Of a stretch of DNA of 64,000 bases, positions 1-64,000 are shown piece after piece. Position numbers and translations under genes: made by a program. This DNA is from an uncultured Planktomarina sp. (GTDB taxonomy: Bacteria > Pseudomonadota > Alphaproteobacteria > Rhodobacterales > Rhodobacteraceae): the NCBI GenBank assembly GCA_905182535.1, contig CAJJBZ010000011.1, positions 62,001 to 126,000 on the forward strand, given 5' to 3'. The notes beneath the pieces were generated by a model. The model did not search any database, was not told the DNA's origin, and saw only the letters and a program-made list of their open reading frames with translations. Position 1 is the stretch's first letter, and every line of letters begins with the position of its first letter.

Positions 1-1
1 T

Positions 2-3000
2 ACTATGGTTCACGGTACACTCGAATTAGCTGCGAGTGAGTTCAACAGCACATTGAAAAACCTTTCCAAGGTCCAAAATGAAATTATGGGCAACTCAAAT
101 AAGAGCGGTGCCCCAAATATTCTTCTGGATCAGAGAGATAAGCTCTTATCGAAGCTTAGTGAGCTTGCAGAAATTTCTGTGGACTATGATAAAAGTCCGA
201 GTGTGTCTGTAACTCTTGGGCAACTAGGAAATAGTGGAGTTCTTTTACAGGGTAACTCTTATAACCAAATTTCTTTTGAGACTGGTGCAAATGGTGTAAG
301 CGCTTATTTAAAAGATCCTGCTGGTGGTCTCTCCGGCATACACTTTTCTTCGGGGCAACTGGCTGGGTTGGTTTCTGCTGACACTTTGGTTGGGGTTACT
401 AGCGCTGAGGTTAATTCTTTAGCCACAAAATTTGTTCAAGAAATAAATGATATTCACAAGATGGGTATCGATTTAAATGGAGAAAGAGGCGGTGATCTTT
501 TCACCCTTGAAGCAGTAGGTGTCACAAAGTCCCCAAAAAATTTGGGAACAAGCTCTTTAAGAATTGAGGGCTACTCGGGGGATCTTTCAGGTTCAACGCT
601 CGACATAGTATTCAGCAGTGCGCGCAGTAGTTGGGGTGTCACTAGTAGTGATAATAAAGCTATTGAAAATTTTAATTCAACTTTAAAATTAAATGGTATG
701 ACCATCAGCGTCCAAGGAGAGCCTAAAGATGGAGATAAGTTTTCCATAGAGATGTCTGATACGACAGCGGCTAATATGTCTTTATTAATTTCTGACATAA
801 ATAAATTGGCTGCTGCTGGCCTCCATACAGTTCAGGTCGACACTAAGAATTCTGGTAGTGCGGATTTAGACATTAGTTACTTTCAGGAAAAACTGGCCCC
901 AGGCGCCTTAAACCTCGAAAGTCTATTTTCTGAGGCGCGGAATGCCGCTAACCCAATAAAGTTCAATGCTGCTGGCGTATTAGGAGTTATTCAAGGCGTT
1001 GAATCTCTTGAGGAGGTTTCAGTTCTAAATTCACAATCCAATTTACGTATTTCCACAAGTTTAACAAATTTAAGTGCGTCCGATAATGTTACGGTGAATT
1101 TAGTAAATTTGGGAACATCAGCCAATGAAACATTTGTATTTAATATTTCTGATGTATTAGTTCCATCTACTAACTAATAAAGATTTAGCAGAAATTTTAA
1201 ACTCTGGCGCGATACGCTCCGGTGCATCCAGCACGACTTCAGGAAAATCGTTTAGTGATCTTGGACTGCGCGCTATCGCATCTAGTACTAGTTTTGTAAT
1301 CGCGTCAGCTTCACAACCAGTAAACTCTGATTTTTCAAAATTAGTTTCAGGCTCTTTAGGTGGGGCCTCAGGGATACTTACTGCTCAAGATAGTTCTGCG
1401 ACTGATATGAGTGTCTTTACGCGAGAGGGGATACAAATTTCAGGTAAGGTTTTTAGCCAAGACGAAATTTCCAGCTTGATGACAAAAGAAAATGGGTTTT
1501 CGAGTGAAGCTAAATATAGAGCAGATTACTTGCCGACACTCTCTAATGAAGGTTTTTCCGGTGCTTCTGTTACTAGAAAAACTACTGAGGGATTAGATGT
1601 TATTTCGCTTTCTGGCGCTGGTTTGGATGACGGTGCCAACAACAACGTATTCGTTTATGCTGCCAATGCATTCCCAGCTAGTCGTACCCAGCTTACGTCT
1701 CCAGTCACTGTTGCTGCCTCTAATGGACAAAGTGTGAGTGTGAGTTTTGAGAGCGGCATGATGGCCGGTCAAATTGCTGATAGGCTATCGAAAGATCTAA
1801 CTGCGTTGGGGATGAGTGCAACAGCATCAAATATGTTGGAGCTGTCGAATATTGCAGATGGGCTTGTTGAATTTGAACTTTTTGGAAATAACCTAGACGC
1901 TCAAAAAATAAGTGTAACGATTGCTAATTCTAGCCACATTGGCTTAGCTGACCAAATCAATTCCTTTTCAGGCTCCACTGGAATAACCGCAATTTTAACG
2001 GGTGCTTCTGGAATAGTTTTAAAGCACGTAGATGCTGGTAATATTTCTTTAAAAGATATTAATTTAAGTAGTGGCGTTGGGATCTCAGTTAACCAGTTGA
2101 ACCAGTTTGGCGATAGATTGCTTTCGTCTTCGAAGACCCTTTCGGATGGAGAGCACTTGGTTTCTGGTGGTAACGTCCAGATAAAAAGTACATCTGACTT
2201 TACGGTGGACAGCAGAGCGAGTGTCAATTCAGCTTTCGAAATGGGTTTTTCAAATAAAAACTTTGATTATATAAATGACCATGCAGACATTAGTTTTTAT
2301 GCTGACTACCAACTAGACGGTGGGCACTCTGACGCTAAAACTATGGGAGTAGTATCGCCAGCATCAAAATACAGCTTAACATTGTCTGATCCAATATCTG
2401 GTAGCCTTGTGAGCAATTTTGTACCCAAAAATGTGGGAGACTTTTCAACTAGCGCAATAGCTAGTGCTCTTGTATCCGATTTGCGAACCGGGTCCACGTC
2501 GACGGTATTTTATGGTGATAATATTAATTTGAATAATGGCTTCCCTATCAGTGGATCCCAAATTGATTTTACATTGGGAAATCAAAAATATGTTGCGACA
2601 ATTAATATTGTGGATAACTTTGAGGTGAGAGCCACTGATGTAGTTATTGGAAGTAAGGTTTATTCAAGAACTGATGGATTAAAGGAGCTCGTAGCCCGAT
2701 CCAAATTTTCTATTAGTGGAGCCGAAAATGACCGCCTGGCTGTAAACTTTGAAGCGAATGGATCTGACTTTCGGATTAAAGTCGCCGCAAGAGACGGTGT
2801 AGCAAGTGGACATAGCCTCTCACTATCATCAACCAACTCAGCCAGTGAAAAAGCAAATTTTCATCTCTCCAACAGTTCTGTGACTGAGTTGCGATCAAAC
2901 GAATTCGACCATTCAGCAGTGACTAATTCTAATGTTGGGAGTGTCATGATAGGTGGCAGCGAACACGTAATTAGTTTTAATACTACCTCAAATGCGTTTA

Positions 3001-3875
3001 CGTCCTCTCCAGCCCTACCGACTGGCGTATCTTTTGCGACGGAGACCAACTCAGCGGGTACTAAGGTCAGATTAAAAGTATCAATTGCTGCAAGTGTGGT
3101 AAGTGAAGACATTCGCTTAAAGGCAAACGCGAGTTCAGCAACCTATGGTATCGTATCCGTGGCAGCACAGCTGGCACTAACAAGTGAGGGTGTGCGGGTT
3201 TCAAACATTGGCGATCAACGTGTGAAATCTAGCGTGGCAATAAATTCATTGGCAAGTGAAGTCCTATCAATTGATGGTCTGCGGGGTGAGGATCTAATCT
3301 TCATATCAAACGGAGCACGCAACCCGATTGTGCTTGGACAAGCAGTTAAGTCAACGGCAGAGGCGGCGCGCGAGTATTCACTTGTGGCTGATAAAGTTGA
3401 TCCCTCAAGTGTAAATATTTTTGATTTTTCTACAGGACACATCGTTGGCTCCCGGTCGATTATTGGTGATAATAGTACTGTATTTCAAGGCCTTGCATTT
3501 GATTTTAAGGGTGAGGTCAACGCTGGAGACACATTTAGAGTATTAGTATCAAAGGATAATTTTGACGATGCGAGTAACCTAAACAATATGCTCGAGACGT
3601 CGTTAATTAATAAAGACACTGGAGTTGGTGGGTATTCGGAATTATTTGGAAAAATTGTTTCAAGCACAGGTGCCGAAATTCAATCAAACCAGCAAACGCT
3701 AGAAACGGCTGAAGCCAGCTATCAACTAGCGTTTGATAATAAAAATGAGTTTTCTGGTGTCGATCTAGATACTGAGGCCGCACGTTTGATGGAGCAGCAG
3801 CAGGCGTATCAGGCCATGGCTCGAGTACTAACTACTGCGCGTGAATTATTAGATACTTTATTAAGATCAATGTAA
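2..3875 (+). CDS. flgK: Flagellar hook-associated protein FlgK, 5'-partial, frameshifted, unusually long
   Basis: Hook-filament junction protein HAP1. The reading frame is open at the left edge, so the N-terminus lies outside the window. The first part carries the D0/D1 motif 'PNILLDQRDKLLSKLSELA'; the end carries the classic FlgK C-terminal helix with 'EAARLMEQQQAYQAMARVL' and 'LLDTLLRSM'. The frame stops at 1175-1177, but a second frame open from before 1170 continues the protein, and the two join cleanly as ..VPSTN/KDLAEIL... A tandem CTAACTAA at about 1171-1178 explains it: removing one 4-bp copy restores one frame. The joined product exceeds 1,280 residues, against roughly 450-550 for a canonical FlgK, with a long Ser/Asn-rich variable middle region. 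flgL follows after 16 bp. The 4-bp duplication may be real slippage or an assembly error. Confidence 0.9.
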
Positions 3876-3891
3876 CGGGAGTTTGGGAAAC

Positions 3892-5160
3892 ATGTCGATT
3901 ACTACCTCTGGTTTTTATCAAAAAAATATAGATCTTTTTACACGTCTGAATAAGGATGTTGGTGATATTCAAGTACAGGTTAGTACTGGGAAGAACTTGC
4001 TGTCTCTAAAGAATGACACACAAGAAATAGCTAATCTAAATGCATCAGAAGAGCATAAGTTTGAGGTCACTCAATTTAATAAAAATGCAGGGCGAATAAT
4101 TTTAGACCTTGAGAGAATAGATATTAGTTTTGAGCAGTTGCAGAATGCTTCGGTGCGCCTAAAAGAGTTGCACATTGAAAGCTCAAACGGGTTCCTAACT
4201 TCTGAGGAAAGGAAATTGTTCCAACTAGAAGTTGAGAGTATAAAAACAGAAATACTAGGTGTGTCTAATGGTGAAGATGCAGGTGGAAACGGATATTTTT
4301 CTGGTATTTCTGGAAAAAACGAACCATTCAAAATTAATAATTTTGGTGCAATAAGCTATTCTGGGGCCGCTGGCGAAAAAACTTTACAGATATCACGTGG
4401 CAGCCAAGTGCGCCAAAATTTTTCTGGTGAGGAAGTGTTCCTAGCGGCGGGTTCTGCGGATGGTAAATTCTCAATTTTTGATGCTATTGATTCATTTTCA
4501 CAAAGTTTAAATTTTGATATGTCGTCTGGTACATCGTCAAATTTACTATCTGCAGGAGCCTCAGTGGACCTAGTGTTGCCAAGTTCTGGCCAAGCTGCTC
4601 AGTATAAATTTGAACTTGTAGCCAATGGAACCACATACAACATAAGTTCTAATGTTTACGCCAATGACTTTAGTGGAGTTGCCGCTAATATAAATAGCCA
4701 TATGGCTTCGACTGGCATTACAGCTTCAGTTGTCTCGGATAATAAAATTAGATTGTCTGGGGTGGGTGTCGACCTAAAACTTTCAAGATTTTCTACAGAT
4801 TTGGCTAGTAATATTGATCAATCGATCGGTGTACAAAAGGTGTTGGGTTCCAATATTAATGATGAAGTTATTTTACCTTTTTCAATATCTAATGCCGAGA
4901 TTCAGAGTAAATTACACGACACATTCGAACACTTTGTAAAACTGCGCACAGATCTGGGTGTCGCGGCTAAAACCGCACAAAATGTTGAGGATAATACCCA
5001 AGACGTTCTCATCAATTTAAACGAAGACATTTCAAAAATTGAAGATGCTGACATGGCTGCGTTGTTAACTAAATTACAAGGTCTATTAACGAATAAGGAA
5101 GCTGCTCAAGCCACGTTTTCTAGGCTTAGCAGTAAAAATTTATTTGATTTTATTAGTTAA
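3892..5160 (+). CDS. flgL: Flagellar hook-associated protein FlgL (HAP3)
   Basis: Second hook-filament junction protein, 422 residues, flagellin-like coiled-coil ends with a variable centre. The N-terminus (MSITTSGFYQKNIDLFTRLN) and the C-terminal segment rich in 'EDADMAALLTKLQ' and 'QATFSRLSSKNLFDF' match FlgL/flagellin D0 helices. I chose the ATG at 3892 because GGGAG at 3877-3881 lies 10 bp upstream; an in-frame TTG at 3883 is too close to it. It sits directly after flgK, the usual order, and is presumably in the same transcript. Confidence 0.9.
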   Translation: MSITTSGFYQKNIDLFTRLNKDVGDIQVQVSTGKNLLSLKNDTQEIANLNASEEHKFEVTQFNKNAGRIILDLERIDISFEQLQNASVRLKELHIESSNGFLTSEERKLFQLEVESIKTEILGVSNGEDAGGNGYFSGISGKNEPFKINNFGAISYSGAAGEKTLQISRGSQVRQNFSGEEVFLAAGSADGKFSIFDAIDSFSQSLNFDMSSGTSSNLLSAGASVDLVLPSSGQAAQYKFELVANGTTYNISSNVYANDFSGVAANINSHMASTGITASVVSDNKIRLSGVGVDLKLSRFSTDLASNIDQSIGVQKVLGSNINDEVILPFSISNAEIQSKLHDTFEHFVKLRTDLGVAAKTAQNVEDNTQDVLINLNEDISKIEDADMAALLTKLQGLLTNKEAAQATFSRLSSKNLFDFIS

Positions 5161-5214
5161 ATCAAAAAACTGGCCTACACAGTCCAAATCCATTTATTTT
5201 CATAGATCTGTTTC

Positions 5215-5231
5215 TTGGCATGAATATTGCT
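5215..5231 (+). promoter_or_regulatory. Sigma-54 (RpoN) promoter upstream of flgF-like gene
   Basis: The sequence TTGGCATGAATATTGCT has GG at 5217-5218 and GC at 5229-5230, exactly 10 bp apart, as in the -24/-12 sigma-54 consensus (TGGCAC-N5-TTGC). It lies 33 bp before the start codon at 5264, in the only sizeable gap of the flagellar block. Many bacteria transcribe middle-class flagellar genes from RpoN promoters with an activator of the FlbD/FleQ type. No activator site was identified. Confidence 0.75.
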
Positions 5232-5263
5232 CACTCAGGTAGGAACCTAAGGGAGTTGAAGGT

Positions 5264-6076
5264 ATGTTTTCAGTAATTAAGTCGGGCATGGACACGGCCC
5301 TTCAAGAACTATCAATAATTTCGAATAATATATCCAACGCAAATTCTACAGGTTTTAAGAAAAGCTCTGTCTCTTTTTCAGAGTTTTTTAATGGTAGAAC
5401 TTCTGACGGAGTTGACCGTGTGCTGGTTGGGCAAGGCTCTAATTCTAATGAAGCTAGGCGCAGTGACTCTCAGGGCGCACTCATTGAAATGGGCGGAGTA
5501 CTTGATACGGCTATAGTGGGAAATGGGTATTTTATGACCCAAGGTGCCGATCAAGTTGGATATTCTGTAACGCGAAATGGTGCCTTTTCCCTTGATAAAA
5601 ATGGATTTCTGAAGACGCAGGATGATGATTTTGTGCTTGGAATGCAGGCAGTAGATGGTGCATTTGTTGCGCTTGGGGCGGACCCAGCAATATTACAGAG
5701 GATCCAAATTCCAGTGAACGCTTCCACTGACCCACTATCGAGCATCAGTATTGCAAACAATGGAAATATTTTAGCGGCATTCGGGTCAGGCGCCGATACA
5801 CCTATCTCCACTATACCACTGTCAATATTCTCAAACCCGAACGGCTTAAAGCAACTAGGCAATAGTAAATACGCTCCCACTGACCTTTCTGGTAAAATAT
5901 TTATGGGCAGCCCTAACTCGGCTGGGTTTGGTAATTTAGAGTCAGGCTATGTCGAAGGATCAAATGTTGATATTACGATGGAGATGACCAACATGATCAA
6001 GGCGCAGCAGCAGTTCAACGGTGCGGCTAAGGCTATGCAGGCTAACTCTGACATGATTGAAAAAATGACTCGATAA
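5264..6076 (+). CDS. flgF: Flagellar basal-body rod protein, FlgF-like
   Basis: 270 residues of the FlgE/FlgF/FlgG axial family. The N-terminal rod motif 'ISNNISNANSTGFKKSS' (about residues 19-35) and the C-terminal helix 'SNVDITMEMTNMIKAQQQF' bracket a single small domain, so it is a rod protein rather than the longer hook protein FlgE. FlgF is preferred over FlgG because of length and because the C-terminal helix lacks the FlgG-type ending, but the sequence alone does not settle it. The start has GGGAG about 8 bp upstream and a sigma-54 promoter before that. It is an isolated unit after flgL, not in the usual flgF-flgG-flgA-flgH string. Confidence 0.75.
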   Translation: MFSVIKSGMDTALQELSIISNNISNANSTGFKKSSVSFSEFFNGRTSDGVDRVLVGQGSNSNEARRSDSQGALIEMGGVLDTAIVGNGYFMTQGADQVGYSVTRNGAFSLDKNGFLKTQDDDFVLGMQAVDGAFVALGADPAILQRIQIPVNASTDPLSSISIANNGNILAAFGSGADTPISTIPLSIFSNPNGLKQLGNSKYAPTDLSGKIFMGSPNSAGFGNLESGYVEGSNVDITMEMTNMIKAQQQFNGAAKAMQANSDMIEKMTR

Positions 6077-6171
6077 ATATATAAAGTATAACGTAAATAT
6101 AATTTGTAGCGTGTTTGATTAGAGACTAGGAACCTGAGTAATGTTTCTTATATCCTTGGAGGTTAAACGCT

Positions 6172-6675
6172 TTGGCTAAATGTCGTGATTGTTCTATTTC
6201 CATGGGGTATGCTGAAAGCCAGGCTGCGCAAAGCTATAATGGCTTGTGCATTACATGCCATGTAAAAGAACGCGTTCAGACTAAAGTAATGACGTCTAAA
6301 GAGCCTGCTTTCTCCTCAACACCAAAGTCTACTGAAACTGTATTCAATAAATTTAAGGATATGTTGGTAACAACTGAAAGCAGCATTAACTTACGAATAA
6401 GAGGCCGTTGTGGGGTTGTTTCGACAGATTTCCATTATAATTTCACAAAAACACCTTTTCTTAAAAGAGTATGGAAACTTTTACGTTCAAGACCAGAAAA
6501 GAAAGCAGACTTCCTCCAAGAATCTATTGAATTGGCGATGCTGGAACTGAAGGCAAAAGCAATAAGATTGGAGGCCAACGCTATTATAGGCCTGAACATT
6601 GAATACATTGTATTAGGTGATTTTAAAAAAGGTGGATTGATTATTTCATTAATCGGTACAGGGGTTATTATATAA
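6172..6675 (+). CDS. Zinc-ribbon / YbjQ-like (UPF0145) domain protein
   Basis: 167 residues. The N-terminus has two CxxC knuckles (C4/C7 and C26/C29), probably a small zinc-binding ribbon. After a linker, residues from about 115 to the end resemble the YbjQ/UPF0145 'heavy-metal-binding' fold: an acidic helix 'ELKAKAIRLEANAIIGLNIE', then strands ending in 'GTGVII'. The start is TTG at 6172, supported by GGAGG at 6158-6162, 9 bp upstream; no ATG fits. Function is unknown. The fusion of ribbon and YbjQ-like domain may sense or bind a metal, but that is inference. Confidence 0.65.
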   Translation: MAKCRDCSISMGYAESQAAQSYNGLCITCHVKERVQTKVMTSKEPAFSSTPKSTETVFNKFKDMLVTTESSINLRIRGRCGVVSTDFHYNFTKTPFLKRVWKLLRSRPEKKADFLQESIELAMLELKAKAIRLEANAIIGLNIEYIVLGDFKKGGLIISLIGTGVII

Positions 6676-7307
6676 TAATCTGAGCTAAGCTCGCAAACAC
6701 CGCTACCGCATTTCTACTTTGGGAGAGCTGAAAAAATAGTCTGGGACCGGTGGGGCTGTGTTGTCGAACAATATATTCATGAATATTTACTTTAGGTCTA
6801 ATTCTACCTGACACTGAGTACATCAAGGCTGAGTTAATATATTATGCTATTTCGCTGAATTCCTATGGAATAAATGTATTAAAATCTTATTTTCTTCCCA
6901 AGATATCTGCCGAACTTATAAAACAGGCTTTGTCGAAGCTTGCTCACTGATTTAATAGCTTCGTTCACCTCTTTTTGCGTAAGCATTTTTTTCTTTTTTA
7001 AAGTCATTCTGGCACCTAAATTGTATCAGTTTTTACATACTTGCGCAGGTCTAATTTGGTGTTCAACTTACATACTAACATAGTTAAAATTAGCCTTGGC
7101 TGCAGGCATACCCTCTGTGCTGCAGCATACCAACACCATTTCCTGGCGGCTTGGGTGGGACAGTGTCGTGGGGTAGGGCGTTACTTAAATCATCGAGAAG
7201 TAGACTGAATTAACATCTCACGGTAAATGCAGAGCCCAACTGACCCTTTTCTTTAAACCAGCTGCATCAGATTTTGAGCGCTAACTTTAACCCCAAAGTT
7301 TGCCTCT
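6676..7307. other. Gene-poor intergenic region (632 bp)
   Basis: No conserved gene is recognised. It holds one weak minus-strand small ORF (listed separately) and a near-repeat CTGCAGGCATACC / CTGCAGCATACC at 7100-7112 and 7120-7131, 20 bp apart. No terminator or promoter could be assigned with confidence. Confidence 0.5.
6879..7007 (-). CDS. Candidate 42-residue basic small protein
   Basis: A short open frame beginning MTLKKKKMLTQKEVNEAIKS and ending KKIRF. It is strongly basic with one possible amphipathic helix. Only a weak ribosome-binding site precedes the ATG, and no family is recognised. It could be a chance frame in a gene-poor stretch; its coherent charge pattern is the only positive sign. 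Confidence 0.2.
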   Translation of the reverse strand: MTLKKKKMLTQKEVNEAIKSVSKLRQSLFYKFGRYLGKKIRF

Positions 7308-7898
7308 TTATTTTCTGTATTTTTCGATAACAGAATAGATTACACCGTCTAGGGTTATGCCCGCGAGATAGCCTGTCTGATTAAAAATAAGCGTGTAGAC
7401 TTCTTTTAAGTTATCTTGTGTGGCTATGACTGTAGTCTTGCTTGTTCCCTCGTCTGCGTAACTCACAGTGCCTTGTACACCAAAACTATCTGAACCCATG
7501 AATTCGTTAAGTTTACTTTCCGTCATAATATACATGATTTGGCTGTATTGTTGACCTCCTAATTGTGGACCTAAATTTCCACCAGTCATCCTGACGCGCC
7601 CCAAAACCTGATCATCTTTGATAATGAACCCTTCAGAATAATTGCCTCCTAAAATAAGGCCAAGCTTAATTGCCTTGGGGAAAACAATTTGGGCAACAGA
7701 GTTTTTGCGGATATCAGGAATTTTAAGTTCATACTGGTCAGCGATATCTAAAACCTGCCTGGCATCATTAGAATTTATTACTACCTTCTTTTTAAATTCG
7801 GACAGTGAGGAAGTATAAATTTCCTGACCTTTTGAGCAGGCGGACAGTGATATGAGTATTATTATGATAGTAGTAATTTTATTCACAATCTGTTCCAT
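7308..7898 (-). CDS. SYLF-domain (Ysc84-type) lipoprotein
   Basis: 196 residues with a lipoprotein signal peptide: a hydrophobic stretch followed by the lipobox LSAC, lipidated Cys at residue 21. The mature part matches the SYLF/Ysc84 lipid-binding domain: 'QIVFPKAIKLGLILGGNYSEG', a 'TGGNLGPQLGGQQYSQIMYIM' region, and a C-terminal 'GYLAGITLDGVIYSV'. In bacteria such proteins are envelope lipoproteins of poorly known function that may bind phospholipids. The gene is monocistronic between two gene-poor regions. Confidence 0.8.
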   Translation of the reverse strand: MEQIVNKITTIIIILISLSACSKGQEIYTSSLSEFKKKVVINSNDARQVLDIADQYELKIPDIRKNSVAQIVFPKAIKLGLILGGNYSEGFIIKDDQVLGRVRMTGGNLGPQLGGQQYSQIMYIMTESKLNEFMGSDSFGVQGTVSYADEGTSKTTVIATQDNLKEVYTLIFNQTGYLAGITLDGVIYSVIEKYRK

Positions 7899-8295
7899 TT
7901 TCTAATTTCAACATTATAGTTTTAATAACTGTATCCATTTAGCCTCTTAAACAAGCAAAATAAATCCTTAGGCCCTTTTAGACATGATTACTTTATATGC
8001 TGGTGTAAGCTACATAGCCCCAGAAAATAAATTAAGAATTCCTAATTTATTAATTCTAAGAGAAATATTAGTATAATCATTGCCTGTGGCTACGTAAATT
8101 TTGTGTTTGAGATCCCTTTGAGTTGATTATCAACCGCTGCCTTCGCGTGGCGATAGCATAGTCTGGACAAGGGGTGGTTCCTTGGGCGCTGTTTTAAACT
8201 GTCAGGCAACTTCTGAGCTTGGCCTTATTATTTAAAAGTGCTCTTTTAATTCTGTATTCAGTCCTACATATTAATTGAAATATTGGGGTACTGTT
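7899..8295. other. Intergenic region between divergent SYLF lipoprotein and peroxidase genes
   Basis: About 400 bp without a convincing reading frame; it should hold divergent promoters. An 11-bp palindrome TTGATTATCAA lies at 8123-8133 but does not have FNR/Crp spacing. Nothing else is assigned. Confidence 0.4.
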
Positions 8296-9615
8296 ATGCG
8301 TGGCATTTTTATTAGCGTTCTGACTGTAATGGGACAGTTATCGATGGCTGCAGATTTGCCAAAGCCCTTAACCAACGACGACTTTAGATCTGTGAGTAAA
8401 AAAGAAGCCGCGCTCGGCCAGCTTTTGTTTTACGATCCCTTGCTATCTGGAAATAAAGAGGTCGCTTGCGCGACCTGTCATCACCCCGCCTTAGGGACGG
8501 GTGATGGGCTATCCCTCTCCCTTGGTGATGGCGGCAAGGGCTTTGGGCTGAAACGTGTTGTTGACCCGGCCAATATTCCCGAGCAGAGGGTCCCGCGCAA
8601 CGCCCAGCCTTTGTTTAACCTTGGAGCAAAGCAAATCCAGGTGCTGTTCCATGATGGCCGTGTAGAGGTAGATCCAGCCCGTGCCTCAGGTTTGCGGACA
8701 CCTTTAGAAGATGAGATGGTGAGTGGGTTCGCTTCTATTATATCGGCACAGACTATGTTCCCTGTACTTTCTGGTGATGAAATGGCAGGGCATTACTCTG
8801 AAAATGAAATTTCTCAAGCGGTTCGTCGCGGCACTTTGACCGGTAAAAATGGTGCATGGGACTTGATTGCCCAGCGGGTGGCCTCGGTGCGTGATTACGC
8901 CAAAAAATTTGAGGCAATTTACCCTCATATTTCTGGTCCAGATGACATTGCCTTCATTGATGTGTCGAATGCTGTCGCGGCATTTATGGAATTTGAGTGG
9001 CGGTCTGATACAGCCCCCTTTGATACCATCTTGACTGGCGAGGGCACGCTTTCAAAAGCTGCTGGAAAAGGTTTAGAATTATTTTATGGTGTAGCAGGCT
9101 GTGCAAGCTGTCACAGTGGCGCTCTCCTAACTGACCACGGTTTCCATGCCATGGGGCAGCCTCAATTGGGCCCAGGGAAGGGTGCACGGTTCGAATCTCA
9201 TGCCCGCGACGAAGGGCGTTTTCGCGTTACAGGTTTTGAAGCCGACAAATACGCGTTTCGTACCCCGTCATTGCGTAACGTGGAGTTGACCGGTCCTTGG
9301 GGCCATGCCGGTGCTTATAGTGATCTCACAGCTTTTGTAGCTGCGCACATTGATCCACGCGCAGCGCTTGCAAACTATGACCGTAGTGGTGTTGTTTTGA
9401 CTAAATTTGACGCCGCAGATTGGCGCATTATGGATGATCTGGTGGAGGTGGCCGCAATTGCAAATGCAGTGGATCGAGAACCTGTTTCACTTTCTAAGCA
9501 AGAGGTTGCTGAGCTAGTCGCATTTCTGGGAGCCTTGACTGATACCGCGGCTCAGACTGGGCGACTAGGTGTTCCAAAATCTGTGCCGAGTGGCCTTCTA
9601 GTGCCCAGTCCTTAA
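8296..9615 (+). CDS. Di-heme cytochrome c peroxidase / MauG-family protein, secreted
   Basis: 439 residues. A signal peptide (MRGIFISVLTVMGQLSMAA) is followed by two c-heme sites, CATCH at residues 58-62 and CASCH at 269-273, with 'SGNKEVACATCHHPALGTGD' typical of the family. It should act in the periplasm on peroxide or as a MauG-like oxidase. The ATG at 8296 is preferred over a TTG at 8275 because GGGG at 8284-8287 gives proper spacing and the signal peptide then starts normally. It converges on and overlaps by 4 bp with the FG-GAP/ASPIC gene, a pairing that suggests a common function. Confidence 0.88.
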   Translation: MRGIFISVLTVMGQLSMAADLPKPLTNDDFRSVSKKEAALGQLLFYDPLLSGNKEVACATCHHPALGTGDGLSLSLGDGGKGFGLKRVVDPANIPEQRVPRNAQPLFNLGAKQIQVLFHDGRVEVDPARASGLRTPLEDEMVSGFASIISAQTMFPVLSGDEMAGHYSENEISQAVRRGTLTGKNGAWDLIAQRVASVRDYAKKFEAIYPHISGPDDIAFIDVSNAVAAFMEFEWRSDTAPFDTILTGEGTLSKAAGKGLELFYGVAGCASCHSGALLTDHGFHAMGQPQLGPGKGARFESHARDEGRFRVTGFEADKYAFRTPSLRNVELTGPWGHAGAYSDLTAFVAAHIDPRAALANYDRSGVVLTKFDAADWRIMDDLVEVAAIANAVDREPVSLSKQEVAELVAFLGALTDTAAQTGRLGVPKSVPSGLLVPSP

Positions 9616-11078
9616 GGGCGGAGGGTGACGGTTTGATCAGCGCTAGCGTGGTGTTTAGTTATATTACCGTTTGGCCATTCAACCATAACCTTTACATCGG
9701 TCTTGGCCCCCAAACCAAAGTGTAGAGGCAAGGCTTGGCCGCCTGCATGACCTCCGCCAATAGTTACATGCTGGATGTCAGTGCCAACACTAACGCTTGC
9801 ACCGATCGCGTTGAGGTTGCCGCCTTTTTGGAGTAGTTTCACCGCAATCCAGTGGTTGGTGTTTTGCGTTTCATTACGATAAATTTCCATCGCAGCACGC
9901 CTGTTGAGGACTAGAATGTCAACTCGCCCATCAAGATCAAAATCTGCTAATGCTGCACCTCGGCCCCGTGCAGTGCTCGCAACGCCTGCAGTCAAACCTG
10001 ATTCATTAAATGTACCGTTGGGTTGCTGGATAAGTAGGTTATTTGGATCGTGGATAGCATTTGATGGCATTTGATCTACGTTCCCTTTGGATATAAACAA
10101 ATCAGCGCGGCCATCATTGTCGACATCGCCAAATTGCGCATGCCAGCCCGTTGAGGGCCTCCCATCATCGCCAAGATAAGGTCGGTGCGCATATGTTCCA
10201 ATCGAAAAGGGTGCGTTGGAGTAAGTGCCATCCTGGTTAGCGATTTGTAAAAGCTGGTCGCCCATGGACGTCAGCATAACTTCATCGCGGCCATCACCTG
10301 TAATATCCCGACTGGCGATGCCCATACCCCAGATTGAAACTTTTTTCCAGCCATCGGTTTCGTTCAGAAACCGGCCTTCAGATATATCCCACATTTGCTC
10401 GTAACCACCGCGCACATAATATTGACGGTCGTTTGAGATGCGTAGGCGCCGCTCACCGCTCGCATCTGGCGCCGCCAGCATCGACAAGGTGCAAAACCCA
10501 GGTTCTAATCGCTGAGCAGCATATGTTTTGGAGGATGGTGTAAGCAATTGATGTGTGTCGCAGGCAAAAAATGGACCATCTGGATCTTTAAGGTTTACAT
10601 AGTTTCCTACAACGAGATGGGGCAGGCCATCATCTTCCCACCACGCACTAAAGGCTGTGGACCATTGATCGGCGTCGGGAAGCCCGAATTCTTTAGTAGC
10701 ATCTGTAAAACGGCATTCCGGACCGCCTTTAAGAGCAACATTTGGGCCAATACGTAGAACAAACAAATCCATATACCCATCGGCATTTATATCAATTGGA
10801 TAAGCCCCTGTGGTGTCAAGGATTTCTGGAATGTCAGCGTCTTTAAAAACAAAGTCACCTTGATTAGTAAACAAGGCTGCAGGTCCGGCTCCGCCAGCAG
10901 CGAATATGTCAGGCAAAGTATCGCCATTGCAATCCATGATTGCAACGCCCCCCCCGACAAAATGGTTCCACTCACCAGAATAACTGTGGTCAGGTAGATT
11001 GCTGGAGAAGTCTTTGAACTGGGGATCAGCCTGAGCCGGTGTTGCCAAGAGGCCGATTATTATTAATATTAATCTCAA
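9612..11078 (-). CDS. FG-GAP repeat protein with C-terminal ASPIC/UnbV domain (CRTAC1-like)
   Basis: 488 residues. A signal peptide (MRLILIIIGLLATPAQA) is followed by several calcium-type FG-GAP/VCBS blades with D-x-N/D-x-D motifs ('DCNGDTLPDI', 'DINADGYMDLF', 'DVDNDGRADLF', 'DFDLDGRVDIL'). The end carries the ASPIC/UnbV module ('NHWIAVKLL', 'GASVSVGT', 'GGGHAGGQALPLHFGLG', 'VEWPNG'). This should be a secreted beta-propeller with Ca2+ sites. It starts inside the last bases of xylR (4-bp ATGA overlap, 11075-11078), so it is probably translated with it. Substrate unknown. Confidence 0.85.
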   Translation of the reverse strand: MRLILIIIGLLATPAQADPQFKDFSSNLPDHSYSGEWNHFVGGGVAIMDCNGDTLPDIFAAGGAGPAALFTNQGDFVFKDADIPEILDTTGAYPIDINADGYMDLFVLRIGPNVALKGGPECRFTDATKEFGLPDADQWSTAFSAWWEDDGLPHLVVGNYVNLKDPDGPFFACDTHQLLTPSSKTYAAQRLEPGFCTLSMLAAPDASGERRLRISNDRQYYVRGGYEQMWDISEGRFLNETDGWKKVSIWGMGIASRDITGDGRDEVMLTSMGDQLLQIANQDGTYSNAPFSIGTYAHRPYLGDDGRPSTGWHAQFGDVDNDGRADLFISKGNVDQMPSNAIHDPNNLLIQQPNGTFNESGLTAGVASTARGRGAALADFDLDGRVDILVLNRRAAMEIYRNETQNTNHWIAVKLLQKGGNLNAIGASVSVGTDIQHVTIGGGHAGGQALPLHFGLGAKTDVKVMVEWPNGNITKHHASADQTVTLRP

Positions 11079-12349
11079 TTTTTTTGCCGTCCTTCTACTA
11101 TAACGGTTCTTGTCAACTCAGTGAGCGCCAATGCAGTCGCGCCGCGCGCCCATACCATGTCCCCCCAAGACTGAATTTCGATCCGTGTTTCATGGCGGCT
11201 GTGGTAAAGGGCAAGCGTGCGCATTTCGTTCTGCATTTCTTCGGCATTGAGAAAATCATACCGCATCAACTGGCCTGAGAGTATGATGAGCTCTGGATCA
11301 AAAAGGTGAATAATATTTGAGAGTGCGACGGCCAGATAACGTCCGGCCCGTTGGAATATTGTGCGGACATTTTGGTCGCCAACTGAGGCATTTTCATAAA
11401 GTTTTTTGAGAATTTCCTGCAGGTTGTGTGGCTTGTCTGGTGACAGGCCCAAGACTGTTGATGCTTCGCGGGCTAGTGCATAATCTGCGAGATATGCCTC
11501 CAAACAACCGCGCTGGCCACATCTGCACAATGCTCCGTCAAGTTGAACTTTCGTGTGACCTAGCTCCAAACCCATACCATGCGCGCCTCGAAAAAGCTGA
11601 TTATCGCTTACAAACCCCATACCCACGCCGTTTTCAATCGTTACGACCACAAAGTTACTCAGAGCCCGCCCAGCTCCAAACCATAGCTCGGCTAGTGTGA
11701 GCACATTAGCATCGTTATCGATCAGCACAGGTGTGCCAAAATGGTTTGAAAATACGCTCCCAAGTGGGACATCTGTACCCTTAAGAAGTGGTGACCAAGC
11801 GACAATGCCAGTGTCACAATCAACTATGCCGGCGATGCCTACGCCAATTGCCGAAATTGAATTTGGTGATATTTGAGCTGTATCGCACAAACTCTTAATA
11901 AGTATTTTCATGTCATTTAGGAGGTTACTGGGTGTTTTTTTATCGGTGTTGGTTTTGAGAGCCGCATCAGCGAGAAGGTTGCCTCCAAGATCAGTCAACA
12001 CAGCAGTGTGCCGTTCATCTGAGAATTTAACGCCTACCACGCGTAGAGCTTCAGGAACTAATTCCAAAGCAACAGGTGGGCGTCCTCTACTTGTTTCGCG
12101 TGTGGCCCCGTCAACTTCACGGAGGAAGCCATCGGCGATCAAATCTGCAGTCAAGGCAGTGACGGAGCCCGGACTTACATCCAAAGTGCGCGCAATTGTT
12201 GCACGTGCGATTTGACCGCTCGCTCGAACTTGTTCAAAAATTTGCTGTCGTAATGAATACGCTTCGCGCGCTGATGGGCGGAGAATCGGACCATACCCAA
12301 CCGACGGAAAAATCGATTCGATTTCGTGACTAAAACTATCCCCCAACAT
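11075..12349 (-). CDS. xylR: ROK-family transcriptional repressor, probable xylose regulator XylR
   Basis: 424 residues: an N-terminal winged helix-turn-helix (about 28-85, 'ARATIARTLDVSPGSVTALT') followed by a ROK sugar-kinase-like domain with 'GVGIAGIVD', 'DNDANVLTLAELWFG' and the zinc/sugar motif 'GLELGHTKV...CRCGQRGCLEAY'. It is divergent from the xylF-xylA operon, the standard position of the XylR repressor in alphaproteobacteria, and should bind operators in the 12350-12566 gap and release with xylose. AAGGGTGA precedes the ATG. A 4-bp overlap couples it to the FG-GAP gene downstream, which may place that gene under the same promoter. Confidence 0.85.
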   Translation of the reverse strand: MLGDSFSHEIESIFPSVGYGPILRPSAREAYSLRQQIFEQVRASGQIARATIARTLDVSPGSVTALTADLIADGFLREVDGATRETSRGRPPVALELVPEALRVVGVKFSDERHTAVLTDLGGNLLADAALKTNTDKKTPSNLLNDMKILIKSLCDTAQISPNSISAIGVGIAGIVDCDTGIVAWSPLLKGTDVPLGSVFSNHFGTPVLIDNDANVLTLAELWFGAGRALSNFVVVTIENGVGMGFVSDNQLFRGAHGMGLELGHTKVQLDGALCRCGQRGCLEAYLADYALAREASTVLGLSPDKPHNLQEILKKLYENASVGDQNVRTIFQRAGRYLAVALSNIIHLFDPELIILSGQLMRYDFLNAEEMQNEMRTLALYHSRHETRIEIQSWGDMVWARGATALALTELTRTVIVEGRQKN

Positions 12350-12479
12350 AAATTCACCCTTTGAATTATAGATTACCCAATAGTCCTAACTAAAGCCAAA
12401 ACTTCCATGGGGATCAAAGCACTCTAATAATAATAGTGACGTTTGCACAGTTTTTCCCACAAGAACACAAAATTTTAAT

Positions 12480-12508
12480 TTGACAACTGAATTAAATAGA
12501 CCACTATA
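12480..12508 (+). promoter_or_regulatory. Probable sigma-70 promoter of the xylose operon
   Basis: TTGACA at 12480-12485 is a perfect -35 box. ACTATA at 12503-12508 is a fair -10, 17 bp downstream. It lies about 58 bp before the xylF start in the xylR/xylF divergent gap, where XylR would be expected to act. Just downstream, CTTGGAC (12518-12524) and GTCCGAG (12533-12539) can pair into a leader hairpin. Confidence 0.5.
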
Positions 12509-12566
12509 GCCCAATGGCTTGGACGAGCCGCAGTCCGAGAGGGCACAAAATTTTGGGAGAAATGAA

Positions 12567-13592
12567 ATGAATAAATTAATCATTGCAGCTGCGGTAGCAG
12601 CTGCTGGTTTCACTGGATCTGCTGCAATTGCAGATGTAATTGGTGTATCTTGGGCGAGTTTTCAGGAAGAGCGTTGGAAAATAGATGAGGCAGCTATGGT
12701 TGCTGCCATTGAAGCCGCAGGCAACACATATGTGTCAGCCGACGCAGAATCATCCTCTGCAAAGCAGCTGACTGATATTGAAGCATTGCTAACTCAAGGC
12801 GTTGACGCTCTGATCATCAACGCTTGGGATAAAGACGCGATTGCGCCTGCTATTGAAGCCGCCGCAAACGAAGGTATTCCAGTTATTGGTTATGACCGCT
12901 TGATCGAAGATGCCCGAACTTTTTACCTTACATTTGATAACGTAGGTGTTGGTCGTATTATTGCTAAATCTGTGCAGGCTGTTCAGCCTTCAGGCAACTA
13001 TGCGATCATCAAGGGTGATCCAGGCGATCCAAACGCAATGTTCTTGCTTCAGGGTATGATGGAAGTCATCGGTGCAGATGTTGCCTCTGGCAAAATTAAA
13101 ATTGTTGGTGAATCTTTCTCCGACGGTTGGAAGCCAGAGAATGCTCAGAAAAATATGGAGCAAATCTCTGACAGCAAATAACAACAATGTTGATGCTGTT
13201 CTTGTCTGAAAATGACGGTATGGCTGGTGGCGTAGTTGCTGCATTGTCTGCTCAGGGCCTTGTGATTCCAGTTGGTGGCCAAGATGGTGATCTTGCTGCG
13301 ATCAATCGTGTTGCTCGTGGTATCCAAACAGTTTCTGTTTGGAAAGATGCGCGCGACTTAGGTAAAGCGGCTGGTGAAATTGCTTCTGCGTTAGCAAAGG
13401 GCATGGCAATGTCTGATGTAGAAGGTTCTTCAATCTTCGAGTGGTGGTGAAAAAGGTATTGCGATCAATGCAATTCTTCTGGACCCAACTCCACTGACCC
13501 GTGACAACCTTAGCATCGCCATTGATGGTGGCCACATTAGCAAAGCTCAGGCTTGTGAAGGTGCTATCGCTGGTGTTGACGGCTGTAACTAA
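12567..13592 (+). CDS. xylF: D-xylose ABC transporter substrate-binding protein XylF, frame broken three times
   Basis: Periplasmic xylose-binding protein with signal peptide (MNKLIIAAAVAAAGFTGSAA) and the sugar-binding fold ('GVSWASFQEERW', 'DALIINAWDKDAI', 'SDGWKPENAQKNMEQ', 'SENDGMAGG', 'GGQDGDLAAI', 'NAILLDPTPLTRDN'). GGGAG lies 7 bp before the ATG. The frame shifts by +1 three times: near 13166-13172 (ATCTCTGACA), near 13202-13206 (CTTGTCTGAA), and near 13439-13442 (GAGTGG). Correcting these gives about 340 residues, the normal length. It heads the operon xylF-xylH-xylG-xylB-xylA. Three +1 shifts within 280 bp are more likely sequence errors than stepwise decay, but real inactivation is not excluded. 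Confidence 0.85.
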
Positions 13593-13604
13593 AGATTAAA
13601 TGTA

Positions 13605-13637
13605 GGCGCCGGCTCGTTATAAGCCGCGCCTTTTTTT
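13605..13637 (+). terminator. Rho-independent terminator / processing hairpin after xylF
   Basis: GGCGCCGGCT (13605-13614) can pair with AGCCGCGCC (13622-13630) across a short loop with one bulge, followed by seven T residues (13631-13637). A hairpin after a binding-protein gene usually lets the solute-binding protein be made in excess over the permease and ATPase downstream. Confidence 0.75.
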
Positions 13638-13754
13638 GTATATCTCTATTACTATTTATGCCTCAAACTACTGCTTTCAAAACTGAATTGGTGTTGCGGA
13701 AGTATGTCAAATTACAAAAATATTAAAACCTTCTAAAACCATGCTGGATTCCCA

Positions 13755-15068
13755 ATGAATGATACTTTGAAATCTGATGTCCCAACTGAAAGTCATAAGA
13801 GCGCCATAGTGCGCTTTTTGCATGCTACAGAAATTGATACCCGCCTTCTGGGCATGCTTGGCGCTTTGACGCTGATCTGGGTAGGCTTTCATTTTTATGG
13901 CGTTATTTTCAATAATTTTGGTGCTTTTTTGACACCACGTAACCTCTGGAACTTGTCGGTTCAGACATCATCGATTGGGATTATGGCGACTGGTATGGTT
14001 CTGGTCATCGTGACCCGCAATATTGACCTATCTGTTGGATCAATGATTGGGGTCATTGCGATGTCTATGGGTCTTTTGCAGGTTGAGGTGTTGCCGCAGA
14101 TAGTTGGGATTGGGCATTGGTCCATTTGGATCCTGGCAGTCATTGTTGGCTTGATTGTTGGTACATTGATTGGCGCGCTTCACGGTTGGTTAATTGCCTA
14201 CAGAGGCATTCCGGCATTCATCGTCACTCTTGGTGGCTTAATGGTGTGGCGGGGCATGTCTTTTTTATCTGCCGGTGGCCGCACTATCTCGCCTGTAGAC
14301 AGCACCTTTGCACTATTAGGGGGTGGGCCATACGGCGCTGTTGGTGCGGCTGGGAGTTGGGTCGTTGGTGCAATTGCTTGTTTCGGTGTTGCTTATATTC
14401 TTTATGCAGGGCGTAAATCGCGGCGTAAACACGACTTTCGTCTTCGTCCAATGTGGGCGGAGTACTTTTTGGGTATTGTCGGTTGGGTAACAATTATTAG
14501 TGCTGTAATGCTCGTAAACTCTTACCCATGGCCTAAAGGCATTGTGCGCCAGTATGGTGCTAGAATAGGTCAGGACCTTGAGGGTACATTTATTAGCCAT
14601 GGTTTTGCGATCCCAGTTCTGATTTTGATTACAGTCGGTATTTGTATGACTATCTTGGTTACTCGTACCCGCTTTGGTCGCTATGTGTTTGCCATTGGTG
14701 GCAACCCAGAGGCCGCCGCTTTAGCAGGCATTGATACCAAGTGGGTCACGATGAAGGTGTTCGCCTTGATGGGTATGCTGACTGCTATTGCAGCAGTTAT
14801 AGCTTCGGCTCGGTTGAATTCTGCAACCAATGCGTTGGGTACATTGGACGAGCTATATGTGATCGCAGCTGCTGTCATCGGTGGCACGTCATTGGCGGGA
14901 GGGGTTGGTAAGATCTATGGCGCCATTCTTGGGGCTTTGGTTATGCAGAGTCTACAATCTGGCATGGTTTTAATCGGTTTCGACAGCGCAATTCAGCGAA
15001 TTGTAGTAGGTGTTGTACTCGTACTCGCTGTCTATCTTGATATTCTTTACAATAAACGCGTTAAGTGA
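13755..15068 (+). CDS. xylH: D-xylose ABC transporter permease XylH
   Basis: 437 residues with about ten hydrophobic segments; a BPD_transp_2-family sugar permease. Diagnostic pieces are '[22 protein letters not shown]', '[19 protein letters not shown]', '[18 protein letters not shown]' and '[17 protein letters not shown]'. It forms the membrane channel with XylF and XylG. The gene follows the hairpin after xylF, and its end is 11 bp before the xylG start. The frame is intact, in contrast to xylF and xylA. Confidence 0.92.
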
Positions 15069-15079
15069 GGGGATATAGT

Positions 15080-15838
15080 ATGACCAACACAGGAACTCCT
15101 CTGGTCGAGTTAAAAGACATCTCGATCGCATTTGGTGGTATTAAAGCGGTAGACAAGGTAAGTGTTGACCTTTATCCGGGCGAAGTTGTCGGCCTTTTAG
15201 GACACAATGGTGCGGGTAAATCGACATTGATTAAATGCCTGTCTGGAGCTTATAAGGCAGACGCAGGCGAAGTATTTATCAACGGCAAGAAGGTTGTGAT
15301 TAATAACCCTCGTGATGCGCGTGATCAAAATATTGAGACCATATATCAGACGCTCGCTCTAGCCGATAACCTCGATGCAGCATCTAACCTGTTTCTTGGC
15401 CGGGAAATTATTGGTTCTGGTGGCTTTTTAGACGAAAGCAGAATGGAGGCCGAAACTCGCAAGATTATGGCGCGCCTCAACCCCAATTTCCACAAATTTG
15501 ATGTGCCGGTATCTGCGCTGTCGGGTGGTCAACGCCAGTCTGTTGCCATTGCTCGCGCGGTTTATTTTGACGCCAAAATACTCATCATGGATGAACCGAC
15601 TGCCGCATTGGGTGTGCATGAAACCGAAATGGTTGCAGAGCTCATTCAAGAGCTAAAAAATCAGGGGCTTGGCATTTTTCTTATCGAACATGATATTCAT
15701 AATGTCATGAAGCTTTGTGACCGTGCCAGTGTCATGAAGAATGGTCTTTTGGTGGGCACTGAGCGTGTAGAGGATGTGACTGAGGATGACATCCTATCTA
15801 TGATTATTTTAGGTAAAAACCCAAAAAATAAATTATAG
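15080..15838 (+). CDS. xylG: Sugar ABC transporter ATP-binding protein XylG (single-domain type)
   Basis: 252 residues with one ABC cassette: Walker A 'GHNGAGKST', signature 'LSGGQRQS', Walker B '[12 protein letters not shown]' and H-loop 'IEHDIHN'. E. coli XylG has two fused cassettes of about 500 residues; many alphaproteobacterial xylose systems use a single-domain protein that dimerises, as here. The ATG at 15080 is preferred, with GAGGGGA 6 bp upstream. It lies tightly between xylH and xylB. Confidence 0.9.
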
Positions 15839-15841
15839 TTC

Positions 15842-17281
15842 ATGTTTATTGGCTTAGATCTTGGGACGTCGAGTTTAAAGGGCCTCGTCATTGATGATGC
15901 CCAAAATATTTTTGCTGAGTCCATAGTACCGTTGCAGGTGAATAGGCCTCATGATGGCTGGTCTGAGCAAGCCCCACAGGATTGGCTTGATGCTGTTGAG
16001 GCCGTTATGGAGGCGTTGGCGAAACAAGTCGATCTGAGTGGCGTGCGTGCGATCGGACTGTCTGGACATATGCATGGTGCCACTTTGTTGGATGTGAGTG
16101 ACGCCGTTCTGCGGCCTTGTATTCTGTGGAATGATATCCGTTCCGCGGATGAGGCCGCAAAGCTTGACGCAGATCCAATGTTCCGCCGGTTGACTGGAAA
16201 TATCGTATTTCCAGGGTTCACTGCTCCTAAGCTATCTTGGGTCCGCACCCATGAACCGGATCTCTTCGAGCAGGTGGCCAAGGTGCTGCTACCGAAAGAC
16301 TATCTACGTTTGTGGTTGAGCGGCGAGCATGTTGCTGAGATGTCAGATGCCGCTGGGACCTCTTGGTTGGATGTTGGAAAACGCGATTGGTCTGACGATT
16401 TGCTTGCGGCTACCGGTTTGACCAGATCGCATATGCCGCGATTGGTTGAAGGCTCCGAGGCTTCAGGAACTCTGCGCGCCGCGTTGGCCAGTCGTTGGGG
16501 GTTGCGAGCCAACGTGATCATAGCGGGCGGTGGCGGCGACAATGCGGCCAGTGCAATTGGTGTGGGTGTGGTCAAAGGCGGTGACGCGTTTGTCAGCCTT
16601 GGCACCTCTGGCGTACTTTTTGCAGCTACAGATGCTTATCAACCAGATGCAGCCAGTGCGGTGCACAGCTTTTGCCATGCGTTGCCGAACACATGGCATC
16701 AGATGGGGGTCATTTTGGCAGCCTCTGATGCTATGAGCTGGTTTGGCCGGGTTCTGGGCGCTACGCCTGACAATATGACCGCAGAGCTTGGACCGCTACA
16801 GGCCCCCTCAAACACCTTGTTTTTGCCCTATCTGGGTGGGGAACGAACGCCGCATAACGACTCGGCCATTCGGGCGTCTTTTCTCAACCTGGATCATAGC
16901 ACTGACCGACATGCCTTGACCCGTGCGGTGATAGAAGGTGTCACATTCGCGGTGCGTGACAGCTTTGATGCGCTGACGTCGACGGGTACGAAAATTGAGC
17001 GTTTGCTTGCTGTGGGTGGGGGCTCAAAATCCGAATATTGGGTGCAAGCAATTGCTACCGCCCTTGGCCTTCCCATCAGCATCCCTGTATCAGGTGATTT
17101 TGGAGGGGCTTTTGGCGCCGCAAGGCTTGGCATGATGGCAGCTGGGGGCAGCGTTTTGGATGTGGCCACAGCGCCGAAAATTGCGCGTGTAGTTGATCCG
17201 GTCATGGCGTTGCAAGATGATTTTCTATCTGGCTTAACCTCTTATCGGGCTGCTTATAAGGCCCTTAAAACACTAGCATAA
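15842..17281 (+). CDS. xylB: Xylulokinase XylB
   Basis: 479 residues of the FGGY kinase family; phosphorylates D-xylulose to xylulose 5-phosphate. N-terminal ATPase motif 'GLDLGTSSLKGLVID', substrate-domain 'SGHMHGATLLD' and 'MSDAAGTSWLDV', catalytic Asp within 'GGGGDNAASAIGVG', and the C-terminal ATP site 'LAVGGGSKSEYWVQ'. The start is 3 bp after the xylG stop and the gene is followed 9 bp later by xylA, the last step pair of the isomerase pathway. The frame is intact. Confidence 0.93.
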   Translation: MFIGLDLGTSSLKGLVIDDAQNIFAESIVPLQVNRPHDGWSEQAPQDWLDAVEAVMEALAKQVDLSGVRAIGLSGHMHGATLLDVSDAVLRPCILWNDIRSADEAAKLDADPMFRRLTGNIVFPGFTAPKLSWVRTHEPDLFEQVAKVLLPKDYLRLWLSGEHVAEMSDAAGTSWLDVGKRDWSDDLLAATGLTRSHMPRLVEGSEASGTLRAALASRWGLRANVIIAGGGGDNAASAIGVGVVKGGDAFVSLGTSGVLFAATDAYQPDAASAVHSFCHALPNTWHQMGVILAASDAMSWFGRVLGATPDNMTAELGPLQAPSNTLFLPYLGGERTPHNDSAIRASFLNLDHSTDRHALTRAVIEGVTFAVRDSFDALTSTGTKIERLLAVGGGSKSEYWVQAIATALGLPISIPVSGDFGGAFGAARLGMMAAGGSVLDVATAPKIARVVDPVMALQDDFLSGLTSYRAAYKALKTLA

Positions 17282-17290
17282 AGGTTTCCG

Positions 17291-18593
17291 ATGACTGACT
17301 TTTTCAAAGGTATTCCAACCATCAAATATGAAGGTCCAGAGTCGCAAAATGACTTCGCCTTTCGCCATTATAACCCTGATGAAGTTGTGCTGGGTAAAAC
17401 CCTTAAAGAGCATTTGCGCTTTGCCGTGGCCTATTGGCATTCTTTTGCGTGGGAGGGAGGCGATCCGTTTGGTGGGCGTACTTTTGATCGGCCCTGGTTT
17501 GGATCTGAGATGGATTTGGCCAAATTGAAAGCGGATGCGGCCTTTGAGATGTTTGATATTCTTGGGTGCACCGTTCTTTTGCTTTCACGATGCCGATGTG
17601 CGGCCTGAAGGGCAGAATTTTGCAGAGAATACCCGCAATCTTGAAGAGATTGTCGAATATTTCGCCGCCAAGATGGAGAGCTGCGACACGAAATTACTTT
17701 GGGGCACGGCGAATTTGTTTTCGCACCGTAGGTTCATGTCTGGGGCGGCCACCAATCCAGATCCGGAGGTCTTTGCATTTAGTGCGGCCACCATCAAAAC
17801 CTGTATGGATGCAACACATCGACTGGGTGGGCAGAACTATGTGCTTTGGGGCGGTCGTGAGGGTTATGAGACGCTTTTGAATACAGACATGGGGCGCGAA
17901 CGGCAGCAGGCCGGGCGGATGCTAAAAATGGCTGTTGAATATAAACATAAAATTGGCTTCAAAGGGGCTATTTTGATTGAGCCAAAACCCCAAGAGCCAA
18001 CCAAACATCAATATGATTATGATGTAGCAACCGTGTACGGGTTTTTGAAGGACTTTGGCCTTGAGGGCGAAGTGCAGGTCAACATCGAGCAGGGACATGC
18101 GATCCTCGCTGGACATTCTTTTGAGCATGAACTTGCTTTGGCCCGCGCGCTTGGAATTTTTGGGTCAATCGATATGAACCGCAATGATTACCAGTCTGGC
18201 TGGGATACAGACCAATTTCCGAGTAATGTGCCCGAAACGGCTTTGGCCTATTATGAGGTGCTTAAGGCGGGAGGCTTCATCACCGGTGGCACCAACTTCG
18301 ATGCCAAGCTGCGCCGCCAATCCTTGGATGCCGAGGATCTTATCTTAGGTCATGTTGGTGCTATGGATGTCTGTGCTGCGGGGCTTAAAGCGGCTGCTAA
18401 GATGCTGGACGATGGCAAGCTAGAGGCCGAACGCGACGCGCGCTACGCAGGCTGGGATACCCCCGAGGGCAAAGCGCTGATGCACAGCGACCTTGAAAGC
18501 ATCATGACCCAAGTCACTGCGCAGGATATCAATCCTGAACCTAAGTCGGGCCGCCAGGAGCGGCTTGAAAACCTTGTGAACCGCTATCTTTGA
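17291..18593 (+). CDS. xylA: Xylose isomerase XylA, single +1 frameshift
   Basis: Converts D-xylose to D-xylulose. N-terminus '[12 protein letters not shown]' and '[16 protein letters not shown]'; then '[13 protein letters not shown]' with the catalytic His, '[11 protein letters not shown]', '[15 protein letters not shown]' (metal-binding Glu and the substrate region) and '[20 protein letters not shown]'. The frame shifts at GGG 17564-17566: reading GG instead gives '[11 protein letters not shown]' and a continuous protein of about 433 residues, the normal length. A one-base homopolymer error is likely. Last gene of the xylose operon. Confidence 0.9.
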
Positions 18594-18643
18594 AGCATCC
18601 CTGAAAATGGCCTTGCCCCAATTGGAGTAGGGTGGTTGGACCT

Positions 18644-20162
18644 CTACTTGGATAGAAACATATCCCCAAATTTCTCACGCAGAGCTTTCTTTTGCACCTT
18701 GCCCATTGTGTTGCGGGGCAATTCGGGCAGCAGGATCAGCTTTTGCGGATGTTTGAACCGCGCGAGGGAGGTGGTTATGTTTTTCTTGATGGCTTCAAGA
18801 TCTGGCGTTTCATCGGAGTTGGCGACCAAAACACCTACAATAGTTTCGCCAAAATCTGGATGCGGCACGCCCACTACGGCGCTTTCTAAAATACCGGCTT
18901 GCATGTCCAGCAGAAGTTCAATTTCTTTTGGGTAAATATTATAGCCGCCTGAGATGATGAGGTCTTTGTTGCGCCCTACAATTTGCAGATATCCATCGGC
19001 ATCGATTTGGCCCAAGTCGCCGGTGATGAAAAACCCATCCCCGCGCAGCTCTTCGGCGGTTTTTTCAGGCATATTCCAATAGCCTTTGAACACATTTGGC
19101 CCGCGCACCTCGATTTCGCCAATCTCGCCTTGAGGCAAGGTTTCGCCCGTGGTGCTATCGGTAATCTTCAGCTCAACACCTGGCAGAGGAAAACCCACCG
19201 TGCCGGCGCGGCGTTCGCCATCATAAGGGTTGGAAGTGTTCATATTAGTTTCTGTCATCCCGTAGCGCTCCACAATCCGATGCCCGGTTCTCTCTTCAAA
19301 GCGCAGATGGGTCTCCGACCAGCAGTGGTGCGCTGCCCGACACGAACAGACGCATATGTTGGGTCAGGTCTTTGGTGAAACCCGGATCGTCTAACAGTCT
19401 TGTGTAGAAGGTGGGCACGCCCATCAAAGCTGTGGCCTGCGGCAGAAGTTCAATGATCGCTTCAAGATCAAACTTTGGCAAAAATAGGATTTTGCAGCCA
19501 GATAACAGTGCAATATTGGTGGCCACAAAAAGTCCGTGTGTGTGGTAGATCGGCAAAGCATGTAGCAATACATCCGAGGCTGTGAACGCCCATTCTGTAG
19601 TTAAAACTTGACCGTTGGACAGGAGATTCTCCTGCGTCAGCATTGCGCCTTTGGAGCGCCCAGTGGTGCCGGACGTGTAAAGGAACGCGGCCAGATCTTC
19701 GGTTGACCTTGCGATTGTGGCGAAAGTAGCCGGCATGGAGGCTGCTTGTTTGGAAAAGCTGCCCTGTCCATCGGCGTTCATAGTTTCCAAACTTGCGCCA
19801 GCGGCCATGGCGATAGGCTTTAGCGCGTCCAGGCGCTTGTTGTCACACAACACCAGTCGTGCCCTACTGTCATGGACAAAATAGGACACCTCCTCTGTGG
19901 TGTAGGCGGTGTTGAGTGGCAAGAATACCAGTCCAGCTTGAGCGCAAGCAGCATAAACGGCCAGAGATTGCGGTGATTTTTCGATTTGCACCGCAACGCG
20001 GTCACCGGGTTCAAGACCAATTTTTCCAAACAGATTCGCATATTGTGCGGCCAATTCTACAAATGCACCATGGGTTATGACCTGACCATCAGCCAGCTGA
20101 ATAAAGGGGGTCGTCTTCCCTTGGTGTCGCCCAAATAAGGTGTCATATAACGGATTGGCCAT
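18644..20162 (-). CDS. matB: Malonyl-CoA synthetase MatB, single frameshift
   Basis: ATP-dependent ligase that activates malonate to malonyl-CoA. N-terminus 'PFIQLADGQVITHGAF', the adenylation P-loop 'YTSGTTGRSKGA', then 'YHTHGLFVATNIALLSG', 'RYGMTETNMNTSNPYDGERR' and the C-terminal 'GRNKDLIISGGYNIYPKEIE' with 'NTMGKVQKKALR' carrying the catalytic Lys. The frame breaks near 19318-19321, where one extra C on the plus strand shifts 'SGSAPLL' away from 'SETHLRFEERTGHRIVERYG'. Removing it gives about 505 residues, normal length. Downstream of matA in a minus-strand operon, 10 bp apart. Confidence 0.88.
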
Positions 20163-20172
20163 ATCTAACTTC

Positions 20173-21411
20173 CTATTGTTTTGTCTTCACAGAGGCGCTC
20201 AGAGATCTTACAGAGGCTGAGGCCACAACTGCTTTATCGCCCACAAATTTCTCATGATTTTGTGAGATTTGTGCCAGATCATACAGGTAATTGACCATTG
20301 TTCCGTTCGATTGCTTCAAGCCGTTGTCTGAGGTATCGGCCAGTGCGTGCACCGCATGGACTTTTGCACCGTTGCCGAGGTGGAAGCGTGCCACTGGATC
20401 CAATGGGCTGCCGTCTGGTTTTTTGGCTTTCAGCAAGTAATGGGCGGCCAAGGCCTGATCTTGGCCGAGGTTATCTGGGGCAAGATCCGAGGCTGTCAGC
20501 CATCGGTTGAGGCCGGGGATGGGCGAGAGGGTTACAAATGTCGACAGACCGGGCAAATCGCGCGCCAAATCAGCGGCCACTTGTTTGATCAGGGAATTGC
20601 CGAACGAAATTCCCGCCAAGCCGGTTTGGCAATTTGAGATAGAATAGAACACTGCGGTATCCGCATCGGCGGCATTGATCGGGTCGCGGTCATCGGCCAG
20701 TAGGGCTTGGATTGAATTGGGGATGCCTTTGGTCAAGGCGACTTCGACGAAAATTAGAGGCTCGCTTGGCATGGAGGGATGAAAAAAGCCAAAACACCGG
20801 CGATCATCAGGTTTTAGCCGAAGCCGCAAGTCATCCCAGCTGTCAATCGCATGCACCGCTTCATAGGCGATGATTTTCTCTAAGATCTCTGCAGGGCTGC
20901 TCCAGTTGATTGGGCGCAAAACCAAAAACCCACGATTGAACCAAGACGACAATAGATGTTTGAAATCCACATCTAAAGGCCCCAATTCCGGGTGATCATT
21001 GATCACATTCAAAAGATCTTTGCGCATTTCGACAAGCTGTCCAGTGGCCCCCGGAACTTGGTTCAAACGGCGCGCTAGCTCTTGGCGTTTTGGTTCACTC
21101 GCCTCCGAAAAGGCGCGGTAGGTGTCTTTGTTTGGCTCTGCCTTATAGGCTTGCAGCGTAGCGATAACCTCCCCTGAATTAATTTCCAGCGCATGGGTCA
21201 TGAATTCAAAGAAGGCCAGTTTTTCATCTGAGTTCATGCCTGCATAGCGATCTAGGATACTACGAGCCAAGGTGACCCCGGATACTTCGCCAATACTGCC
21301 GAGTAGGGCTTCTGCAAGCTTAGCCGTGGTGCGGCCATCGGCCTCTTTGAGCAGGGCTTTTTGATAGCGCCGCTCAAAGATTGTTGAAACCAGCTCTCCG
21401 AAAAAACTCAA
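20173..21411 (-). CDS. matA: Malonyl-CoA decarboxylase
   Basis: 412 residues of the MCD family; decarboxylates malonyl-CoA to acetyl-CoA. Contains the MCD helical N-domain and the acetyltransferase-like C-domain: 'SSWFNRGFLVLRPINWSSPA', 'RCFGFFHPSMPSEPLIFVEVAL', 'NCQTGLAGISFGNSLIKQV' and 'LSPIPGLNRWL'. The Ser and His/Tyr region near the end ('DPVARFHLGNGAKVHAVHALAD', 'GTMVNYLYDL') is typical of the family. Its start overlaps the stop of the acyl-CoA dehydrogenase gene by 4 bp, so the two are probably translationally coupled; matB follows. Confidence 0.92.
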   Translation of the reverse strand: MSFFGELVSTIFERRYQKALLKEADGRTTAKLAEALLGSIGEVSGVTLARSILDRYAGMNSDEKLAFFEFMTHALEINSGEVIATLQAYKAEPNKDTYRAFSEASEPKRQELARRLNQVPGATGQLVEMRKDLLNVINDHPELGPLDVDFKHLLSSWFNRGFLVLRPINWSSPAEILEKIIAYEAVHAIDSWDDLRLRLKPDDRRCFGFFHPSMPSEPLIFVEVALTKGIPNSIQALLADDRDPINAADADTAVFYSISNCQTGLAGISFGNSLIKQVAADLARDLPGLSTFVTLSPIPGLNRWLTASDLAPDNLGQDQALAAHYLLKAKKPDGSPLDPVARFHLGNGAKVHAVHALADTSDNGLKQSNGTMVNYLYDLAQISQNHEKFVGDKAVVASASVRSLSASVKTKQ

Positions 21412-23075
21412 CGCGTTGCACCCAGTAAGCGGCGGGCAATCACCTGAGCCTGTATTTCGCCAGCCCCCTCAAAGATGTTCAAAATCCGGGCATCGCACAA
21501 GATTCGGCTAATTTTATACTCCAGAGCAAACCCGTTGCCGCCGTGGATTTGCAATGCGTTATCCGCCGCAGCCCAAGCCACGCGCGCCCCCAAAAGCTTC
21601 GCCATGCCTGCCTCAATATCGCAGCGGCGGCCTTGGTCTTTTTCAAAGGCGCTGAAATAGGTCAACTGACGGGCCACCATGAGCTCGACCGCCATCATAG
21701 CAAGCTTATTGGCGACCCGCGGAAAATCGATCAAAGATTTACCAAATTGTTTGCGATCCACCGCATAGCGATAGCCAAGATCGAGCGCTGATTGCGCCAC
21801 GCCAACTGCCCGCGCTGCGGTTTGAATTCGGGCGCTCTCGAAAGTTTCCATCAGCTGTTTGAAACCTTTACCAGTCTCGCCGCCCAGCAAATTCTCTCCA
21901 TTGATGGGGAAGTTGTCGAAAGCCAATTCATATTCTTTCATGCCACGATAACCCAAAACCTCAATCTCACCACCGGTCATGCCAGGACTGGGGAAGGGGG
22001 CATCATCGGTGCCAGGAATTTTCTCCGCCAAAAACATCGACAGACCCTTATAGTCAGTGGTGTTTGGGTCGGTGCGGGCCAGAAGAGTCATCACATGGGT
22101 GCGAGATGCATGAGTGATCCAGGTCTTATTGCCGGTCACTGTCCAATCCGTCCCATCCGGTACCGCACGAGTGCGTAGTGCTCCTAAATCAGAACCAGTG
22201 TTGGGCTCGGTAAATACTGCAGTTGGCAATTTTTTAGCACTGGCTAGGTCTGGAAGCCATTTTTGCTTCTGCTCTTCTGTACCACCAGCAAGGATCAGTT
22301 CCGCGGCTATTTCGGTGCGTGTGGCAAGAGAGCCCACACCAATATAGCCGCGTGACAGTTCTTCGCTCACAACACACATTGTAGCTTTTGACAAACCTAA
22401 TCCGCCGTATTCTTCTGGGATTGTTAGGCCAAACACACCCATTTCAGCCAATTCATCAATTACCTCCAAAGGGATCAATTCATCCTTAAGATGCCATTCA
22501 TGAGCATACGGTTCAATTTTTTCTTGTGCATACCGTCGAAATGTTTCTCGGATCATTTCTAATTCTTCGTCTAGGCCAGAGGCGCCCAGTATGGTGTCTG
22601 CTTTGCGCTCTTGCATGAGTGTGACAAGCTGGACGCGGGCACTTTGCGTATTTCCATTTTTTGCAAGCAAATTAGGGCCTGGGTCACGCAGGGGTGCTAA
22701 GTCGTCTTGGGTCATGCCGATGTCTTGGAGGCGCAGGATTTCACCTTGGTTCATTGGAATACCACCAGCTAATTGGCATAAATATTCACCAAAGGCTATT
22801 TGATGGATCAATTGTTCAACCACGCCAAACTTTTGCAATGCCTGTAATTCCTCCGCCCATTTTTGCATCTGCCGCAGACTTTCCACATAGGTTGCCACCC
22901 AAGCAAATCCGTGTGCTGCCGTTTGGTGCTCTTCTATCAGAGAATTTACGATCCTTCCCTCATCGCTTACCAAAAGGCGTAGTTTCATTTTAGCAATGTC
23001 ACTAACAGCGTTGGCCGCTAGTACAGCCTGAGCAGTGAGGGTTAATAACTGTGGTAAAATTGCTGTCTGTGTCAT
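21408..23075 (-). CDS. Acyl-CoA dehydrogenase with N-terminal extension (methylsuccinyl-CoA dehydrogenase-like)
   Basis: 555 residues. Residues from about 170 to the end are a full FAD acyl-CoA dehydrogenase ('YGGLGLSKATMCVVSEELSRG', 'FTEPNTGSDLGALRT', 'GNKTWITHASRTHV', 'RKQFGKSLIDFP', 'ALQIHGGNGF', 'RILNIFEGAGEIQ'). The first 160 or so residues form a helical extension not present in ordinary short-chain enzymes but found in (2S)-methylsuccinyl-CoA dehydrogenase of the ethylmalonyl-CoA pathway. Location in the matA-matB operon instead suggests a substrate linked to malonate metabolism. Substrate therefore uncertain; family certain. Transcribed first in the operon. Confidence 0.8.
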   Translation of the reverse strand: MTQTAILPQLLTLTAQAVLAANAVSDIAKMKLRLLVSDEGRIVNSLIEEHQTAAHGFAWVATYVESLRQMQKWAEELQALQKFGVVEQLIHQIAFGEYLCQLAGGIPMNQGEILRLQDIGMTQDDLAPLRDPGPNLLAKNGNTQSARVQLVTLMQERKADTILGASGLDEELEMIRETFRRYAQEKIEPYAHEWHLKDELIPLEVIDELAEMGVFGLTIPEEYGGLGLSKATMCVVSEELSRGYIGVGSLATRTEIAAELILAGGTEEQKQKWLPDLASAKKLPTAVFTEPNTGSDLGALRTRAVPDGTDWTVTGNKTWITHASRTHVMTLLARTDPNTTDYKGLSMFLAEKIPGTDDAPFPSPGMTGGEIEVLGYRGMKEYELAFDNFPINGENLLGGETGKGFKQLMETFESARIQTAARAVGVAQSALDLGYRYAVDRKQFGKSLIDFPRVANKLAMMAVELMVARQLTYFSAFEKDQGRRCDIEAGMAKLLGARVAWAAADNALQIHGGNGFALEYKISRILCDARILNIFEGAGEIQAQVIARRLLGATR

Positions 23076-23242
23076 CGATGCATCCTATTTCTGCGGCTCA
23101 AACGTAATATAATTTATGGTAAACGAGTTAGCTCTTTTGCCGCCGCCGCACAACTTTAATTCAAAGGAAAATGTTATTTTGAAGTATTATGTCTCAGGAG
23201 AATTGGGGTGCGAAGCCTTGGACGAGCCGTTAAGGTGGACGA

Positions 23243-24004
23243 ATGAATGAAACTTTGAATTTATTTTCACCGGAACTTCTAATTCTGATCGCCATTACTG
23301 CCGTATTTGCAGGGATGGTGAAGGGCATTGTTGGTTTTGCAATGCCAATGATTCTTATTAGTGGAATGACTATTTTTATTAATCCTGATTTGGCTCTTGG
23401 GATTTTAATTTTACCCACACTGGTAACCAATGGCTGGCAGGCTGGCCGTCAAGGCTTCGCCGCCGCATTTAGTTCCATTTCTGACCACCGCTGGTTTTTG
23501 GGTTTGGGCTATGCTGTGCTTTTAATCACAACGCAGATGGTGCCTTGGCTGTCTCAATCTCTTTTTTTCTTATGCCTAGGTATTTTGGTGGTGGGCTTCG
23601 CCAGCTTGATGTTGAGGGGGTGGCAGCCCCAGGCTCGTAACGGGACCACCCTGATGATTGGGTGCGCTTTAGTAGCAGGTGCTGGGGGAGGTATTTCTGG
23701 CGTATGGGGACCGCCAACGGTTATGTATCTGTCTATGCACAACCTTGAAAAACAGGCTCAGATGCGCGCACAAGGTGTGATCTACGGGTTAGGAGCAATT
23801 TTGTTATTAATGGGTCACATTCGCTCAGGAATAGCTACTCCACAAGCTTTGATATTGGGCGGATTTGCCATCTTACCGGCCTGTCTTGGTATATGGATTG
23901 GCTTCAAAATCCAAGATCGGATAAACCAAAATATGTTTCGTATTATTACGCTTATCGTATTGATTGTGTTTGGTCTCAATTTGATGCGACGTGGCCTAGT
24001 TTAG
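23243..24004 (+). CDS. TauE/SafE-family permease (putative sulfite/organic anion exporter)
   Basis: 253 residues with about eight transmembrane segments and the two TauE repeats: 'AGMVKGIVGFAMPMILISG' near the N-terminus and 'AGAGGGISGVWGPPTVMYL' in the middle. Family members export sulfite, sulfoacetate or other anions; the substrate cannot be read from sequence. It is divergent from the acyl-CoA dehydrogenase/malonate operon, so it may move malonate or a related acid (inference). AAGGTGG precedes the ATG by a few bases. It converges on pckA, 17 bp apart. Confidence 0.85.
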   Translation: MNETLNLFSPELLILIAITAVFAGMVKGIVGFAMPMILISGMTIFINPDLALGILILPTLVTNGWQAGRQGFAAAFSSISDHRWFLGLGYAVLLITTQMVPWLSQSLFFLCLGILVVGFASLMLRGWQPQARNGTTLMIGCALVAGAGGGISGVWGPPTVMYLSMHNLEKQAQMRAQGVIYGLGAILLLMGHIRSGIATPQALILGGFAILPACLGIWIGFKIQDRINQNMFRIITLIVLIVFGLNLMRRGLV

Positions 24005-24021
24005 CAAAATCTTCGGATACT

Positions 24022-25633
24022 TCACGCAGATTTCGGTTGTTTCCTAAGAGCTATGGCGAGTACATCTTCGTCTACATGTGGTAAATACTGCTCGAAATTA
24101 GCCGTAAACATCGACACCAATTTTGATGCTTGGGCATCATAGGCGTCTTTGTCTTCCCAAGTACGTCTTGGATCTAGGAGAAGATCGGCAACCCCGGGAA
24201 CTGATGTTGGAACTTCAAATCCAAAGTTCTGATCAACTCGGAAAGATCCATTTGAAAGTTCCGTCAAGGGCTGCACTTAAAAGAGAGCGTGTGGCCCGGA
24301 TGGGCATACGACTGCCGTGTCCATAGGGACCTCCGGTCCAGCCTGTATTTACGAGCCAACAGGTAGCGCCGTGTTTTGCAATTTTGTCACGTAGCAGATT
24401 TCCATAGACCTCAGGTCGACGTGGCATGAATGGCGCGCCAAAACAGGTTGAAAATGTTGGCTGTGGTTCGGTAATACCGCGTTCTGTACCTGCCACTTTG
24501 GCCGTGAAACCTGAAAGGAAGTGATACATTGCCTGTGCTGGAGTAAGCCGGGCAATTGGAGGCAGTACGCCAAAGCTATCACAGGTCAGCATAATTATAT
24601 TTTTTGGGTGACCAGCGATCGCTGTGGGGGAGGCATTCGATATATACTCCAGAGGATAAGCGCAGCGCATGTTAGCTGTCAGACTATCGTCGTCGAAATC
24701 TAACTCTTTAGTTTCGGAATCATAGACCATATTTTCAATGATCGTACCGAATTTGGAGGTTGTTGCAAAGATTTCTGGCTCGGCCTCGGCACTCAAGTTG
24801 ATTGTCTTGGCGTAGCAGCCACCCTCAAAATTGAAGATGCCCCGGTCGGACCATCCATGCTCATCATCGCCTATGAGTACGCGAGATGGATCTGCTGAAA
24901 GTGTAGTTTTTCCAGTACCAGATAGACCAAAGAAAACAGCCGTATCTACAGGGTTTCCGGGAGTATGGTTGGCCGAACAATGCATTGGCATTATACCTTT
25001 TTCGGGAAGAAGGTAGTTGAGCAGAGAAAATACGGATTTCTTATTTTCGCCAGCAGCCTCCATTGTCTATACTCCATAATTTTACGATCAAAATTCATGG
25101 CAATTACTGTTTCAGACCTACAGTCATGGCGTTTGGGATCAGCGCTGAATGATGGGCAGTTTATCACAGTCCAATCAGCGACAAAATCGGCCAACTCATC
25201 TGTATCGGGGCGACGCAACATGTGGCGGATGAATAAACTATGCCAAGCCAGCTCGGTGACCATGCGCACATCAAGACGGTTAGCAGGATCGGCACCACCA
25301 AATAAATCCTGCACAAAGTAATCGCGTCCCTGCATGTGCATCACCATGTCGTCATAGAGCCGATCAAACCCCTTCTCTGACATTTCTGAGCTGTTATCCC
25401 ACCAAATAGTTGCTGCCACGGATTCAGATCTCACTACATGCTTGTCTTTTGGAGACCTTCCAGTAAATTTACCAGTGGAGACTAAGAACGCCCACCACGA
25501 CCCAATTCGCCTTCTTTACGCGCTAACGCATGCTCGATAATTGCGGGCTCGATTAGGTTATAATACACGTTACCCAGCCCTGTGATGCCTTGATCTTCAG
25601 GGTGAATTTGGGGTTTACACGTCCAGCGGTCAT
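24022..25633 (-). CDS. pckA: Phosphoenolpyruvate carboxykinase (ATP) PckA, several indels
   Basis: Gluconeogenic PEPCK: oxaloacetate + ATP to PEP. Start ATG at 25633 ([12 protein letters not shown]) with AGGAG 7 bp upstream. Landmarks in order: '[19 protein letters not shown]', '[19 protein letters not shown]', 'MPMHCSAN', kinase-1a '[14 protein letters not shown]', metal site '[13 protein letters not shown]', '[14 protein letters not shown]', '[17 protein letters not shown]', and '[15 protein letters not shown]'. These lie in different frames. Breaks: a missing base near 25592 (ACCCTGAAG), a missing G in the G run near 25480, a missing base within 25035-25070, and a shift near 24257-24268. 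Corrected length is about 538 residues, normal. Homopolymer miscalls explain at least two. Confidence 0.9.
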
Positions 25634-25713
25634 GCTAATGCTCCTAAAGCTTGCATCTGATGTTTAGCCCTTAGCATGGCATGAGATAATGCCAACAGCG
25701 TGATTTTGGTTCG

Positions 25714-25745
25714 TTAGCGCAATCAGTGGCAGTTTAGCGCAACCA
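25714..25745. promoter_or_regulatory. Direct repeats in the pckA/chvI divergent promoter region
   Basis: TTAGCGCAATCA (25714-25725) and TTAGCGCAACCA (25734-25745) agree at 11 of 12 positions and start 20 bp apart, about two helical turns. They lie 81 bp before the pckA start and 166 bp before chvI. A regulator binding one DNA face is plausible; pckA is commonly under such control. The protein is unknown. Confidence 0.45.
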
Positions 25746-25910
25746 ATTTTGCCAGGGTGGTAAAATTAACATCAATGAAGCGAATTGCTGTTTTAATTGG
25801 GGGAATATTTTTACTGATTCGTAGTTACAGGTTGCACCGATCAGCAAAATTACGGAAAGTGGAACAAGTTATTAATGCTAAAATGTTGAGCCGATCAGAG
25901 GACAATACCA

Positions 25911-26618
25911 ATGTCAAGAATAGCTCTTGTTGATGATGATCGGAACATTTTGACGTCGGTTTCGATGATGCTTGAGGCCGAGGGCTTTGAGGTGGAAACT
26001 TATTATGATGGTCAATTAGCATGGGAGGCTTTCACAAAAGATATGCCTGATATTGCTGTTCTTGAAATCAAAGTTCCACGTTTGGATGGCATGGATTTAC
26101 TCGAGCGGGTGCGAAAAATTTCTACCATCCCCATTATCTTTTTAACTTCAAGAAAAGATGAAATTGATGAGATTTTGTGTTTGAGGATGGGTGCTGATGA
26201 CTATGTGAAAAAGCCATTTTCTCAACGTATTTTGTTGGAGCGTATTTGCGCACTTTTGCGGCGGCAGCGCGCAACTTCTTGCATTATGCCGGTAGAGGTT
26301 GCAGATACAAAAGTGATGGATCGCGGGCTGCTGTCTATGGACCCACTGCGTCATGGTGTGACTTGGCGTGGAGTGGACGTGGCGCTCACCGTGACCGAAT
26401 TTCTACTTCTACAAACACTTGCCCTGAGGCCTGGCTTTGTGAAGAATCGAGATCAGTTGATGGAAGTTGCTTATGGTGAGCAAGTCTACGTCGATGATCG
26501 CACCATTGACAGCCACATTAAGAGATTGCGAAAAAAAATGCGGATGGTGGATAGAGATTTTAATTCAATTGAGACCCTCTACGGCATTGGCTATCGCTAT
26601 AATGAGGAGAATTTATGA
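25911..26618 (+). CDS. chvI: ChvI-family response regulator with Glu replacing the phospho-acceptor Asp (D52E)
   Basis: 235 residues: OmpR-family receiver (1-120) and winged-helix output domain ('[20 protein letters not shown]', '[16 protein letters not shown]', '[13 protein letters not shown]'). The acidic pocket (VDDD, residues 7-10), switch Thr/Ser ('FLTSR') and Lys ('YVKKPF') are intact, but where ChvI proteins have AVLDIKMPR this one reads AVLEIKVPR: codon 52 (26064-26066) is GAA. Asp-to-Glu at this site is the standard phosphomimetic change. The kinase gene chvG, normally next, is absent. Position between pckA and hprK is the conserved chvI locus. AGAGGA precedes the ATG. I infer a kinase-independent, possibly constitutively active regulator. 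Confidence 0.92.
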
Positions 26619-26698
26619 CCCGCTCTTCTGATCATAAATCTGCTGGCTGCTTTGTTGGTTTTGAAACCTCTTCTACGGTATGCGTATGGAAGGAATGA
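26615..26698 (+). pseudogene. Possible remnant of chvG start (27-codon frame)
   Basis: An ATG overlaps the chvI stop by ATGA, the coupling expected for a chvI-chvG pair, but the frame runs only 27 codons ([20 protein letters not shown]...) before TGA. The rest of the 26699-26913 gap has no kinase-like sequence, and hprK begins at 26914. A full chvG would need about 1.6 kb. Reading this as the scar of a deleted kinase gene rests on position and overlap, not on similarity. Confidence 0.35.
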
Positions 26699-26913
26699 TC
26701 AGCCATTATTCCAGATTTAGATTCTGCCATCATTTGTAACGGCTCAGGTATCAGCTGTACCAACCTTCAGGCCTCAAACCTGGCGTCTCCACAAAAAATA
26801 TTGTTGCGTGCCTCTGCACCAGCTCTGGTGCGAATATTCAAGATGACATTGCAAATTATGGTTTTAAACTGCTGGGTGTGTGTTTTATTTTTTGCCTGCC
26901 GGCTGAGTGCAAT

Positions 26914-27375
26914 ATGAGTTATGATCCATGGAAAAACTATGCCAACGACTCTGATGGGGTGCTGCTGCATGCTACGGCTGTTGCTGTTGGAGTAAACGGG
27001 CTCCTAATTTTGGGCCCTTCCGGTGCTGGTAAGTCACACTTGGCAATTGAAATGCTGGCGCAGGGCGCTCATCTTGTTTCAGATGATCGAGTGTGGCTTG
27101 GCGCTTCTGAAAATGGTCTTATATTGTATGCTGCTACGCCCTTAGTTGGGCGTGTCGAGGCCAGGGGTTTAGGACTAATATCTTGCACCACGCAACCCAG
27201 CGCGCTGCTGAAATATTGTTTGGACTTATCGCTAATGAGCGATGCGCGCTTGCCTTTTCCGTTAGAGGTTACAAGGCTAGGCCATAGGCTTTTAGTGCTT
27301 CCTGGTGGACCTATTGCACCACAGGCTGCGGCGCTTCTACTTTTGCTTAAGAATGGATTTTCAGCTTATGATTGA
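26914..27375 (+). CDS. hprK: HPr kinase/phosphorylase, short alphaproteobacterial form
   Basis: 153 residues; only the C-terminal catalytic domain of HprK, as usual in alphaproteobacteria. P-loop 'GPSGAGKS' at residues 34-41, then 'MLAQGAHLVSDDRVWL' (the 'LVSDD' catalytic region) and 'VGRVEARGLGLIS', matching the HprK signature E-x-R-G. It phosphorylates HPr on Ser. The ATG at 26914 is chosen over an upstream in-frame TTG-type start because the protein then begins close to the conserved 'LLHATAVAVG'. Overlaps rapZ by 8 bp. Confidence 0.88.
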   Translation: MSYDPWKNYANDSDGVLLHATAVAVGVNGLLILGPSGAGKSHLAIEMLAQGAHLVSDDRVWLGASENGLILYAATPLVGRVEARGLGLISCTTQPSALLKYCLDLSLMSDARLPFPLEVTRLGHRLLVLPGGPIAPQAAALLLLLKNGFSAYD

Positions 27376-28279
27376 GACTTCGAGGATGATGCACGTTGTA
27401 CTGGTGACAGGACCTTCCGGGGCTGGCAGAACTACTGCTATCAATGCGCTGGAAGATACTGGTTTTGAGGCTATTGATAATATGCCGCTCACACTGGCAC
27501 CACGCTTGTTTGAGGGTTCTGCTTTGAATCGCCCGCTGGCGTTGGGCCTTGATACGCGCAACCGGGACTTTGCTGCTAGCCAAATGATGGAAACAATAGA
27601 CGCGCTTGCGGCTAATGGTGCCATTAAGCTGGAGGTCTTATATCTTGACTGTTCAGTTGATGTTTTAATCCGTAGATTTTCCGAAACCCGACGCAGGCAT
27701 CATCTTTCCCCCGACGGTGCTGCTCTAGCGGGGATTCATTTAGACTTTGATTTAATGCAGTCTGCTCGTGCTCGTGCTGATATTTTGATAGATACCACCA
27801 CAATGTCGCCACATGATTTGCGCGCTGAGGTCACCCGATACTTTGCACCGGACCAAGGCAAGGCCATGGCTATCTCTGTTCAATCTTTCTCTTATAAACG
27901 GGGTACGCCCCGTGGCATTGATATGATGTTTGATTGCCGGTTTTTGCGGAACCCCTATTGGGATCTAGATTTGCGCTCTAAAAATGGCTGCAACGCAAAG
28001 GTTCAAGCCTACGTGGCAGAAGACAAAAACTTTGCAGCATTTAAAAAGCAAATTTTGAATCTTACCGATTTGGTTCTTCCTGCACATATGGCTGAGGGCC
28101 GCTCACATCTTTCGATTGGGTTTGGCTGTACTGGTGGCAAACACCGCTCCGTAACTATGGTGGAAATTCTGTGGAAAGATTTGCAATTGCGTGGCTGGCA
28201 TGTGAACGTACGCCATAGAGAGTTGGTGGAACAAACCTCTGATACACGCACTTCAAATACTAAGGTTCATGACAGTTGA
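27368..28279 (+). CDS. rapZ: RapZ/YvcJ-family nucleotide-binding protein
   Basis: About 303 residues. Walker A 'GPSGAGRT' at residues 15-22 (Arg in place of the usual Lys, a variant I believe occurs in Rhodobacterales), 'FEAIDNMPLTL', 'ETRRRHHLSP', and the C-terminal RNA-binding/ligand domain with 'SFSYKRGTPRGIDMMFDCRF', 'NPYW' and 'SIGFGCTGGKHRSVTMVE'. In enterobacteria RapZ controls glmS through small RNAs; the alphaproteobacterial role is less clear, but it always sits with hprK and the PTS genes. The ATG at 27368 gives a normal N-terminus and overlaps the hprK stop (ATGATTGA); other ATGs lie 15 bp upstream and 18 bp downstream. Confidence 0.9.
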   Translation: MIETSRMMHVVLVTGPSGAGRTTAINALEDTGFEAIDNMPLTLAPRLFEGSALNRPLALGLDTRNRDFAASQMMETIDALAANGAIKLEVLYLDCSVDVLIRRFSETRRRHHLSPDGAALAGIHLDFDLMQSARARADILIDTTTMSPHDLRAEVTRYFAPDQGKAMAISVQSFSYKRGTPRGIDMMFDCRFLRNPYWDLDLRSKNGCNAKVQAYVAEDKNFAAFKKQILNLTDLVLPAHMAEGRSHLSIGFGCTGGKHRSVTMVEILWKDLQLRGWHVNVRHRELVEQTSDTRTSNTKVHDS

Positions 28280-28665
28280 TCGGCATCGTTATCGTAGCAC
28301 ACGGGGGGCTGGCCACCGAATACAAGGCGGCAGTAGAGCATGTTGTGGGTGCTCAATCTGGTATCTTAGCTGTGACTATCACCGCAGATTGCGACCGTGA
28401 GAAAAAACGCGCTGAGATATGTCAAGCTGCGGATGGTGTAGATTGTGGTGATGGTGTTGTTATCGTAACCGATATGTTCGGAGGGTCCCCATCTAACCTT
28501 TCACTGTCTGCGTGTAATTGTGCTAATCGCCGCGTGCTTTATGGTGCGAATCTGCCCTTACTGGTGAAACTTGCAAAATGTCGGAGAAAAACCGTACCAG
28601 AGGCGATTGCGAAATCGATTGACGCGGGACGGAAATACATGGATTGCCTTCCAGAAATTTCATAG
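28276..28665 (+). CDS. PTS mannose-type EIIA regulatory protein
   Basis: 129 residues of the EIIA-Man family. 'IGIVIVAHGGLATEYKAAVEHVVG' places the phosphorylated His at residue 9, and 'VIVTDMFGGSPSNLSLS' is the second family motif. It receives phosphate from HPr but no sugar permease is encoded here, so it belongs to the incomplete, regulatory PTS of alphaproteobacteria. Start codon is TTG, overlapping the rapZ stop as TTGA, a coupled arrangement. Confidence 0.9.
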   Translation: MIGIVIVAHGGLATEYKAAVEHVVGAQSGILAVTITADCDREKKRAEICQAADGVDCGDGVVIVTDMFGGSPSNLSLSACNCANRRVLYGANLPLLVKLAKCRRKTVPEAIAKSIDAGRKYMDCLPEIS

Positions 28666-28674
28666 GGTCGAAAA

Positions 28675-28941
28675 TTGCTTCAAATACTAAATATCATTAA
28701 CGAAAAAGGTCTGCATGCGAGGGCTTCGGCGAAATTTGTGGAGACAGTCGAACGCTTTGATGCTGGAGCAATCGTAAGCAAGGATCGGCTTTCGGCTGAA
28801 GGTGACAGTATTATGGGGCTGTTGATGCTGGCCGCGTCTAATGGGACTTCTATTGAAGTTGAAACTCGGGGTGCTGAGGCCGAGGCTTTGGCGCAGGCCC
28901 TTGCTGACTTAGTGGCGGACCGGTTTGGCGAGGTTGGATAG
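28675..28941 (+). CDS. ptsH: Phosphocarrier protein HPr
   Basis: 88 residues. 'NEKGLHARASAKFVE' with the phospho-His at residue 14, and the regulatory Ser at 45 in 'EGDSIMGLLMLAAS', target of HprK. Carries phosphate from EI to EIIA-Man. Start codon is TTG at 28675 with TAGGG about 8 bp upstream. Last gene of the chvI-hprK-rapZ-EIIA-ptsH block; ptsP/ptsI is not in the window. Confidence 0.92.
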   Translation: MLQILNIINEKGLHARASAKFVETVERFDAGAIVSKDRLSAEGDSIMGLLMLAASNGTSIEVETRGAEAEALAQALADLVADRFGEVG

Positions 28942-28994
28942 CACCAAAAAGACGATAAGCCACTTGTCACATCTTTTGAAGGTAAGCAGCTGGA

Positions 28995-29480
28995 TCAGCT
29001 GAATAGGCTTCCAAACCCTGAGTGGACCTGCCCGATAGCTTGCATATGACATATAAGAATAACTGTTGTGAGTAACACTCTGAGGCGCAGCCACCACATC
29101 GGTGTCAGGCTAAGCTGGTAAAAGATTATATCTAAAATCAATAGACCAACAAACCCGGCCATGAGATAAGAAGTTTTAGGGCCAACACCGCTGGACATCA
29201 CAAAAAAAGCCCAGAGTGCTGGCTGAACTGACATTAGATAACATGCGGCTGCCTTTATTCCTTCGGCCTTAGTCGCAAATCCCCATAACACGCCAGACAT
29301 AAAGCTAAGTATTACCGCACCATAGGTTGCTTGAATCGTGGTGCCAACCAGGCCAGCCCCTATTAAGCCTGTACTCCATGTCATAAGATTTGGGCTTGCA
29401 GTGGTCCACGCTCCCCATACGAAGGGAACTAACCCGATCAGACCAAGGGCCAATGGAGCTTTTGGGATTGCCTGTCTCAT
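28995..29480 (-). CDS. DUF3429 membrane protein
   Basis: 161 residues with about five hydrophobic helices. 'LALGLIGLVPFVWGAW', 'ATYGAVILSFMSGVLWGFA' and 'PMWWLRLRVLLTTVI' are typical of DUF3429 inner-membrane proteins, whose function is unknown. The ATG at 29480 (MRQAIPK) is preferred because GAGG lies 6 bp upstream; an in-frame ATG 27 bp earlier has no ribosome-binding site. Convergent with ptsH. Confidence 0.8.
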   Translation of the reverse strand: MRQAIPKAPLALGLIGLVPFVWGAWTTASPNLMTWSTGLIGAGLVGTTIQATYGAVILSFMSGVLWGFATKAEGIKAAACYLMSVQPALWAFFVMSSGVGPKTSYLMAGFVGLLILDIIFYQLSLTPMWWLRLRVLLTTVILICHMQAIGQVHSGFGSLFS

Positions 29481-29539
29481 GTCATACCTCAGAATATTTT
29501 TAGGCATTTTGGGATTTGAGATCCAAATGCGAAAGGAAT

Positions 29540-31039
29540 TTAGCTATCGTAATAAATGGCCTGCTTTTTGTCATCTGCCATGCGATCATAAACTTTATAC
29601 ATCATCCCAACTCGATGATTGTTGCCCAATTTTTCACGATTGCGGTCGAGAAAGTCCCAATAGAGGTAATTGAACGGGCAGGCATCTGGTCCACTTTTTT
29701 GGTTAACCTTATAGCTGCACCCTTTGCAGTAGTTAGACATCTTGTTGATGTAGGTTCCGCCTGAAGCATAGGGTTTACTTGCCAACAGTCCGCCATCGGC
29801 AAACAGCGCCATTCCGGTCACATTTGGAAGCTCAACCCACTCAAAGGCATCGGCATAGACACTCAAAAACCAGTCGTTAACCTGACGCGGGTCAATGCCC
29901 GCCAAAAGCGCAAAGTTGCCCAAGACCATCAGACGTTGGATGTGGTGAGCATAGGCATTTTCTATAGTTTCCGTCACGGATTGGTGTAGACAATTCATCT
30001 TTGTATCAGCGTCCCAATAGAACCCTGGTAGATCTCGATCACCCTCAAAAAAGTTTAAAGCTGAATAATCTGGCATTTTTTGCCAATATATTCCGCGCAC
30101 GAATTCTCTCCAGCCAAGGATTTGGCGAATAAACCCTTCTACGGCATTGAGTGGGGCTTTTTGGCTGCGGTAGGCTTGCTCTGCTGCAGCGATGCAGTCT
30201 AGGGGCAGCAATAACCCTACATTAAGATAGAGTCCGATGTGCGCGTGATACATCCAAGGTTGACCTTGGATCATGGCGTCCTGAAAGTCGCCAAAATAGG
30301 GTAGCCGTTCCTCGATAAACTTCTTTAATGCAGCTTTAGCCTCAACGGCGGTAACCGCAAAATGAAACTGGCTCGTATCGCCCATATGGTTAGGAAACTG
30401 AGCTTCGACCAAGTCTAACACTTTTTGTGTCACTGCATCTGGAGCGTTGTAGTAGGTGTCTGGCACTTCAAGGGTTGGCTGGGGTGATTTGCGATTATCG
30501 CTATCAAAATTCCACTGACCGCCAACCGGTTGGTCATCTTCCATTAGTACGGAATATTTTTTACGCATCTCGCGGTAAAAATATTCCATTCGGAGGCTTT
30601 TGCGCCCATAACTCCAGCTTTCAAACTCTGCATGATCACATAAAAAACGGGTGTCAGGTCTGATGAATACGGGTAGTTCAAATATCTCTGTCCAGCATTC
30701 CAGCTCCGTTAACACCCGATACTCACCGGGCTCTGTGACGATGATGTGATCTGCAGCACGGACGGCTAGTGCCTTTTCGATTGCCTGTGTGAAGCTTCGC
30801 AGTGGGGTCTCAATATCCAATTGAAAATATTCAACTTGGTAGCCTTTTGAACGTAAGTTTTCGGCAAAATGGCGCATAGCTGAAAAAATGAAAGCAATTT
30901 TCTTCTTATGATGTTTCACATAGGTAGTCTCGGCCATCACTTCGCACATGAGAATAACATCGGTCTCCAAGACTGTACCGTTGAGACTGGAAATCTGCTC
31001 AGAGAGCTGATCGCCGAGTATAATCCTTAAAGCGCTCAA
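29540..31039 (-). CDS. phrB: Fe-S cluster photolyase/cryptochrome (PhrB type, (6-4) photolyase)
   Basis: 499 residues of the FeS-BCP / CryPro class. It opens with 'LRIILGDQLSEQISSL' and has the class features 'EYRVLTELECW', 'FVRGIYWQKMPDYSALNFF', and the C-terminal 'YINKMSNYCKGCSYKV' and 'GPDACPFNYLYWDF'. Cysteines fall at 350, 438, 441 and 454, the same positions reported for the [4Fe-4S] ligands of Agrobacterium PhrB. It should repair (6-4) photoproducts in blue light using FAD and a lumazine-type antenna. Convergent with nothing; ends 32 bp from the DUF3429 start. Confidence 0.9.
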   Translation of the reverse strand: MSALRIILGDQLSEQISSLNGTVLETDVILMCEVMAETTYVKHHKKKIAFIFSAMRHFAENLRSKGYQVEYFQLDIETPLRSFTQAIEKALAVRAADHIIVTEPGEYRVLTELECWTEIFELPVFIRPDTRFLCDHAEFESWSYGRKSLRMEYFYREMRKKYSVLMEDDQPVGGQWNFDSDNRKSPQPTLEVPDTYYNAPDAVTQKVLDLVEAQFPNHMGDTSQFHFAVTAVEAKAALKKFIEERLPYFGDFQDAMIQGQPWMYHAHIGLYLNVGLLLPLDCIAAAEQAYRSQKAPLNAVEGFIRQILGWREFVRGIYWQKMPDYSALNFFEGDRDLPGFYWDADTKMNCLHQSVTETIENAYAHHIQRLMVLGNFALLAGIDPRQVNDWFLSVYADAFEWVELPNVTGMALFADGGLLASKPYASGGTYINKMSNYCKGCSYKVNQKSGPDACPFNYLYWDFLDRNREKLGNNHRVGMMYKVYDRMADDKKQAIYYDS

Positions 31040-31209
31040 AATAAATCCCTACCTAACCTGGCTGCGGTTTTGAAGTAAACTAAACACTACAAAATTCAAG
31101 GAGGCTCCTGGCCTGCAAGGCTATAAATTTGCGAAAACTACTGCCTAGGGCTTTTCGTTTGTCATGCCCCGCCTAGTTGTAGATTTATGATAATTAAAGG
31201 GTCTTAAGA

Positions 31210-31428
31210 ATGAATTCTTTGATCACTGACTTTCAGCAAGAAGGGTTAACTGGCAGCATTGGAACGGTGCCGTTGGATTATGCCTTGGTTGATAATACTG
31301 AGCAGATTTATAAGTGTAGCGAACAACAGGTACAGCCATTGAAGGATGACACACGGACGATAGGCCGCTCCCGGGAATGGACTGAGCGCGCTCATGGCCC
31401 TGGCCGTCGCTGGAAGTTTGACAAATGA
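31210..31428 (+). CDS. Small hypothetical protein, 72 residues, upstream of DUF2256 gene
   Basis: A frame of 72 codons with AAGGG 8 bp before the ATG. The C-terminal 'REWTERAHGPGRRWKFDK' is basic. Its stop overlaps the next start as ATGA, which supports translation of both. No family recognised. Divergent from the photolyase gene, so the pair may be co-regulated with DNA repair (inference). Confidence 0.5.
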   Translation: MNSLITDFQQEGLTGSIGTVPLDYALVDNTEQIYKCSEQQVQPLKDDTRTIGRSREWTERAHGPGRRWKFDK

Positions 31429-31574
31429 AAATGGTTAAGAAATCAAACCTCCCTACGAAGGTTTGCGTTACCTGTTCGCGGCCATTTGCGTGGCGCAAAA
31501 AATGGGCCAAAGTATGGGATGAAGTGCTCTATTGTTCCCAAAAATGCCGCCGCAATGGTGTTGGGAAAAAATAG
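31425..31574 (+). CDS. DUF2256 small zinc-finger-like protein
   Basis: 49 residues beginning MKMVKKSNLPTKVCVTCSRP, with 'FAWRKKWAKVWDEVLYCSQK' and then CRR. Two CxxC-type pairs (CVTC and CSQKC) and the WRKKW motif identify DUF2256, a short protein commonly encoded next to photolyase/cryptochrome genes. Function unknown. Overlaps the 72-residue gene before it by 4 bp. Confidence 0.85.
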   Translation: MKMVKKSNLPTKVCVTCSRPFAWRKKWAKVWDEVLYCSQKCRRNGVGKK

Positions 31575-32006
31575 GCAGAAATTTTGATCAATAGGATACA
31601 GCGCCTCAACGTTGTAATTCCGTTTCTTTCTATTGATCTGGCAATAGGTGCTTTTATCCTTTCCAGGATAGGCAGTGAGCTACAACCCATGGGGATCGGT
31701 GGAGTCATATATTTAGAGCGTATGTGCTGCGATTGATTTTATGAAAGTTAATATAAACCACTACAAAGTGTTATCCTATTCTACCTATATTCTATGATCA
31801 AAATTTTTTGATACCATAATAGGTTTTGGAGATGTCTTCCGGGTCATTAAATGCGTGAAGCTCTGTGGTATGACAATTCAGATACTATCTCATTTGGAAG
31901 ACGGCAATAGCGCAGATAGAACTGCAACTGTGGAAAAAGCTACCCTAGAATTCTTGGCTATATAAAATATTTTGATTACGTGCGCTGAATCGCTTATGGG
32001 TTTCCT
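31575..32006. other. Intergenic region before kdsB (432 bp)
   Basis: No gene recognised. A 36-codon open stretch ends at about 31964 without a clear start or family. The last 150 bp should contain the kdsB promoter; none was identified with confidence. Confidence 0.4.
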
Positions 32007-32813
32007 ATGTCAGAAAAAATCGTGATCATCATCCCTGCACGCTATGCCTCGAGCCGATTTGACGGCAAACCCTTGGCGCTTTTGACCGGAGCTACAGGAG
32101 CTAGAAAATCATTAATTCAACGCAGCTGGGAGACGGCTTGTGATGTTCCAGGTGTTGATAGCATTTTTGTTGCGACCGATGATGGGCGTATAGCGCAGGC
32201 TGTCTATGAATTCGGCGGCAAAGTGATTATGACCTCTGACACCTGCCGAAATGGGACCGAGAGAGTTGCTGAGGCATTGAAAGGTTTGGCAACCCCGGCA
32301 GATATAATTGTTAATTTCCAGGGTGACGCTCCTTTGACGCCGCCGTGGTTTATTACAGCTCTTATTGAAGAAATGAAGCGAGATCGCACTGTGCAGATGG
32401 CCACCCCGGTCTTACAATGTGACGGTCACACTTTGAATATGTTTCTTGAGGATCGCAGCAATGGCCGGGTGGGGGGCACAACCGCGGTTTTTGACCAAAA
32501 TTGGGACGCACTTTATTTTTCTAAGGAAGTTTTACCCTTCATCGATAAGGCCTATGCTCCAGCCGCTATAACTCCGGCTTACCATCATGTGGGGGCATAT
32601 GCCTACCGGCCGAGGACACTAGAGGAATATGTGGGCTGGTCTGAGGGCTCTTTGGAACAGCTGGAGGGGCTAGAGCAATTGCGTTTTTTAGAACAGGCTG
32701 TGAAAGTTCGTTGTGTGCTCGTTGAAGGCAAGGGCCGAGTATTTTGGGAGCTGAACAACCCGGTTGATGTGGTTCGTATTGAAGGCGTTTTAAAACAAAA
32801 TGGCTGGCCGTGA
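32007..32813 (+). CDS. kdsB: 3-deoxy-manno-octulosonate cytidylyltransferase KdsB
   Basis: 268 residues; activates KDO as CMP-KDO for lipopolysaccharide or capsule. 'IIPARYASSRFDGKPLALL', 'VATDDGRIAQ', 'TSDTCRNGTERVAEAL', 'NFQGDAPLTPP' and 'HVGAYAYRP' are family motifs. It begins a KDO cluster: kdsB plus, kdsD minus, kdsA plus. Frame intact. Confidence 0.92.
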   Translation: MSEKIVIIIPARYASSRFDGKPLALLTGATGARKSLIQRSWETACDVPGVDSIFVATDDGRIAQAVYEFGGKVIMTSDTCRNGTERVAEALKGLATPADIIVNFQGDAPLTPPWFITALIEEMKRDRTVQMATPVLQCDGHTLNMFLEDRSNGRVGGTTAVFDQNWDALYFSKEVLPFIDKAYAPAAITPAYHHVGAYAYRPRTLEEYVGWSEGSLEQLEGLEQLRFLEQAVKVRCVLVEGKGRVFWELNNPVDVVRIEGVLKQNGWP

Positions 32814-32835
32814 ACTTTACTTACAAAGCTTTGAA

Positions 32836-33836
32836 TTAAGCCACGCCATGCTGCAACAGCTGTATCACTGTAACTAGTCCAATTGGTGCACCCTCTTGCA
32901 CCACAAAAGTAGCTGAGATTTTGTGCGTTTGCATGGTATGCAATGAGCGCGCGCCTAGGTTTTCTGGAGCCAGCGTGACTGGTGCAGGGCTCATGATGTC
33001 CTTTGCAAAGGCAGACCACATCACGTCTTGCATCGTGCCGTTTGCATTTCTCTCCAGATAGCGGCGAATATCGCCATCAGTGATCACGCCACAAAGTTTA
33101 CCAGCTTCATTTAAAAGCCCCACAATTCCAAAACCTTTGTTTGAAATCTCAGCAATAACTTCAAAGATGGGAGCTAATTGATCTAGCAATGGTAGATTTT
33201 CAAAGCAAACCATAAAGTCTGAAATAGGCTGCAATATGGCGCCTAGCTTGCCGCCTGGGTGGAAGTTGCGAAAGCTCTCTTCGGAGAAACCTCGCATTTT
33301 AAGCAATGTAATAGCGAGAGCATCGCCCACCGCCATTTGCATCAAGGTAGAGGTGGTAGGAGCCAGATTGTGTGGACACGCTTCCCTAGCGTTAGGTAAT
33401 ACAATGGGATACTGTGCCCTGCGAGCCAGGTGCCATTGGCTTTGCCAGTGATTGCTACCACTGGTACGTTGAACCGTGCTGCATAGGCGATTATATCCGC
33501 CAACTCACCCGTATCTCCGGACCAAGACAACAGCATCACAACATCATCACTTCGGATCATACCAAGATCGCCATGGCTAGCTTCGGCTGCATGGACAAAG
33601 TAAGCTGTGGTGCCGGTTGACGAAAAGGTCGCCGCCAGTTTTCGTGCCACATGACCGCTTTTACCCACACCAGACAGAATGAGCCGGCCTTTCATGTTGT
33701 AGATGAGTTCTGCGGCATTATTGAGCACTGTGCGAGTTGCTGGTCCAGAGAGTGTGGTTTGCATCCGAGTGAAGCTGGACGAAAAGCATTCAACGGCATT
33801 TAAGACAGATTCTGCGGGATCAACTGCACTTTTCAT
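32836..33836 (-). CDS. kdsD: Arabinose-5-phosphate isomerase KdsD (KpsF/GutQ), single frameshift
   Basis: Makes D-arabinose 5-phosphate, the KDO precursor. N-terminal SIS domain ('GRLILSGVGKSGHVARKLAAT', 'FSSTGTTAYFVHAAEASHGDLG', 'LSWSGDTGEL') and two C-terminal CBS domains ('GDIRRYLERN', 'MSPAPVTLAPENLGARSLHTM'). The halves are in different frames. Around GGG 33406-33408 (CCC on the coding strand) one base is missing; correcting it joins to 'IVLPNAREACPHNLAPTTS' and 'MQMAVGDALAI'. Corrected length is about 333 residues, normal. Homopolymer error likely. Confidence 0.88.
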
Positions 33837-33979
33837 TTACATCGGTCCTCAAAATTGGTTGAAATATAGTCTCAAAACTATATTTTTTTAAAAAAAATAT
33901 CCAAGGTCAAAAAGTGTTGCCTTTGAAACTGAAAAATCTGTGTTACAAACTCAGTGAATACCTAGAGAAAGCCCCTCCA

Positions 33980-34825
33980 ATGACTGAAATCACTGTTTCG
34001 AATATTACTCTAGGCAATCAGCTCCCGATGAGCCTGATCGGTGGCATGAATGTTATTGAAAGTCGTGATCTGGCGATGCGCGTGGCGGAAGCCTTTGTTG
34101 TGGCCACGCAAGACTTGGATATTCCCTATATCTTTAAAGCCTCTTTTGACAAGGCTAATCGCTCATCAATACATTCATATAGAGGCCCAGGTATGGATGA
34201 AGGGTTGAAGGTGCTACAAGAGGTTAAAGACACTTTTGGTGTGCCCGTTTTGACTGATGTGCATGAAGTTGCACAGGCTGCGCCTGTAGCTGAAGTGTGT
34301 GATATCTTGCAGGTCCCTGCTTTCTTGGCGCGGCAAACTGATCTGATTGCTGCGGTTGCGGCGACCAATGCGACTATAAATGTGAAAAAGCCACAGTTTA
34401 TGAGCCCGCCACAAATCCAGAACTTGGTAGCTAAAATTCGGGAGTGTGGTAACGATCAGATAATGATCTGCGAGCGTGGAACTTGCTTTGGTTATGATAA
34501 TCTAGTTGTCGACATGTTGGGATTGCGCACAATCAAAGATTGTAGCGATGATGCGCCAATAATTTTTGACGTGACCCATGCTCTACAAACCCGTGCGGCT
34601 GGTGCTCTGGTATCTGGTGGGCGTCGCGGTCAAATTGCCGAGCTTGGGCGCGCTGGCGTAGCGGTGGGCATTGCGGGCCTGTTTTTGGAAGCCCATCTGG
34701 ATCCAGATCAAGCGCTGTGCGATGGCCCTAGCGCCCTACCTTTGCATTTGATTAAGCCGTTTCTGGCTCAGATGAAGGCTGTGGATGATTTGGTTAAATC
34801 CCTACCCGAGCTAGAAATTGACTAA
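33980..34825 (+). CDS. kdsA: 3-deoxy-8-phosphooctulonate synthase KdsA
   Basis: 281 residues; condenses arabinose 5-phosphate with PEP. '[20 protein letters not shown]', 'LTDVHE', '[12 protein letters not shown]', '[10 protein letters not shown]', '[17 protein letters not shown]' and 'FDVTHALQ' are all KdsA motifs; the Cys in 'IRECGNDQ' is not diagnostic of the metal type. The ATG at 33980 is chosen; a GTG/TTG extension upstream reads poorly. Divergent from kdsD across an A/T-rich stretch with T7A8 at about 33884-33898 that could serve as an UP-like element. Confidence 0.92.
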
Positions 34826-34909
34826 CTCAAGCCTTTAGAACCTACTTGCTACTAAAAAATATCTGAATGACTGGTGACAAACCTAGCGCGCTAAGGGTAG
34901 ACAGAGCTT

Positions 34910-35080
34910 ATGAAACAGATCCCCAAAAAAACTACCGATGATGCGCTTGTTCAGGAATTTTTAAAAGCCAAAATCAGTGTGGGCAAGACCAAACCGTTGC
35001 CCAGTGAACTTGGCCTGAGCAACAACGCTTGGAACAATAAGTTGACTCGCGAAGAAAAATCCGCCCGCGACGGCAAGTGA
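34910..35080 (+). CDS. Small hypothetical protein, 56 residues
   Basis: A frame starting MKQIPKKTTDDALVQEFLKA, with 'PLPSELGLSNNAWNNKLTRE' and ending DGK. Codon use resembles the neighbouring genes and the protein is charged and probably helical. No family recognised. The ribosome-binding site is weak (AGAG close to the ATG, AAGGG farther up). I think it is a real small gene, 84 bp after kdsA. Confidence 0.5.
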   Translation: MKQIPKKTTDDALVQEFLKAKISVGKTKPLPSELGLSNNAWNNKLTREEKSARDGK

Positions 35081-35370
35081 TATCGTTAGAATTAGGGCAA
35101 CGATTGCATAATTTGAGCTGCCGCATTCACTCATTACGTTCGTACCCGTTGGTTGTAAAAATATAAATGTTACTCTGATTTTGCTACTTCTAGAGGCATA
35201 TATGATATTTAGTGACTAAATTTTCGCTTCTTGATTAGCAGACGCGATTTGGGCACCATAAAATTTGTCCAACAGCTTGCCCAAATTATATTCTAATATT
35301 GCTAATAATAATTGTGAAACAAATATGGACCTAGTATAGGGTCGAAAAATCTTATCAGGGATGAGATCTT

Positions 35371-36855
35371 ATGGCGAATAATGACTACGAACAGAGACAT
35401 CTTGAAACGCTAGATCGAGATTTGGGGCGTTTTTCTGCATTAGAGCGTGCAACGTCCTATACCACGCGGCCCTTAATGGGTCTTGGGGTCTCTCTGGTAT
35501 TCATTACTCTTGCTGGGCTGGTTGCCTTCTATTTTTTTGGTAATACCGGAAATACGGTTGTGGTGGTGATTGCCGCTGGCTTGGGTGCCTATATGGCGCT
35601 GAACATTGGAGCAAATGATGTAGCTAATAATATGGGGCCGGCGGTTGGGGCCAACGCCCTAACAATGGGCGGGGCTATTGCAATTGCAGCCATTTTTGAA
35701 AGTGCTGGGGCCCTACTTGCGGGGGGTGATGTAGTATCAACCATCGCTAAGGGGATCATTGCCCCAGAGAGCATGCAAACCGCTGCGATATTCATCTGGG
35801 CTATGTTGGCAGCTGTTTTGTCGGCCGCTCTTTGGGTAAATCTGGCTACATGGATAGGTGCGCCTGTGTCTACTACGCATTCCGTTGTGGGTGGCGTTAT
35901 GGGAGCAGGTATTGCTGCCGCCGGATTTGCGGCGGTCAATTGGCCCACCATGTATAAAATCGCCGCAAGCTGGGTGATTTCACCGGTCTTGGGCGGGGTG
36001 GTTGCTGCCCTGTTTCTGTGGCTTATTAAGTCTCGTATTGTTTACCAAAATGATAAAATCGCAGCAGCTCGGAGATGGGTTCCTTTCCTTGTGGGCATTA
36101 TGGGCGGTGCGTTTGCTATTTATTTAGCTCTCAAAGGGCTTAAAAAAGTTATGAAAATTGACTTTTCATCTGCGCTGATGATCGGTTTGGGTATGGGGCT
36201 TTTAATTTGGTTGGTGATGATACCCGTTATTCGAAAACAATCTCAAGGCTTGGAAAATCGTAATAAATCTCTAAAAAAACTATTTGGCATTCCATTGATC
36301 GTCTCTGCGGCTTTATTGAGCTTTGCTCATGGTGCAAACGATGTGGCAAACGCAGTAGGGCCTTTGGCTGCAATTGTACAAGCCTCCGCCTCTGGAGCCT
36401 TCACTGATGCTATATCGATTCCGCTTTGGGTTATGGCTATTGGTGCGTTAGGAATCACATTTGGCCTATTTCTTTTTGGTCCAAAATTGATCCGTATGGT
36501 GGGGGGGCAGATTACTAAGCTGAACCCGATGAGAGCCTATTGTGTGGCCCTTTCTGCCGCAATCACTGTGATTGTGGCGAGTTGGTTGGGCTTGCCAGTG
36601 AGCTCTACCCATATAGCTGTGGGCGGTGTCTTTGGCGTTGGGTTTTTCCGGGAGTGGGATGCGCAGCGTCGCATGAAATCGGCACGCATTCCAATCCCTG
36701 AGGTCTCTGCTCAGCCAAAAGAAGAACGCCGCAGACGCAAGCTTGTGCGCCGCAGTCACTTCCTAACCATCATTGCAGCATGGATTATCACTGTTCCGGC
36801 GTCTGCAATTTTATCAGCTGGAATTTTTCTTGGTATCAACGCCTATATGGGCTGA
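35371..36855 (+). CDS. Inorganic phosphate transporter, Pit/PHO-4 family
   Basis: 494 residues, about ten to eleven membrane helices, with the two PHO-4 signature repeats: 'ALNIGANDVANNMGPAVGA' near residues 76-94 and 'SFAHGANDVANAVGPLAAIV' in the second half, plus 'GAPVSTTHSVVGGVMGAG' and 'GLPVSSTHIAVGGVFGVG'. It should be a low-affinity metal-phosphate/H+ symporter. The long cytoplasmic N-terminus (about 30 residues) is a feature of the larger alphaproteobacterial members. No Pho box was found upstream. Confidence 0.9.
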   Translation: MANNDYEQRHLETLDRDLGRFSALERATSYTTRPLMGLGVSLVFITLAGLVAFYFFGNTGNTVVVVIAAGLGAYMALNIGANDVANNMGPAVGANALTMGGAIAIAAIFESAGALLAGGDVVSTIAKGIIAPESMQTAAIFIWAMLAAVLSAALWVNLATWIGAPVSTTHSVVGGVMGAGIAAAGFAAVNWPTMYKIAASWVISPVLGGVVAALFLWLIKSRIVYQNDKIAAARRWVPFLVGIMGGAFAIYLALKGLKKVMKIDFSSALMIGLGMGLLIWLVMIPVIRKQSQGLENRNKSLKKLFGIPLIVSAALLSFAHGANDVANAVGPLAAIVQASASGAFTDAISIPLWVMAIGALGITFGLFLFGPKLIRMVGGQITKLNPMRAYCVALSAAITVIVASWLGLPVSSTHIAVGGVFGVGFFREWDAQRRMKSARIPIPEVSAQPKEERRRRKLVRRSHFLTIIAAWIITVPASAILSAGIFLGINAYMG

Positions 36856-37089
36856 GCTGGCTAATATGAATAAACGGTTATTTCTAGTTCGAACCTAGGC
36901 CTAACCGCGTTACACCTTACTGAAGATGCAGCTTAATGCTTTTTTTATATTAGGGCTTTAACTGGGTTGGTTGATGGATCCGCTCTGAATGCTAATTGAA
37001 ATCACAATTTGATCACTATGCAAGCTTGTGTTGTGCCACCAGACCATTAAGAGTTTCCGTGAAGATACCAGTATTGGAAAGGACTTCGG

Positions 37090-37326
37090 ATGAGTTGCCT
37101 CTTTGTTCAAATCCGGTGCCGTCCGGGCACAGCATATAATGTCGCCGCGCAGATTGCGTTGCGCGAAATTCATTCTGAACTCTATTCGACCAGTGGTGAT
37201 TATGACCTGCTGATGAAGCTTTATACGCCAGATGGTCAAGATATTGGGTTGTTTATTAATGATAACCTGCTCGGAATAGATGGAATTGAACGCACCTTCA
37301 CGACCCAGACGTTCAAGGCATTTTAA
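37090..37326 (+). CDS. Stand-alone Lrp/AsnC effector (RAM) domain protein
   Basis: 78 residues matching the C-terminal ligand-binding RAM domain of Lrp/AsnC regulators ('VQIRCRPGTAYNVAAQIALR', 'SELYSTSGDYDLLMKLY', 'IDGIERTFTTQTFKAF'). There is no helix-turn-helix. Such free-standing domains oligomerise and may modulate full Lrp proteins or bind amino acids. Not linked to an obvious partner here. Confidence 0.85.
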   Translation: MSCLFVQIRCRPGTAYNVAAQIALREIHSELYSTSGDYDLLMKLYTPDGQDIGLFINDNLLGIDGIERTFTTQTFKAF

Positions 37327-37620
37327 CTTAGTATCGCTGAATCAGCATGGTTGGCCATAGAACCAGCTTTAGGCTGGAACATTAGACTTTACCGATCAGG
37401 GCACCGCCCTCAATGCCTCTTTAGAATAGCTTGCCGATAGGCCTATATTTCTAGGCGTCTTCGAGTGGCAAGCGTTATCAAGTTTGGCCGCAATGTGCTA
37501 CTTAGTTGCATAAAATTTTTAGCAATAGGATGGTCGATGCCTCTTGCGTACATTATTTTTCGGATTTTTACTCATTTGTAATTGATCTGCAGTCTGCTGA
37601 ACCAGAGCCTGTGAAAAGGG

Positions 37621-39006
37621 TTAATTTATATCTACCAACTTGCCGGGATTCATGAGGTTTTGTGGATCTATGGAACGTTTGAGTAACCCCATTAATTGGT
37701 AAGCCTCGCCATGTTCTATCTGCATGTATTTTTTTTTGCCAAGCCCCACGCCGTGCTCTCCTGTCACAGTTCCACCCAGCTCTAGCGCTAATAGGTTTAT
37801 TGTTTCTGAAAGTTGGTTAGCTGCCTGTAATTCAGCCTCGTTTCCTGGCTCAATTAAGATTATCAGATGAAAATTACCATCGCCAACGTGACCTAATAGC
37901 GGGGCCATGAGCCCTGAGTTTGCAATCTCCACTTTGGTGCGTGCGATACATTCGGCTAGTTTTGAGATAGGCACACAGCAATCTGTGATAAAGCCTTCCG
38001 CGCCGGGTCTTAGAGCTTTTGCGGCGTAATACGCTTCATGTCGGGCTTGCCATAGTGTATTGCGGTCTTCGGCTTTATCGGCCCACTGAAAAGCTGTAGC
38101 GTTGAAATCGTCGCTAATTTCTTTAAACATGTTAACTTGCTCTGCGGTGCTTGCCGCGGTGCCCTGAAACTCTAAAAATAGATGTGGTTTTTCGGTAAAA
38201 TTCATACCTTTATTGTAAAGGTTCATTCCTCTCATTTGCATTTCATCTAACAATTCGATGCGTGCGAGCGGTATGCCGGATTGGATCGCTAGGATGACCG
38301 CTGCAACTGCGTCATCCACTGTGTCAAAAGCGCAAGTGGCAGCACGGATGGACGAGGGCTGGCCGAACAAGCGTACAGTCAGCTGAGTGATAATTCCGAG
38401 GGTGCCCTCAGAGCCCACAAACAAATGGGTGAGGTCATACCCTGCGGAGGATTTTCGGGCCTGGCTCCCGGTGTGGATAATTTGGCCGTTAGGCAATACT
38501 ACCTCTAACGCCAAGATATTCTCACGCATCGTGCCATATCGCACTGCGTTAGTACCAGATGCCCGAGTCGCTGCCATGCCACCCATGGTTGCATTTGCGC
38601 CTGGGTCTACTGTGAACATTAAGCCAGATGCACGCAGCTCGGTGTTTAATTGCGTCCGGGTCACTCCGGGCTGCACAACGGCATTAAGATCATGATCGTG
38701 GATCTGAAGTATTTTGCTCATCCTGCTAGTATTGATACTAACCCCTCCATTGATAGGCACAACATGCCCCTCTAATGAAGTACCTACGCCAAAGGGTACC
38801 ATTGGACACGCGTGTTCCACGCAAATTTTTACAATGTCTGCTACCTCTCCGGTGGAACTCGGAAATGCTACTGCATCTGGCAGGGATGGAGCGGTATACG
38901 CTTCATCGCGCCCGTGGGTCTCGCGGATTGAAGTACCAGTAGATAGACGGTCTCCCAAAAGGTTACGTAATTCGTTAATGGCATTATTGTGTTTTAGGTT
39001 TGGCAT
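37621..39006 (-). CDS. FAD-binding oxidase, D-lactate dehydrogenase (cytochrome)-like
   Basis: 461 residues. N-terminal FAD_binding_4 domain ('VAFPSSTGEVADIVKICVEH', 'PFGVGTSLEGHVVP', 'VDPGANATMGGMAATRASGT', 'VGSEGTLGIITQLTVRLFG') and C-terminal FAD-oxidase_C domain ('GHVGDGNFHLIILI', 'GTVTGEHGVGLGKKKYM', 'DPQNLMNPGKLVD'). Best fits D-2-hydroxyacid dehydrogenases of the Dld/LDHD type that pass electrons to cytochrome c or quinone. Glycolate oxidase GlcD is a close alternative, but glcE/glcF are not adjacent. Confidence 0.85.
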   Translation of the reverse strand: MPNLKHNNAINELRNLLGDRLSTGTSIRETHGRDEAYTAPSLPDAVAFPSSTGEVADIVKICVEHACPMVPFGVGTSLEGHVVPINGGVSINTSRMSKILQIHDHDLNAVVQPGVTRTQLNTELRASGLMFTVDPGANATMGGMAATRASGTNAVRYGTMRENILALEVVLPNGQIIHTGSQARKSSAGYDLTHLFVGSEGTLGIITQLTVRLFGQPSSIRAATCAFDTVDDAVAAVILAIQSGIPLARIELLDEMQMRGMNLYNKGMNFTEKPHLFLEFQGTAASTAEQVNMFKEISDDFNATAFQWADKAEDRNTLWQARHEAYYAAKALRPGAEGFITDCCVPISKLAECIARTKVEIANSGLMAPLLGHVGDGNFHLIILIEPGNEAELQAANQLSETINLLALELGGTVTGEHGVGLGKKKYMQIEHGEAYQLMGLLKRSIDPQNLMNPGKLVDIN

Positions 39007-39431
39007 TCTCTATCCAAGCATCGATTTGGCTACGTAACTTTTTAGTAACTATAGTGGCGTGTAACGCGAATTCAAATGCTAAGAAAAATTGCGCGCTGGA
39101 GTTGGTTTTGAGAATACGTCTAGCCCTGTTTGGATAATTTACTCCATTAAACCAGTTATTTTTTGTATAATTTTGGGTAAAATTATCTAATTTTATTGAA
39201 TGTATGACAATTGATTAAGTGTAATTTTTAATTTTTTTGCCCAACACTCTAGGTGATTTTATTCCAAATAGTTATCTGAGTACAGAGATATACATCAATT
39301 TGATAGGTAGACTGCATGTTGTGGTCTGAGAGATAATACAACTAAGTACTTGACGTGGGTCCTATTTAGTACGCAAGTTTCCATTACTGTAGTCACAAAA
39401 TGAACTGCAGCAGTAACAGAGGAAAGAAATT
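39007..39431. other. A/T-rich intergenic region upstream of the tiny membrane proteins (425 bp)
   Basis: No frame of note. Strongly A/T-rich between 39160 and 39260. It must hold the promoter for the small membrane protein gene at 39432; a TTGAC at about 39352 is possible but has no well-spaced -10. Confidence 0.4.
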
Positions 39432-39650
39432 ATGTTAGCAAATGCAAAAAAAATGGTTGGTAGCCTGACCGAGGTTGCAATAGCACTTTTGGCTCTTGCG
39501 GTTGTTGCGTCACTCTTAGTTGGTCCAGAAAATATGGCTTTCTTGGGTGATGTGGTTGGCAACATCACAGCACTCGTTAAGCAACTTGGCAGTGCAGGTC
39601 TTGCAGGCTTGATCGCTTTGGGTGTGGTTTTGGCATTGTTCCAAAAGTAG
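39432..39650 (+). CDS. Small hydrophobic membrane protein, 72 residues
   Basis: Starts MLANAKKMVGSLTEVAIALL; a short amphipathic, basic N-terminus, a first hydrophobic helix (about 13-31), a polar turn, and a second helix 'LGSAGLAGLIALGVVLALF' ending in QK. AGAGGAAAGAA just upstream is a strong ribosome-binding site, implying high expression. No family recognised; the hairpin of two helices resembles holins, c-ring-like or bacteriocin-like peptides in shape only. A second tiny membrane protein gene follows 98 bp later. Confidence 0.65.
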   Translation: MLANAKKMVGSLTEVAIALLALAVVASLLVGPENMAFLGDVVGNITALVKQLGSAGLAGLIALGVVLALFQK

Positions 39651-39748
39651 ACCTATATAATTAATGGTTCCCCCAACAGCCTAGGCGGTAAAGAATGAAT
39701 GGATAAGTTTTTCACCACCCAAAAAATAATTCAAGAGGTGCTGAGAGC

Positions 39749-39925
39749 ATGGGACTGGTGCTTGTCGTACTTATCTTGGTTTACTTGTTGTTGGGGGAGG
39801 AGTCTGGTGAGTATGTAATTAGCGTTATAACAAATATATCCCTATTTGTGTCTGCAGTTACGCCACAAGCTATTGTCGGTGCAGCCATAGTTTTAGGATT
39901 AGTAAGCTATTTGCGTGGCAAATGA
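39749..39925 (+). CDS. Small hydrophobic membrane protein, 58 residues
   Basis: Starts MGLVLVVLILVYLLLGEESG and continues with a second helix 'FVSAVTPQAIVGAAIVLGLV' ending YLRGK. Two helices joined by an acidic loop, the same plan as the 72-residue protein before it although the sequences differ. GAGGTGCTGAGAG lies upstream of the ATG. Probably a partner in one transcript. It converges with the histidine kinase gene, 35 bp away. Confidence 0.6.
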   Translation: MGLVLVVLILVYLLLGEESGEYVISVITNISLFVSAVTPQAIVGAAIVLGLVSYLRGK

Positions 39926-39960
39926 TCTTGACGTTACTAATATACCCATGATTTCCAAAC

Positions 39961-41514
39961 TTACATTACAATTGTAAATAACGCGCCTCCGAGATTTTTA
40001 CTTTCTCCGATCGTAAGTTTGCCGCCATGAGCTTCAATTACTTGCTTGCAAATATAAAGGCCCAAACCAGAGCTATTCTCGCGCACCGAGCCTCCCTCCC
40101 TTGAGCTATAAAACCGGTCAAAAATTTTGCTACGATCGGATTCTAGTACCCCTGGGCCTGTATCTTCAATAGATATTATCAAAACCTTGCGCCAGTTTTT
40201 TGAAAGTGTCACATGCACTTGGCCGGGCGACCCCGCAAAACTGACTGCGTTTTCAATTAGATTGATAATCACCCGAGCCACACGATCAGGCAGACCAGTA
40301 ACTTTGATATTTACCTGAATTTCTGAAGTGAGCCTGACCCCGGCATTCTGAGTGGAGGTTTCAAAAAAATTGATGAGATCATGGATGGTTGTTGAAAGAT
40401 CAAATTTTTCGCGCCGGGACGCTACCAATTCATGATCAACGATGGCAGCTTCTGAAATCTCAGAGATTAATTTGTTCATCCGAATTGCTTGTTTTTGAAT
40501 TGCTACAAAAATATCTGCCTCTGGGCCCTGTGCGTGTGAAATTCCATTTTCTGTATTTGCAATAATTGCTGCAATTGGATTTTTAAGCTCGTGAGATACA
40601 TCGGCGGCAAAACGTTCCTTATCAATAAATAGTGATATTATTTGCTGGTACAGACTGTTTAGGTTTCGGTAGAGTAACCCGACCTCATCTTTTCGGTTCT
40701 CAAAACCCTTGATTTCAAAACCTTCTAATTGGTCTACTAACGTGTCTGCTTCTAATCTGTGGTTTAGACGCTTGGAGAGTTGGCGGATGGGCATTGCGAT
40801 CGAAACTGCCAGTAGGATGCCAAAAATGATGGTAATCAGTGATAGCCCCGCAAGCACTTCCAGACGGGATCTGTTTCTACCGAGATAAGCCTCACGCAAA
40901 TGATAGCTGTCGGATATGTTCAAAATTGCTAGCGTGACGCCATCCACTTTGATCGGCACAAGGTAACTCAACTCATACCGATCTGTGATTGGATTGAGCA
41001 GTTGAAACTGTCGCGTGAACGTCGCTTTGCGCGGCACGTAGGGATCTGTCACGATCTTTAAATCAAAAAAGCTTTTGTAGAATACAAATAGTTTATCGAA
41101 TGGATCGAAATCGCGTGTTTTGGGAGTAAAGCCCTCCAACGGATTGTTGGGTAAGACCTGTACTTGAATTGGGGCCGTAACTCGAGAATTTTTTTCATCA
41201 AAATAACTGAAACTGTGTTGGTCACCTACCTGTGCTGTGAACTCTGTGATCACTAAACGATCTGTTCCTGCGAGCCGTTGATCACGCAGCAAAGCTTCAA
41301 TTGCTATTTTTTGTCTGAATTGGCTAAGATCTTGCCGGGCAAATATTGGCTCGATTAGTTTCACATAAAAGGTGGACCGCTCATATAGCTGATCTTTTTT
41401 GTGGTGTATCTCAACGATGGAGGCGTCTTCGGTCATGAAGATAAATGCCCAAAGGGTGATATTGAAAACCACAAGTAAGCTTAGAATTTTAGAGAGGATA
41501 CCGCGCAAAAACAT
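39961..41514 (-). CDS. Sensor histidine kinase, ChvG-like
   Basis: 517 residues: helix TM1 (about 6-26), a periplasmic sensor of about 190 residues, TM2 (about 218-241), HAMP, then HisKA with 'RFAADVSHELKNPIAAI' (phospho-His 308) and an HATPase domain ('NLIENAVSFA', 'IEDTGPGV', 'IFDRFYSSREGG', 'SSGLGLYICKQVIEAHGG'). The H-box and G2 region resemble ChvG/ExoS kinases. It lies 2 bp after its regulator gene. Because the chvI locus at 26 kb lacks its kinase, this could be a diverged chvG paralogue. Confidence 0.9.
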   Translation of the reverse strand: MFLRGILSKILSLLVVFNITLWAFIFMTEDASIVEIHHKKDQLYERSTFYVKLIEPIFARQDLSQFRQKIAIEALLRDQRLAGTDRLVITEFTAQVGDQHSFSYFDEKNSRVTAPIQVQVLPNNPLEGFTPKTRDFDPFDKLFVFYKSFFDLKIVTDPYVPRKATFTRQFQLLNPITDRYELSYLVPIKVDGVTLAILNISDSYHLREAYLGRNRSRLEVLAGLSLITIIFGILLAVSIAMPIRQLSKRLNHRLEADTLVDQLEGFEIKGFENRKDEVGLLYRNLNSLYQQIISLFIDKERFAADVSHELKNPIAAIIANTENGISHAQGPEADIFVAIQKQAIRMNKLISEISEAAIVDHELVASRREKFDLSTTIHDLINFFETSTQNAGVRLTSEIQVNIKVTGLPDRVARVIINLIENAVSFAGSPGQVHVTLSKNWRKVLIISIEDTGPGVLESDRSKIFDRFYSSREGGSVRENSSGLGLYICKQVIEAHGGKLTIGESKNLGGALFTIVM

Positions 41515-41516
41515 CT

Positions 41517-42203
41517 TTAAACTTTCAAGCGATAGCCTAGGCCATGGACGGTTGAGATAATGTCACATTTGGCATCAATTCCTTTAAGTTTTTGGCGGAT
41601 ATTGCGTATATGGCTGTCTATGGTGCGATCACTCACGTATATTGCCTCTCGGTAAGCCGCATCCATAAGCTGATTGCGGTTTTTAACGGATCCGGGACGT
41701 TGGGCCATTGCTAATAGTAACAAGCATTCAGTTACAGTCAGGTCTACAGCGACACCTGTCCAAGTTACCAAATGCCGATCTTGATCAATGCTGAGACTGC
41801 CGGCTGTCACCAGATCCATTTTGGTGTATCGATCTGTCTCGCTGTGACGGCGTAAGACCGCTGCCACCCGAAATAGTAGCAAGTGCTTGCTAAAAGGTTT
41901 GGTGATGTAATCATCTGCACCAGAGTTTAACCCTTTAATCTTATCTTCATCCTCACCCTTAGAGGACAGGAAAACGATTGGTAGGTTTGGGCGATGCGAC
42001 CTGACTGATTTCAGTAGAGAAAACCCATCTAGTTCTGGCATTTTAATATCAAATATAGCTAGATCAGCGCTATGATCCTTGAGGTGTGCCTGCGCAGATA
42101 AGCTCGATGAAAAAGATTTAACTATATACCCCTCATCATTGAGCATTTGCTCAAGTGGCGTCAAGATCTCGGCCTCATCATCTACTATTATGATCGTTGT
42201 CAT
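41517..42203 (-). CDS. OmpR-family response regulator, ChvI-like, with intact Asp52
   Basis: 228 residues. Receiver with VDDE acidic pocket and phospho-acceptor D52 in 'AIFDIKMPELDGFSLL', 'FLSSKGEDEDKI' and 'YITKPF'; winged-helix output domain 'LTVTECLLLLAMAQRPGSVK', '[16 protein letters not shown]', 'VHGLGYRLKV'. The output domain is clearly related to ChvI at 25911-26618 (shared TVTE-LLL-A-RPG-VKNR-QLM and DRTIDSHI), so the two probably arose by duplication. Transcribed first, then the kinase. Phased repeats upstream suggest autoregulation. Confidence 0.92.
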   Translation of the reverse strand: MTTIIIVDDEAEILTPLEQMLNDEGYIVKSFSSSLSAQAHLKDHSADLAIFDIKMPELDGFSLLKSVRSHRPNLPIVFLSSKGEDEDKIKGLNSGADDYITKPFSKHLLLFRVAAVLRRHSETDRYTKMDLVTAGSLSIDQDRHLVTWTGVAVDLTVTECLLLLAMAQRPGSVKNRNQLMDAAYREAIYVSDRTIDSHIRNIRQKLKGIDAKCDIISTVHGLGYRLKV

Positions 42204-42272
42204 ATGCTGGTCTACCTAAATTTTGTACCCAATAATTGGCACAGTTGGCGGTCTATTACAAAGCTTTAGACC

Positions 42273-42325
42273 GATCCTGCACGTAATCTGCACAAAAGAT
42301 CATCAAATCTGCACTAAATCTACAA
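42273..42325. promoter_or_regulatory. Phased direct repeats upstream of the ChvI-like regulator
   Basis: Four copies of an ATC(C)TGCAC-like unit: TGCAC at 42278-42282, 42289-42293 and 42310-42314, and the weaker TACAA at 42321-42325. Spacings are 11, 21 and 11 bp, i.e. one, two and one helical turns. OmpR-family regulators bind tandem direct repeats about 10-11 bp apart. The block is 70-122 bp before the start codon of the divergent (minus-strand) regulator gene. Confidence 0.55.
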
Positions 42326-42804
42326 ACCAGCTCCATGCACCATAGTTAGGGTTTCTACATAGGCTAAAGTGAGGGCCAAGCCGAGGTTAGGTTGGATTTG
42401 AAAGCATCCCTTAACAGATCATACAACTTGGCTTCAATGTGATGTGAGATATCTGAAAAGGACAAAGGCTGATGGAGTTTTTACAAGTTTTTACAGTTAC
42501 AGAGATTTTGATTTTTTGCTCGGTCTTCTGTATCTATTTATTTAGATAAATGTCAGCTTACATAAGGCTTTGACGTATTAACGGTAAAACACTATCGAGC
42601 TTTAGGCCAAAATGTGGTGATACGGTGGCTAGAAGCCAAAGCTATTTTATTACAGAGGACAGGCGGATACGGTATAAGGCAGACTAATATGATATTCCTA
42701 GAGCGTTGACCTCTAGCTGTTAAGTTTTAACGGTTGGTCAGTTAAACTTTTCAGGCAAAGTGGTGTGTGGTATAATATGTTTTAAAATTTAAGGAACATG
42801 CTCT
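42326..42804. other. Intergenic region upstream of pcaC
   Basis: Apart from a 25-codon candidate peptide (42472-42549) nothing is recognised. The usual pcaQ regulator and pcaD hydrolase genes, which precede pcaC in related bacteria, are not here. Confidence 0.5.
42472..42549 (+). CDS. Candidate 25-residue single-helix membrane peptide
   Basis: ATG with AAGGA 9 bp upstream opens a frame of 25 codons, starting MEFLQVFTVTEILIFCSVFC and ending IYLFR. It is one hydrophobic helix with a positive end, like many regulatory micro-proteins. No family known; chance is possible at this length. Confidence 0.25.
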   Translation: MEFLQVFTVTEILIFCSVFCIYLFR

Positions 42805-43191
42805 ATGAAACCGTCAACGCGACATGAACAAGGTATGGCTTTGCGGCGCAAGGTGCTCGGTGCCGCCCATGTTGAGCGTGCAGAGGCCTCAAAAACGGAA
42901 TTTGATACCGCGTTTCAAGAGCTGATCACTGAAGCGGCTTGGGGGCATGTCTGGTCTCGCGACACCTGGGATCATCGACAGCGCTCTATTGTGACCCTTG
43001 CTTTGCTCTGCGCGCAGGGGCATTGGGATGAGGTTGCCATGCATATTCGCGCTACCGCCAATACTGGCGCTAGCCGTGAAGACATTCAAGAGCTTATTCT
43101 ACATGTTGCGATCTACGCAGGTGTGCCAACTGCCAACCATGCAATCAAGGTGGCTAAGCAAACCTTTGCGGATATGGACGATATGCAGTGA
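42805..43191 (+). CDS. pcaC: 4-carboxymuconolactone decarboxylase PcaC
   Basis: 128 residues of the carboxymuconolactone decarboxylase (AhpD-like) family. Motifs 'MALRRKVLGAAHVERA', 'WGHVWSRDTWDHRQRSIVTL' and 'LILHVAIYAGVPTANHA' fit PcaC. Decarboxylates gamma-carboxymuconolactone to beta-ketoadipate enol-lactone. First gene of the operon; its stop overlaps the pcaH start. Confidence 0.93.
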   Translation: MKPSTRHEQGMALRRKVLGAAHVERAEASKTEFDTAFQELITEAAWGHVWSRDTWDHRQRSIVTLALLCAQGHWDEVAMHIRATANTGASREDIQELILHVAIYAGVPTANHAIKVAKQTFADMDDMQ

Positions 43192-43916
43192 TACAAAACA
43201 TACCCTTTCAACCTCAGGATATGGGCCTACATCCACAGGCTCTAACTCCTGATTATCGCAGCTCACGCTTGCGCTCGCCAAACCAAAAATTGTTGAGCCT
43301 GCCACCTGGTCAGGGTGAATTGACAGGCCCAACCTTTGGGCATGGTCTAATTGGTCCAAACGACCATGATCTGATCATCAATTATGCCGCACCGGGCGCT
43401 GCGGCAATTGGCGAGCAAATCATGGTGCATGGTCATCTGCTAGATGAAAATGCGCGACCGGTGCCGCAGGTCTTGCTAGAGTTTTGGCAGGCCAATGCCG
43501 GCGGGCGCTATCGCCACCAAAAAGACAGTTATTTGGCGCCGTTAGATTCAAATTTTGGTGGATGTGGGCGCACTATTACCGATAATGATGGCTATTATTC
43601 TTTACGTACGGTGCGGCCTGGACCATATCCTTGGCCGAATGGAGGTAATGATTGGCGACCTGCTCATATTCACTTTAGCTGCTTTGGCACAGGCTGGGCG
43701 CAGCGTTTGATTACGCAAATGTATTTCGAGGGTGACCCCCACATACCGCTCTGTCCGATTGTCCAGTCCACCGCAGATCCAAAGGCAATCGAAGGTCTCA
43801 CTGCGCGTTTGGATATGGCTAATACGGAGCCAATGAATTTCCGTGCCTTCCGCTTTGATGTTATCTTACGAGGCAAAGCTTCAACGTTGTTTGAAAACAA
43901 GTTGGAGGGTAATTGA
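43188..43916 (+). CDS. pcaH: Protocatechuate 3,4-dioxygenase beta subunit PcaH
   Basis: 242 residues; catalytic, Fe(III)-binding subunit. 'GHGLIGPNDHDLIINYA', 'LLEFWQANAGGRYRHQKD', 'TIRPGPYPWPNG'-type segment reading TVRPGPYPWPNG, 'WRPAHIHFSCFG' and 'LITQMYFEGDPHI' contain the Tyr and His iron ligands. Starts at GTG within the pcaC stop (GTGA). Cleaves protocatechuate between the hydroxyls with PcaG. Confidence 0.95.
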   Translation: MIQNIPFQPQDMGLHPQALTPDYRSSRLRSPNQKLLSLPPGQGELTGPTFGHGLIGPNDHDLIINYAAPGAAAIGEQIMVHGHLLDENARPVPQVLLEFWQANAGGRYRHQKDSYLAPLDSNFGGCGRTITDNDGYYSLRTVRPGPYPWPNGGNDWRPAHIHFSCFGTGWAQRLITQMYFEGDPHIPLCPIVQSTADPKAIEGLTARLDMANTEPMNFRAFRFDVILRGKASTLFENKLEGN

Positions 43917-44473
43917 TGACTCGATTTCAGAGTGCTTCACAAACCGCAGGTCCTTATGTGCATATTGGCTGCACGCCCAATTTTGCGGGATTAGAGAACA
44001 TGTATGGTGGTCATGAGTTGGGCGCTGAGATGTTTAGTTCTGATGCAGTCGGAGCTTGGATGACAGTCACCGGTGGAGATTTTGATGGTGATGGTATACC
44101 GGTCACAGATGCTATGCTAGAGTTTTGGCAGGCAGATGCAAGTGGGCGATATGCGCCGCATGGTGGTTCTGAAGGTTGGGGGCGCAGAGCCGTGGATGCT
44201 GAGGAGGCTCGTTATAAGTTGAGAACTATCTTGCCCGCAGGGTTGGGGTGCGAAGCACCGCATATCAAGGTTTGGATTGTCGCACGTGGGATTAATCTGG
44301 GGCTGCACACGCGGATCTACTTTGATGACCAAGACAATTGGCAAGATCCGTTACTTGCCGCAATCGATGATCCTGTTCGTAAGTCTAGTTTGATTGCCAC
44401 GCGCGACGGTGACCACTATAATTTCGATATCCACCTTCAGGGTGACTATGAAACGGTATTTCTCAATGTCTGA
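43916..44473 (+). CDS. pcaG: Protocatechuate 3,4-dioxygenase alpha subunit PcaG
   Basis: 185 residues; partner subunit of PcaH. 'SASQTAGPYVHIGC', 'MLEFWQADASGRYAPHGG', 'GCEAPHIKVWIVARGINLGL' and 'TRIYFDDQ' are alpha-subunit motifs. The ATG at 43916 overlaps the pcaH stop (TGATG) and has GGAGGG 6 bp upstream; an in-frame TTG 3 bp earlier is less likely. Confidence 0.93.
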   Translation: MTRFQSASQTAGPYVHIGCTPNFAGLENMYGGHELGAEMFSSDAVGAWMTVTGGDFDGDGIPVTDAMLEFWQADASGRYAPHGGSEGWGRRAVDAEEARYKLRTILPAGLGCEAPHIKVWIVARGINLGLHTRIYFDDQDNWQDPLLAAIDDPVRKSSLIATRDGDHYNFDIHLQGDYETVFLNV

Positions 44474-45308
44474 CCCCTACAAAAAACCCTGTATCTTATG
44501 TTGCGCAATCACTGGTTCAGTGCCTACCAAGGCTGCAAATCCGGCTGTACCGATCAGTATTATGGAGCAAGTGGAGAGTAGCCAAGCGGCGGTAGAGGCT
44601 GGAGCATCAATCATCCACGCCCATGTGCGTAACGATGATGAAACTACTAGTAGTGATCCTGAAAAATTCGCCCGCCTGCAGGAAGAATTACGCCGCCACT
44701 GCCCAGAGGTGATAATTCAATTTTCAACCGGTGGGCGCTCTGGCGCTGGTCAAGAACGTGGTGGAATGTTGTCCCTGCGTCCGGACATGGCTTCGCTATC
44801 TGTAGGGTCAAACAACTTTCCCACTCGCGTTTACGAAAACCCACCAAATTTAGTGACGTGGCTTGCCAGTGAAATGCAAACCTATGAAGTAGTGCCTGAA
44901 GTTGAAGCGTTTGATCTATCTCATATTTTACAAGCCATTAGAATGCATGAGGATGGTCAGTTGTTTGGTAGGCTCTATGTGCAATTTGTGATGGGAGTGA
45001 AAAACGCTATGCCCGCAGATCGTGCTGTCTTTGACTTTTATGTTGCGCAAATGCATGTGCGGGTACCTCACGCCGAATGGTGTGCAGCTGGGATTGGGCC
45101 TAATCAGATTGTTGTCAACGAATGGGCCATTGCTGCGGGCGGACATACTCGTGCTGGATTGGAAGATAACGTACGTTTGGATCGTAATAATTTGGCGCCG
45201 TCAAATGCTGCCTTGATTGCTAGAGCCGCGGCCCTGTGTGAAAAATATGAACGCCCCGTGGCGAGTCCAGCTCAGGCTCGCAAAATACTTGGTCTTCGGG
45301 CCGCATGA
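44466..45308 (+). CDS. Beta-keto acid cleavage enzyme (BKACE, DUF849), probable 3-oxoadipate cleavage
   Basis: 280 residues of the BKACE family. 'CCAITGSVPTKAANPAVP', zinc-ligand pair H51/H53 in 'AGASIIHAHVR', 'QFSTGGRSG', and the second-sphere 'IVVNEWAIAAGGHTRAGLED'. The family cleaves beta-keto acids with acetyl-CoA to acetoacetate and an acyl-CoA. Placement between pcaG and pcaB makes beta-ketoadipate the likely substrate, giving succinyl-CoA without PcaIJ/PcaF. ATG at 44466 overlaps the pcaG stop by 8 bp. Confidence 0.88.
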   Translation: MSDPYKKPCILCCAITGSVPTKAANPAVPISIMEQVESSQAAVEAGASIIHAHVRNDDETTSSDPEKFARLQEELRRHCPEVIIQFSTGGRSGAGQERGGMLSLRPDMASLSVGSNNFPTRVYENPPNLVTWLASEMQTYEVVPEVEAFDLSHILQAIRMHEDGQLFGRLYVQFVMGVKNAMPADRAVFDFYVAQMHVRVPHAEWCAAGIGPNQIVVNEWAIAAGGHTRAGLEDNVRLDRNNLAPSNAALIARAAALCEKYERPVASPAQARKILGLRAA

Positions 45309-46306
45309 CCTCAGTTTTTGAGCATCCATGGCTTGGCACCCTGTTCGGGGATCTAGAAATTTCAGCTCATCTGTCGGCCGAGACTCAATTGGTGCATATG
45401 GTTCGAATTGAAGCTGCTCATAGTCGAGTTTTGGGCAATGAGGGGGCCGCCTTGGCTGTGGAATCAGCTGCAGTCGCTCCGCAAGACTTGAGGGCTGGTA
45501 GCGCTGTGGATGGCCTGCCAGTACCGGAATTAGTGCGGCGTTTGAAGGGCCAGATTCCGCAAGAGCTGCATGCGGGTATTCATCAGGGCCTGACTAGCCA
45601 AGACGTAATTGATACGGCTTTTGTGCTTTCGTTGGTGGATATTTTAAAGATTTTTGTAACACGCTTGGGCACGCTACAATCTGCCATGGCTCAACTAGAC
45701 AAAGACCATGGTTCAGCTCATTTGATGGGGAGGACTCGCATGCAAGCGGCTTTACCGATCACCGTTTCGGACCGTCTATCCAGCTGGAGCCTGCCCTTGG
45801 CGGATCATCTCACACGACTGCATGAGATATCGCCGCGGCTCTTGCGGATGCAGTGCGGTGGGCCGGTTGGCCTGAGCTTAGGGAATGCACTGGCAGCCCG
45901 TTTGGGTTTGGTGGCTCCGGCTAGAAGTTGGCATACAATGCGAGATGGGTTTGGAGAATTGGCAAGCTGGCTGTCCTTAGTCTCTGGTAGTGTGGGTAAA
46001 ATGGGTGTGGATATTTCGCTCATGGCACAGCAGGGGATCGATGAGATTTCATTGGTGGGTGGCGGATCTTCTTCGGCAATGCCGCATAAACAAAACCCTA
46101 TTTTGGCAGAGTTGCTAGTTACTTTGGCGCGTTACAATGCCATCCAAGTGAGTGGTATGCATCAGGCTATGGTTCATGAGCAAGAACGCTCTGGTGCGGC
46201 CTGGGCCTTGGAGTGGATGATTTTGCCCAATATGCTTCACGCCACCGCAAGGAGTCTAACCGCTGGGTGTGAATTGATTGAGCAAATTGAGAAAATTGGA
46301 ACGTAA
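45305..46306 (+). CDS. pcaB: 3-carboxy-cis,cis-muconate cycloisomerase PcaB
   Basis: 333 residues, shorter than the roughly 350-450 of other PcaB proteins but with the fumarase/aspartase-superfamily signature 'GGGSSSAMPHKQNPILAEL'. Others are 'HAGIHQGLTSQDVIDTAFVL' and 'LMGRTRMQAALPI'. Cyclises carboxymuconate to the lactone used by PcaC. Overlaps the BKACE stop by 4 bp; last of the operon. The C-terminal helical domain is truncated relative to longer homologues, as in other alphaproteobacteria. Confidence 0.92.
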   Translation: MTSVFEHPWLGTLFGDLEISAHLSAETQLVHMVRIEAAHSRVLGNEGAALAVESAAVAPQDLRAGSAVDGLPVPELVRRLKGQIPQELHAGIHQGLTSQDVIDTAFVLSLVDILKIFVTRLGTLQSAMAQLDKDHGSAHLMGRTRMQAALPITVSDRLSSWSLPLADHLTRLHEISPRLLRMQCGGPVGLSLGNALAARLGLVAPARSWHTMRDGFGELASWLSLVSGSVGKMGVDISLMAQQGIDEISLVGGGSSSAMPHKQNPILAELLVTLARYNAIQVSGMHQAMVHEQERSGAAWALEWMILPNMLHATARSLTAGCELIEQIEKIGT

Positions 46307-46332
46307 CGCCTAAGTGAGGTTAAGTGTAAGAT

Positions 46333-47107
46333 ATGACATCTGATCCAGAACGCTCACAGACTGTTGAAAAATTTGCCTTTGAGACTGATGCTGGGGTAGG
46401 AAATCGTGCGCGTATTGGCCTGTTGGTCTTGCAGACGGATCAAACTTTGGAAACTGATCTTGCGACGCTGATGGCCATTGATGGCGTGGCGCTGTATCAT
46501 TCAAGATTAGCAAATGATGCGGTGGTAACCCCTGAAACTTTGGTTCGTATGGCCCGAGAGGTGCCTCGCGCTGCTGAGTTGATCGCACCGTCTTTGGGTA
46601 TTGCGGCCATTGGTTATGCCTGCACAAGTGGTGCTACAATCATTTGCTAACGAAGCCTTATTTTTGGCGGGCATTCACCCCGGTGTGCCTTGCACCAACC
46701 CTTTGACGGCTGCAAAGGCGGCTTTGAAGGCGCTGGGCGTTTTCCGAGTTGGTTTGGTCACGCCCTATACACCTGATGTCACCGCTGCCATGCAGGAGAA
46801 CTTATCAGCTGCAGGAATTGATGTGCCGGTAGTTGGGTCCTTTTATGAGGACAATGACCTTAATGTTGGAAAAATTTCAGAGGAGTCTATTCTTGATGCT
46901 GCTATTGCAGTTGGCCAAGATCCACGCTGTGATGGGGTGTTCATCTCCTGCACCAGCCTGCGCTCATCTCGGGTCATCGCTGAAGCCGAGGCAAAGCTTA
47001 GCAAGCCGGTGATCGCCAGCAACCACGCATTGGCATGGCATCTATTGCGCCTGGCTGGTGTGCCGGATCAGAAGACCGGGGCGGGCCTGCTGTTTGCGCG
47101 ACACTAA
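46333..47107 (+). CDS. Asp/Glu racemase-superfamily protein (maleate isomerase-like), single frameshift
   Basis: Contains two catalytic-type Cys motifs, 'GYACTSGAT' and 'VFISCTSLRSSRVIAEAE', plus 'NPLTAAKAALKALGVFRVGL'; this fits the maleate cis-trans isomerase / arylmalonate decarboxylase branch. The frame is interrupted at ATTTGC about 46642-46647: one T fewer gives '..TIIANEALFLAGIHPG' and a protein of 257 residues. The gene lies 26 bp after pcaB and may be the last of that operon. Substrate unknown; ectoine-catabolism EutA/DoeX is one related enzyme. Confidence 0.75.
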
Positions 47108-47176
47108 GGTGAGGTGATCTAATTTAGGGGGCAGTGATTTGCGTCGTTTTCAAACTACTCTCGCGCGGCGCGGCCT

Positions 47177-47495
47177 TTAAGATTTTTTTATGCTCAAAAC
47201 AATTTTTGAGAGCCGTGGCATCCAAAGGGTTTGGCGCTGTGGATCGGTGAGGTTCAGTTTGTTCGGTTCTTGATCTGTGCTGTCAATATTCTTAGAGGTA
47301 GACACGCGTAATGAACCAATGCCGCGGCTTCCCCATGCCGCGAAACTCAATATTAATCATACTTGCTGCCTCTCGCCATCCGATCTTTACCAGGTCGCAT
47401 AATGATTGAGGGTCGCGTGACACCAAAAACGCAATATGATGCATGCGCGTGTGGCGCGATCCTGATTGGCTAGATAGCTCAAATTCGCCGTCCCC
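47177..47495 (-). pseudogene. Remnant of 3,4-dihydroxyphenylacetate 2,3-dioxygenase (HpaD-like)
   Basis: Extradiol-dioxygenase fragments spread over two frames: 'SRHTRMHHIAFLVSRDPQSL' (with the metal His in RMHHIAF) and, further on, 'DQEPNKLNLTDPQRQTLW' resembling the HpaD C-terminal segment before the last Trp. The N-terminal half is absent and the frame is broken. It points toward the hpaR remnant, so it looks like one half of a divergent hpaR/hpaD pair whose middle was deleted. Confidence 0.55.
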
Positions 47496-47504
47496 GCACC
47501 ACGG

Positions 47505-47858
47505 CTTCAGGCATGAACACGCCAAGCTGGCGGGTGTTTGCGCATTTTGTCTGAGTTCGGCCCACAAGATTTGACTGAGATTGCCGCAAAGGCCAGCCTA
47601 CTGATGCCCAGCTTGTCGCGTATTATTCGCAAGCTTGGGGAAGATGAGCTGATCACACGGGCCACGGATCCGGAAGACAGGCGCCGCCAAACTGTGGTGA
47701 TCGCGTCTGCTGGGCAGCAAATCACCGATGATAACCTAGTGCTTGCGCCGAAAATTGCAGGGGATTTTCAGCACAGGCTTGGGGCAGATCGCTTTGAGCT
47801 GTTATTGGATCTTTTAGCTGAGTTGGAACAAAAAAAACTAAACCTGATCAACATCTAA
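47505..47858 (+). pseudogene. N-terminally truncated MarR-family regulator (HpaR-like)
   Basis: The intact part is the MarR winged helix and C-terminal helix: 'RILSEFGPQDLTEIAAKASL', 'LMPSLSRIIRKLGEDELITR', 'ATDPEDRRRQTVVIASAG' and the end 'LLAELEQKKLNLINI'. The first 30 or so residues of HpaR are missing. One extra T near 47545-47547 separates 'SWRV' from 'LRILSEF'. HpaR represses homoprotocatechuate genes; here it adjoins the hpaD scar. Probably nonfunctional. Confidence 0.6.
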
Positions 47859-47877
47859 GGCTCCTAGTATTAAATAT

Positions 47878-47912
47878 AAAAAAACCCCCTAAACGTGACG
47901 TTCGGAGGGCTA
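47878..47912 (-). terminator. Rho-independent terminator of glnK-amtB
   Basis: On the minus strand: CCCT and AACG pair with CGTT and AGGG around a TCA loop, with a small internal loop, followed by a T run (A run 47878-47884 on the plus strand). It lies 16-50 bp after the amtB stop. Confidence 0.7.
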
Positions 47913-47927
47913 AGTTGCCGAGGAAAT

Positions 47928-49250
47928 TTAGCTGCCTGAGAACTCAGGGTAGGCTTCCATGCCCAACTCGCTGCGATCCAGACCCATGATTTCGGCCTCT
48001 TCGCTGACCCGGAGACCGACTGTTGCTTTGAGCACCAACCAGACCAAGGCGGAGGTTACAGTGACAAAGGCACCGACGATCAAGATTGAGGTTAATTGGA
48101 CCGAGAATGTGGCGGCACTGTTTGTAAAGCAAACTGCCAATGTGCCCCAGATACCTGCAAAGAGGTGAACTGGAATGGCACCGACCACGTCGTCGATTTT
48201 CAGACGATCCAGCATAGGCACTGCCAGGACTACGATTACACCGCCAACGGCACCGATCATAGTGGATTGGATCAATGATGGGGTGAGGGGTTCAGCTGTG
48301 ATCGACACAAGTCCGGCCAAAGCGCCGTTCAAAATCATGGTCAGATCTGGTTTTTTGTAAAGTAATTGTGTGAGGATCAAAGCCGCTACCGCACCAGCTG
48401 CCGCGGCTGTATTGGTGTTGGAGAAGATACGGCTAATGTCCGCCACGTTGCCTGAAGTGTCCATATACAACTGTGACCCGCCGTTAAAACCAAACCAACC
48501 GAGCCAGAGGATGAAGGTACCCAAAGTGGCCAAAGCGAGGTTTGAACCTGGCATCGGGTTTACTTTGCCATCTTTATATTTGCCCAAACGTGGGCCAAGG
48601 ATGATCGCGCCGGCTAAAGCCGCCCAACCGCCAACGGAGTGTACAACAGTGGAACCTGCGAAGTCTTGGAAGCCCATGTCGTTCAAGAAACCACCGCCCC
48701 ACTTCCAGCTGGCTTGGATAGGATAGATCACGGCCACCAGAATAATCACGAAGACCAAGAAGGGCCAAAGTTTGATCCGCTCTGCCAGGGCGCCTGATAC
48801 GATAGACGCAGTCGCAGCACAGAACATCAGCTGGAAGAAAAAGTCTGAACCAACGGAGGCGTAGGTCAAATCAGCTTCAATGCCCTCAAGGCCAACTGGC
48901 TCGAGTTCGGTGATGGAGAAGGCGCCTAAAACACCCTGCACGGTCCAACCGTCGCCTGGATACATCAGATTATAGCCCAGAATGTAAAAGAACAATGAAG
49001 CCAGAGAGAACAGCGCCATATTTTTTGTCAGCTGCATGGCTACATTTTTGCCACGCACGAGGCCTGCTTCCAACATCGCGAAACCGGCTGCCATGAAGAA
49101 GACCAAAAAGCCGGAGACTAAGAACATAAATGTGGTGAAGATGAAGCCAATATCAGCGTTCAGAGGCGTTGTGTCCGCCTCCTGTGCCAGGGCCAATTGC
49201 GGAAGAGCAAGCAGTACAGCCGCCAAGCCCAATGATGAAAATTTTTGCAT
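47928..49250 (-). CDS. amtB: Ammonium transporter AmtB
   Basis: 440 residues, a signal peptide (MQKFSSLGLAAVLLALPQLA) and eleven membrane helices. 'FFMAAGFAMLEAGLVRGKN', 'SVGGWAALAGAIILGPR' (with the pore Asp/His region 'DFAGSTVVHSVGG') and 'FNGGSQLYMDTSGN' are Amt signatures. The ATG at 49250 with AGAGGT just upstream is chosen; an in-frame ATG 15 bp earlier overlaps the glnK stop. Transcribed after glnK, which regulates it by binding the cytoplasmic face. Confidence 0.95.
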   Translation of the reverse strand: MQKFSSLGLAAVLLALPQLALAQEADTTPLNADIGFIFTTFMFLVSGFLVFFMAAGFAMLEAGLVRGKNVAMQLTKNMALFSLASLFFYILGYNLMYPGDGWTVQGVLGAFSITELEPVGLEGIEADLTYASVGSDFFFQLMFCAATASIVSGALAERIKLWPFLVFVIILVAVIYPIQASWKWGGGFLNDMGFQDFAGSTVVHSVGGWAALAGAIILGPRLGKYKDGKVNPMPGSNLALATLGTFILWLGWFGFNGGSQLYMDTSGNVADISRIFSNTNTAAAAGAVAALILTQLLYKKPDLTMILNGALAGLVSITAEPLTPSLIQSTMIGAVGGVIVVLAVPMLDRLKIDDVVGAIPVHLFAGIWGTLAVCFTNSAATFSVQLTSILIVGAFVTVTSALVWLVLKATVGLRVSEEAEIMGLDRSELGMEAYPEFSGS

Positions 49251-49264
49251 ATTACCTCTAAGCA

Positions 49265-49603
49265 TTATAGCGCCTCCTCGTCTGTTTCGCCGGTGCGCAC
49301 GCGCAAGGCTTTTTCGAGCTCCAGGACGAAGACTTTCCCGTCGCCAATTTTTCCAGTCCGAGCTGCGTTTGAAATTGCTTCAACTACTTGCTCGGCCATT
49401 TCGTCTTTCACAGCGATTTCCAGTTTAATTTTTGGAACAAAATTAACTGTATATTCCGCCCCTCTGTAGGTCTCAGTATGGCCGGATTGGGCGCCGAAGC
49501 CTTTGACTTCGCTTACCATCATGCCGCTGATACCAATTTTAGAGACCGCTTCGCGCACCTCTTCGAGCTTGAAGGGTTTGATCGTTGCAATAATCAGTTT
49601 CAT
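49265..49603 (-). CDS. glnK: Nitrogen regulatory PII protein GlnK
   Basis: 112 residues. Uridylylation site Tyr51 in the T-loop ('TETYRGAEYTVNFVPK'), the N-terminal 'MKLIIATIKPFKLEEVREAV' and C-terminal 'GKIGDGKVFVLELEKALRVR' define a PII protein. It senses 2-oxoglutarate/ATP/ADP and gates AmtB. GGAA-type ribosome-binding site upstream. Divergent from the CoA-transferase gene over a region with two overlapping hairpins. Confidence 0.95.
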   Translation of the reverse strand: MKLIIATIKPFKLEEVREAVSKIGISGMMVSEVKGFGAQSGHTETYRGAEYTVNFVPKIKLEIAVKDEMAEQVVEAISNAARTGKIGDGKVFVLELEKALRVRTGETDEEAL

Positions 49604-49691
49604 AAGAGTTCCTTTCGCTAGACTGTAAATATTTTATGACGTCACCATCAAATTTCTGCTCGGTAGCGTAAAGTTTGGGGGAGGGTAAAAT

Positions 49692-49735
49692 ATAGGCGAT
49701 GCGCCTATCTGCTCAAAAAACGCGCAGATAGGCGC
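49692..49735. promoter_or_regulatory. Overlapping inverted repeats (two mutually exclusive hairpins)
   Basis: Hairpin 1: ATAGGCG (49692-49698) with CGCCTAT (49702-49708). Hairpin 2: GCGCCTATCTGC (49701-49712) with GCAGATAGGCGC (49724-49735), a perfect 12-bp stem around an 11-nt loop containing A6. They share the arm at 49701-49708, so only one can form. Located 89 bp before the glnK start and 150 bp before the CoA-transferase start. No T run follows, so it is not a simple terminator. Confidence 0.55.
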
Positions 49736-49884
49736 GTGGAATCTAAAATATGGGCGTGGAAGAATTTTAGTGGACCGGATTTTTTTACAATTGATTCTTT
49801 GGTTGGTCTTGTCTTCTGGATCTTTGCGCGGCCACAGTGTGCCAAAGCCATCGTGCCGATGCTTTGATACCGCTTGGGGGGACA

Positions 49885-51009
49885 ATGGGCCTGAATAACG
49901 AACTTGATGGGATCACAGTGGTGTCTTTGGAACAAGCTGTTGCGGCGCCCTACTGCGGCTTGATGCTGGCAGATGCGGGCGCACGGGTGATCAAAGTGGA
50001 ACGACCAGAGGGTGATTTTGCGCGTGGGTATGATGCAGGCGCCAATGGGCAAAGTGCGATTTTTGCTTGGCTGAACCGGGGTAAGGAGTCGATCTGCCTG
50101 AACCTAAAAGCAGAAGATGATCTCGCGCTCATGCGACGTATGTTGGCTACGGCGGATGTCTTCGTCTCCAATCTGGCCCCTGGCTCTGTGGCGCGCATGG
50201 GCCTCACCGGCGAAGAGCTGCGCCGGGTGAACCCAAGGCTGATCACCTGTATGATTTCGGGTTATGGTGATAGCGGCGTTGCCGCCAAAAAGAAGGCCTA
50301 TGATTTTTTGATCCAAGCGGAGAGTGGGCTTTGCTCGGTCACGGGCACGCCAGATAGTCCGGCGCGGGTGGGCGTGTCTCTCACGGATCTGTCCACCGGG
50401 CTGACCGCCTTCTCAGCTATTTTGCGGGCTTTGATTCAAATGGGTAGGACCGGCGTTGGAATTGACCTTAAGATTTCTATGTTCGATGTTCTGGCCGACT
50501 GGATGAATATGCCGCTCATGGCGCATCGTTATATGGGCGGCGCTCCGGCGCGCTCCGGTCTGAAGCATTCCTTCATCGCCCCTTATGGTGCATTCGGCTG
50601 TGGGGATGGTGGGCAGGTGTTATTGTCGGTGCAAAGCAACCGAGAGTTTGTGGCTCTGTGTCGTGATGTTTTGGAGCAGCCAGATTTGTTGGATGACCCA
50701 CGGTTTGCCCAAAATCCTGACAGATATGTGAACCGGGTGGCATTGGATGCCATCGTGACTGCCTGTTTCGCGCAATACGAAACGCCGGAGGTGCTGGTCA
50801 AGCTGGAGGCGGCACATATTGCCAACGCGCAACTCAACTCAGTGGCTGATCTCTCGGAGCATCCATTTTTACGAAACGCATCTGCGATGATTGGTGGCAC
50901 TCAGATCGAAATGGCTGCTTTACCTGTAAAAAATGACGGAGGACTGGTGATCCATGTTCCGGGACTGGGCGAGCACAGTGCAGGCTTGCAATTGGAATTC
51001 CAGCAATAG
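49885..51009 (+). CDS. Class III CoA-transferase (CaiB/BaiF family)
   Basis: 374 residues. 'VVSLEQAVAAPYCGLMLADA', 'GARVIKVERPEGDFARGYD', 'LNRGKESICLNLK', 'YDFLIQAESGLCSVTGTPD' (with the catalytic Asp after Tyr) and 'RVGVSLTDLSTGL' are family motifs. It should move CoA between carboxylic acids; substrate unknown. ATG at 49885 with a G6 run close upstream. Followed 28 bp later by an Fe-alcohol dehydrogenase, so it probably heads an operon with it. Confidence 0.9.
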   Translation: MGLNNELDGITVVSLEQAVAAPYCGLMLADAGARVIKVERPEGDFARGYDAGANGQSAIFAWLNRGKESICLNLKAEDDLALMRRMLATADVFVSNLAPGSVARMGLTGEELRRVNPRLITCMISGYGDSGVAAKKKAYDFLIQAESGLCSVTGTPDSPARVGVSLTDLSTGLTAFSAILRALIQMGRTGVGIDLKISMFDVLADWMNMPLMAHRYMGGAPARSGLKHSFIAPYGAFGCGDGGQVLLSVQSNREFVALCRDVLEQPDLLDDPRFAQNPDRYVNRVALDAIVTACFAQYETPEVLVKLEAAHIANAQLNSVADLSEHPFLRNASAMIGGTQIEMAALPVKNDGGLVIHVPGLGEHSAGLQLEFQQ

Positions 51010-51037
51010 TAATAGTATAAAACTGGAGAAGCGCACC

Positions 51038-52237
51038 ATGTCATCTGACAGACAAGACCTCAGCACCGATGCCGATATTTTGCAGATGCAAGATTGGACC
51101 TTTCCTGTGCCCATCGCTTACGGCCCGGGACGATTGTCTGAAATTGGCCAGAAGTCGGTTGAATTGGGCATTTTGAATCCTCTGGTGGTCACAGATCGTG
51201 GCAGCCGTGATTTGCCGTTCATTGCCACTCTTCATGATTACCTTGCGCAGGCGGGGCTGAAATTGGGACTGTTTAGTGAGATTTCTCCCAACCCAAGAGA
51301 TGATGAGATCGATGCTGGCCGCGCAGCATTCCGCGCCGGTGGCCATGATGGGATCATTGCGATTGGCGGCGGGAGCGCCATGGATGGGGCCAAATCTATT
51401 TGTTTGACCGCTCGCAATGACATTGAGCTTTGGGCGTTTGAATATGAACAACCCGTGCCAGAGATATCCAACGATCAAGCCTTCCCAAAACTGATCACCA
51501 TTCCCACCACCGCGGGAACTGGAGCCGAAACCGAAAGCACGGCGATGGTCACGGATACCACCAAAGCCATGAAATTTTGTGTTTGGCACCCTGAGTTGAA
51601 GCCCTCACTGACTTTGCTTGATCCTGAATTGATCCTTGGCCTGCCGCAGCACCTCACAGCTTGGACTGGTGCGGATGCCATGACCCATGCGATTGAGGCC
51701 TATCTTGTGCCCGGGTTTCATCCACTTTGTGATGGGCTGGCGCTTGAGGGACTGGCGCTGGTGTCTAAATGGCTGCCAATCGCGGTTCGTGAGCCGTCCA
51801 ATTTGCAGGCTCGTGGTGGGATGTTGGTGGGATCTTGCCTGGCTGGGGTGGCCTTTCTGAAAGGCCTTGGAATGGTACATGCCATCTCGCATATGATTGG
51901 TGCTGAATTTGACACGCAGCATGGGCTGACAAATGCGGTGGTTTTGCCTGTTGTCTTGCGGTTTAACTTGCCAGGCCAAGAGCAGAAAGTGCAACGCATG
52001 GCCCAAGCCATGGGTCTGGAAGACACGTCAGTGACGGCGTTTATCGCGCGTGTTGAGGCAATTTTGGACGAAATCAGTATTCCAAAAGCCTTGAGTGAGA
52101 TTGATGTGCCCTTAGACTGTGCGCAACGTATTGCAGAAAAAGCCATTCTCGACATGGCCGCAGGCACAAATCCGCGGCAAGCCACCGTCGCAGAGATCCG
52201 CGCTTTGGTACAAGAGGCTATAATCAAGGCCCGATGA
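51038..52237 (+). CDS. Iron-containing alcohol dehydrogenase (group III)
   Basis: 399 residues. Nucleotide motif 'AIGGGSAMDGAKSICL', 'TIPTTAGTGAETESTA', and metal-binding residues in 'GADAMTHAIEAYL', 'GMVHAISHMIGAEFDTQHGLTNAVV'. Oxidises or reduces an alcohol/aldehyde with NAD(P) using Fe2+ or Zn2+. The ATG at 51038 is preferred with GGAGAAG 6-10 bp upstream. An aldehyde dehydrogenase gene follows 13 bp later, so the two should form an alcohol-to-acid pair. Confidence 0.92.
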   Translation: MSSDRQDLSTDADILQMQDWTFPVPIAYGPGRLSEIGQKSVELGILNPLVVTDRGSRDLPFIATLHDYLAQAGLKLGLFSEISPNPRDDEIDAGRAAFRAGGHDGIIAIGGGSAMDGAKSICLTARNDIELWAFEYEQPVPEISNDQAFPKLITIPTTAGTGAETESTAMVTDTTKAMKFCVWHPELKPSLTLLDPELILGLPQHLTAWTGADAMTHAIEAYLVPGFHPLCDGLALEGLALVSKWLPIAVREPSNLQARGGMLVGSCLAGVAFLKGLGMVHAISHMIGAEFDTQHGLTNAVVLPVVLRFNLPGQEQKVQRMAQAMGLEDTSVTAFIARVEAILDEISIPKALSEIDVPLDCAQRIAEKAILDMAAGTNPRQATVAEIRALVQEAIIKAR

Positions 52238-52250
52238 GGAGGCCCAAAAG

Positions 52251-53693
52251 GTGAAAAACATGAATATGGAAAATCTAAGTAAGTTCTACATTGATGGTGT
52301 TTGGAGTAAGCCCAACTCTGGTACTACGATGCCTGTTTTAAATCCAGCCACCGAACGGCAGGTCGGTGTGGTTGCTTTAGGAAATGCCGCGGATGTTGAT
52401 GCTGCTGTGGCTGCGGCCAGCCGAGCCTTTGCCGGCTATTCCCAAACCACTAAGGCGGAGCGTTTGGTATTGCTGGGCAGATTGCTCAAGGTCACTGAAG
52501 CCCGATTTGAGGATTTGGCACAGGCGATGAGCATGGAGATGGGCGCCCCAATAACTATGGCGCGTGACGCACATGCGGATGCGGCGGTAGGGCATTTGCA
52601 AGGTTTCATCGAGGCTTTGGAACAGCTGCAAGAGCGTGAGAGTTTGACCAGTGGCGACATCCAACTGCGCGAGCCCATTGGGGTTTGCGGGTTGATCACC
52701 CCTTGGAACTGGCCGATGAATCAAATCGCCCTAAAGGTGATCCCAGCGCTTGCGACTGGCTGCACCTGTGTTTTGAAGCCTTCCGAGCACACGCCCATTT
52801 CTGCGATGATCTATGCGGAGATCATTCACGAAGCTGGCTTTCCAGCTGGCGTATTCAATCTGGTGCAAGGCGATGGTCCCACGGTTGGTGCCGCGATGTC
52901 ACGCCACTGCGATATCCAGATGATGTCGTTCACGGGCTCGACCCGCGCCGGTACGGCAGTGACACGCGATGCGGCTGACACGGTGAAACGAGTGACGCTC
53001 GAGCTAGGGGGGAAATCGCCTAACTTGGTGTTTGCGGATTGTGATTTACAAGATCGGGTTACGGCTTCGGTGGATGAATGCATGTATAATACGGGCCAAT
53101 CTTGTGATGCGCCCACTCGGTTGCTGGTGGAACGTAGCTGCTATGACGCGGCTGTGGAAATAGCTAAGCGTGCCGCTGACGCCACGCAAGTGGGGGATCC
53201 CACACAAGAAGGTGATCACATAGGCCCACTGTTTGACCGCATTCAATTCGATCGGGTTCAGGCGATGATTGCCGTGGGTATTGATGAGGGAGCCACTGTT
53301 TTGGCCGGTGGTTTGGGCAAGCCAGAGGGCATCACGGATGGTTGGTTTGTAAAGCCAACGGTGTTTACTGATGTCTCAAATTCCATGCGGATCGCACAAG
53401 AAGAAATTTTTGGACCGGTGCTGGTGATTATACCCTTTGACACGGAAGCCGAGGCCATTGAAATTGCAAATGACACCCCCTACGGTCTGGCAGCCTATCT
53501 GCAAACTGGGGATCCGGTTCGGGCCGAGCGGGTGGCGGCGTGCTTGCGGGCGGGGGCCGTGCATATCAATGGCGGTGGGTTCAACTATGGCTCGCCCTTT
53601 GGAGGCTACAAGCAATCAGGCAATGGCCGCGAAGGCGGGATGATGGGGCTGGAGGATTACCTCGAAACCAAAACTCTGCACGGGTTGGGCTAG
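52251..53693 (+). CDS. NAD-dependent aldehyde dehydrogenase
   Basis: 480 residues. 'TPWNWPMNQIALKVIPALAT', 'FTGSTRAGTAV', the general-base Glu in 'LELGGKSPNLVF' and the nucleophile Cys in 'NTGQSCDAPTRLLV', plus 'EEIFGPVLVI'. Oxidises an aldehyde to acid. Start is GTG 52251 with GGAGG about 8 bp upstream; ATGs at 52260 and 52266 are alternatives. Same operon as the Fe-alcohol dehydrogenase. Confidence 0.92.
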   Translation: MKNMNMENLSKFYIDGVWSKPNSGTTMPVLNPATERQVGVVALGNAADVDAAVAAASRAFAGYSQTTKAERLVLLGRLLKVTEARFEDLAQAMSMEMGAPITMARDAHADAAVGHLQGFIEALEQLQERESLTSGDIQLREPIGVCGLITPWNWPMNQIALKVIPALATGCTCVLKPSEHTPISAMIYAEIIHEAGFPAGVFNLVQGDGPTVGAAMSRHCDIQMMSFTGSTRAGTAVTRDAADTVKRVTLELGGKSPNLVFADCDLQDRVTASVDECMYNTGQSCDAPTRLLVERSCYDAAVEIAKRAADATQVGDPTQEGDHIGPLFDRIQFDRVQAMIAVGIDEGATVLAGGLGKPEGITDGWFVKPTVFTDVSNSMRIAQEEIFGPVLVIIPFDTEAEAIEIANDTPYGLAAYLQTGDPVRAERVAACLRAGAVHINGGGFNYGSPFGGYKQSGNGREGGMMGLEDYLETKTLHGLG

Positions 53694-53834
53694 GTGGCTG
53701 CCTTAGGGGGGTCCGCAGCGTCACTGAGACTTTGTCTTGCCTTGGGCCACGCTTGGCAATTAAGCTTGTGAGCAATAATCTGCGCGACGGATAAGACCTT
53801 ATAGCTAAAATGAGATGAAAGTTAAGGAGCTGAA

Positions 53835-55177
53835 ATGAGTGTTTGTTGTGGTCCGGGCTATGCCAGCCCCGCTGAGGCGATCCAAGCTCCGGCCGAGAAG
53901 TTGCTGTACACGATTGCGATTTACACCGGCACAGGCATTCAAAAGCCTGACTATCTCGCGACGGTGGATGTGGATCCAGAAAGTTCAACTTATTCACAAG
54001 TGATCCACCGTTTGGAGATGCCGGGAATTGGCGACGAGTTGCATCATATGGGCTGGAACGCCTGCTCCTCCTGCTTTGACGACGGCTCTATGTCACGCAA
54101 GTATTTGCTTCTGCCAGGAGTGCGCTCTAACAATATCCATATTGTCGATACCGCCACAGACCCACGCGTCCCCCGCCTGCATAAAGTGGTCGAGGGCGCT
54201 GAGATCAAATCTAAGACCAACCTGTCGGGGCCGCATACGGTGCATTGTCTTGGCTCTGAAATTATCATTTCGATGCTTGGGGATGCTAAGGGCGAAGCCC
54301 CAGGGGGCTATCTTCATCTCAACAGAGATTTTGAGATCATGGGGCGTTGGGAAAACTCCATGGGTAATATTAAATTTGGCTATGATTTTTGGTATCAACC
54401 CCGCCACAACGTAATGGTCTCTTCGGAATGGGCGGCACCCAACACCTTTATGCCTGGCTTTGACTTGGAAGAGGTGGGGCATCTGAAATATGGCCGCGAG
54501 ATCCATTTCTGGGACTTTGAAAAAAAAGTGCCAATTGAGACGATGTATCTGGGCGAGGATGGCTTGTTGCCCTTGGAGGTGAAGTTTCACCATGACCCTG
54601 ACAGCACTCATGGGTTCTGTGGCGCAGCGCTCAGCTCTAATGTCATCCATTGGTGGAAAGATGATGCCGGCAAGTGGCAATGGGAGAAAATTATTGATGT
54701 GGCCAATGAACCTCATCCTGAATGGCCCATTCCCGTGCCGGGAGTCATGTCGGCGATCTTGATCTCGATGGATGATAAATATCTCTACCTCAACAATTGG
54801 CTCCATGGGGATATGCGGCAATATGATATTTCTGATCCGCACAATCCTGTGCTCACAGGTCAGATCTGGATGGGTGGCTTGCTGGGCCGCGCACCCGAAA
54901 TCAATGGCGTGAAAGTGGCCGGTGGCCCGCAGATGTTCCAACTCTCTCTGGACGGCAAACGGCTTTATGTCACCACCAGCTTATTTAGCACGTGGGACAA
55001 CCAATTTTATCCGGAGAAGGCGGGGTGATGGTGATGGTGGATTGTGACCCGGTCAACGGCGGTATGTCCATCAACTCAGGCTTTATTGTTGATTTTGGCC
55101 AAGAACCCAATGGTCCCAGCCGCTGCCATGAAGCCCGCTACCCCGGTGGCGATTGCACGAGTGACATCTGGCTGTGA
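53835..55177 (+). CDS. mtoX: Methanethiol oxidase / selenium-binding protein (SBP56) family, single frameshift
   Basis: N-terminus '[20 protein letters not shown]', '[13 protein letters not shown]', '[15 protein letters not shown]', '[10 protein letters not shown]', '[18 protein letters not shown]' and, after the break, '[20 protein letters not shown]' and '[20 protein letters not shown]'. This is the SELENBP1/MtoX family, which oxidises methanethiol to formaldehyde, H2S and H2O2. Frame breaks at AAGGCGGGG near 55018-55024: one more G gives '..[11 protein letters not shown]' and about 447 residues. Unlike classical mtoX loci no SCO1 or MauG gene adjoins. Overlaps the ferredoxin start by 4 bp. 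Confidence 0.85.
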
Positions 55178-55530
55178 TCGTGACTTTGGCAAATCGGGAT
55201 GGGGCGACCTATGAGGTTGACCCATGCAGGCCGCTCCTGGACAGCCTGCGCGATCAAGGCGTTGATCTGCCCTATGGTTGTAAATACGGTGGTTGCATCA
55301 CCTGTGCGGCTCAATTGACTAAAGGAGAGGTCGATCAACGCCGCCAAGTGGCGCTCAACAACCGTCAGCTTAATAATGGCTATGTCATTCTTTGCGTGGC
55401 GCGGCCCCTTAGTGACATCACGCTGGAGATTGGGGTCGAAAGCCACGGCACATTATACCGCAACCCGTTTTTGGACCCGTTGCAATCACATGAACTCAAG
55501 GCCGATATAGCCACGCCAAAGGAGGTCTGA
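55174..55530 (+). CDS. Plant-type [2Fe-2S] ferredoxin
   Basis: 118 residues. '[17 protein letters not shown]' gives the C-x4-C-x2-C motif, with the fourth Cys in 'VILCVARP'. The arrangement matches chloroplast-type/oxygenase ferredoxins. GTG start overlaps the upstream stop (GTGA). Likely an electron carrier for an oxidase or oxygenase; next to MtoX it may serve that protein or a step encoded elsewhere. Confidence 0.88.
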
Positions 55531-55532
55531 CC

Positions 55533-55982
55533 ATGGACCATACCCAACCCTACACTGAGGCCTATTTGCAAGGTATTCTCAATTCGGTCAAATCCATCGC
55601 CATGGTGGGGGCCAGCCCGGATAAAACTAAGTTTAGCTATGGTGTGTTGCGGGTGCTGAATGAGACTGGCTACGAAATGATTCCTGTTAACCCACGTCCG
55701 GGGCTCGAAGAGATCCGGGGCCTGAAGGTCTATCCGAGTTTGGCTTCTATTGATCGTCCGGTGGATATGGTTGAAGTCTTTCGCCGCTCTGAAGACCTAA
55801 TGGGCATCACCAAAGAGGCGATCGCCATCGGTGCAAAAGTTCTTTGGAGTCAAATAGGAGTGGTCGATCATGATGCAGCGGAGCTTGCAGAAAGTGCTGG
55901 GTTACAAGTTGTCATGGATAGATGCCCTAAAATTGAGCTATTTCGACCATTTTGGAAGCCAAAGCTGCATTTGGGAATTTAA
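55533..55982 (+). CDS. CoA-binding domain protein (YccU family)
   Basis: 149 residues with a Rossmann-type CoA-binding fold: 'SIAMVGASPDKTKFSYGVLR', 'GYEMIPVNPRPG', 'VDMVEVFRRSEDLMGITKEA' and 'KVLWSQIGVVDHDAAELAES'. Bacterial members bind CoA or related nucleotides; function unclear. It lies 2 bp after the ferredoxin gene and is probably the last gene of the operon. Confidence 0.85.
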   Translation: MDHTQPYTEAYLQGILNSVKSIAMVGASPDKTKFSYGVLRVLNETGYEMIPVNPRPGLEEIRGLKVYPSLASIDRPVDMVEVFRRSEDLMGITKEAIAIGAKVLWSQIGVVDHDAAELAESAGLQVVMDRCPKIELFRPFWKPKLHLGI

Positions 55983-56056
55983 AGACTTTTGAACCATCGT
56001 CAGTCAATTCAGCGCGGAGCTTAAATCAAGGTACAGGATTAGTGGATGTGGAATGC

Positions 56057-56131
56057 TGGCTGGGTCGGCAGGACTCGAACCTGCACTCTACTGTACCAAA
56101 AACAGGTGCATTACCATTATGCTACGACCCA
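56057..56131 (-). tRNA. tRNA-Gln (anticodon TTG), CCA encoded
   Basis: Complement begins TGGGTCGTAGCATAATGG and ends CGACCCAGCCA. Acceptor stem 7/7 pairs, D stem GCAT/ATGC, T arm GCAGG/CCTGC around TTCGAGT. Anticodon loop TTTTGGT puts TTG at positions 34-36; pair 27-43 is a C-T mismatch. CCA occupies 56057-56059. Confidence 0.92.
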
Positions 56132-56412
56132 TCAGCGAGGTCCAGATACGCTGGAAGCTACTGTCTTTCAAGCCCTGAAATTGAAAAATATCAGCTCTGC
56201 ATCATCTTCTAATATAAAATCTAAAGAACTTGTTTGTAGTTTTTTCTATAGATGATGCTAAAAAAACTTACTAACTCTGGCATTTATGAATAATATTAAA
56301 GTTATGAAGCCTAACAAAGTTTGGCTTATACTAAGTTGATTGCAAAGCGAGAATGATTGTTTCTCGCATTCGTCTTCAACACTACAGCAAGGCTCATGGA
56401 TAAAACCTGTTA
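56132..56412. other. Gap between tRNA-Gln and the antiporter operon
   Basis: About 280 bp, A/T-rich, no gene recognised. It may contain the tRNA promoter (tRNA is minus-strand) and the 3' end of the antiporter transcript. Confidence 0.4.
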
Positions 56413-58110
56413 TTAAAAATATGATGCAGTTAGTGCAATTCCAAGAAGTATTGCCACCCACATTACCATAGCCCCAACTCCGCGCATGCGTGAAACCCCA
56501 GTTTCTGGACCGTGCAATCTGTACAAGCTTTTAATTACGACCTGCACTAAAGTGTTTGCTACAACTTCAAATAATAGAAAAGCATTAACTACTTTTGCAT
56601 GAATTATAATATAAAGTGTTGGTATTAGTCTTCGATAGATCCAATCTACATCTAGGTTCACAGCGCGGATCTCAGGTGGATGGATGCCCGTACGCATAAG
56701 AACGACAAAAGCGAGTAATGCAAAACAAAGTAACTGTAATTGCCCAATGACATGGCTCATTGTGTAAGGCTTATATGCTACGTCATAAGGCAGAAGGGCA
56801 TAGAGTGGATCGGGATAGATCCCAATAAATATACAAAGGAACGCGGTAAACCCCATAGCAATTTGCATGTGAATTGGAGCTTCTTTAGGGCGTAAACCGC
56901 TATCATGACCAAAGAAAGTAAAATAGGGAATTTTGATCCCAGAGTGCGACAACACACCAGCTGATGCAAATACTAGTATTGCCCAAATGATTGGATAATG
57001 CTGATTGGCAGTTTCATCCATTATTAATGACTTGGTAACAAACCCTGAGAAAAGCGGGAAAGCAGAAATTGATGCTGCGCCCACCAAACAAAATATCGCA
57101 GTCCGGGGCATGGTACGACAAAGCCCACCAAGTTCTGAAGCTTTAGAGGTGCCTGTACGCAGCATCACAGCACCAACGCTCATAAATAATAATGCTTTAT
57201 ATAGAATATGGGCGAAAGCATGTGACGCAGTACCGTTGATGGCCATTTCAGTACCTACGCCTATCCCTACAACCATGAAGCCTAATTGATTGTTCAGGCT
57301 GTAAGCCAATACTCGACGCAAATCGTTCTCAATCTCTGCAAAAAAGATTGGAAATAATGTCATGATTGCACCGATATAAATTAGAATTTCAGTACCAGCA
57401 AACCCGCGAGCAAGCGCATATACTGCTAACTTTGTAGTAAATGCTGAGAGAATTACCGTACCGGTAATTGTTGCGGCAGGATAACTGTCTTGAAGCCAAT
57501 TATGAAGTAGTGGAAACGCGCATTTCATACCAAAAGATAGAAAAATTAGCCATGTACCTAACGAGCTAAGCGTCATACGCTCAAAAGTAATTGAGCCAGT
57601 TTCTCTGTATAGTAACGCAGTCCCTGCCAACAAAATTACGCCTGATGTGATTTGAATAATCAAATATCGCATTCCGGTATGATAGGAACCCTCTGTTCTA
57701 CGAGCCCAAATTAGAAAGACGGAGGCGATAGCTGTACCTTCCCAATAAAAGAACAAGGTAATTAAATCACCTGCGAAAACCGCTCCTATGGCTGCACCAG
57801 CATAGAGTAATGCAGCTATCTGTTGGATGAAATCGCGCACATGCCATGCGTAAAGGTTTCCCAAAAAGGCCGCCAAGCAGAAAATTAGACCAAAAATGCG
57901 TGATAATTTATCAACCCGCATCATATCAAGCGTTTGCCCAACAAATTCGACTTGCATATAAATGCCTACTGGCAGGTTCCAAACCTGCCATGCAGCAAGT
58001 ATTGGAGTGATAAGTAGGATAACACCGCGGATGTGGCCCTTTGGTAATAGGCCCAACATTAATGCGGCTGCAATGAAGATGAAAGCTGTAGGCAAAATGC
58101 TGATCATCAC
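56413..58110 (-). CDS. NuoL/MrpA/MrpD-like ion antiporter subunit (third D-like subunit)
   Basis: 565 residues, about 14-16 membrane helices, proton-translocating NADH-quinone oxidoreductase/Mrp family. 'FFYWEGTAIASVFLIWA' (Glu in the TM5-like helix), 'GMKCAFPLLHNWLQDSYPAA' (key Lys), 'ALNNQLGFM'-type segment reading SLNNQLGFMVVG, and 'HAFAHILYKALLFMSVGAVM'. It is the last gene of the operon and about 70 residues longer at the C-terminus than the other two. The extra C-terminal helix could correspond to the MrpA-like long arm. Confidence 0.85.
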   Translation of the reverse strand: MMISILPTAFIFIAAALMLGLLPKGHIRGVILLITPILAAWQVWNLPVGIYMQVEFVGQTLDMMRVDKLSRIFGLIFCLAAFLGNLYAWHVRDFIQQIAALLYAGAAIGAVFAGDLITLFFYWEGTAIASVFLIWARRTEGSYHTGMRYLIIQITSGVILLAGTALLYRETGSITFERMTLSSLGTWLIFLSFGMKCAFPLLHNWLQDSYPAATITGTVILSAFTTKLAVYALARGFAGTEILIYIGAIMTLFPIFFAEIENDLRRVLAYSLNNQLGFMVVGIGVGTEMAINGTASHAFAHILYKALLFMSVGAVMLRTGTSKASELGGLCRTMPRTAIFCLVGAASISAFPLFSGFVTKSLIMDETANQHYPIIWAILVFASAGVLSHSGIKIPYFTFFGHDSGLRPKEAPIHMQIAMGFTAFLCIFIGIYPDPLYALLPYDVAYKPYTMSHVIGQLQLLCFALLAFVVLMRTGIHPPEIRAVNLDVDWIYRRLIPTLYIIIHAKVVNAFLLFEVVANTLVQVVIKSLYRLHGPETGVSRMRGVGAMVMWVAILLGIALTASYF

Positions 58111-58448
58111 TTGGAACCTTGTTCTAATTGGTCTGTGGGATACTCTTCATTATCAATGGCTTTAGACCCATAATAATTTTCAGGGCGTTTAATGAGAAGT
58201 CTTAAGACTTTGGCAACCAATATGAGCGCGGTGAACATAAAAAAACCATAAATACCGTAAAATCCAGGGATCTCTTCAATATGAAAATGCCCATGCTTAT
58301 GGTAGGTGAAATCTGCCAGAAATAGGGCTAAACAAAATACAGCAAGTACCAAAAATATCTTGTTGGCATTTTCAGTTTTCGTAAACCAACAAAGTGTTTT
58401 CCCTAGTGTGGAAAATTCATCTGTTCCGTTAGGTTTATTCAGGTCCAT
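58107..58448 (-). CDS. Two-helix membrane protein of the antiporter operon
   Basis: 113 residues starting MDLNKPNGTDEFSTL; two hydrophobic segments ('IFLVLAVFCLALFLADF' and 'YGFFMFTALILVAKVL') separated by a His-rich loop 'TYHKHGHFHIEE'. AGGAGG is just upstream of the ATG at 58448. It overlaps the next gene by 4 bp. Not a known Mrp subunit; the position suggests an accessory subunit. The His-rich loop could bind a metal (inference). Confidence 0.75.
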   Translation of the reverse strand: MDLNKPNGTDEFSTLGKTLCWFTKTENANKIFLVLAVFCLALFLADFTYHKHGHFHIEEIPGFYGIYGFFMFTALILVAKVLRLLIKRPENYYGSKAIDNEEYPTDQLEQGSK

Positions 58449-58459
58449 CCGCGGCCTCC

Positions 58460-59926
58460 TTAAGGTGCAGCTATGATGGGCATCAGGAAGGCCTGAATAT
58501 GCCCAGCGTAGAAAAACAGAATTATACAACCGAAAGCTGTAAATGCTGGCGGTGCCCAAACTAAAGCTGGGCTTTCGGCAAACTTTGTTGGCTCTGTCTG
58601 ATTAGGAGCTGTCAAAAAGAAACCTTTTCCAACTAACGGGAGAAGATATCCAACGTTTAAAAGTGAGCTTATTAGTAAAACCCCTATCATTGCCAGTTGA
58701 CCAGCATCTGCAGCACCCATAATGAGCAGCCACTTGCTCCAAGATCCGCCCAATGGTGGTAGGCCAATAATAGACAAAGAGCCAATCAGAAAGGCAATAA
58801 AGGTTATTGGCATTGCGCGACCTAGGCCGGTCATTTGGCTTATGTTGGTTTTGTGGGTAGCAACATATATCGATCCTGCACACATGAAAAGTGTGATTTT
58901 TCCCATCGCATGCATTACCACATGCAAGCTTCCACCCAATATCCCCATTGACGTCGCCAGTGCAACGCCTAGCGTTATGTAGGACAGCTGGCTTATTGTT
59001 GAGTATGCAAGTCGAGCTTTTAGATTGTCCTTGGTTAAAGCTATTACTGAAGAGGCTATGATTGAAAAAGCCGCAAGCCACATCAGCCAAATAGAGGCTC
59101 CCGTAGCTGCAAGAAAATCAATTCCAAAAATATAAATACCCACCTTCAGCATGGTAAATACGCCAGCTTTCACGACTGCAACTGCATGTAACAGTGCGCT
59201 GACTGGAGTAGGTGCCACCATTGCTGCTGGCAGCCAGCGGTGAAATGGCATTAGGGCCGCTTTGCCTATACCAAAGGCATAAAGTGCAAGTAAAATTGCG
59301 ACCGGGGGGCCTGCAATAAGGCCTTCTAAAATTCCACCGCGTGTGAAGTCTAGTGTTCCGGCTATTGAAAAAGTCCAAATCACTGCGACTAATTGTAGAC
59401 CAATCGAAGTGCCGATGAGTATGCTAAGATAAGTACGGGCACCTTTAACTGCAGCTAATGTACCTTTATGAGCTACCAGCGGATACGTCGACAGTGTTAG
59501 TATTTCATAAAATAAAAATAGGGTGAACATATTTGCAGCAAAGGCAATTCCCATGACAGAGAAGATTGCAAAAGAGAAACATGCAAAGAAACGTGCTTGG
59601 TCATCTTCATTATTCCCACGCATGTAACCAATGCCATAGACATGGGTCACTATCCACAGCCCTGATGCCAGTATGGCAAACATCATTCCTAGAGGCTCTA
59701 CGTTGAATGCCAACGCTAGGCCTGGCATCACCTCAAGTAATACAAATGTGTCTGTGGTTGTATTACCTACCGTAGCAAGAATATTCAGTACGACGAGAAA
59801 GGTTGCTATGGCGGCACCAAGTGTTAGCCCATCACGAAGGTTTGGACTGTTGCGAAAAATCAAATTTGCTACAACTGCAGTGGCTGGCAGCAGCATCGAT
59901 AGTAATATCGCTAGGGATGTATCCAT
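58460..59926 (-). CDS. MrpD/NuoM-like ion antiporter subunit (second)
   Basis: 488 residues, about 14 helices. 'LFLFYEILTLSTYPLVAH' with the catalytic Glu, 'IGKAALMPFHRWLPAAMVAP' with Lys, 'PTPVSALLHAVAVVKAGVF', 'AYSTISQLSYITLGVAL' and 'HAMGKITLFMCAGSIY' are proton-channel motifs shared with NuoL/M/N and MrpA/D. It follows the broken mnhD gene by 13 bp. Confidence 0.88.
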   Translation of the reverse strand: MDTSLAILLSMLLPATAVVANLIFRNSPNLRDGLTLGAAIATFLVVLNILATVGNTTTDTFVLLEVMPGLALAFNVEPLGMMFAILASGLWIVTHVYGIGYMRGNNEDDQARFFACFSFAIFSVMGIAFAANMFTLFLFYEILTLSTYPLVAHKGTLAAVKGARTYLSILIGTSIGLQLVAVIWTFSIAGTLDFTRGGILEGLIAGPPVAILLALYAFGIGKAALMPFHRWLPAAMVAPTPVSALLHAVAVVKAGVFTMLKVGIYIFGIDFLAATGASIWLMWLAAFSIIASSVIALTKDNLKARLAYSTISQLSYITLGVALATSMGILGGSLHVVMHAMGKITLFMCAGSIYVATHKTNISQMTGLGRAMPITFIAFLIGSLSIIGLPPLGGSWSKWLLIMGAADAGQLAMIGVLLISSLLNVGYLLPLVGKGFFLTAPNQTEPTKFAESPALVWAPPAFTAFGCIILFFYAGHIQAFLMPIIAAP

Positions 59927-59939
59927 AACTTAGTCCGTC

Positions 59940-61468
59940 CTAATTCATCATGCCAGATGATCCGGCTAGTAACGCCTGGGCTGCAGCTTTTGCCGCTCCA
60001 AGGGTTATGTCCGTTGCAAAGCCAAAGTAAATACAGGCTATTGCCATTAGCCAAAGTGGCAGCAGCATTGAAAGTGGTGCCTCTTGAACAACCTTTTCTC
60101 ACTACTTGGTGTTGAAAGATAGAGTGTCTCGACAAGTCGCCAAACATAGATGACTGCTAGTAGTGAAGAGGCGACTATCAAAATAGAAATTGGCCAGTAA
60201 CCTTGTTCCAGTGCGGCCTGCACCAGAAGCCATTTACTTAAAAAACCAGCGGTTCCTGGTACGCCAATTAGTGATAGACCACCAATGATAACTGCGGCAC
60301 TGGTCCATGGCATTGTCTTTCCGAGGCCTTGGATCTGTACGTAAAATGAACTCCCTGACCGTAGTACATAGGCGCCAACCCCCATAAATAGTGCCGCTTT
60401 AGTGATGCCGTGGTTGAAAAGGTGAATGATCGTAGCCATCAACCCAGTCTCAGAAAGTAATGCGATGCCCAGCAGCATGTAACCAATTTGGGCTATGCTT
60501 GAATATGCAAGCATTCGCTTCAGGTCTCGTTGGAAGATGGCCGTAAAAGAAGCGGCAAACATGGCAAGTAACAAATGGATAAAAAATTATTTGAACTTGG
60601 ACTTTCTAGCAAGAAACGCAGGTTGAAAAACACTAAATACGAACCGTAGCAAGACGTAGATTGCAACCTTAGTCGCCGTCGCAGCAAGAAATGTAGTTAC
60701 CGCAGAAGGTGCGTACGTGTAGGCATTGGGTAGCCAAAAATGAAGTGGAAAGATAGCAACTTTAAGCCCCATTCCTACAAGAATAAATGCAAATCCGGCT
60801 TGGACAGTACGGCTTTCATACTGGCCTGTAAGTTTATCTGCAAGGTCGGCCATGTTTAGTGTCCCAGTTGCCATGTAGAGAAAGCCAAGGCCAATGACAA
60901 AAAATGTGGCTCCAATCGTACCCATAATCAGATAGTTAAATGCAGCGGTTAACGCCCGCCTATCACGATAAGAACCTTGGGCAATTAGTACGTAGGTCGA
61001 GAGCGAAGATATTTCTAAAAATACAAATACATTAAATGCATCTGCAGTGATGGTGACGCCGAGAAGGCCTGTCATGCAGAGTAAAAAAAGCGCATAAAAT
61101 AAAGTTTGTGTTTTGTGAGGCATTTCTGAGCCAACACTTTGTCTTGCGTATGGCAATACTAAAGTTGCAATCCCAGTTACCAGGAAAAGTACAAAAGCGT
61201 TTGCCGCATCAACGCGATATTCGATACCTAGTGGTGGTGCCCAGCCTCCAATTTGATACGAAATTATGCCGCCGCCAATGACCTTAGAAAGTAACAAACA
61301 AGCGATAACAAACGAGGTGGCGCTCGCAATGAATGCTATAGGCCATGCTAATTTGCGTTGCCCAATAAAAACTATCAAAGGTGCCGCAATAAATGGAATT
61401 AGTATTTGCAGAATAGGCAAATGGTCTGAAAGGGTCATTGCAGTATGATGAACAGTTTGCGTCGCCAT
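59940..61468 (-). CDS. mnhD: MrpD-like ion antiporter subunit, interrupted by a stop and a frameshift
   Basis: First D-like subunit. 'PLIVFIGQRKLAWPIAFIAS', 'VFLEISSLSTYVLIAQGSYR', 'MGLKVAIFPLHFWLPNAYTY' and 'APSAVTTFLAATATKVAIYV' then, downstream, 'LKRMLAYSSIAQIGYMLLGI' and 'GTAGFLSKWLLV'. An in-frame TAA at 60584-60586 interrupts between 'FLARKSKFK' and 'FFIHLLLAM'. A second break near 60090-60110 loses one base; the other frame ends in 'QEAPLSMLLPLWLMAIACIY' and stops at 59940. Corrected length about 509, normal for MrpD. Nonsense mutation or sequence error. Confidence 0.82.
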
Positions 61469-61899
61469 TAGAGGGGCTCTCCTTGGCTTGCTACCACTAG
61501 GTGTTCACTGCGAAAGACAGTGTCTTCAATCACTGTTATTTCTTCTTCTTCGATGCTGTGATACTCTTCTCGGATCCTAATAATAAGTGCCAGACCGAGC
61601 GAGGTCGTAGCTATCCCAACGACAATCGCAGTGAGAATAAGGACGTGTGGGAGGGGATTCGAATATGCAATCTCAGGATCATATTTACCGTCCAACGGAA
61701 AAATTGGAGCTGTGCCCCCAGAAATTTTGCCCATGGAAATATAAAACATAAAAACTGAAGTTTGAAAGATATTCAATCCAACAATTTTTTTAACTAAATT
61801 ACCTTTGCCAATTACTATATACAGGCCGGTCATCATTAATACGATGAAAAGCCAATAGTTTATATGCCCAAAGAAAAACTCAGAAGTAAAAAAATGCAT
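61468..61899 (-). CDS. mnhC: Antiporter subunit MrpC/MnhC (NuoK-like)
   Basis: 143 residues with three membrane helices like NuoK. 'YWLFIVLMMTGLYIVIGKGN', 'KKIVGLNIFQTSVFMFYI' and 'VLILTAIVVGIATTSLGLAL' are family motifs. The ATG at 61899 lies 2 bp after the previous stop; upstream GTG codons are alternatives. Its stop overlaps the mnhD start. Confidence 0.88.
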   Translation of the reverse strand: MHFFTSEFFFGHINYWLFIVLMMTGLYIVIGKGNLVKKIVGLNIFQTSVFMFYISMGKISGGTAPIFPLDGKYDPEIAYSNPLPHVLILTAIVVGIATTSLGLALIIRIREEYHSIEEEEITVIEDTVFRSEHLVVASQGEPL

Positions 61900-61901
61900 A
61901 C

Positions 61902-62903
61902 TCACCACTCTTCATCACTTAAAACAGGTGTGCGGGATGCGAAGGCATAATAAACTGCTACCATTACGCCGGTTACAGTTATGCCAACCCCTGCTTCTAC
62001 AATTAAAATTCCCAAGTGTTGTCCGTGGGATGGGTGATGTGGATCAATAGCTGTATAGTCTAAATAACCATAGCCCATCAGCATGCTGTACACGCCGGTA
62101 CCTGCATAAAGTAGCACACCAAAGGCTACTAACTTATGTACTAACCAAGGTGGAAATACTAATTTGACTTTATCTAAACTGAATACAATTCCATATATTA
62201 TAAATCCAACTGCCATAATTACCCCCGCCTGAAATCCGCCACCGGGGGAATAATCACCGTGAAACTGCACGTAAAGGGCAAACAAAAATATGGTGCCAAC
62301 TAAAAGTTTCGTTATCACCCGCAAAATTAAATGATGACGCATCAGGTTGTCCCCCCCTGTATCACTTGTATCTTCTTCTGTATCTTCGTCTCTGCGGCGG
62401 CGGCGCAATCCGCTGATCAGCATTAAAACGCCAATGCCTGCACTAAAGACAACTGCTGTTTCACCTAATGTGTCGTAACCTCGGTAGCTTGCCAAAATGG
62501 CTGTTACTGCATTTGGGACATGGATATCTTCTGGAATCCTCGTTAAATAATCTGGTCCAACGTGTGTCTGTACTGGTGTATCTGCCGACCCAAAATTGGG
62601 CATGTCTAGCGTGCCATAAAACATTGCTGCGCCTGTTAGTACGACTGCTAAAAGTGGGATTGTTTTTGATTTATGGCTTATTTTTTCCGCCCGTGAGGTC
62701 AGAGCCAGAGTGCCCAACATCAGGACCGTTGATATGCCGGCTCCTACAGCAGCCTCCGTAAATGCTACGTCGACCGCATCCCAAGTGATAAATAGGAGGG
62801 CTGATAATAAGCTAAAAACTCCAGAAAGTGCAACTATGGCGAATAAACTACGAGTACGCACCACAGAAAGAGCGGTGACGGCCAGCATACTGAAAAGTGC
62901 CAT
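61902..62903 (-). CDS. Fused DUF4040 (MbhD/E) and MnhB antiporter subunit
   Basis: 333 residues with two parts. Residues about 1-90 match DUF4040/MbhD, the detached C-terminus of MrpA ('DAVDVAFTEAAVGAGISTVL'). About 90-165 is an MbhE-like link ('YRGYDTLGETAVVFSAGIGV'). The rest is MnhB ('ILRVITKLLVGTIFLFALYV', 'DYSPGGGFQAGVIMA', 'HLGILIVEAGVGITVTGVM'). No complete MrpA is encoded in the window. The order E-F-G-(D/E/B)-C-D matches archaeal Mbh/Mbs membrane modules. Confidence 0.88.
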   Translation of the reverse strand: MALFSMLAVTALSVVRTRSLFAIVALSGVFSLLSALLFITWDAVDVAFTEAAVGAGISTVLMLGTLALTSRAEKISHKSKTIPLLAVVLTGAAMFYGTLDMPNFGSADTPVQTHVGPDYLTRIPEDIHVPNAVTAILASYRGYDTLGETAVVFSAGIGVLMLISGLRRRRRDEDTEEDTSDTGGDNLMRHHLILRVITKLLVGTIFLFALYVQFHGDYSPGGGFQAGVIMAVGFIIYGIVFSLDKVKLVFPPWLVHKLVAFGVLLYAGTGVYSMLMGYGYLDYTAIDPHHPSHGQHLGILIVEAGVGITVTGVMVAVYYAFASRTPVLSDEEW

Positions 62904-62961
62904 ATTTATAAAAATTTCGATTTTACACCTGTTATGTTACAACGATAGTCACAGATTTTCT

Positions 62962-63315
62962 TTATACAGCGTCACTTGGTTTTTTTAAATCCGGATCGTC
63001 TGAATTCTTGCTTTGGAGAGTTGGCGGCCTCAATCCTGAAATAAGCGCAGCATTAGCAACTGCATGGGTTGAAGTTGGCCCAGTTATGAACAGAAAGAGA
63101 CCTATTACCAAAAGTTTAAAAGTGATTAATGTAAGGCCTGAATATACGCCCATCCCAAGTAACAAAAGGATAACACCAGCTGAGTCTGTTATTGATGCTG
63201 CGTGTAATCGCGACCAGAAATCAGGAAACCTGTAAGTTCCAAATGCTCCTACAATCACAAAAAAAGACCCAGATATTATTAAGGCCCAACATAAATAATT
63301 GATAAAAATATCCAT
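62962..63315 (-). CDS. mnhG: Antiporter subunit MrpG/MnhG
   Basis: 117 residues, three helices. 'GSFFVIVGAFGTYRFPDFWS', 'RLHAASITDSAGVILLLLGM' and 'LFLFITGPTSTHAVANAAL' are MnhG motifs. It overlaps mnhF by one base and precedes the fused MnhB gene by 58 bp. Confidence 0.92.
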   Translation of the reverse strand: MDIFINYLCWALIISGSFFVIVGAFGTYRFPDFWSRLHAASITDSAGVILLLLGMGVYSGLTLITFKLLVIGLFLFITGPTSTHAVANAALISGLRPPTLQSKNSDDPDLKKPSDAV

Positions 63316-63614
63316 TATTGTTGTTCCTTATTATTTTCACCTGGAGGAATTCGCATAACGTCACCGATTGCGCGGTACCGAAAAAATTTCAAAATCGCGA
63401 TCGTACCCACAAAATTAATTAATGCGTATAAAAGTGCAATATCTAGGAAGTCGGGGCGACCATTTAAGAAACCCATTACTCCTATCAGCAAAACAGTATG
63501 TGTACCGAACGAATTAACGGCGAGAACGCGATCATACAGAGTTGGGCCTTTGAACAGCCTAACTAAGACCAGCAACATTGCGATAAATATTGCGATGGTA
63601 GCAATTGAAAACAT
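63315..63614 (-). CDS. mnhF: Antiporter subunit MrpF/MnhF
   Basis: 99 residues, three helices, with 'RLFKGPTLYDRVLAVNSFGT' and 'PDFLDIALLYALINFVGTIA', the MnhF signature. Start overlaps the mnhE stop by one base, showing tight coupling in the mnhEFG order. Confidence 0.92.
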   Translation of the reverse strand: MFSIATIAIFIAMLLVLVRLFKGPTLYDRVLAVNSFGTHTVLLIGVMGFLNGRPDFLDIALLYALINFVGTIAILKFFRYRAIGDVMRIPPGENNKEQQ

Positions 63615-64000
63615 TAAATATTCACTCCGTCTTCAATTTCAGTTACGCGCCTGTCCATGTCTGCCAGTGCGGCCATATCATCAGGATCATACGACAATGC
63701 GTGTACTAGAAAATCTCCAGCCTCAGTTTCAATAGTAAGGGTACCCGGTGTCAAAGTTATGGAATTTGCAAATATAACTTGTCCGAGATCGCTTGTCTGT
63801 GTGTATGGGACTTCAAATAAATTTTGCCTTATAGGCATAGTCCGCGCCAGGATTATTTTGGTTACTCTCCAGTTGGATTTTGCAATTTCGCTAAACAGCC
63901 AAAGTAAATAATGAAAAAATTGTATTGGCTTGATTGAAATTCTGACATGATCTCCATCAACTCGGTCCATTCTCCGAACAATTACCATTACCAAAGCAAC
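63614..64000 (-). CDS. mnhE: Antiporter subunit MrpE/MnhE, N-terminus beyond the window
   Basis: 128 codons visible; the frame stays open to the right edge so the start lies outside. 'FHYLLWLFSEIAKSNWRVTK', 'DLGQVIFANSITLTPGTLTI' and 'LVHALSYDPDDMAALADMDR' are MnhE motifs. MnhE is normally the first gene of the E-F-G block. About 30 residues are missing. Confidence 0.9.
   Translation of the reverse strand, partial: VALVMVIVRRMDRVDGDHVRISIKPIQFFHYLLWLFSEIAKSNWRVTKIILARTMPIRQNLFEVPYTQTSDLGQVIFANSITLTPGTLTIETEAGDFLVHALSYDPDDMAALADMDRRVTEIEDGVNI

Follow-up and report, generated by a model that had tools for sequence, protein, structure and literature searches.

This research work indicated that the ChvI-type response regulator encoded in the window, i.e. 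the 64,000-nucleotide stretch of DNA of an uncultured Planktomarina sp. that was analysed, bears glutamate instead of aspartate at its phospho-acceptor site, residue 52, in a lineage where the partner kinase ChvG is dead or gone. The ChvG/ChvI system of Alphaproteobacteria is the one named ExoS/ChvI in Sinorhizobium and BvrS/BvrR in Brucella. From the comparison of relatives, we hold with moderate confidence that Glu52 ChvI may be a kinase-independent, locked-on regulator, left after ChvG decayed in place. A fuller scenario, in which one ancestral kinase death was followed by two independent rescues of the orphan regulator through a phosphomimetic Asp-to-Glu change, with the intermediate stages still visible in living relatives, is offered more tentatively and falls somewhat short of probable. 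The stages themselves are seen in relatives: intact pair, His-less kinase, shrunken kinase, Glu-bearing orphan and lost regulator. The locus is laid out as follows.

25911 to 26618, forward strand: chvI, a ChvI-type OmpR/PhoB-type response regulator of 235 aa, assigned from its open reading frame, Pfam, gene order and the same neighbours in congeners.
26064 to 26066, forward strand: codon 52 of chvI, GAA, i.e. Glu replacing the phospho-acceptor Asp, from the sequence and a codon table over relatives.
26914 to 27375, forward strand: hprK, of the HPr kinase C-terminal type (Pfam PF07475 on the open reading frame 26878-27372; start ATG 26914 picked by eye).

In G000, the genome holding the window (a 2.39-Mb assembly, 74% complete), the gene order is pckA (divergent), chvI, hprK, rapZ, EIIA-Man and HPr, with the same neighbours in congeners. 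The protein has a receiver (residues ~1-120) and a winged-helix, OmpR-type DNA-binding domain (~133-233; Pfam PF00072 and PF00486, Trans_reg_C), and it is a ChvI by these domains, by family match and by its position between pckA and the hprK-rapZ-PTS genes; the adjoining cognate ChvG and the phospho-acceptor Asp52 are missing. The chvI orthologue is kept in G000, the two-component system is not. Identity to this ChvI was 74-91% for the best 80 loci of a separate, named collection and mostly 58-78% for the best copies of family genomes. The glutamate codon and its motif AVLEIKVPR, given in a preliminary description of this DNA, were re-read in the sequence, and the other receiver residues that it had listed as present were found as well (D8, D9, T79, K101), together with Y98, the receiver being otherwise canonical. 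Thr79, Tyr98 and Lys101 are also retained in the other five Glu52 ChvI proteins. With its PF00072 match, its predicted fold and Glu52, the protein belongs to the aspartate-less (pseudo-) receivers, which keep the receiver fold but have another residue at the place of the acceptor Asp. The AlphaFold model (mean pLDDT 77.5, pTM 0.55; block means 90-96 over residues 1-80 and 70-86 over residues 81-120) supports the predicted receiver fold only and says nothing on activation; likewise, a sequence search of the PDB returned many OmpR-type regulators, of which none among the best 60 of 95 decides between active and inactive. A general decay of receivers in G000 was rejected as the origin of Glu52, as eight of nine receiver matches were read at site 52 and the seven other than the window ChvI, the sole one with Glu, still have Asp. 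As for the divergent neighbour, pckA (~24046-25613, reverse strand) lies in four pieces and three frames in the window assembly, in one frame from residue 37 onward in G149, and with one frame change in G162; its fragmentation reflects either assembly indel errors or a decaying gene.

The absence of a kinase between chvI and hprK, where the preliminary description had seen just a short frame overlapping the chvI stop, was indeed observed: the gap measures 295 bp, counted to the hprK start at ATG 26914, and comprises the following.

26615 to 26698, forward strand: frame of 27 codons that shares an ATGA with the end of chvI; it occupies the place of the chvG start in relative G039.
26806 to 26901, forward strand: possible fossil of the ChvG C-terminus, not significant in G000 alone (-3.3 bits, 8/100 shuffles as good).

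In G039, chvI spans 3387-4088 and chvG begins at 4085. A hydrophobic stretch in the frame next to the 27-codon frame looks like ChvG TM1 by eye and was not significant in a profile search. At the same place as the candidate C-terminal fossil, a faint match was obtained in G149 (1.3 bits) and a clear one in G162 (39.9 bits), 0/100 shuffles being as good in either case; the kinase was therefore lost, as had been proposed, and it was lost in place. Between the chvI and hprK frames, G000, G149 and G162 each have a gap of ~250-320 bp, where intact congeners carry a chvG of 583-584 codons, and since all three gaps are far too short, the absence is not a small-indel artefact. The rest of G000, whose search the preliminary description had proposed, yielded no ChvG with a ChvG query, the top match (149 bits) being the kinase of a second pair described below; with an assembly 74% complete, G000 by itself does not prove that a ChvG is lacking elsewhere. 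A relocated ChvG was also sought in the kinase-less congeners, where, besides decayed frames and the second-pair kinase (132-149 bits), the best match reached 66 bits (G158). Pfam Sensor_TM1 had no match in G000, a weak test, as the search took in G000 and not the intact congeners.

Could these features stem from an assembly or sequencing artefact? The incomplete assembly and a pckA broken by several frame changes speak for it, but Glu52 together with kinase absence recurs in G149 and G162 (chvI 91% and 82% identical to that of G000), and in G166 and G158 Glu52 stands beside a kinase that is dead or shortened, so that we regard an artefact as very improbable. The codon is GAA in G000, G152, G158 and G166, and GAG in G149 and G162; as the last two genomes were assembled separately and also encode Glu, by the other codon, the reading of codon 52 can hardly be an assembly error.

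Within the genus, 20 genomes were sampled and 15 had chvI at E<=1e-40. ChvG is intact and accompanied by Asp52 in four of these 15 (G154, G155, G156, G157), is His-less, truncated or gone in ten, and is off contig in one (G152, with Glu52), where the locus runs to the contig border and the kinase is unreadable. Its decay is graded: a full-length ChvG-like frame of 550 aa with the catalytic His changed to Gly and a degenerate ATP-lid region (G045 and G160, Asp52; G166, Glu52), then an internally deleted form of 151 codons (G158, Glu52), then ~60 remaining codons (G161, Asp52), then a fossil (G162). Besides the C-terminal remnant of G162, an N-terminal fossil was detected in G161 (8.9 bits, 0/100 shuffles as good); fossils were not significant in G151 (22/100 shuffles as good) and G165 (35/100). 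No kinase is left in G000, G149 and G162, all with Glu52, nor in G151 and G165, which have Asp52 and D9N; D9N also occurs in G162, with Glu52. The preliminary description had linked Glu52 with the loss of chvG, and this link stood in one direction: Glu52 is found only where ChvG is dead, absent or unreadable (6/11 genomes, G152 being the unreadable one), in 0/4 intact congeners and in 0/129 genomes of other genera, while five kinase-less species keep Asp52 (G045, G160, G161, G151, G165), so that a lost kinase does not call for Glu52. Tested over the genus by itself, with G152 placed among the kinase-less genomes, the association falls short of significance (Fisher p = 0.10). The 550-codon His-less frames lie at L059:6857-8509 (G045), L089:6143-7795 (G160) and L090:4146-5798 (G166), read TGEINNP or AGEIINL, and had a dN/dS of 0.24-0.33 in the two pairs compared; judging from these open frames, a pseudokinase with a leftover role is possibly encoded.

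At the scale of the family, 149 genomes drawn from a larger group were searched (G000, G045 of the same genus and 147 of other genera), and 135/149 had a ChvI match at E<=1e-40. Residue 52 was read in 132 of the 147 genomes of other genera, 14 having no match and G136 only a 44% paralogue, and all 132 chvI genes have both Asp52 and Asp9. A His-bearing ChvG lies downstream in 129/132, with no kinase alignment obtained for G142, G030 and G125; the chvI loci of G142 and G030 are near contig ends. Among 578 confirmed loci of the separate collection, the best 80 were retained, a set that may overlap the family set, and 78 of these have Asp52 and His; L262 ends too early, and the remaining one is G149 itself, with Glu52. 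Another natural Asp-less receiver is the ChvI-like paralogue L070:3739-4422 (G082 contig 27; 47%), with Asn52 and Thr9; an Asp52 chvI is present in G082 as well.

A tree of 25 taxa, built on ChvI (column 52 omitted), RapZ, PckA and EtfA, grouped the 11 kinase-less species with a support of 100/100. A PckA tree of 107 taxa also placed the 14 included kinase-less or chvI-less genomes in one clade (0.999), making up 9.0% of tree length. Since the kinase-less species form one clade, kinase decay may have begun once, in their ancestor. This clade is presumably the marine RCA cluster, which PMC10675870 describes as split into three genera differing in G+C; the kinase-less and chvI-less loci have a G+C of 42-55%. 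On the 25-taxon tree, Glu52 needs two changes, counted as label changes that do not tell gain from loss; one change suffices in 0% of 200 bootstrap trees, and a single Glu52 clade was rejected (AU p 0.001). With all outgroups Asp52, two gains cost 2 steps, counted by hand, and a single gain followed by two or three reversals costs 3-4: Glu52 was probably gained twice, one gain with reversals being less parsimonious. The chance that both gains fall in the kinase-less clade is ~0.8%, calculated by hand and dependent on outgroup sampling, which was mostly nearest by chvI. The preliminary description had suggested an unusual rewiring of this system; the kinase loss is common to the whole lineage, and Glu52 was probably gained twice within it.

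Selection on chvI was estimated in kinase-less and kinase-bearing pairs. The dN/dS of chvI was 0.072-0.236 in 10 kinase-less pairs (non-independent, six being Glu52-Glu52), higher in the receiver than in the DNA-binding domain in 10/10, and 0.012-0.019 in three kinase-bearing pairs of high dS (0.9-3.2); because of this high dS, pckA in the same pairs was used as yardstick. Relative to pckA, chvI evolved faster in 9/9 kinase-less pairs and slower in 3/3 kinase-bearing pairs; relative to rapZ, it was faster in 6/7 kinase-less pairs and slower in G160/G045. Its dN/dS being low but raised against pckA and rapZ, chvI is under purifying selection, most strongly in the DNA-binding domain, but this selection is relaxed. 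A 19-residue stretch of that domain is identical in G000 and the four intact-kinase congeners. Upstream of the gene, the following was found.

25817 to 25834, forward strand: conserved element ATTCG-N10-TTG, a candidate promoter or operator upstream of chvI, its pattern conserved in relatives.

The element occurs in 119/189 upstream regions outside the genus, against an expectation of 0.65 from base shuffling, the pattern having been picked after inspection of these same regions, and within the genus in 4/4 intact-kinase congeners and 10/11 kinase-less species with intact chvI, G162 lacking the strict pattern. Among chvI-losing genomes, it survives in G163 and G153, is absent from G164, and has one match elsewhere in G159; being retained in G163 and G153, it does not track chvI exactly. 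The Caulobacter-type ChvI motif TTGC-N3-GCAA was dropped, as it was present in only 4/189 upstream regions. Between pckA and chvI, two TTAGCGCAA boxes (25714-25722 and 25734-25742) are perhaps a pckA operator, and parts of GTTTAGCGCAACCA rank with the most frequent spaced words of the pckA-chvI intergenic region in the family.

The regulator itself has been lost in part of the genus, five of the 20 genomes yielding no chvI match (G163, G153, G164, G159, G150). In G163, only residues 1-35 and 213-233 are left (L200:3741-3912), with the upstream element still there. In G153 and G164, pckA and hprK lie together without chvI between them; in G159, the 528 bp up to the contig end hold no chvI match, a contig-limited reading; in G150, rapZ was not found either. 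The system had been called essential-type in the preliminary description, which does not fit a gene that is wrecked in G163, missing from G153 and G164 and, within the limits of its contig, missing from G159. Given the relaxed selection on chvI and its complete loss in sister species, the output of the gene looks dispensable in the kinase-less lineage.

Such losses are what would be expected from drift in a dying gene, where Glu52 is a mild, near-neutral step towards the loss of chvI and the protein is weak when unphosphorylated, or inactive. The faster evolution of chvI than of pckA in kinase-less pairs alone, the further active-site changes (D9N in G162 and in G151/G165) and the Asp52 retained in five kinase-less species point the same way. 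Drift nonetheless appears unlikely to us, though it deserves serious attention: the dN/dS of chvI is far below 1 with the DNA-binding domain held, the frame is intact in all 11 kinase-less species and the element present upstream in 10 of those, and each of the two site-52 changes seen in this gene within the genus produced Glu rather than Asn, Gly or Ala.

The window also holds a second ChvI-like pair (39961-42203, reverse strand), which the preliminary description did not include.

41517 to 42203, reverse strand: second ChvI-like regulator, with Asp52, 48% identical to the first, from sequence search and residue reading.
39961 to 41514, reverse strand: histidine kinase of 517 aa with HELKNP, adjoining the second regulator; at 164 of 740 bits it stays below the NCBIfam cut-off for ChvG.

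This second regulator is present in G000, G149, G045 and G160, and had no match at E<=1e-40 in G162, G152, G158 and G166, all with Glu52, or in G161. Cross-talk from its kinase to Glu52 ChvI was rejected, Glu not being a normal acceptor and the pair's regulator not being found in the Glu52 species G162. The pair also bears on another explanation, according to which Glu52 ChvI is a pseudo-receiver driven by some other input, i.e. a partner protein, a ligand or a heterodimer with the second ChvI-like regulator. Precedent exists in Asp-less receivers such as RitR (PMC5965902), and the paralogue accompanies ChvI in the four genomes named above; however, as it was not found in four Glu52 species, it is no shared partner, and we judge such an input improbable.

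From a mechanistic point of view, the locked-on reading that we prefer would run as follows. The gene chvG decayed in place, as the comparison of several species shows, and this decay may have had a single start in the common ancestor of the kinase-less species. The receiver would then no longer have needed phosphorylation, its sequence would have relaxed, and Asp52 would have changed to Glu at two places of the tree. Glu52, with the retained Thr79 and Lys101, would most likely hold the receiver in an active-like state, in which ChvI may dimerise and bind promoters without a kinase. How much active regulator there is would depend on chvI transcription, perhaps via the upstream element, instead of on an envelope signal.

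Whether Glu at this site means "on" was evaluated from published variants. In Agrobacterium, ChvI(D52E) was constitutively active and bound a promoter that the wild type does not, and D52A was defective, though the hcp operon also went up when wild-type or D52A ChvI was overexpressed (PMC3460628). In Caulobacter, PMC12864828 gives no significant rise of PchvR for ChvI(D52E) in rich medium; in Rhodobacter sphaeroides, CenR D56E made longer cells, interpreted there as increased activity (PMC9275681). Where the acceptor Asp is replaced, Glu is the most frequent substitute, in 26% of ALRs (PMC4395418). In other regulators, D-to-E alone is described as often insufficient, a second change being often needed (PMC4395418, PMC12632262); ChxR, with its natural Glu, still bound DNA when this residue was changed to Asp or Ala (PMC4395418), and is among the cases where the phosphomimetic-Glu idea failed. 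That idea was disproved in some pseudo-receivers according to PMC12632262, which treats the trigger of Glu pseudo-receivers, and the part of Glu in their activity, as open questions. The same source lists, among the usual changes of pseudo-receivers, Asn at the second acidic position and Glu at the acceptor position, and we counted it in favour of the locked-on reading that D9N and Glu52 of G162 match them.

Among titles and abstract openings, with most subscription journals outside, no report of ChvG loss or of a natural Glu52 in this group was found; the whole ChvGI system is absent from two reduced Liberibacter genomes (PMC3885570). Here, close relatives span a live kinase with Asp, a dead kinase with Asp, a dead or absent kinase with Glu, and no regulator, and such a series makes the order of events readable and Glu-means-on testable by one-residue swaps. 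Caulobacter needs this envelope-stress sensor under osmotic and cell-wall stress (PMC9731502). If our preferred reading is true, a marine lineage has disconnected a sensor that Caulobacter needs, and a sensory switch can turn by a natural route into a locked-on transcription factor.

Compared with the ChvG/ChvI of other Alphaproteobacteria, the window locus is alike in its orthologous sequence, in lying next to pckA, hprK and the PTS genes, and in that site 52 is the residue mutated elsewhere; it differs in having no usable kinase in its lineage, a Glu acceptor site and a chvI dispensable in sisters. PhoB D10A/D53E is reportedly a constitutively active receiver mutant, and the D9N and Glu52 of G162 presumably lie at its two positions, going by residue numbering; unlike that mutant, G162 is natural and has Asn rather than Ala, and G000 keeps D9. 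With laboratory ChvI(D52E), whose Agrobacterium form binds DNA and is constitutive (PMC3460628), the window protein shares the same residue at the same position, but its Glu52 is natural, stands in a kinase-dead lineage and was apparently gained twice. ChxR and the plant PRRs are Asp-less or pseudo-receivers with Glu like the window ChvI, ChxR being of OmpR type and binding DNA without phosphorylation (PMC4395418); unlike them, the receiver of G000 is otherwise canonical and has close relatives with Asp and a live kinase. Finally, RitR is likewise an orphan regulator, derived from a CovR-type two-component regulator that left its kinase (PMC5965902), but its site bears Asn (PMC4395418) and it turned into a Cys redox sensor, whereas the window ChvI has Glu.
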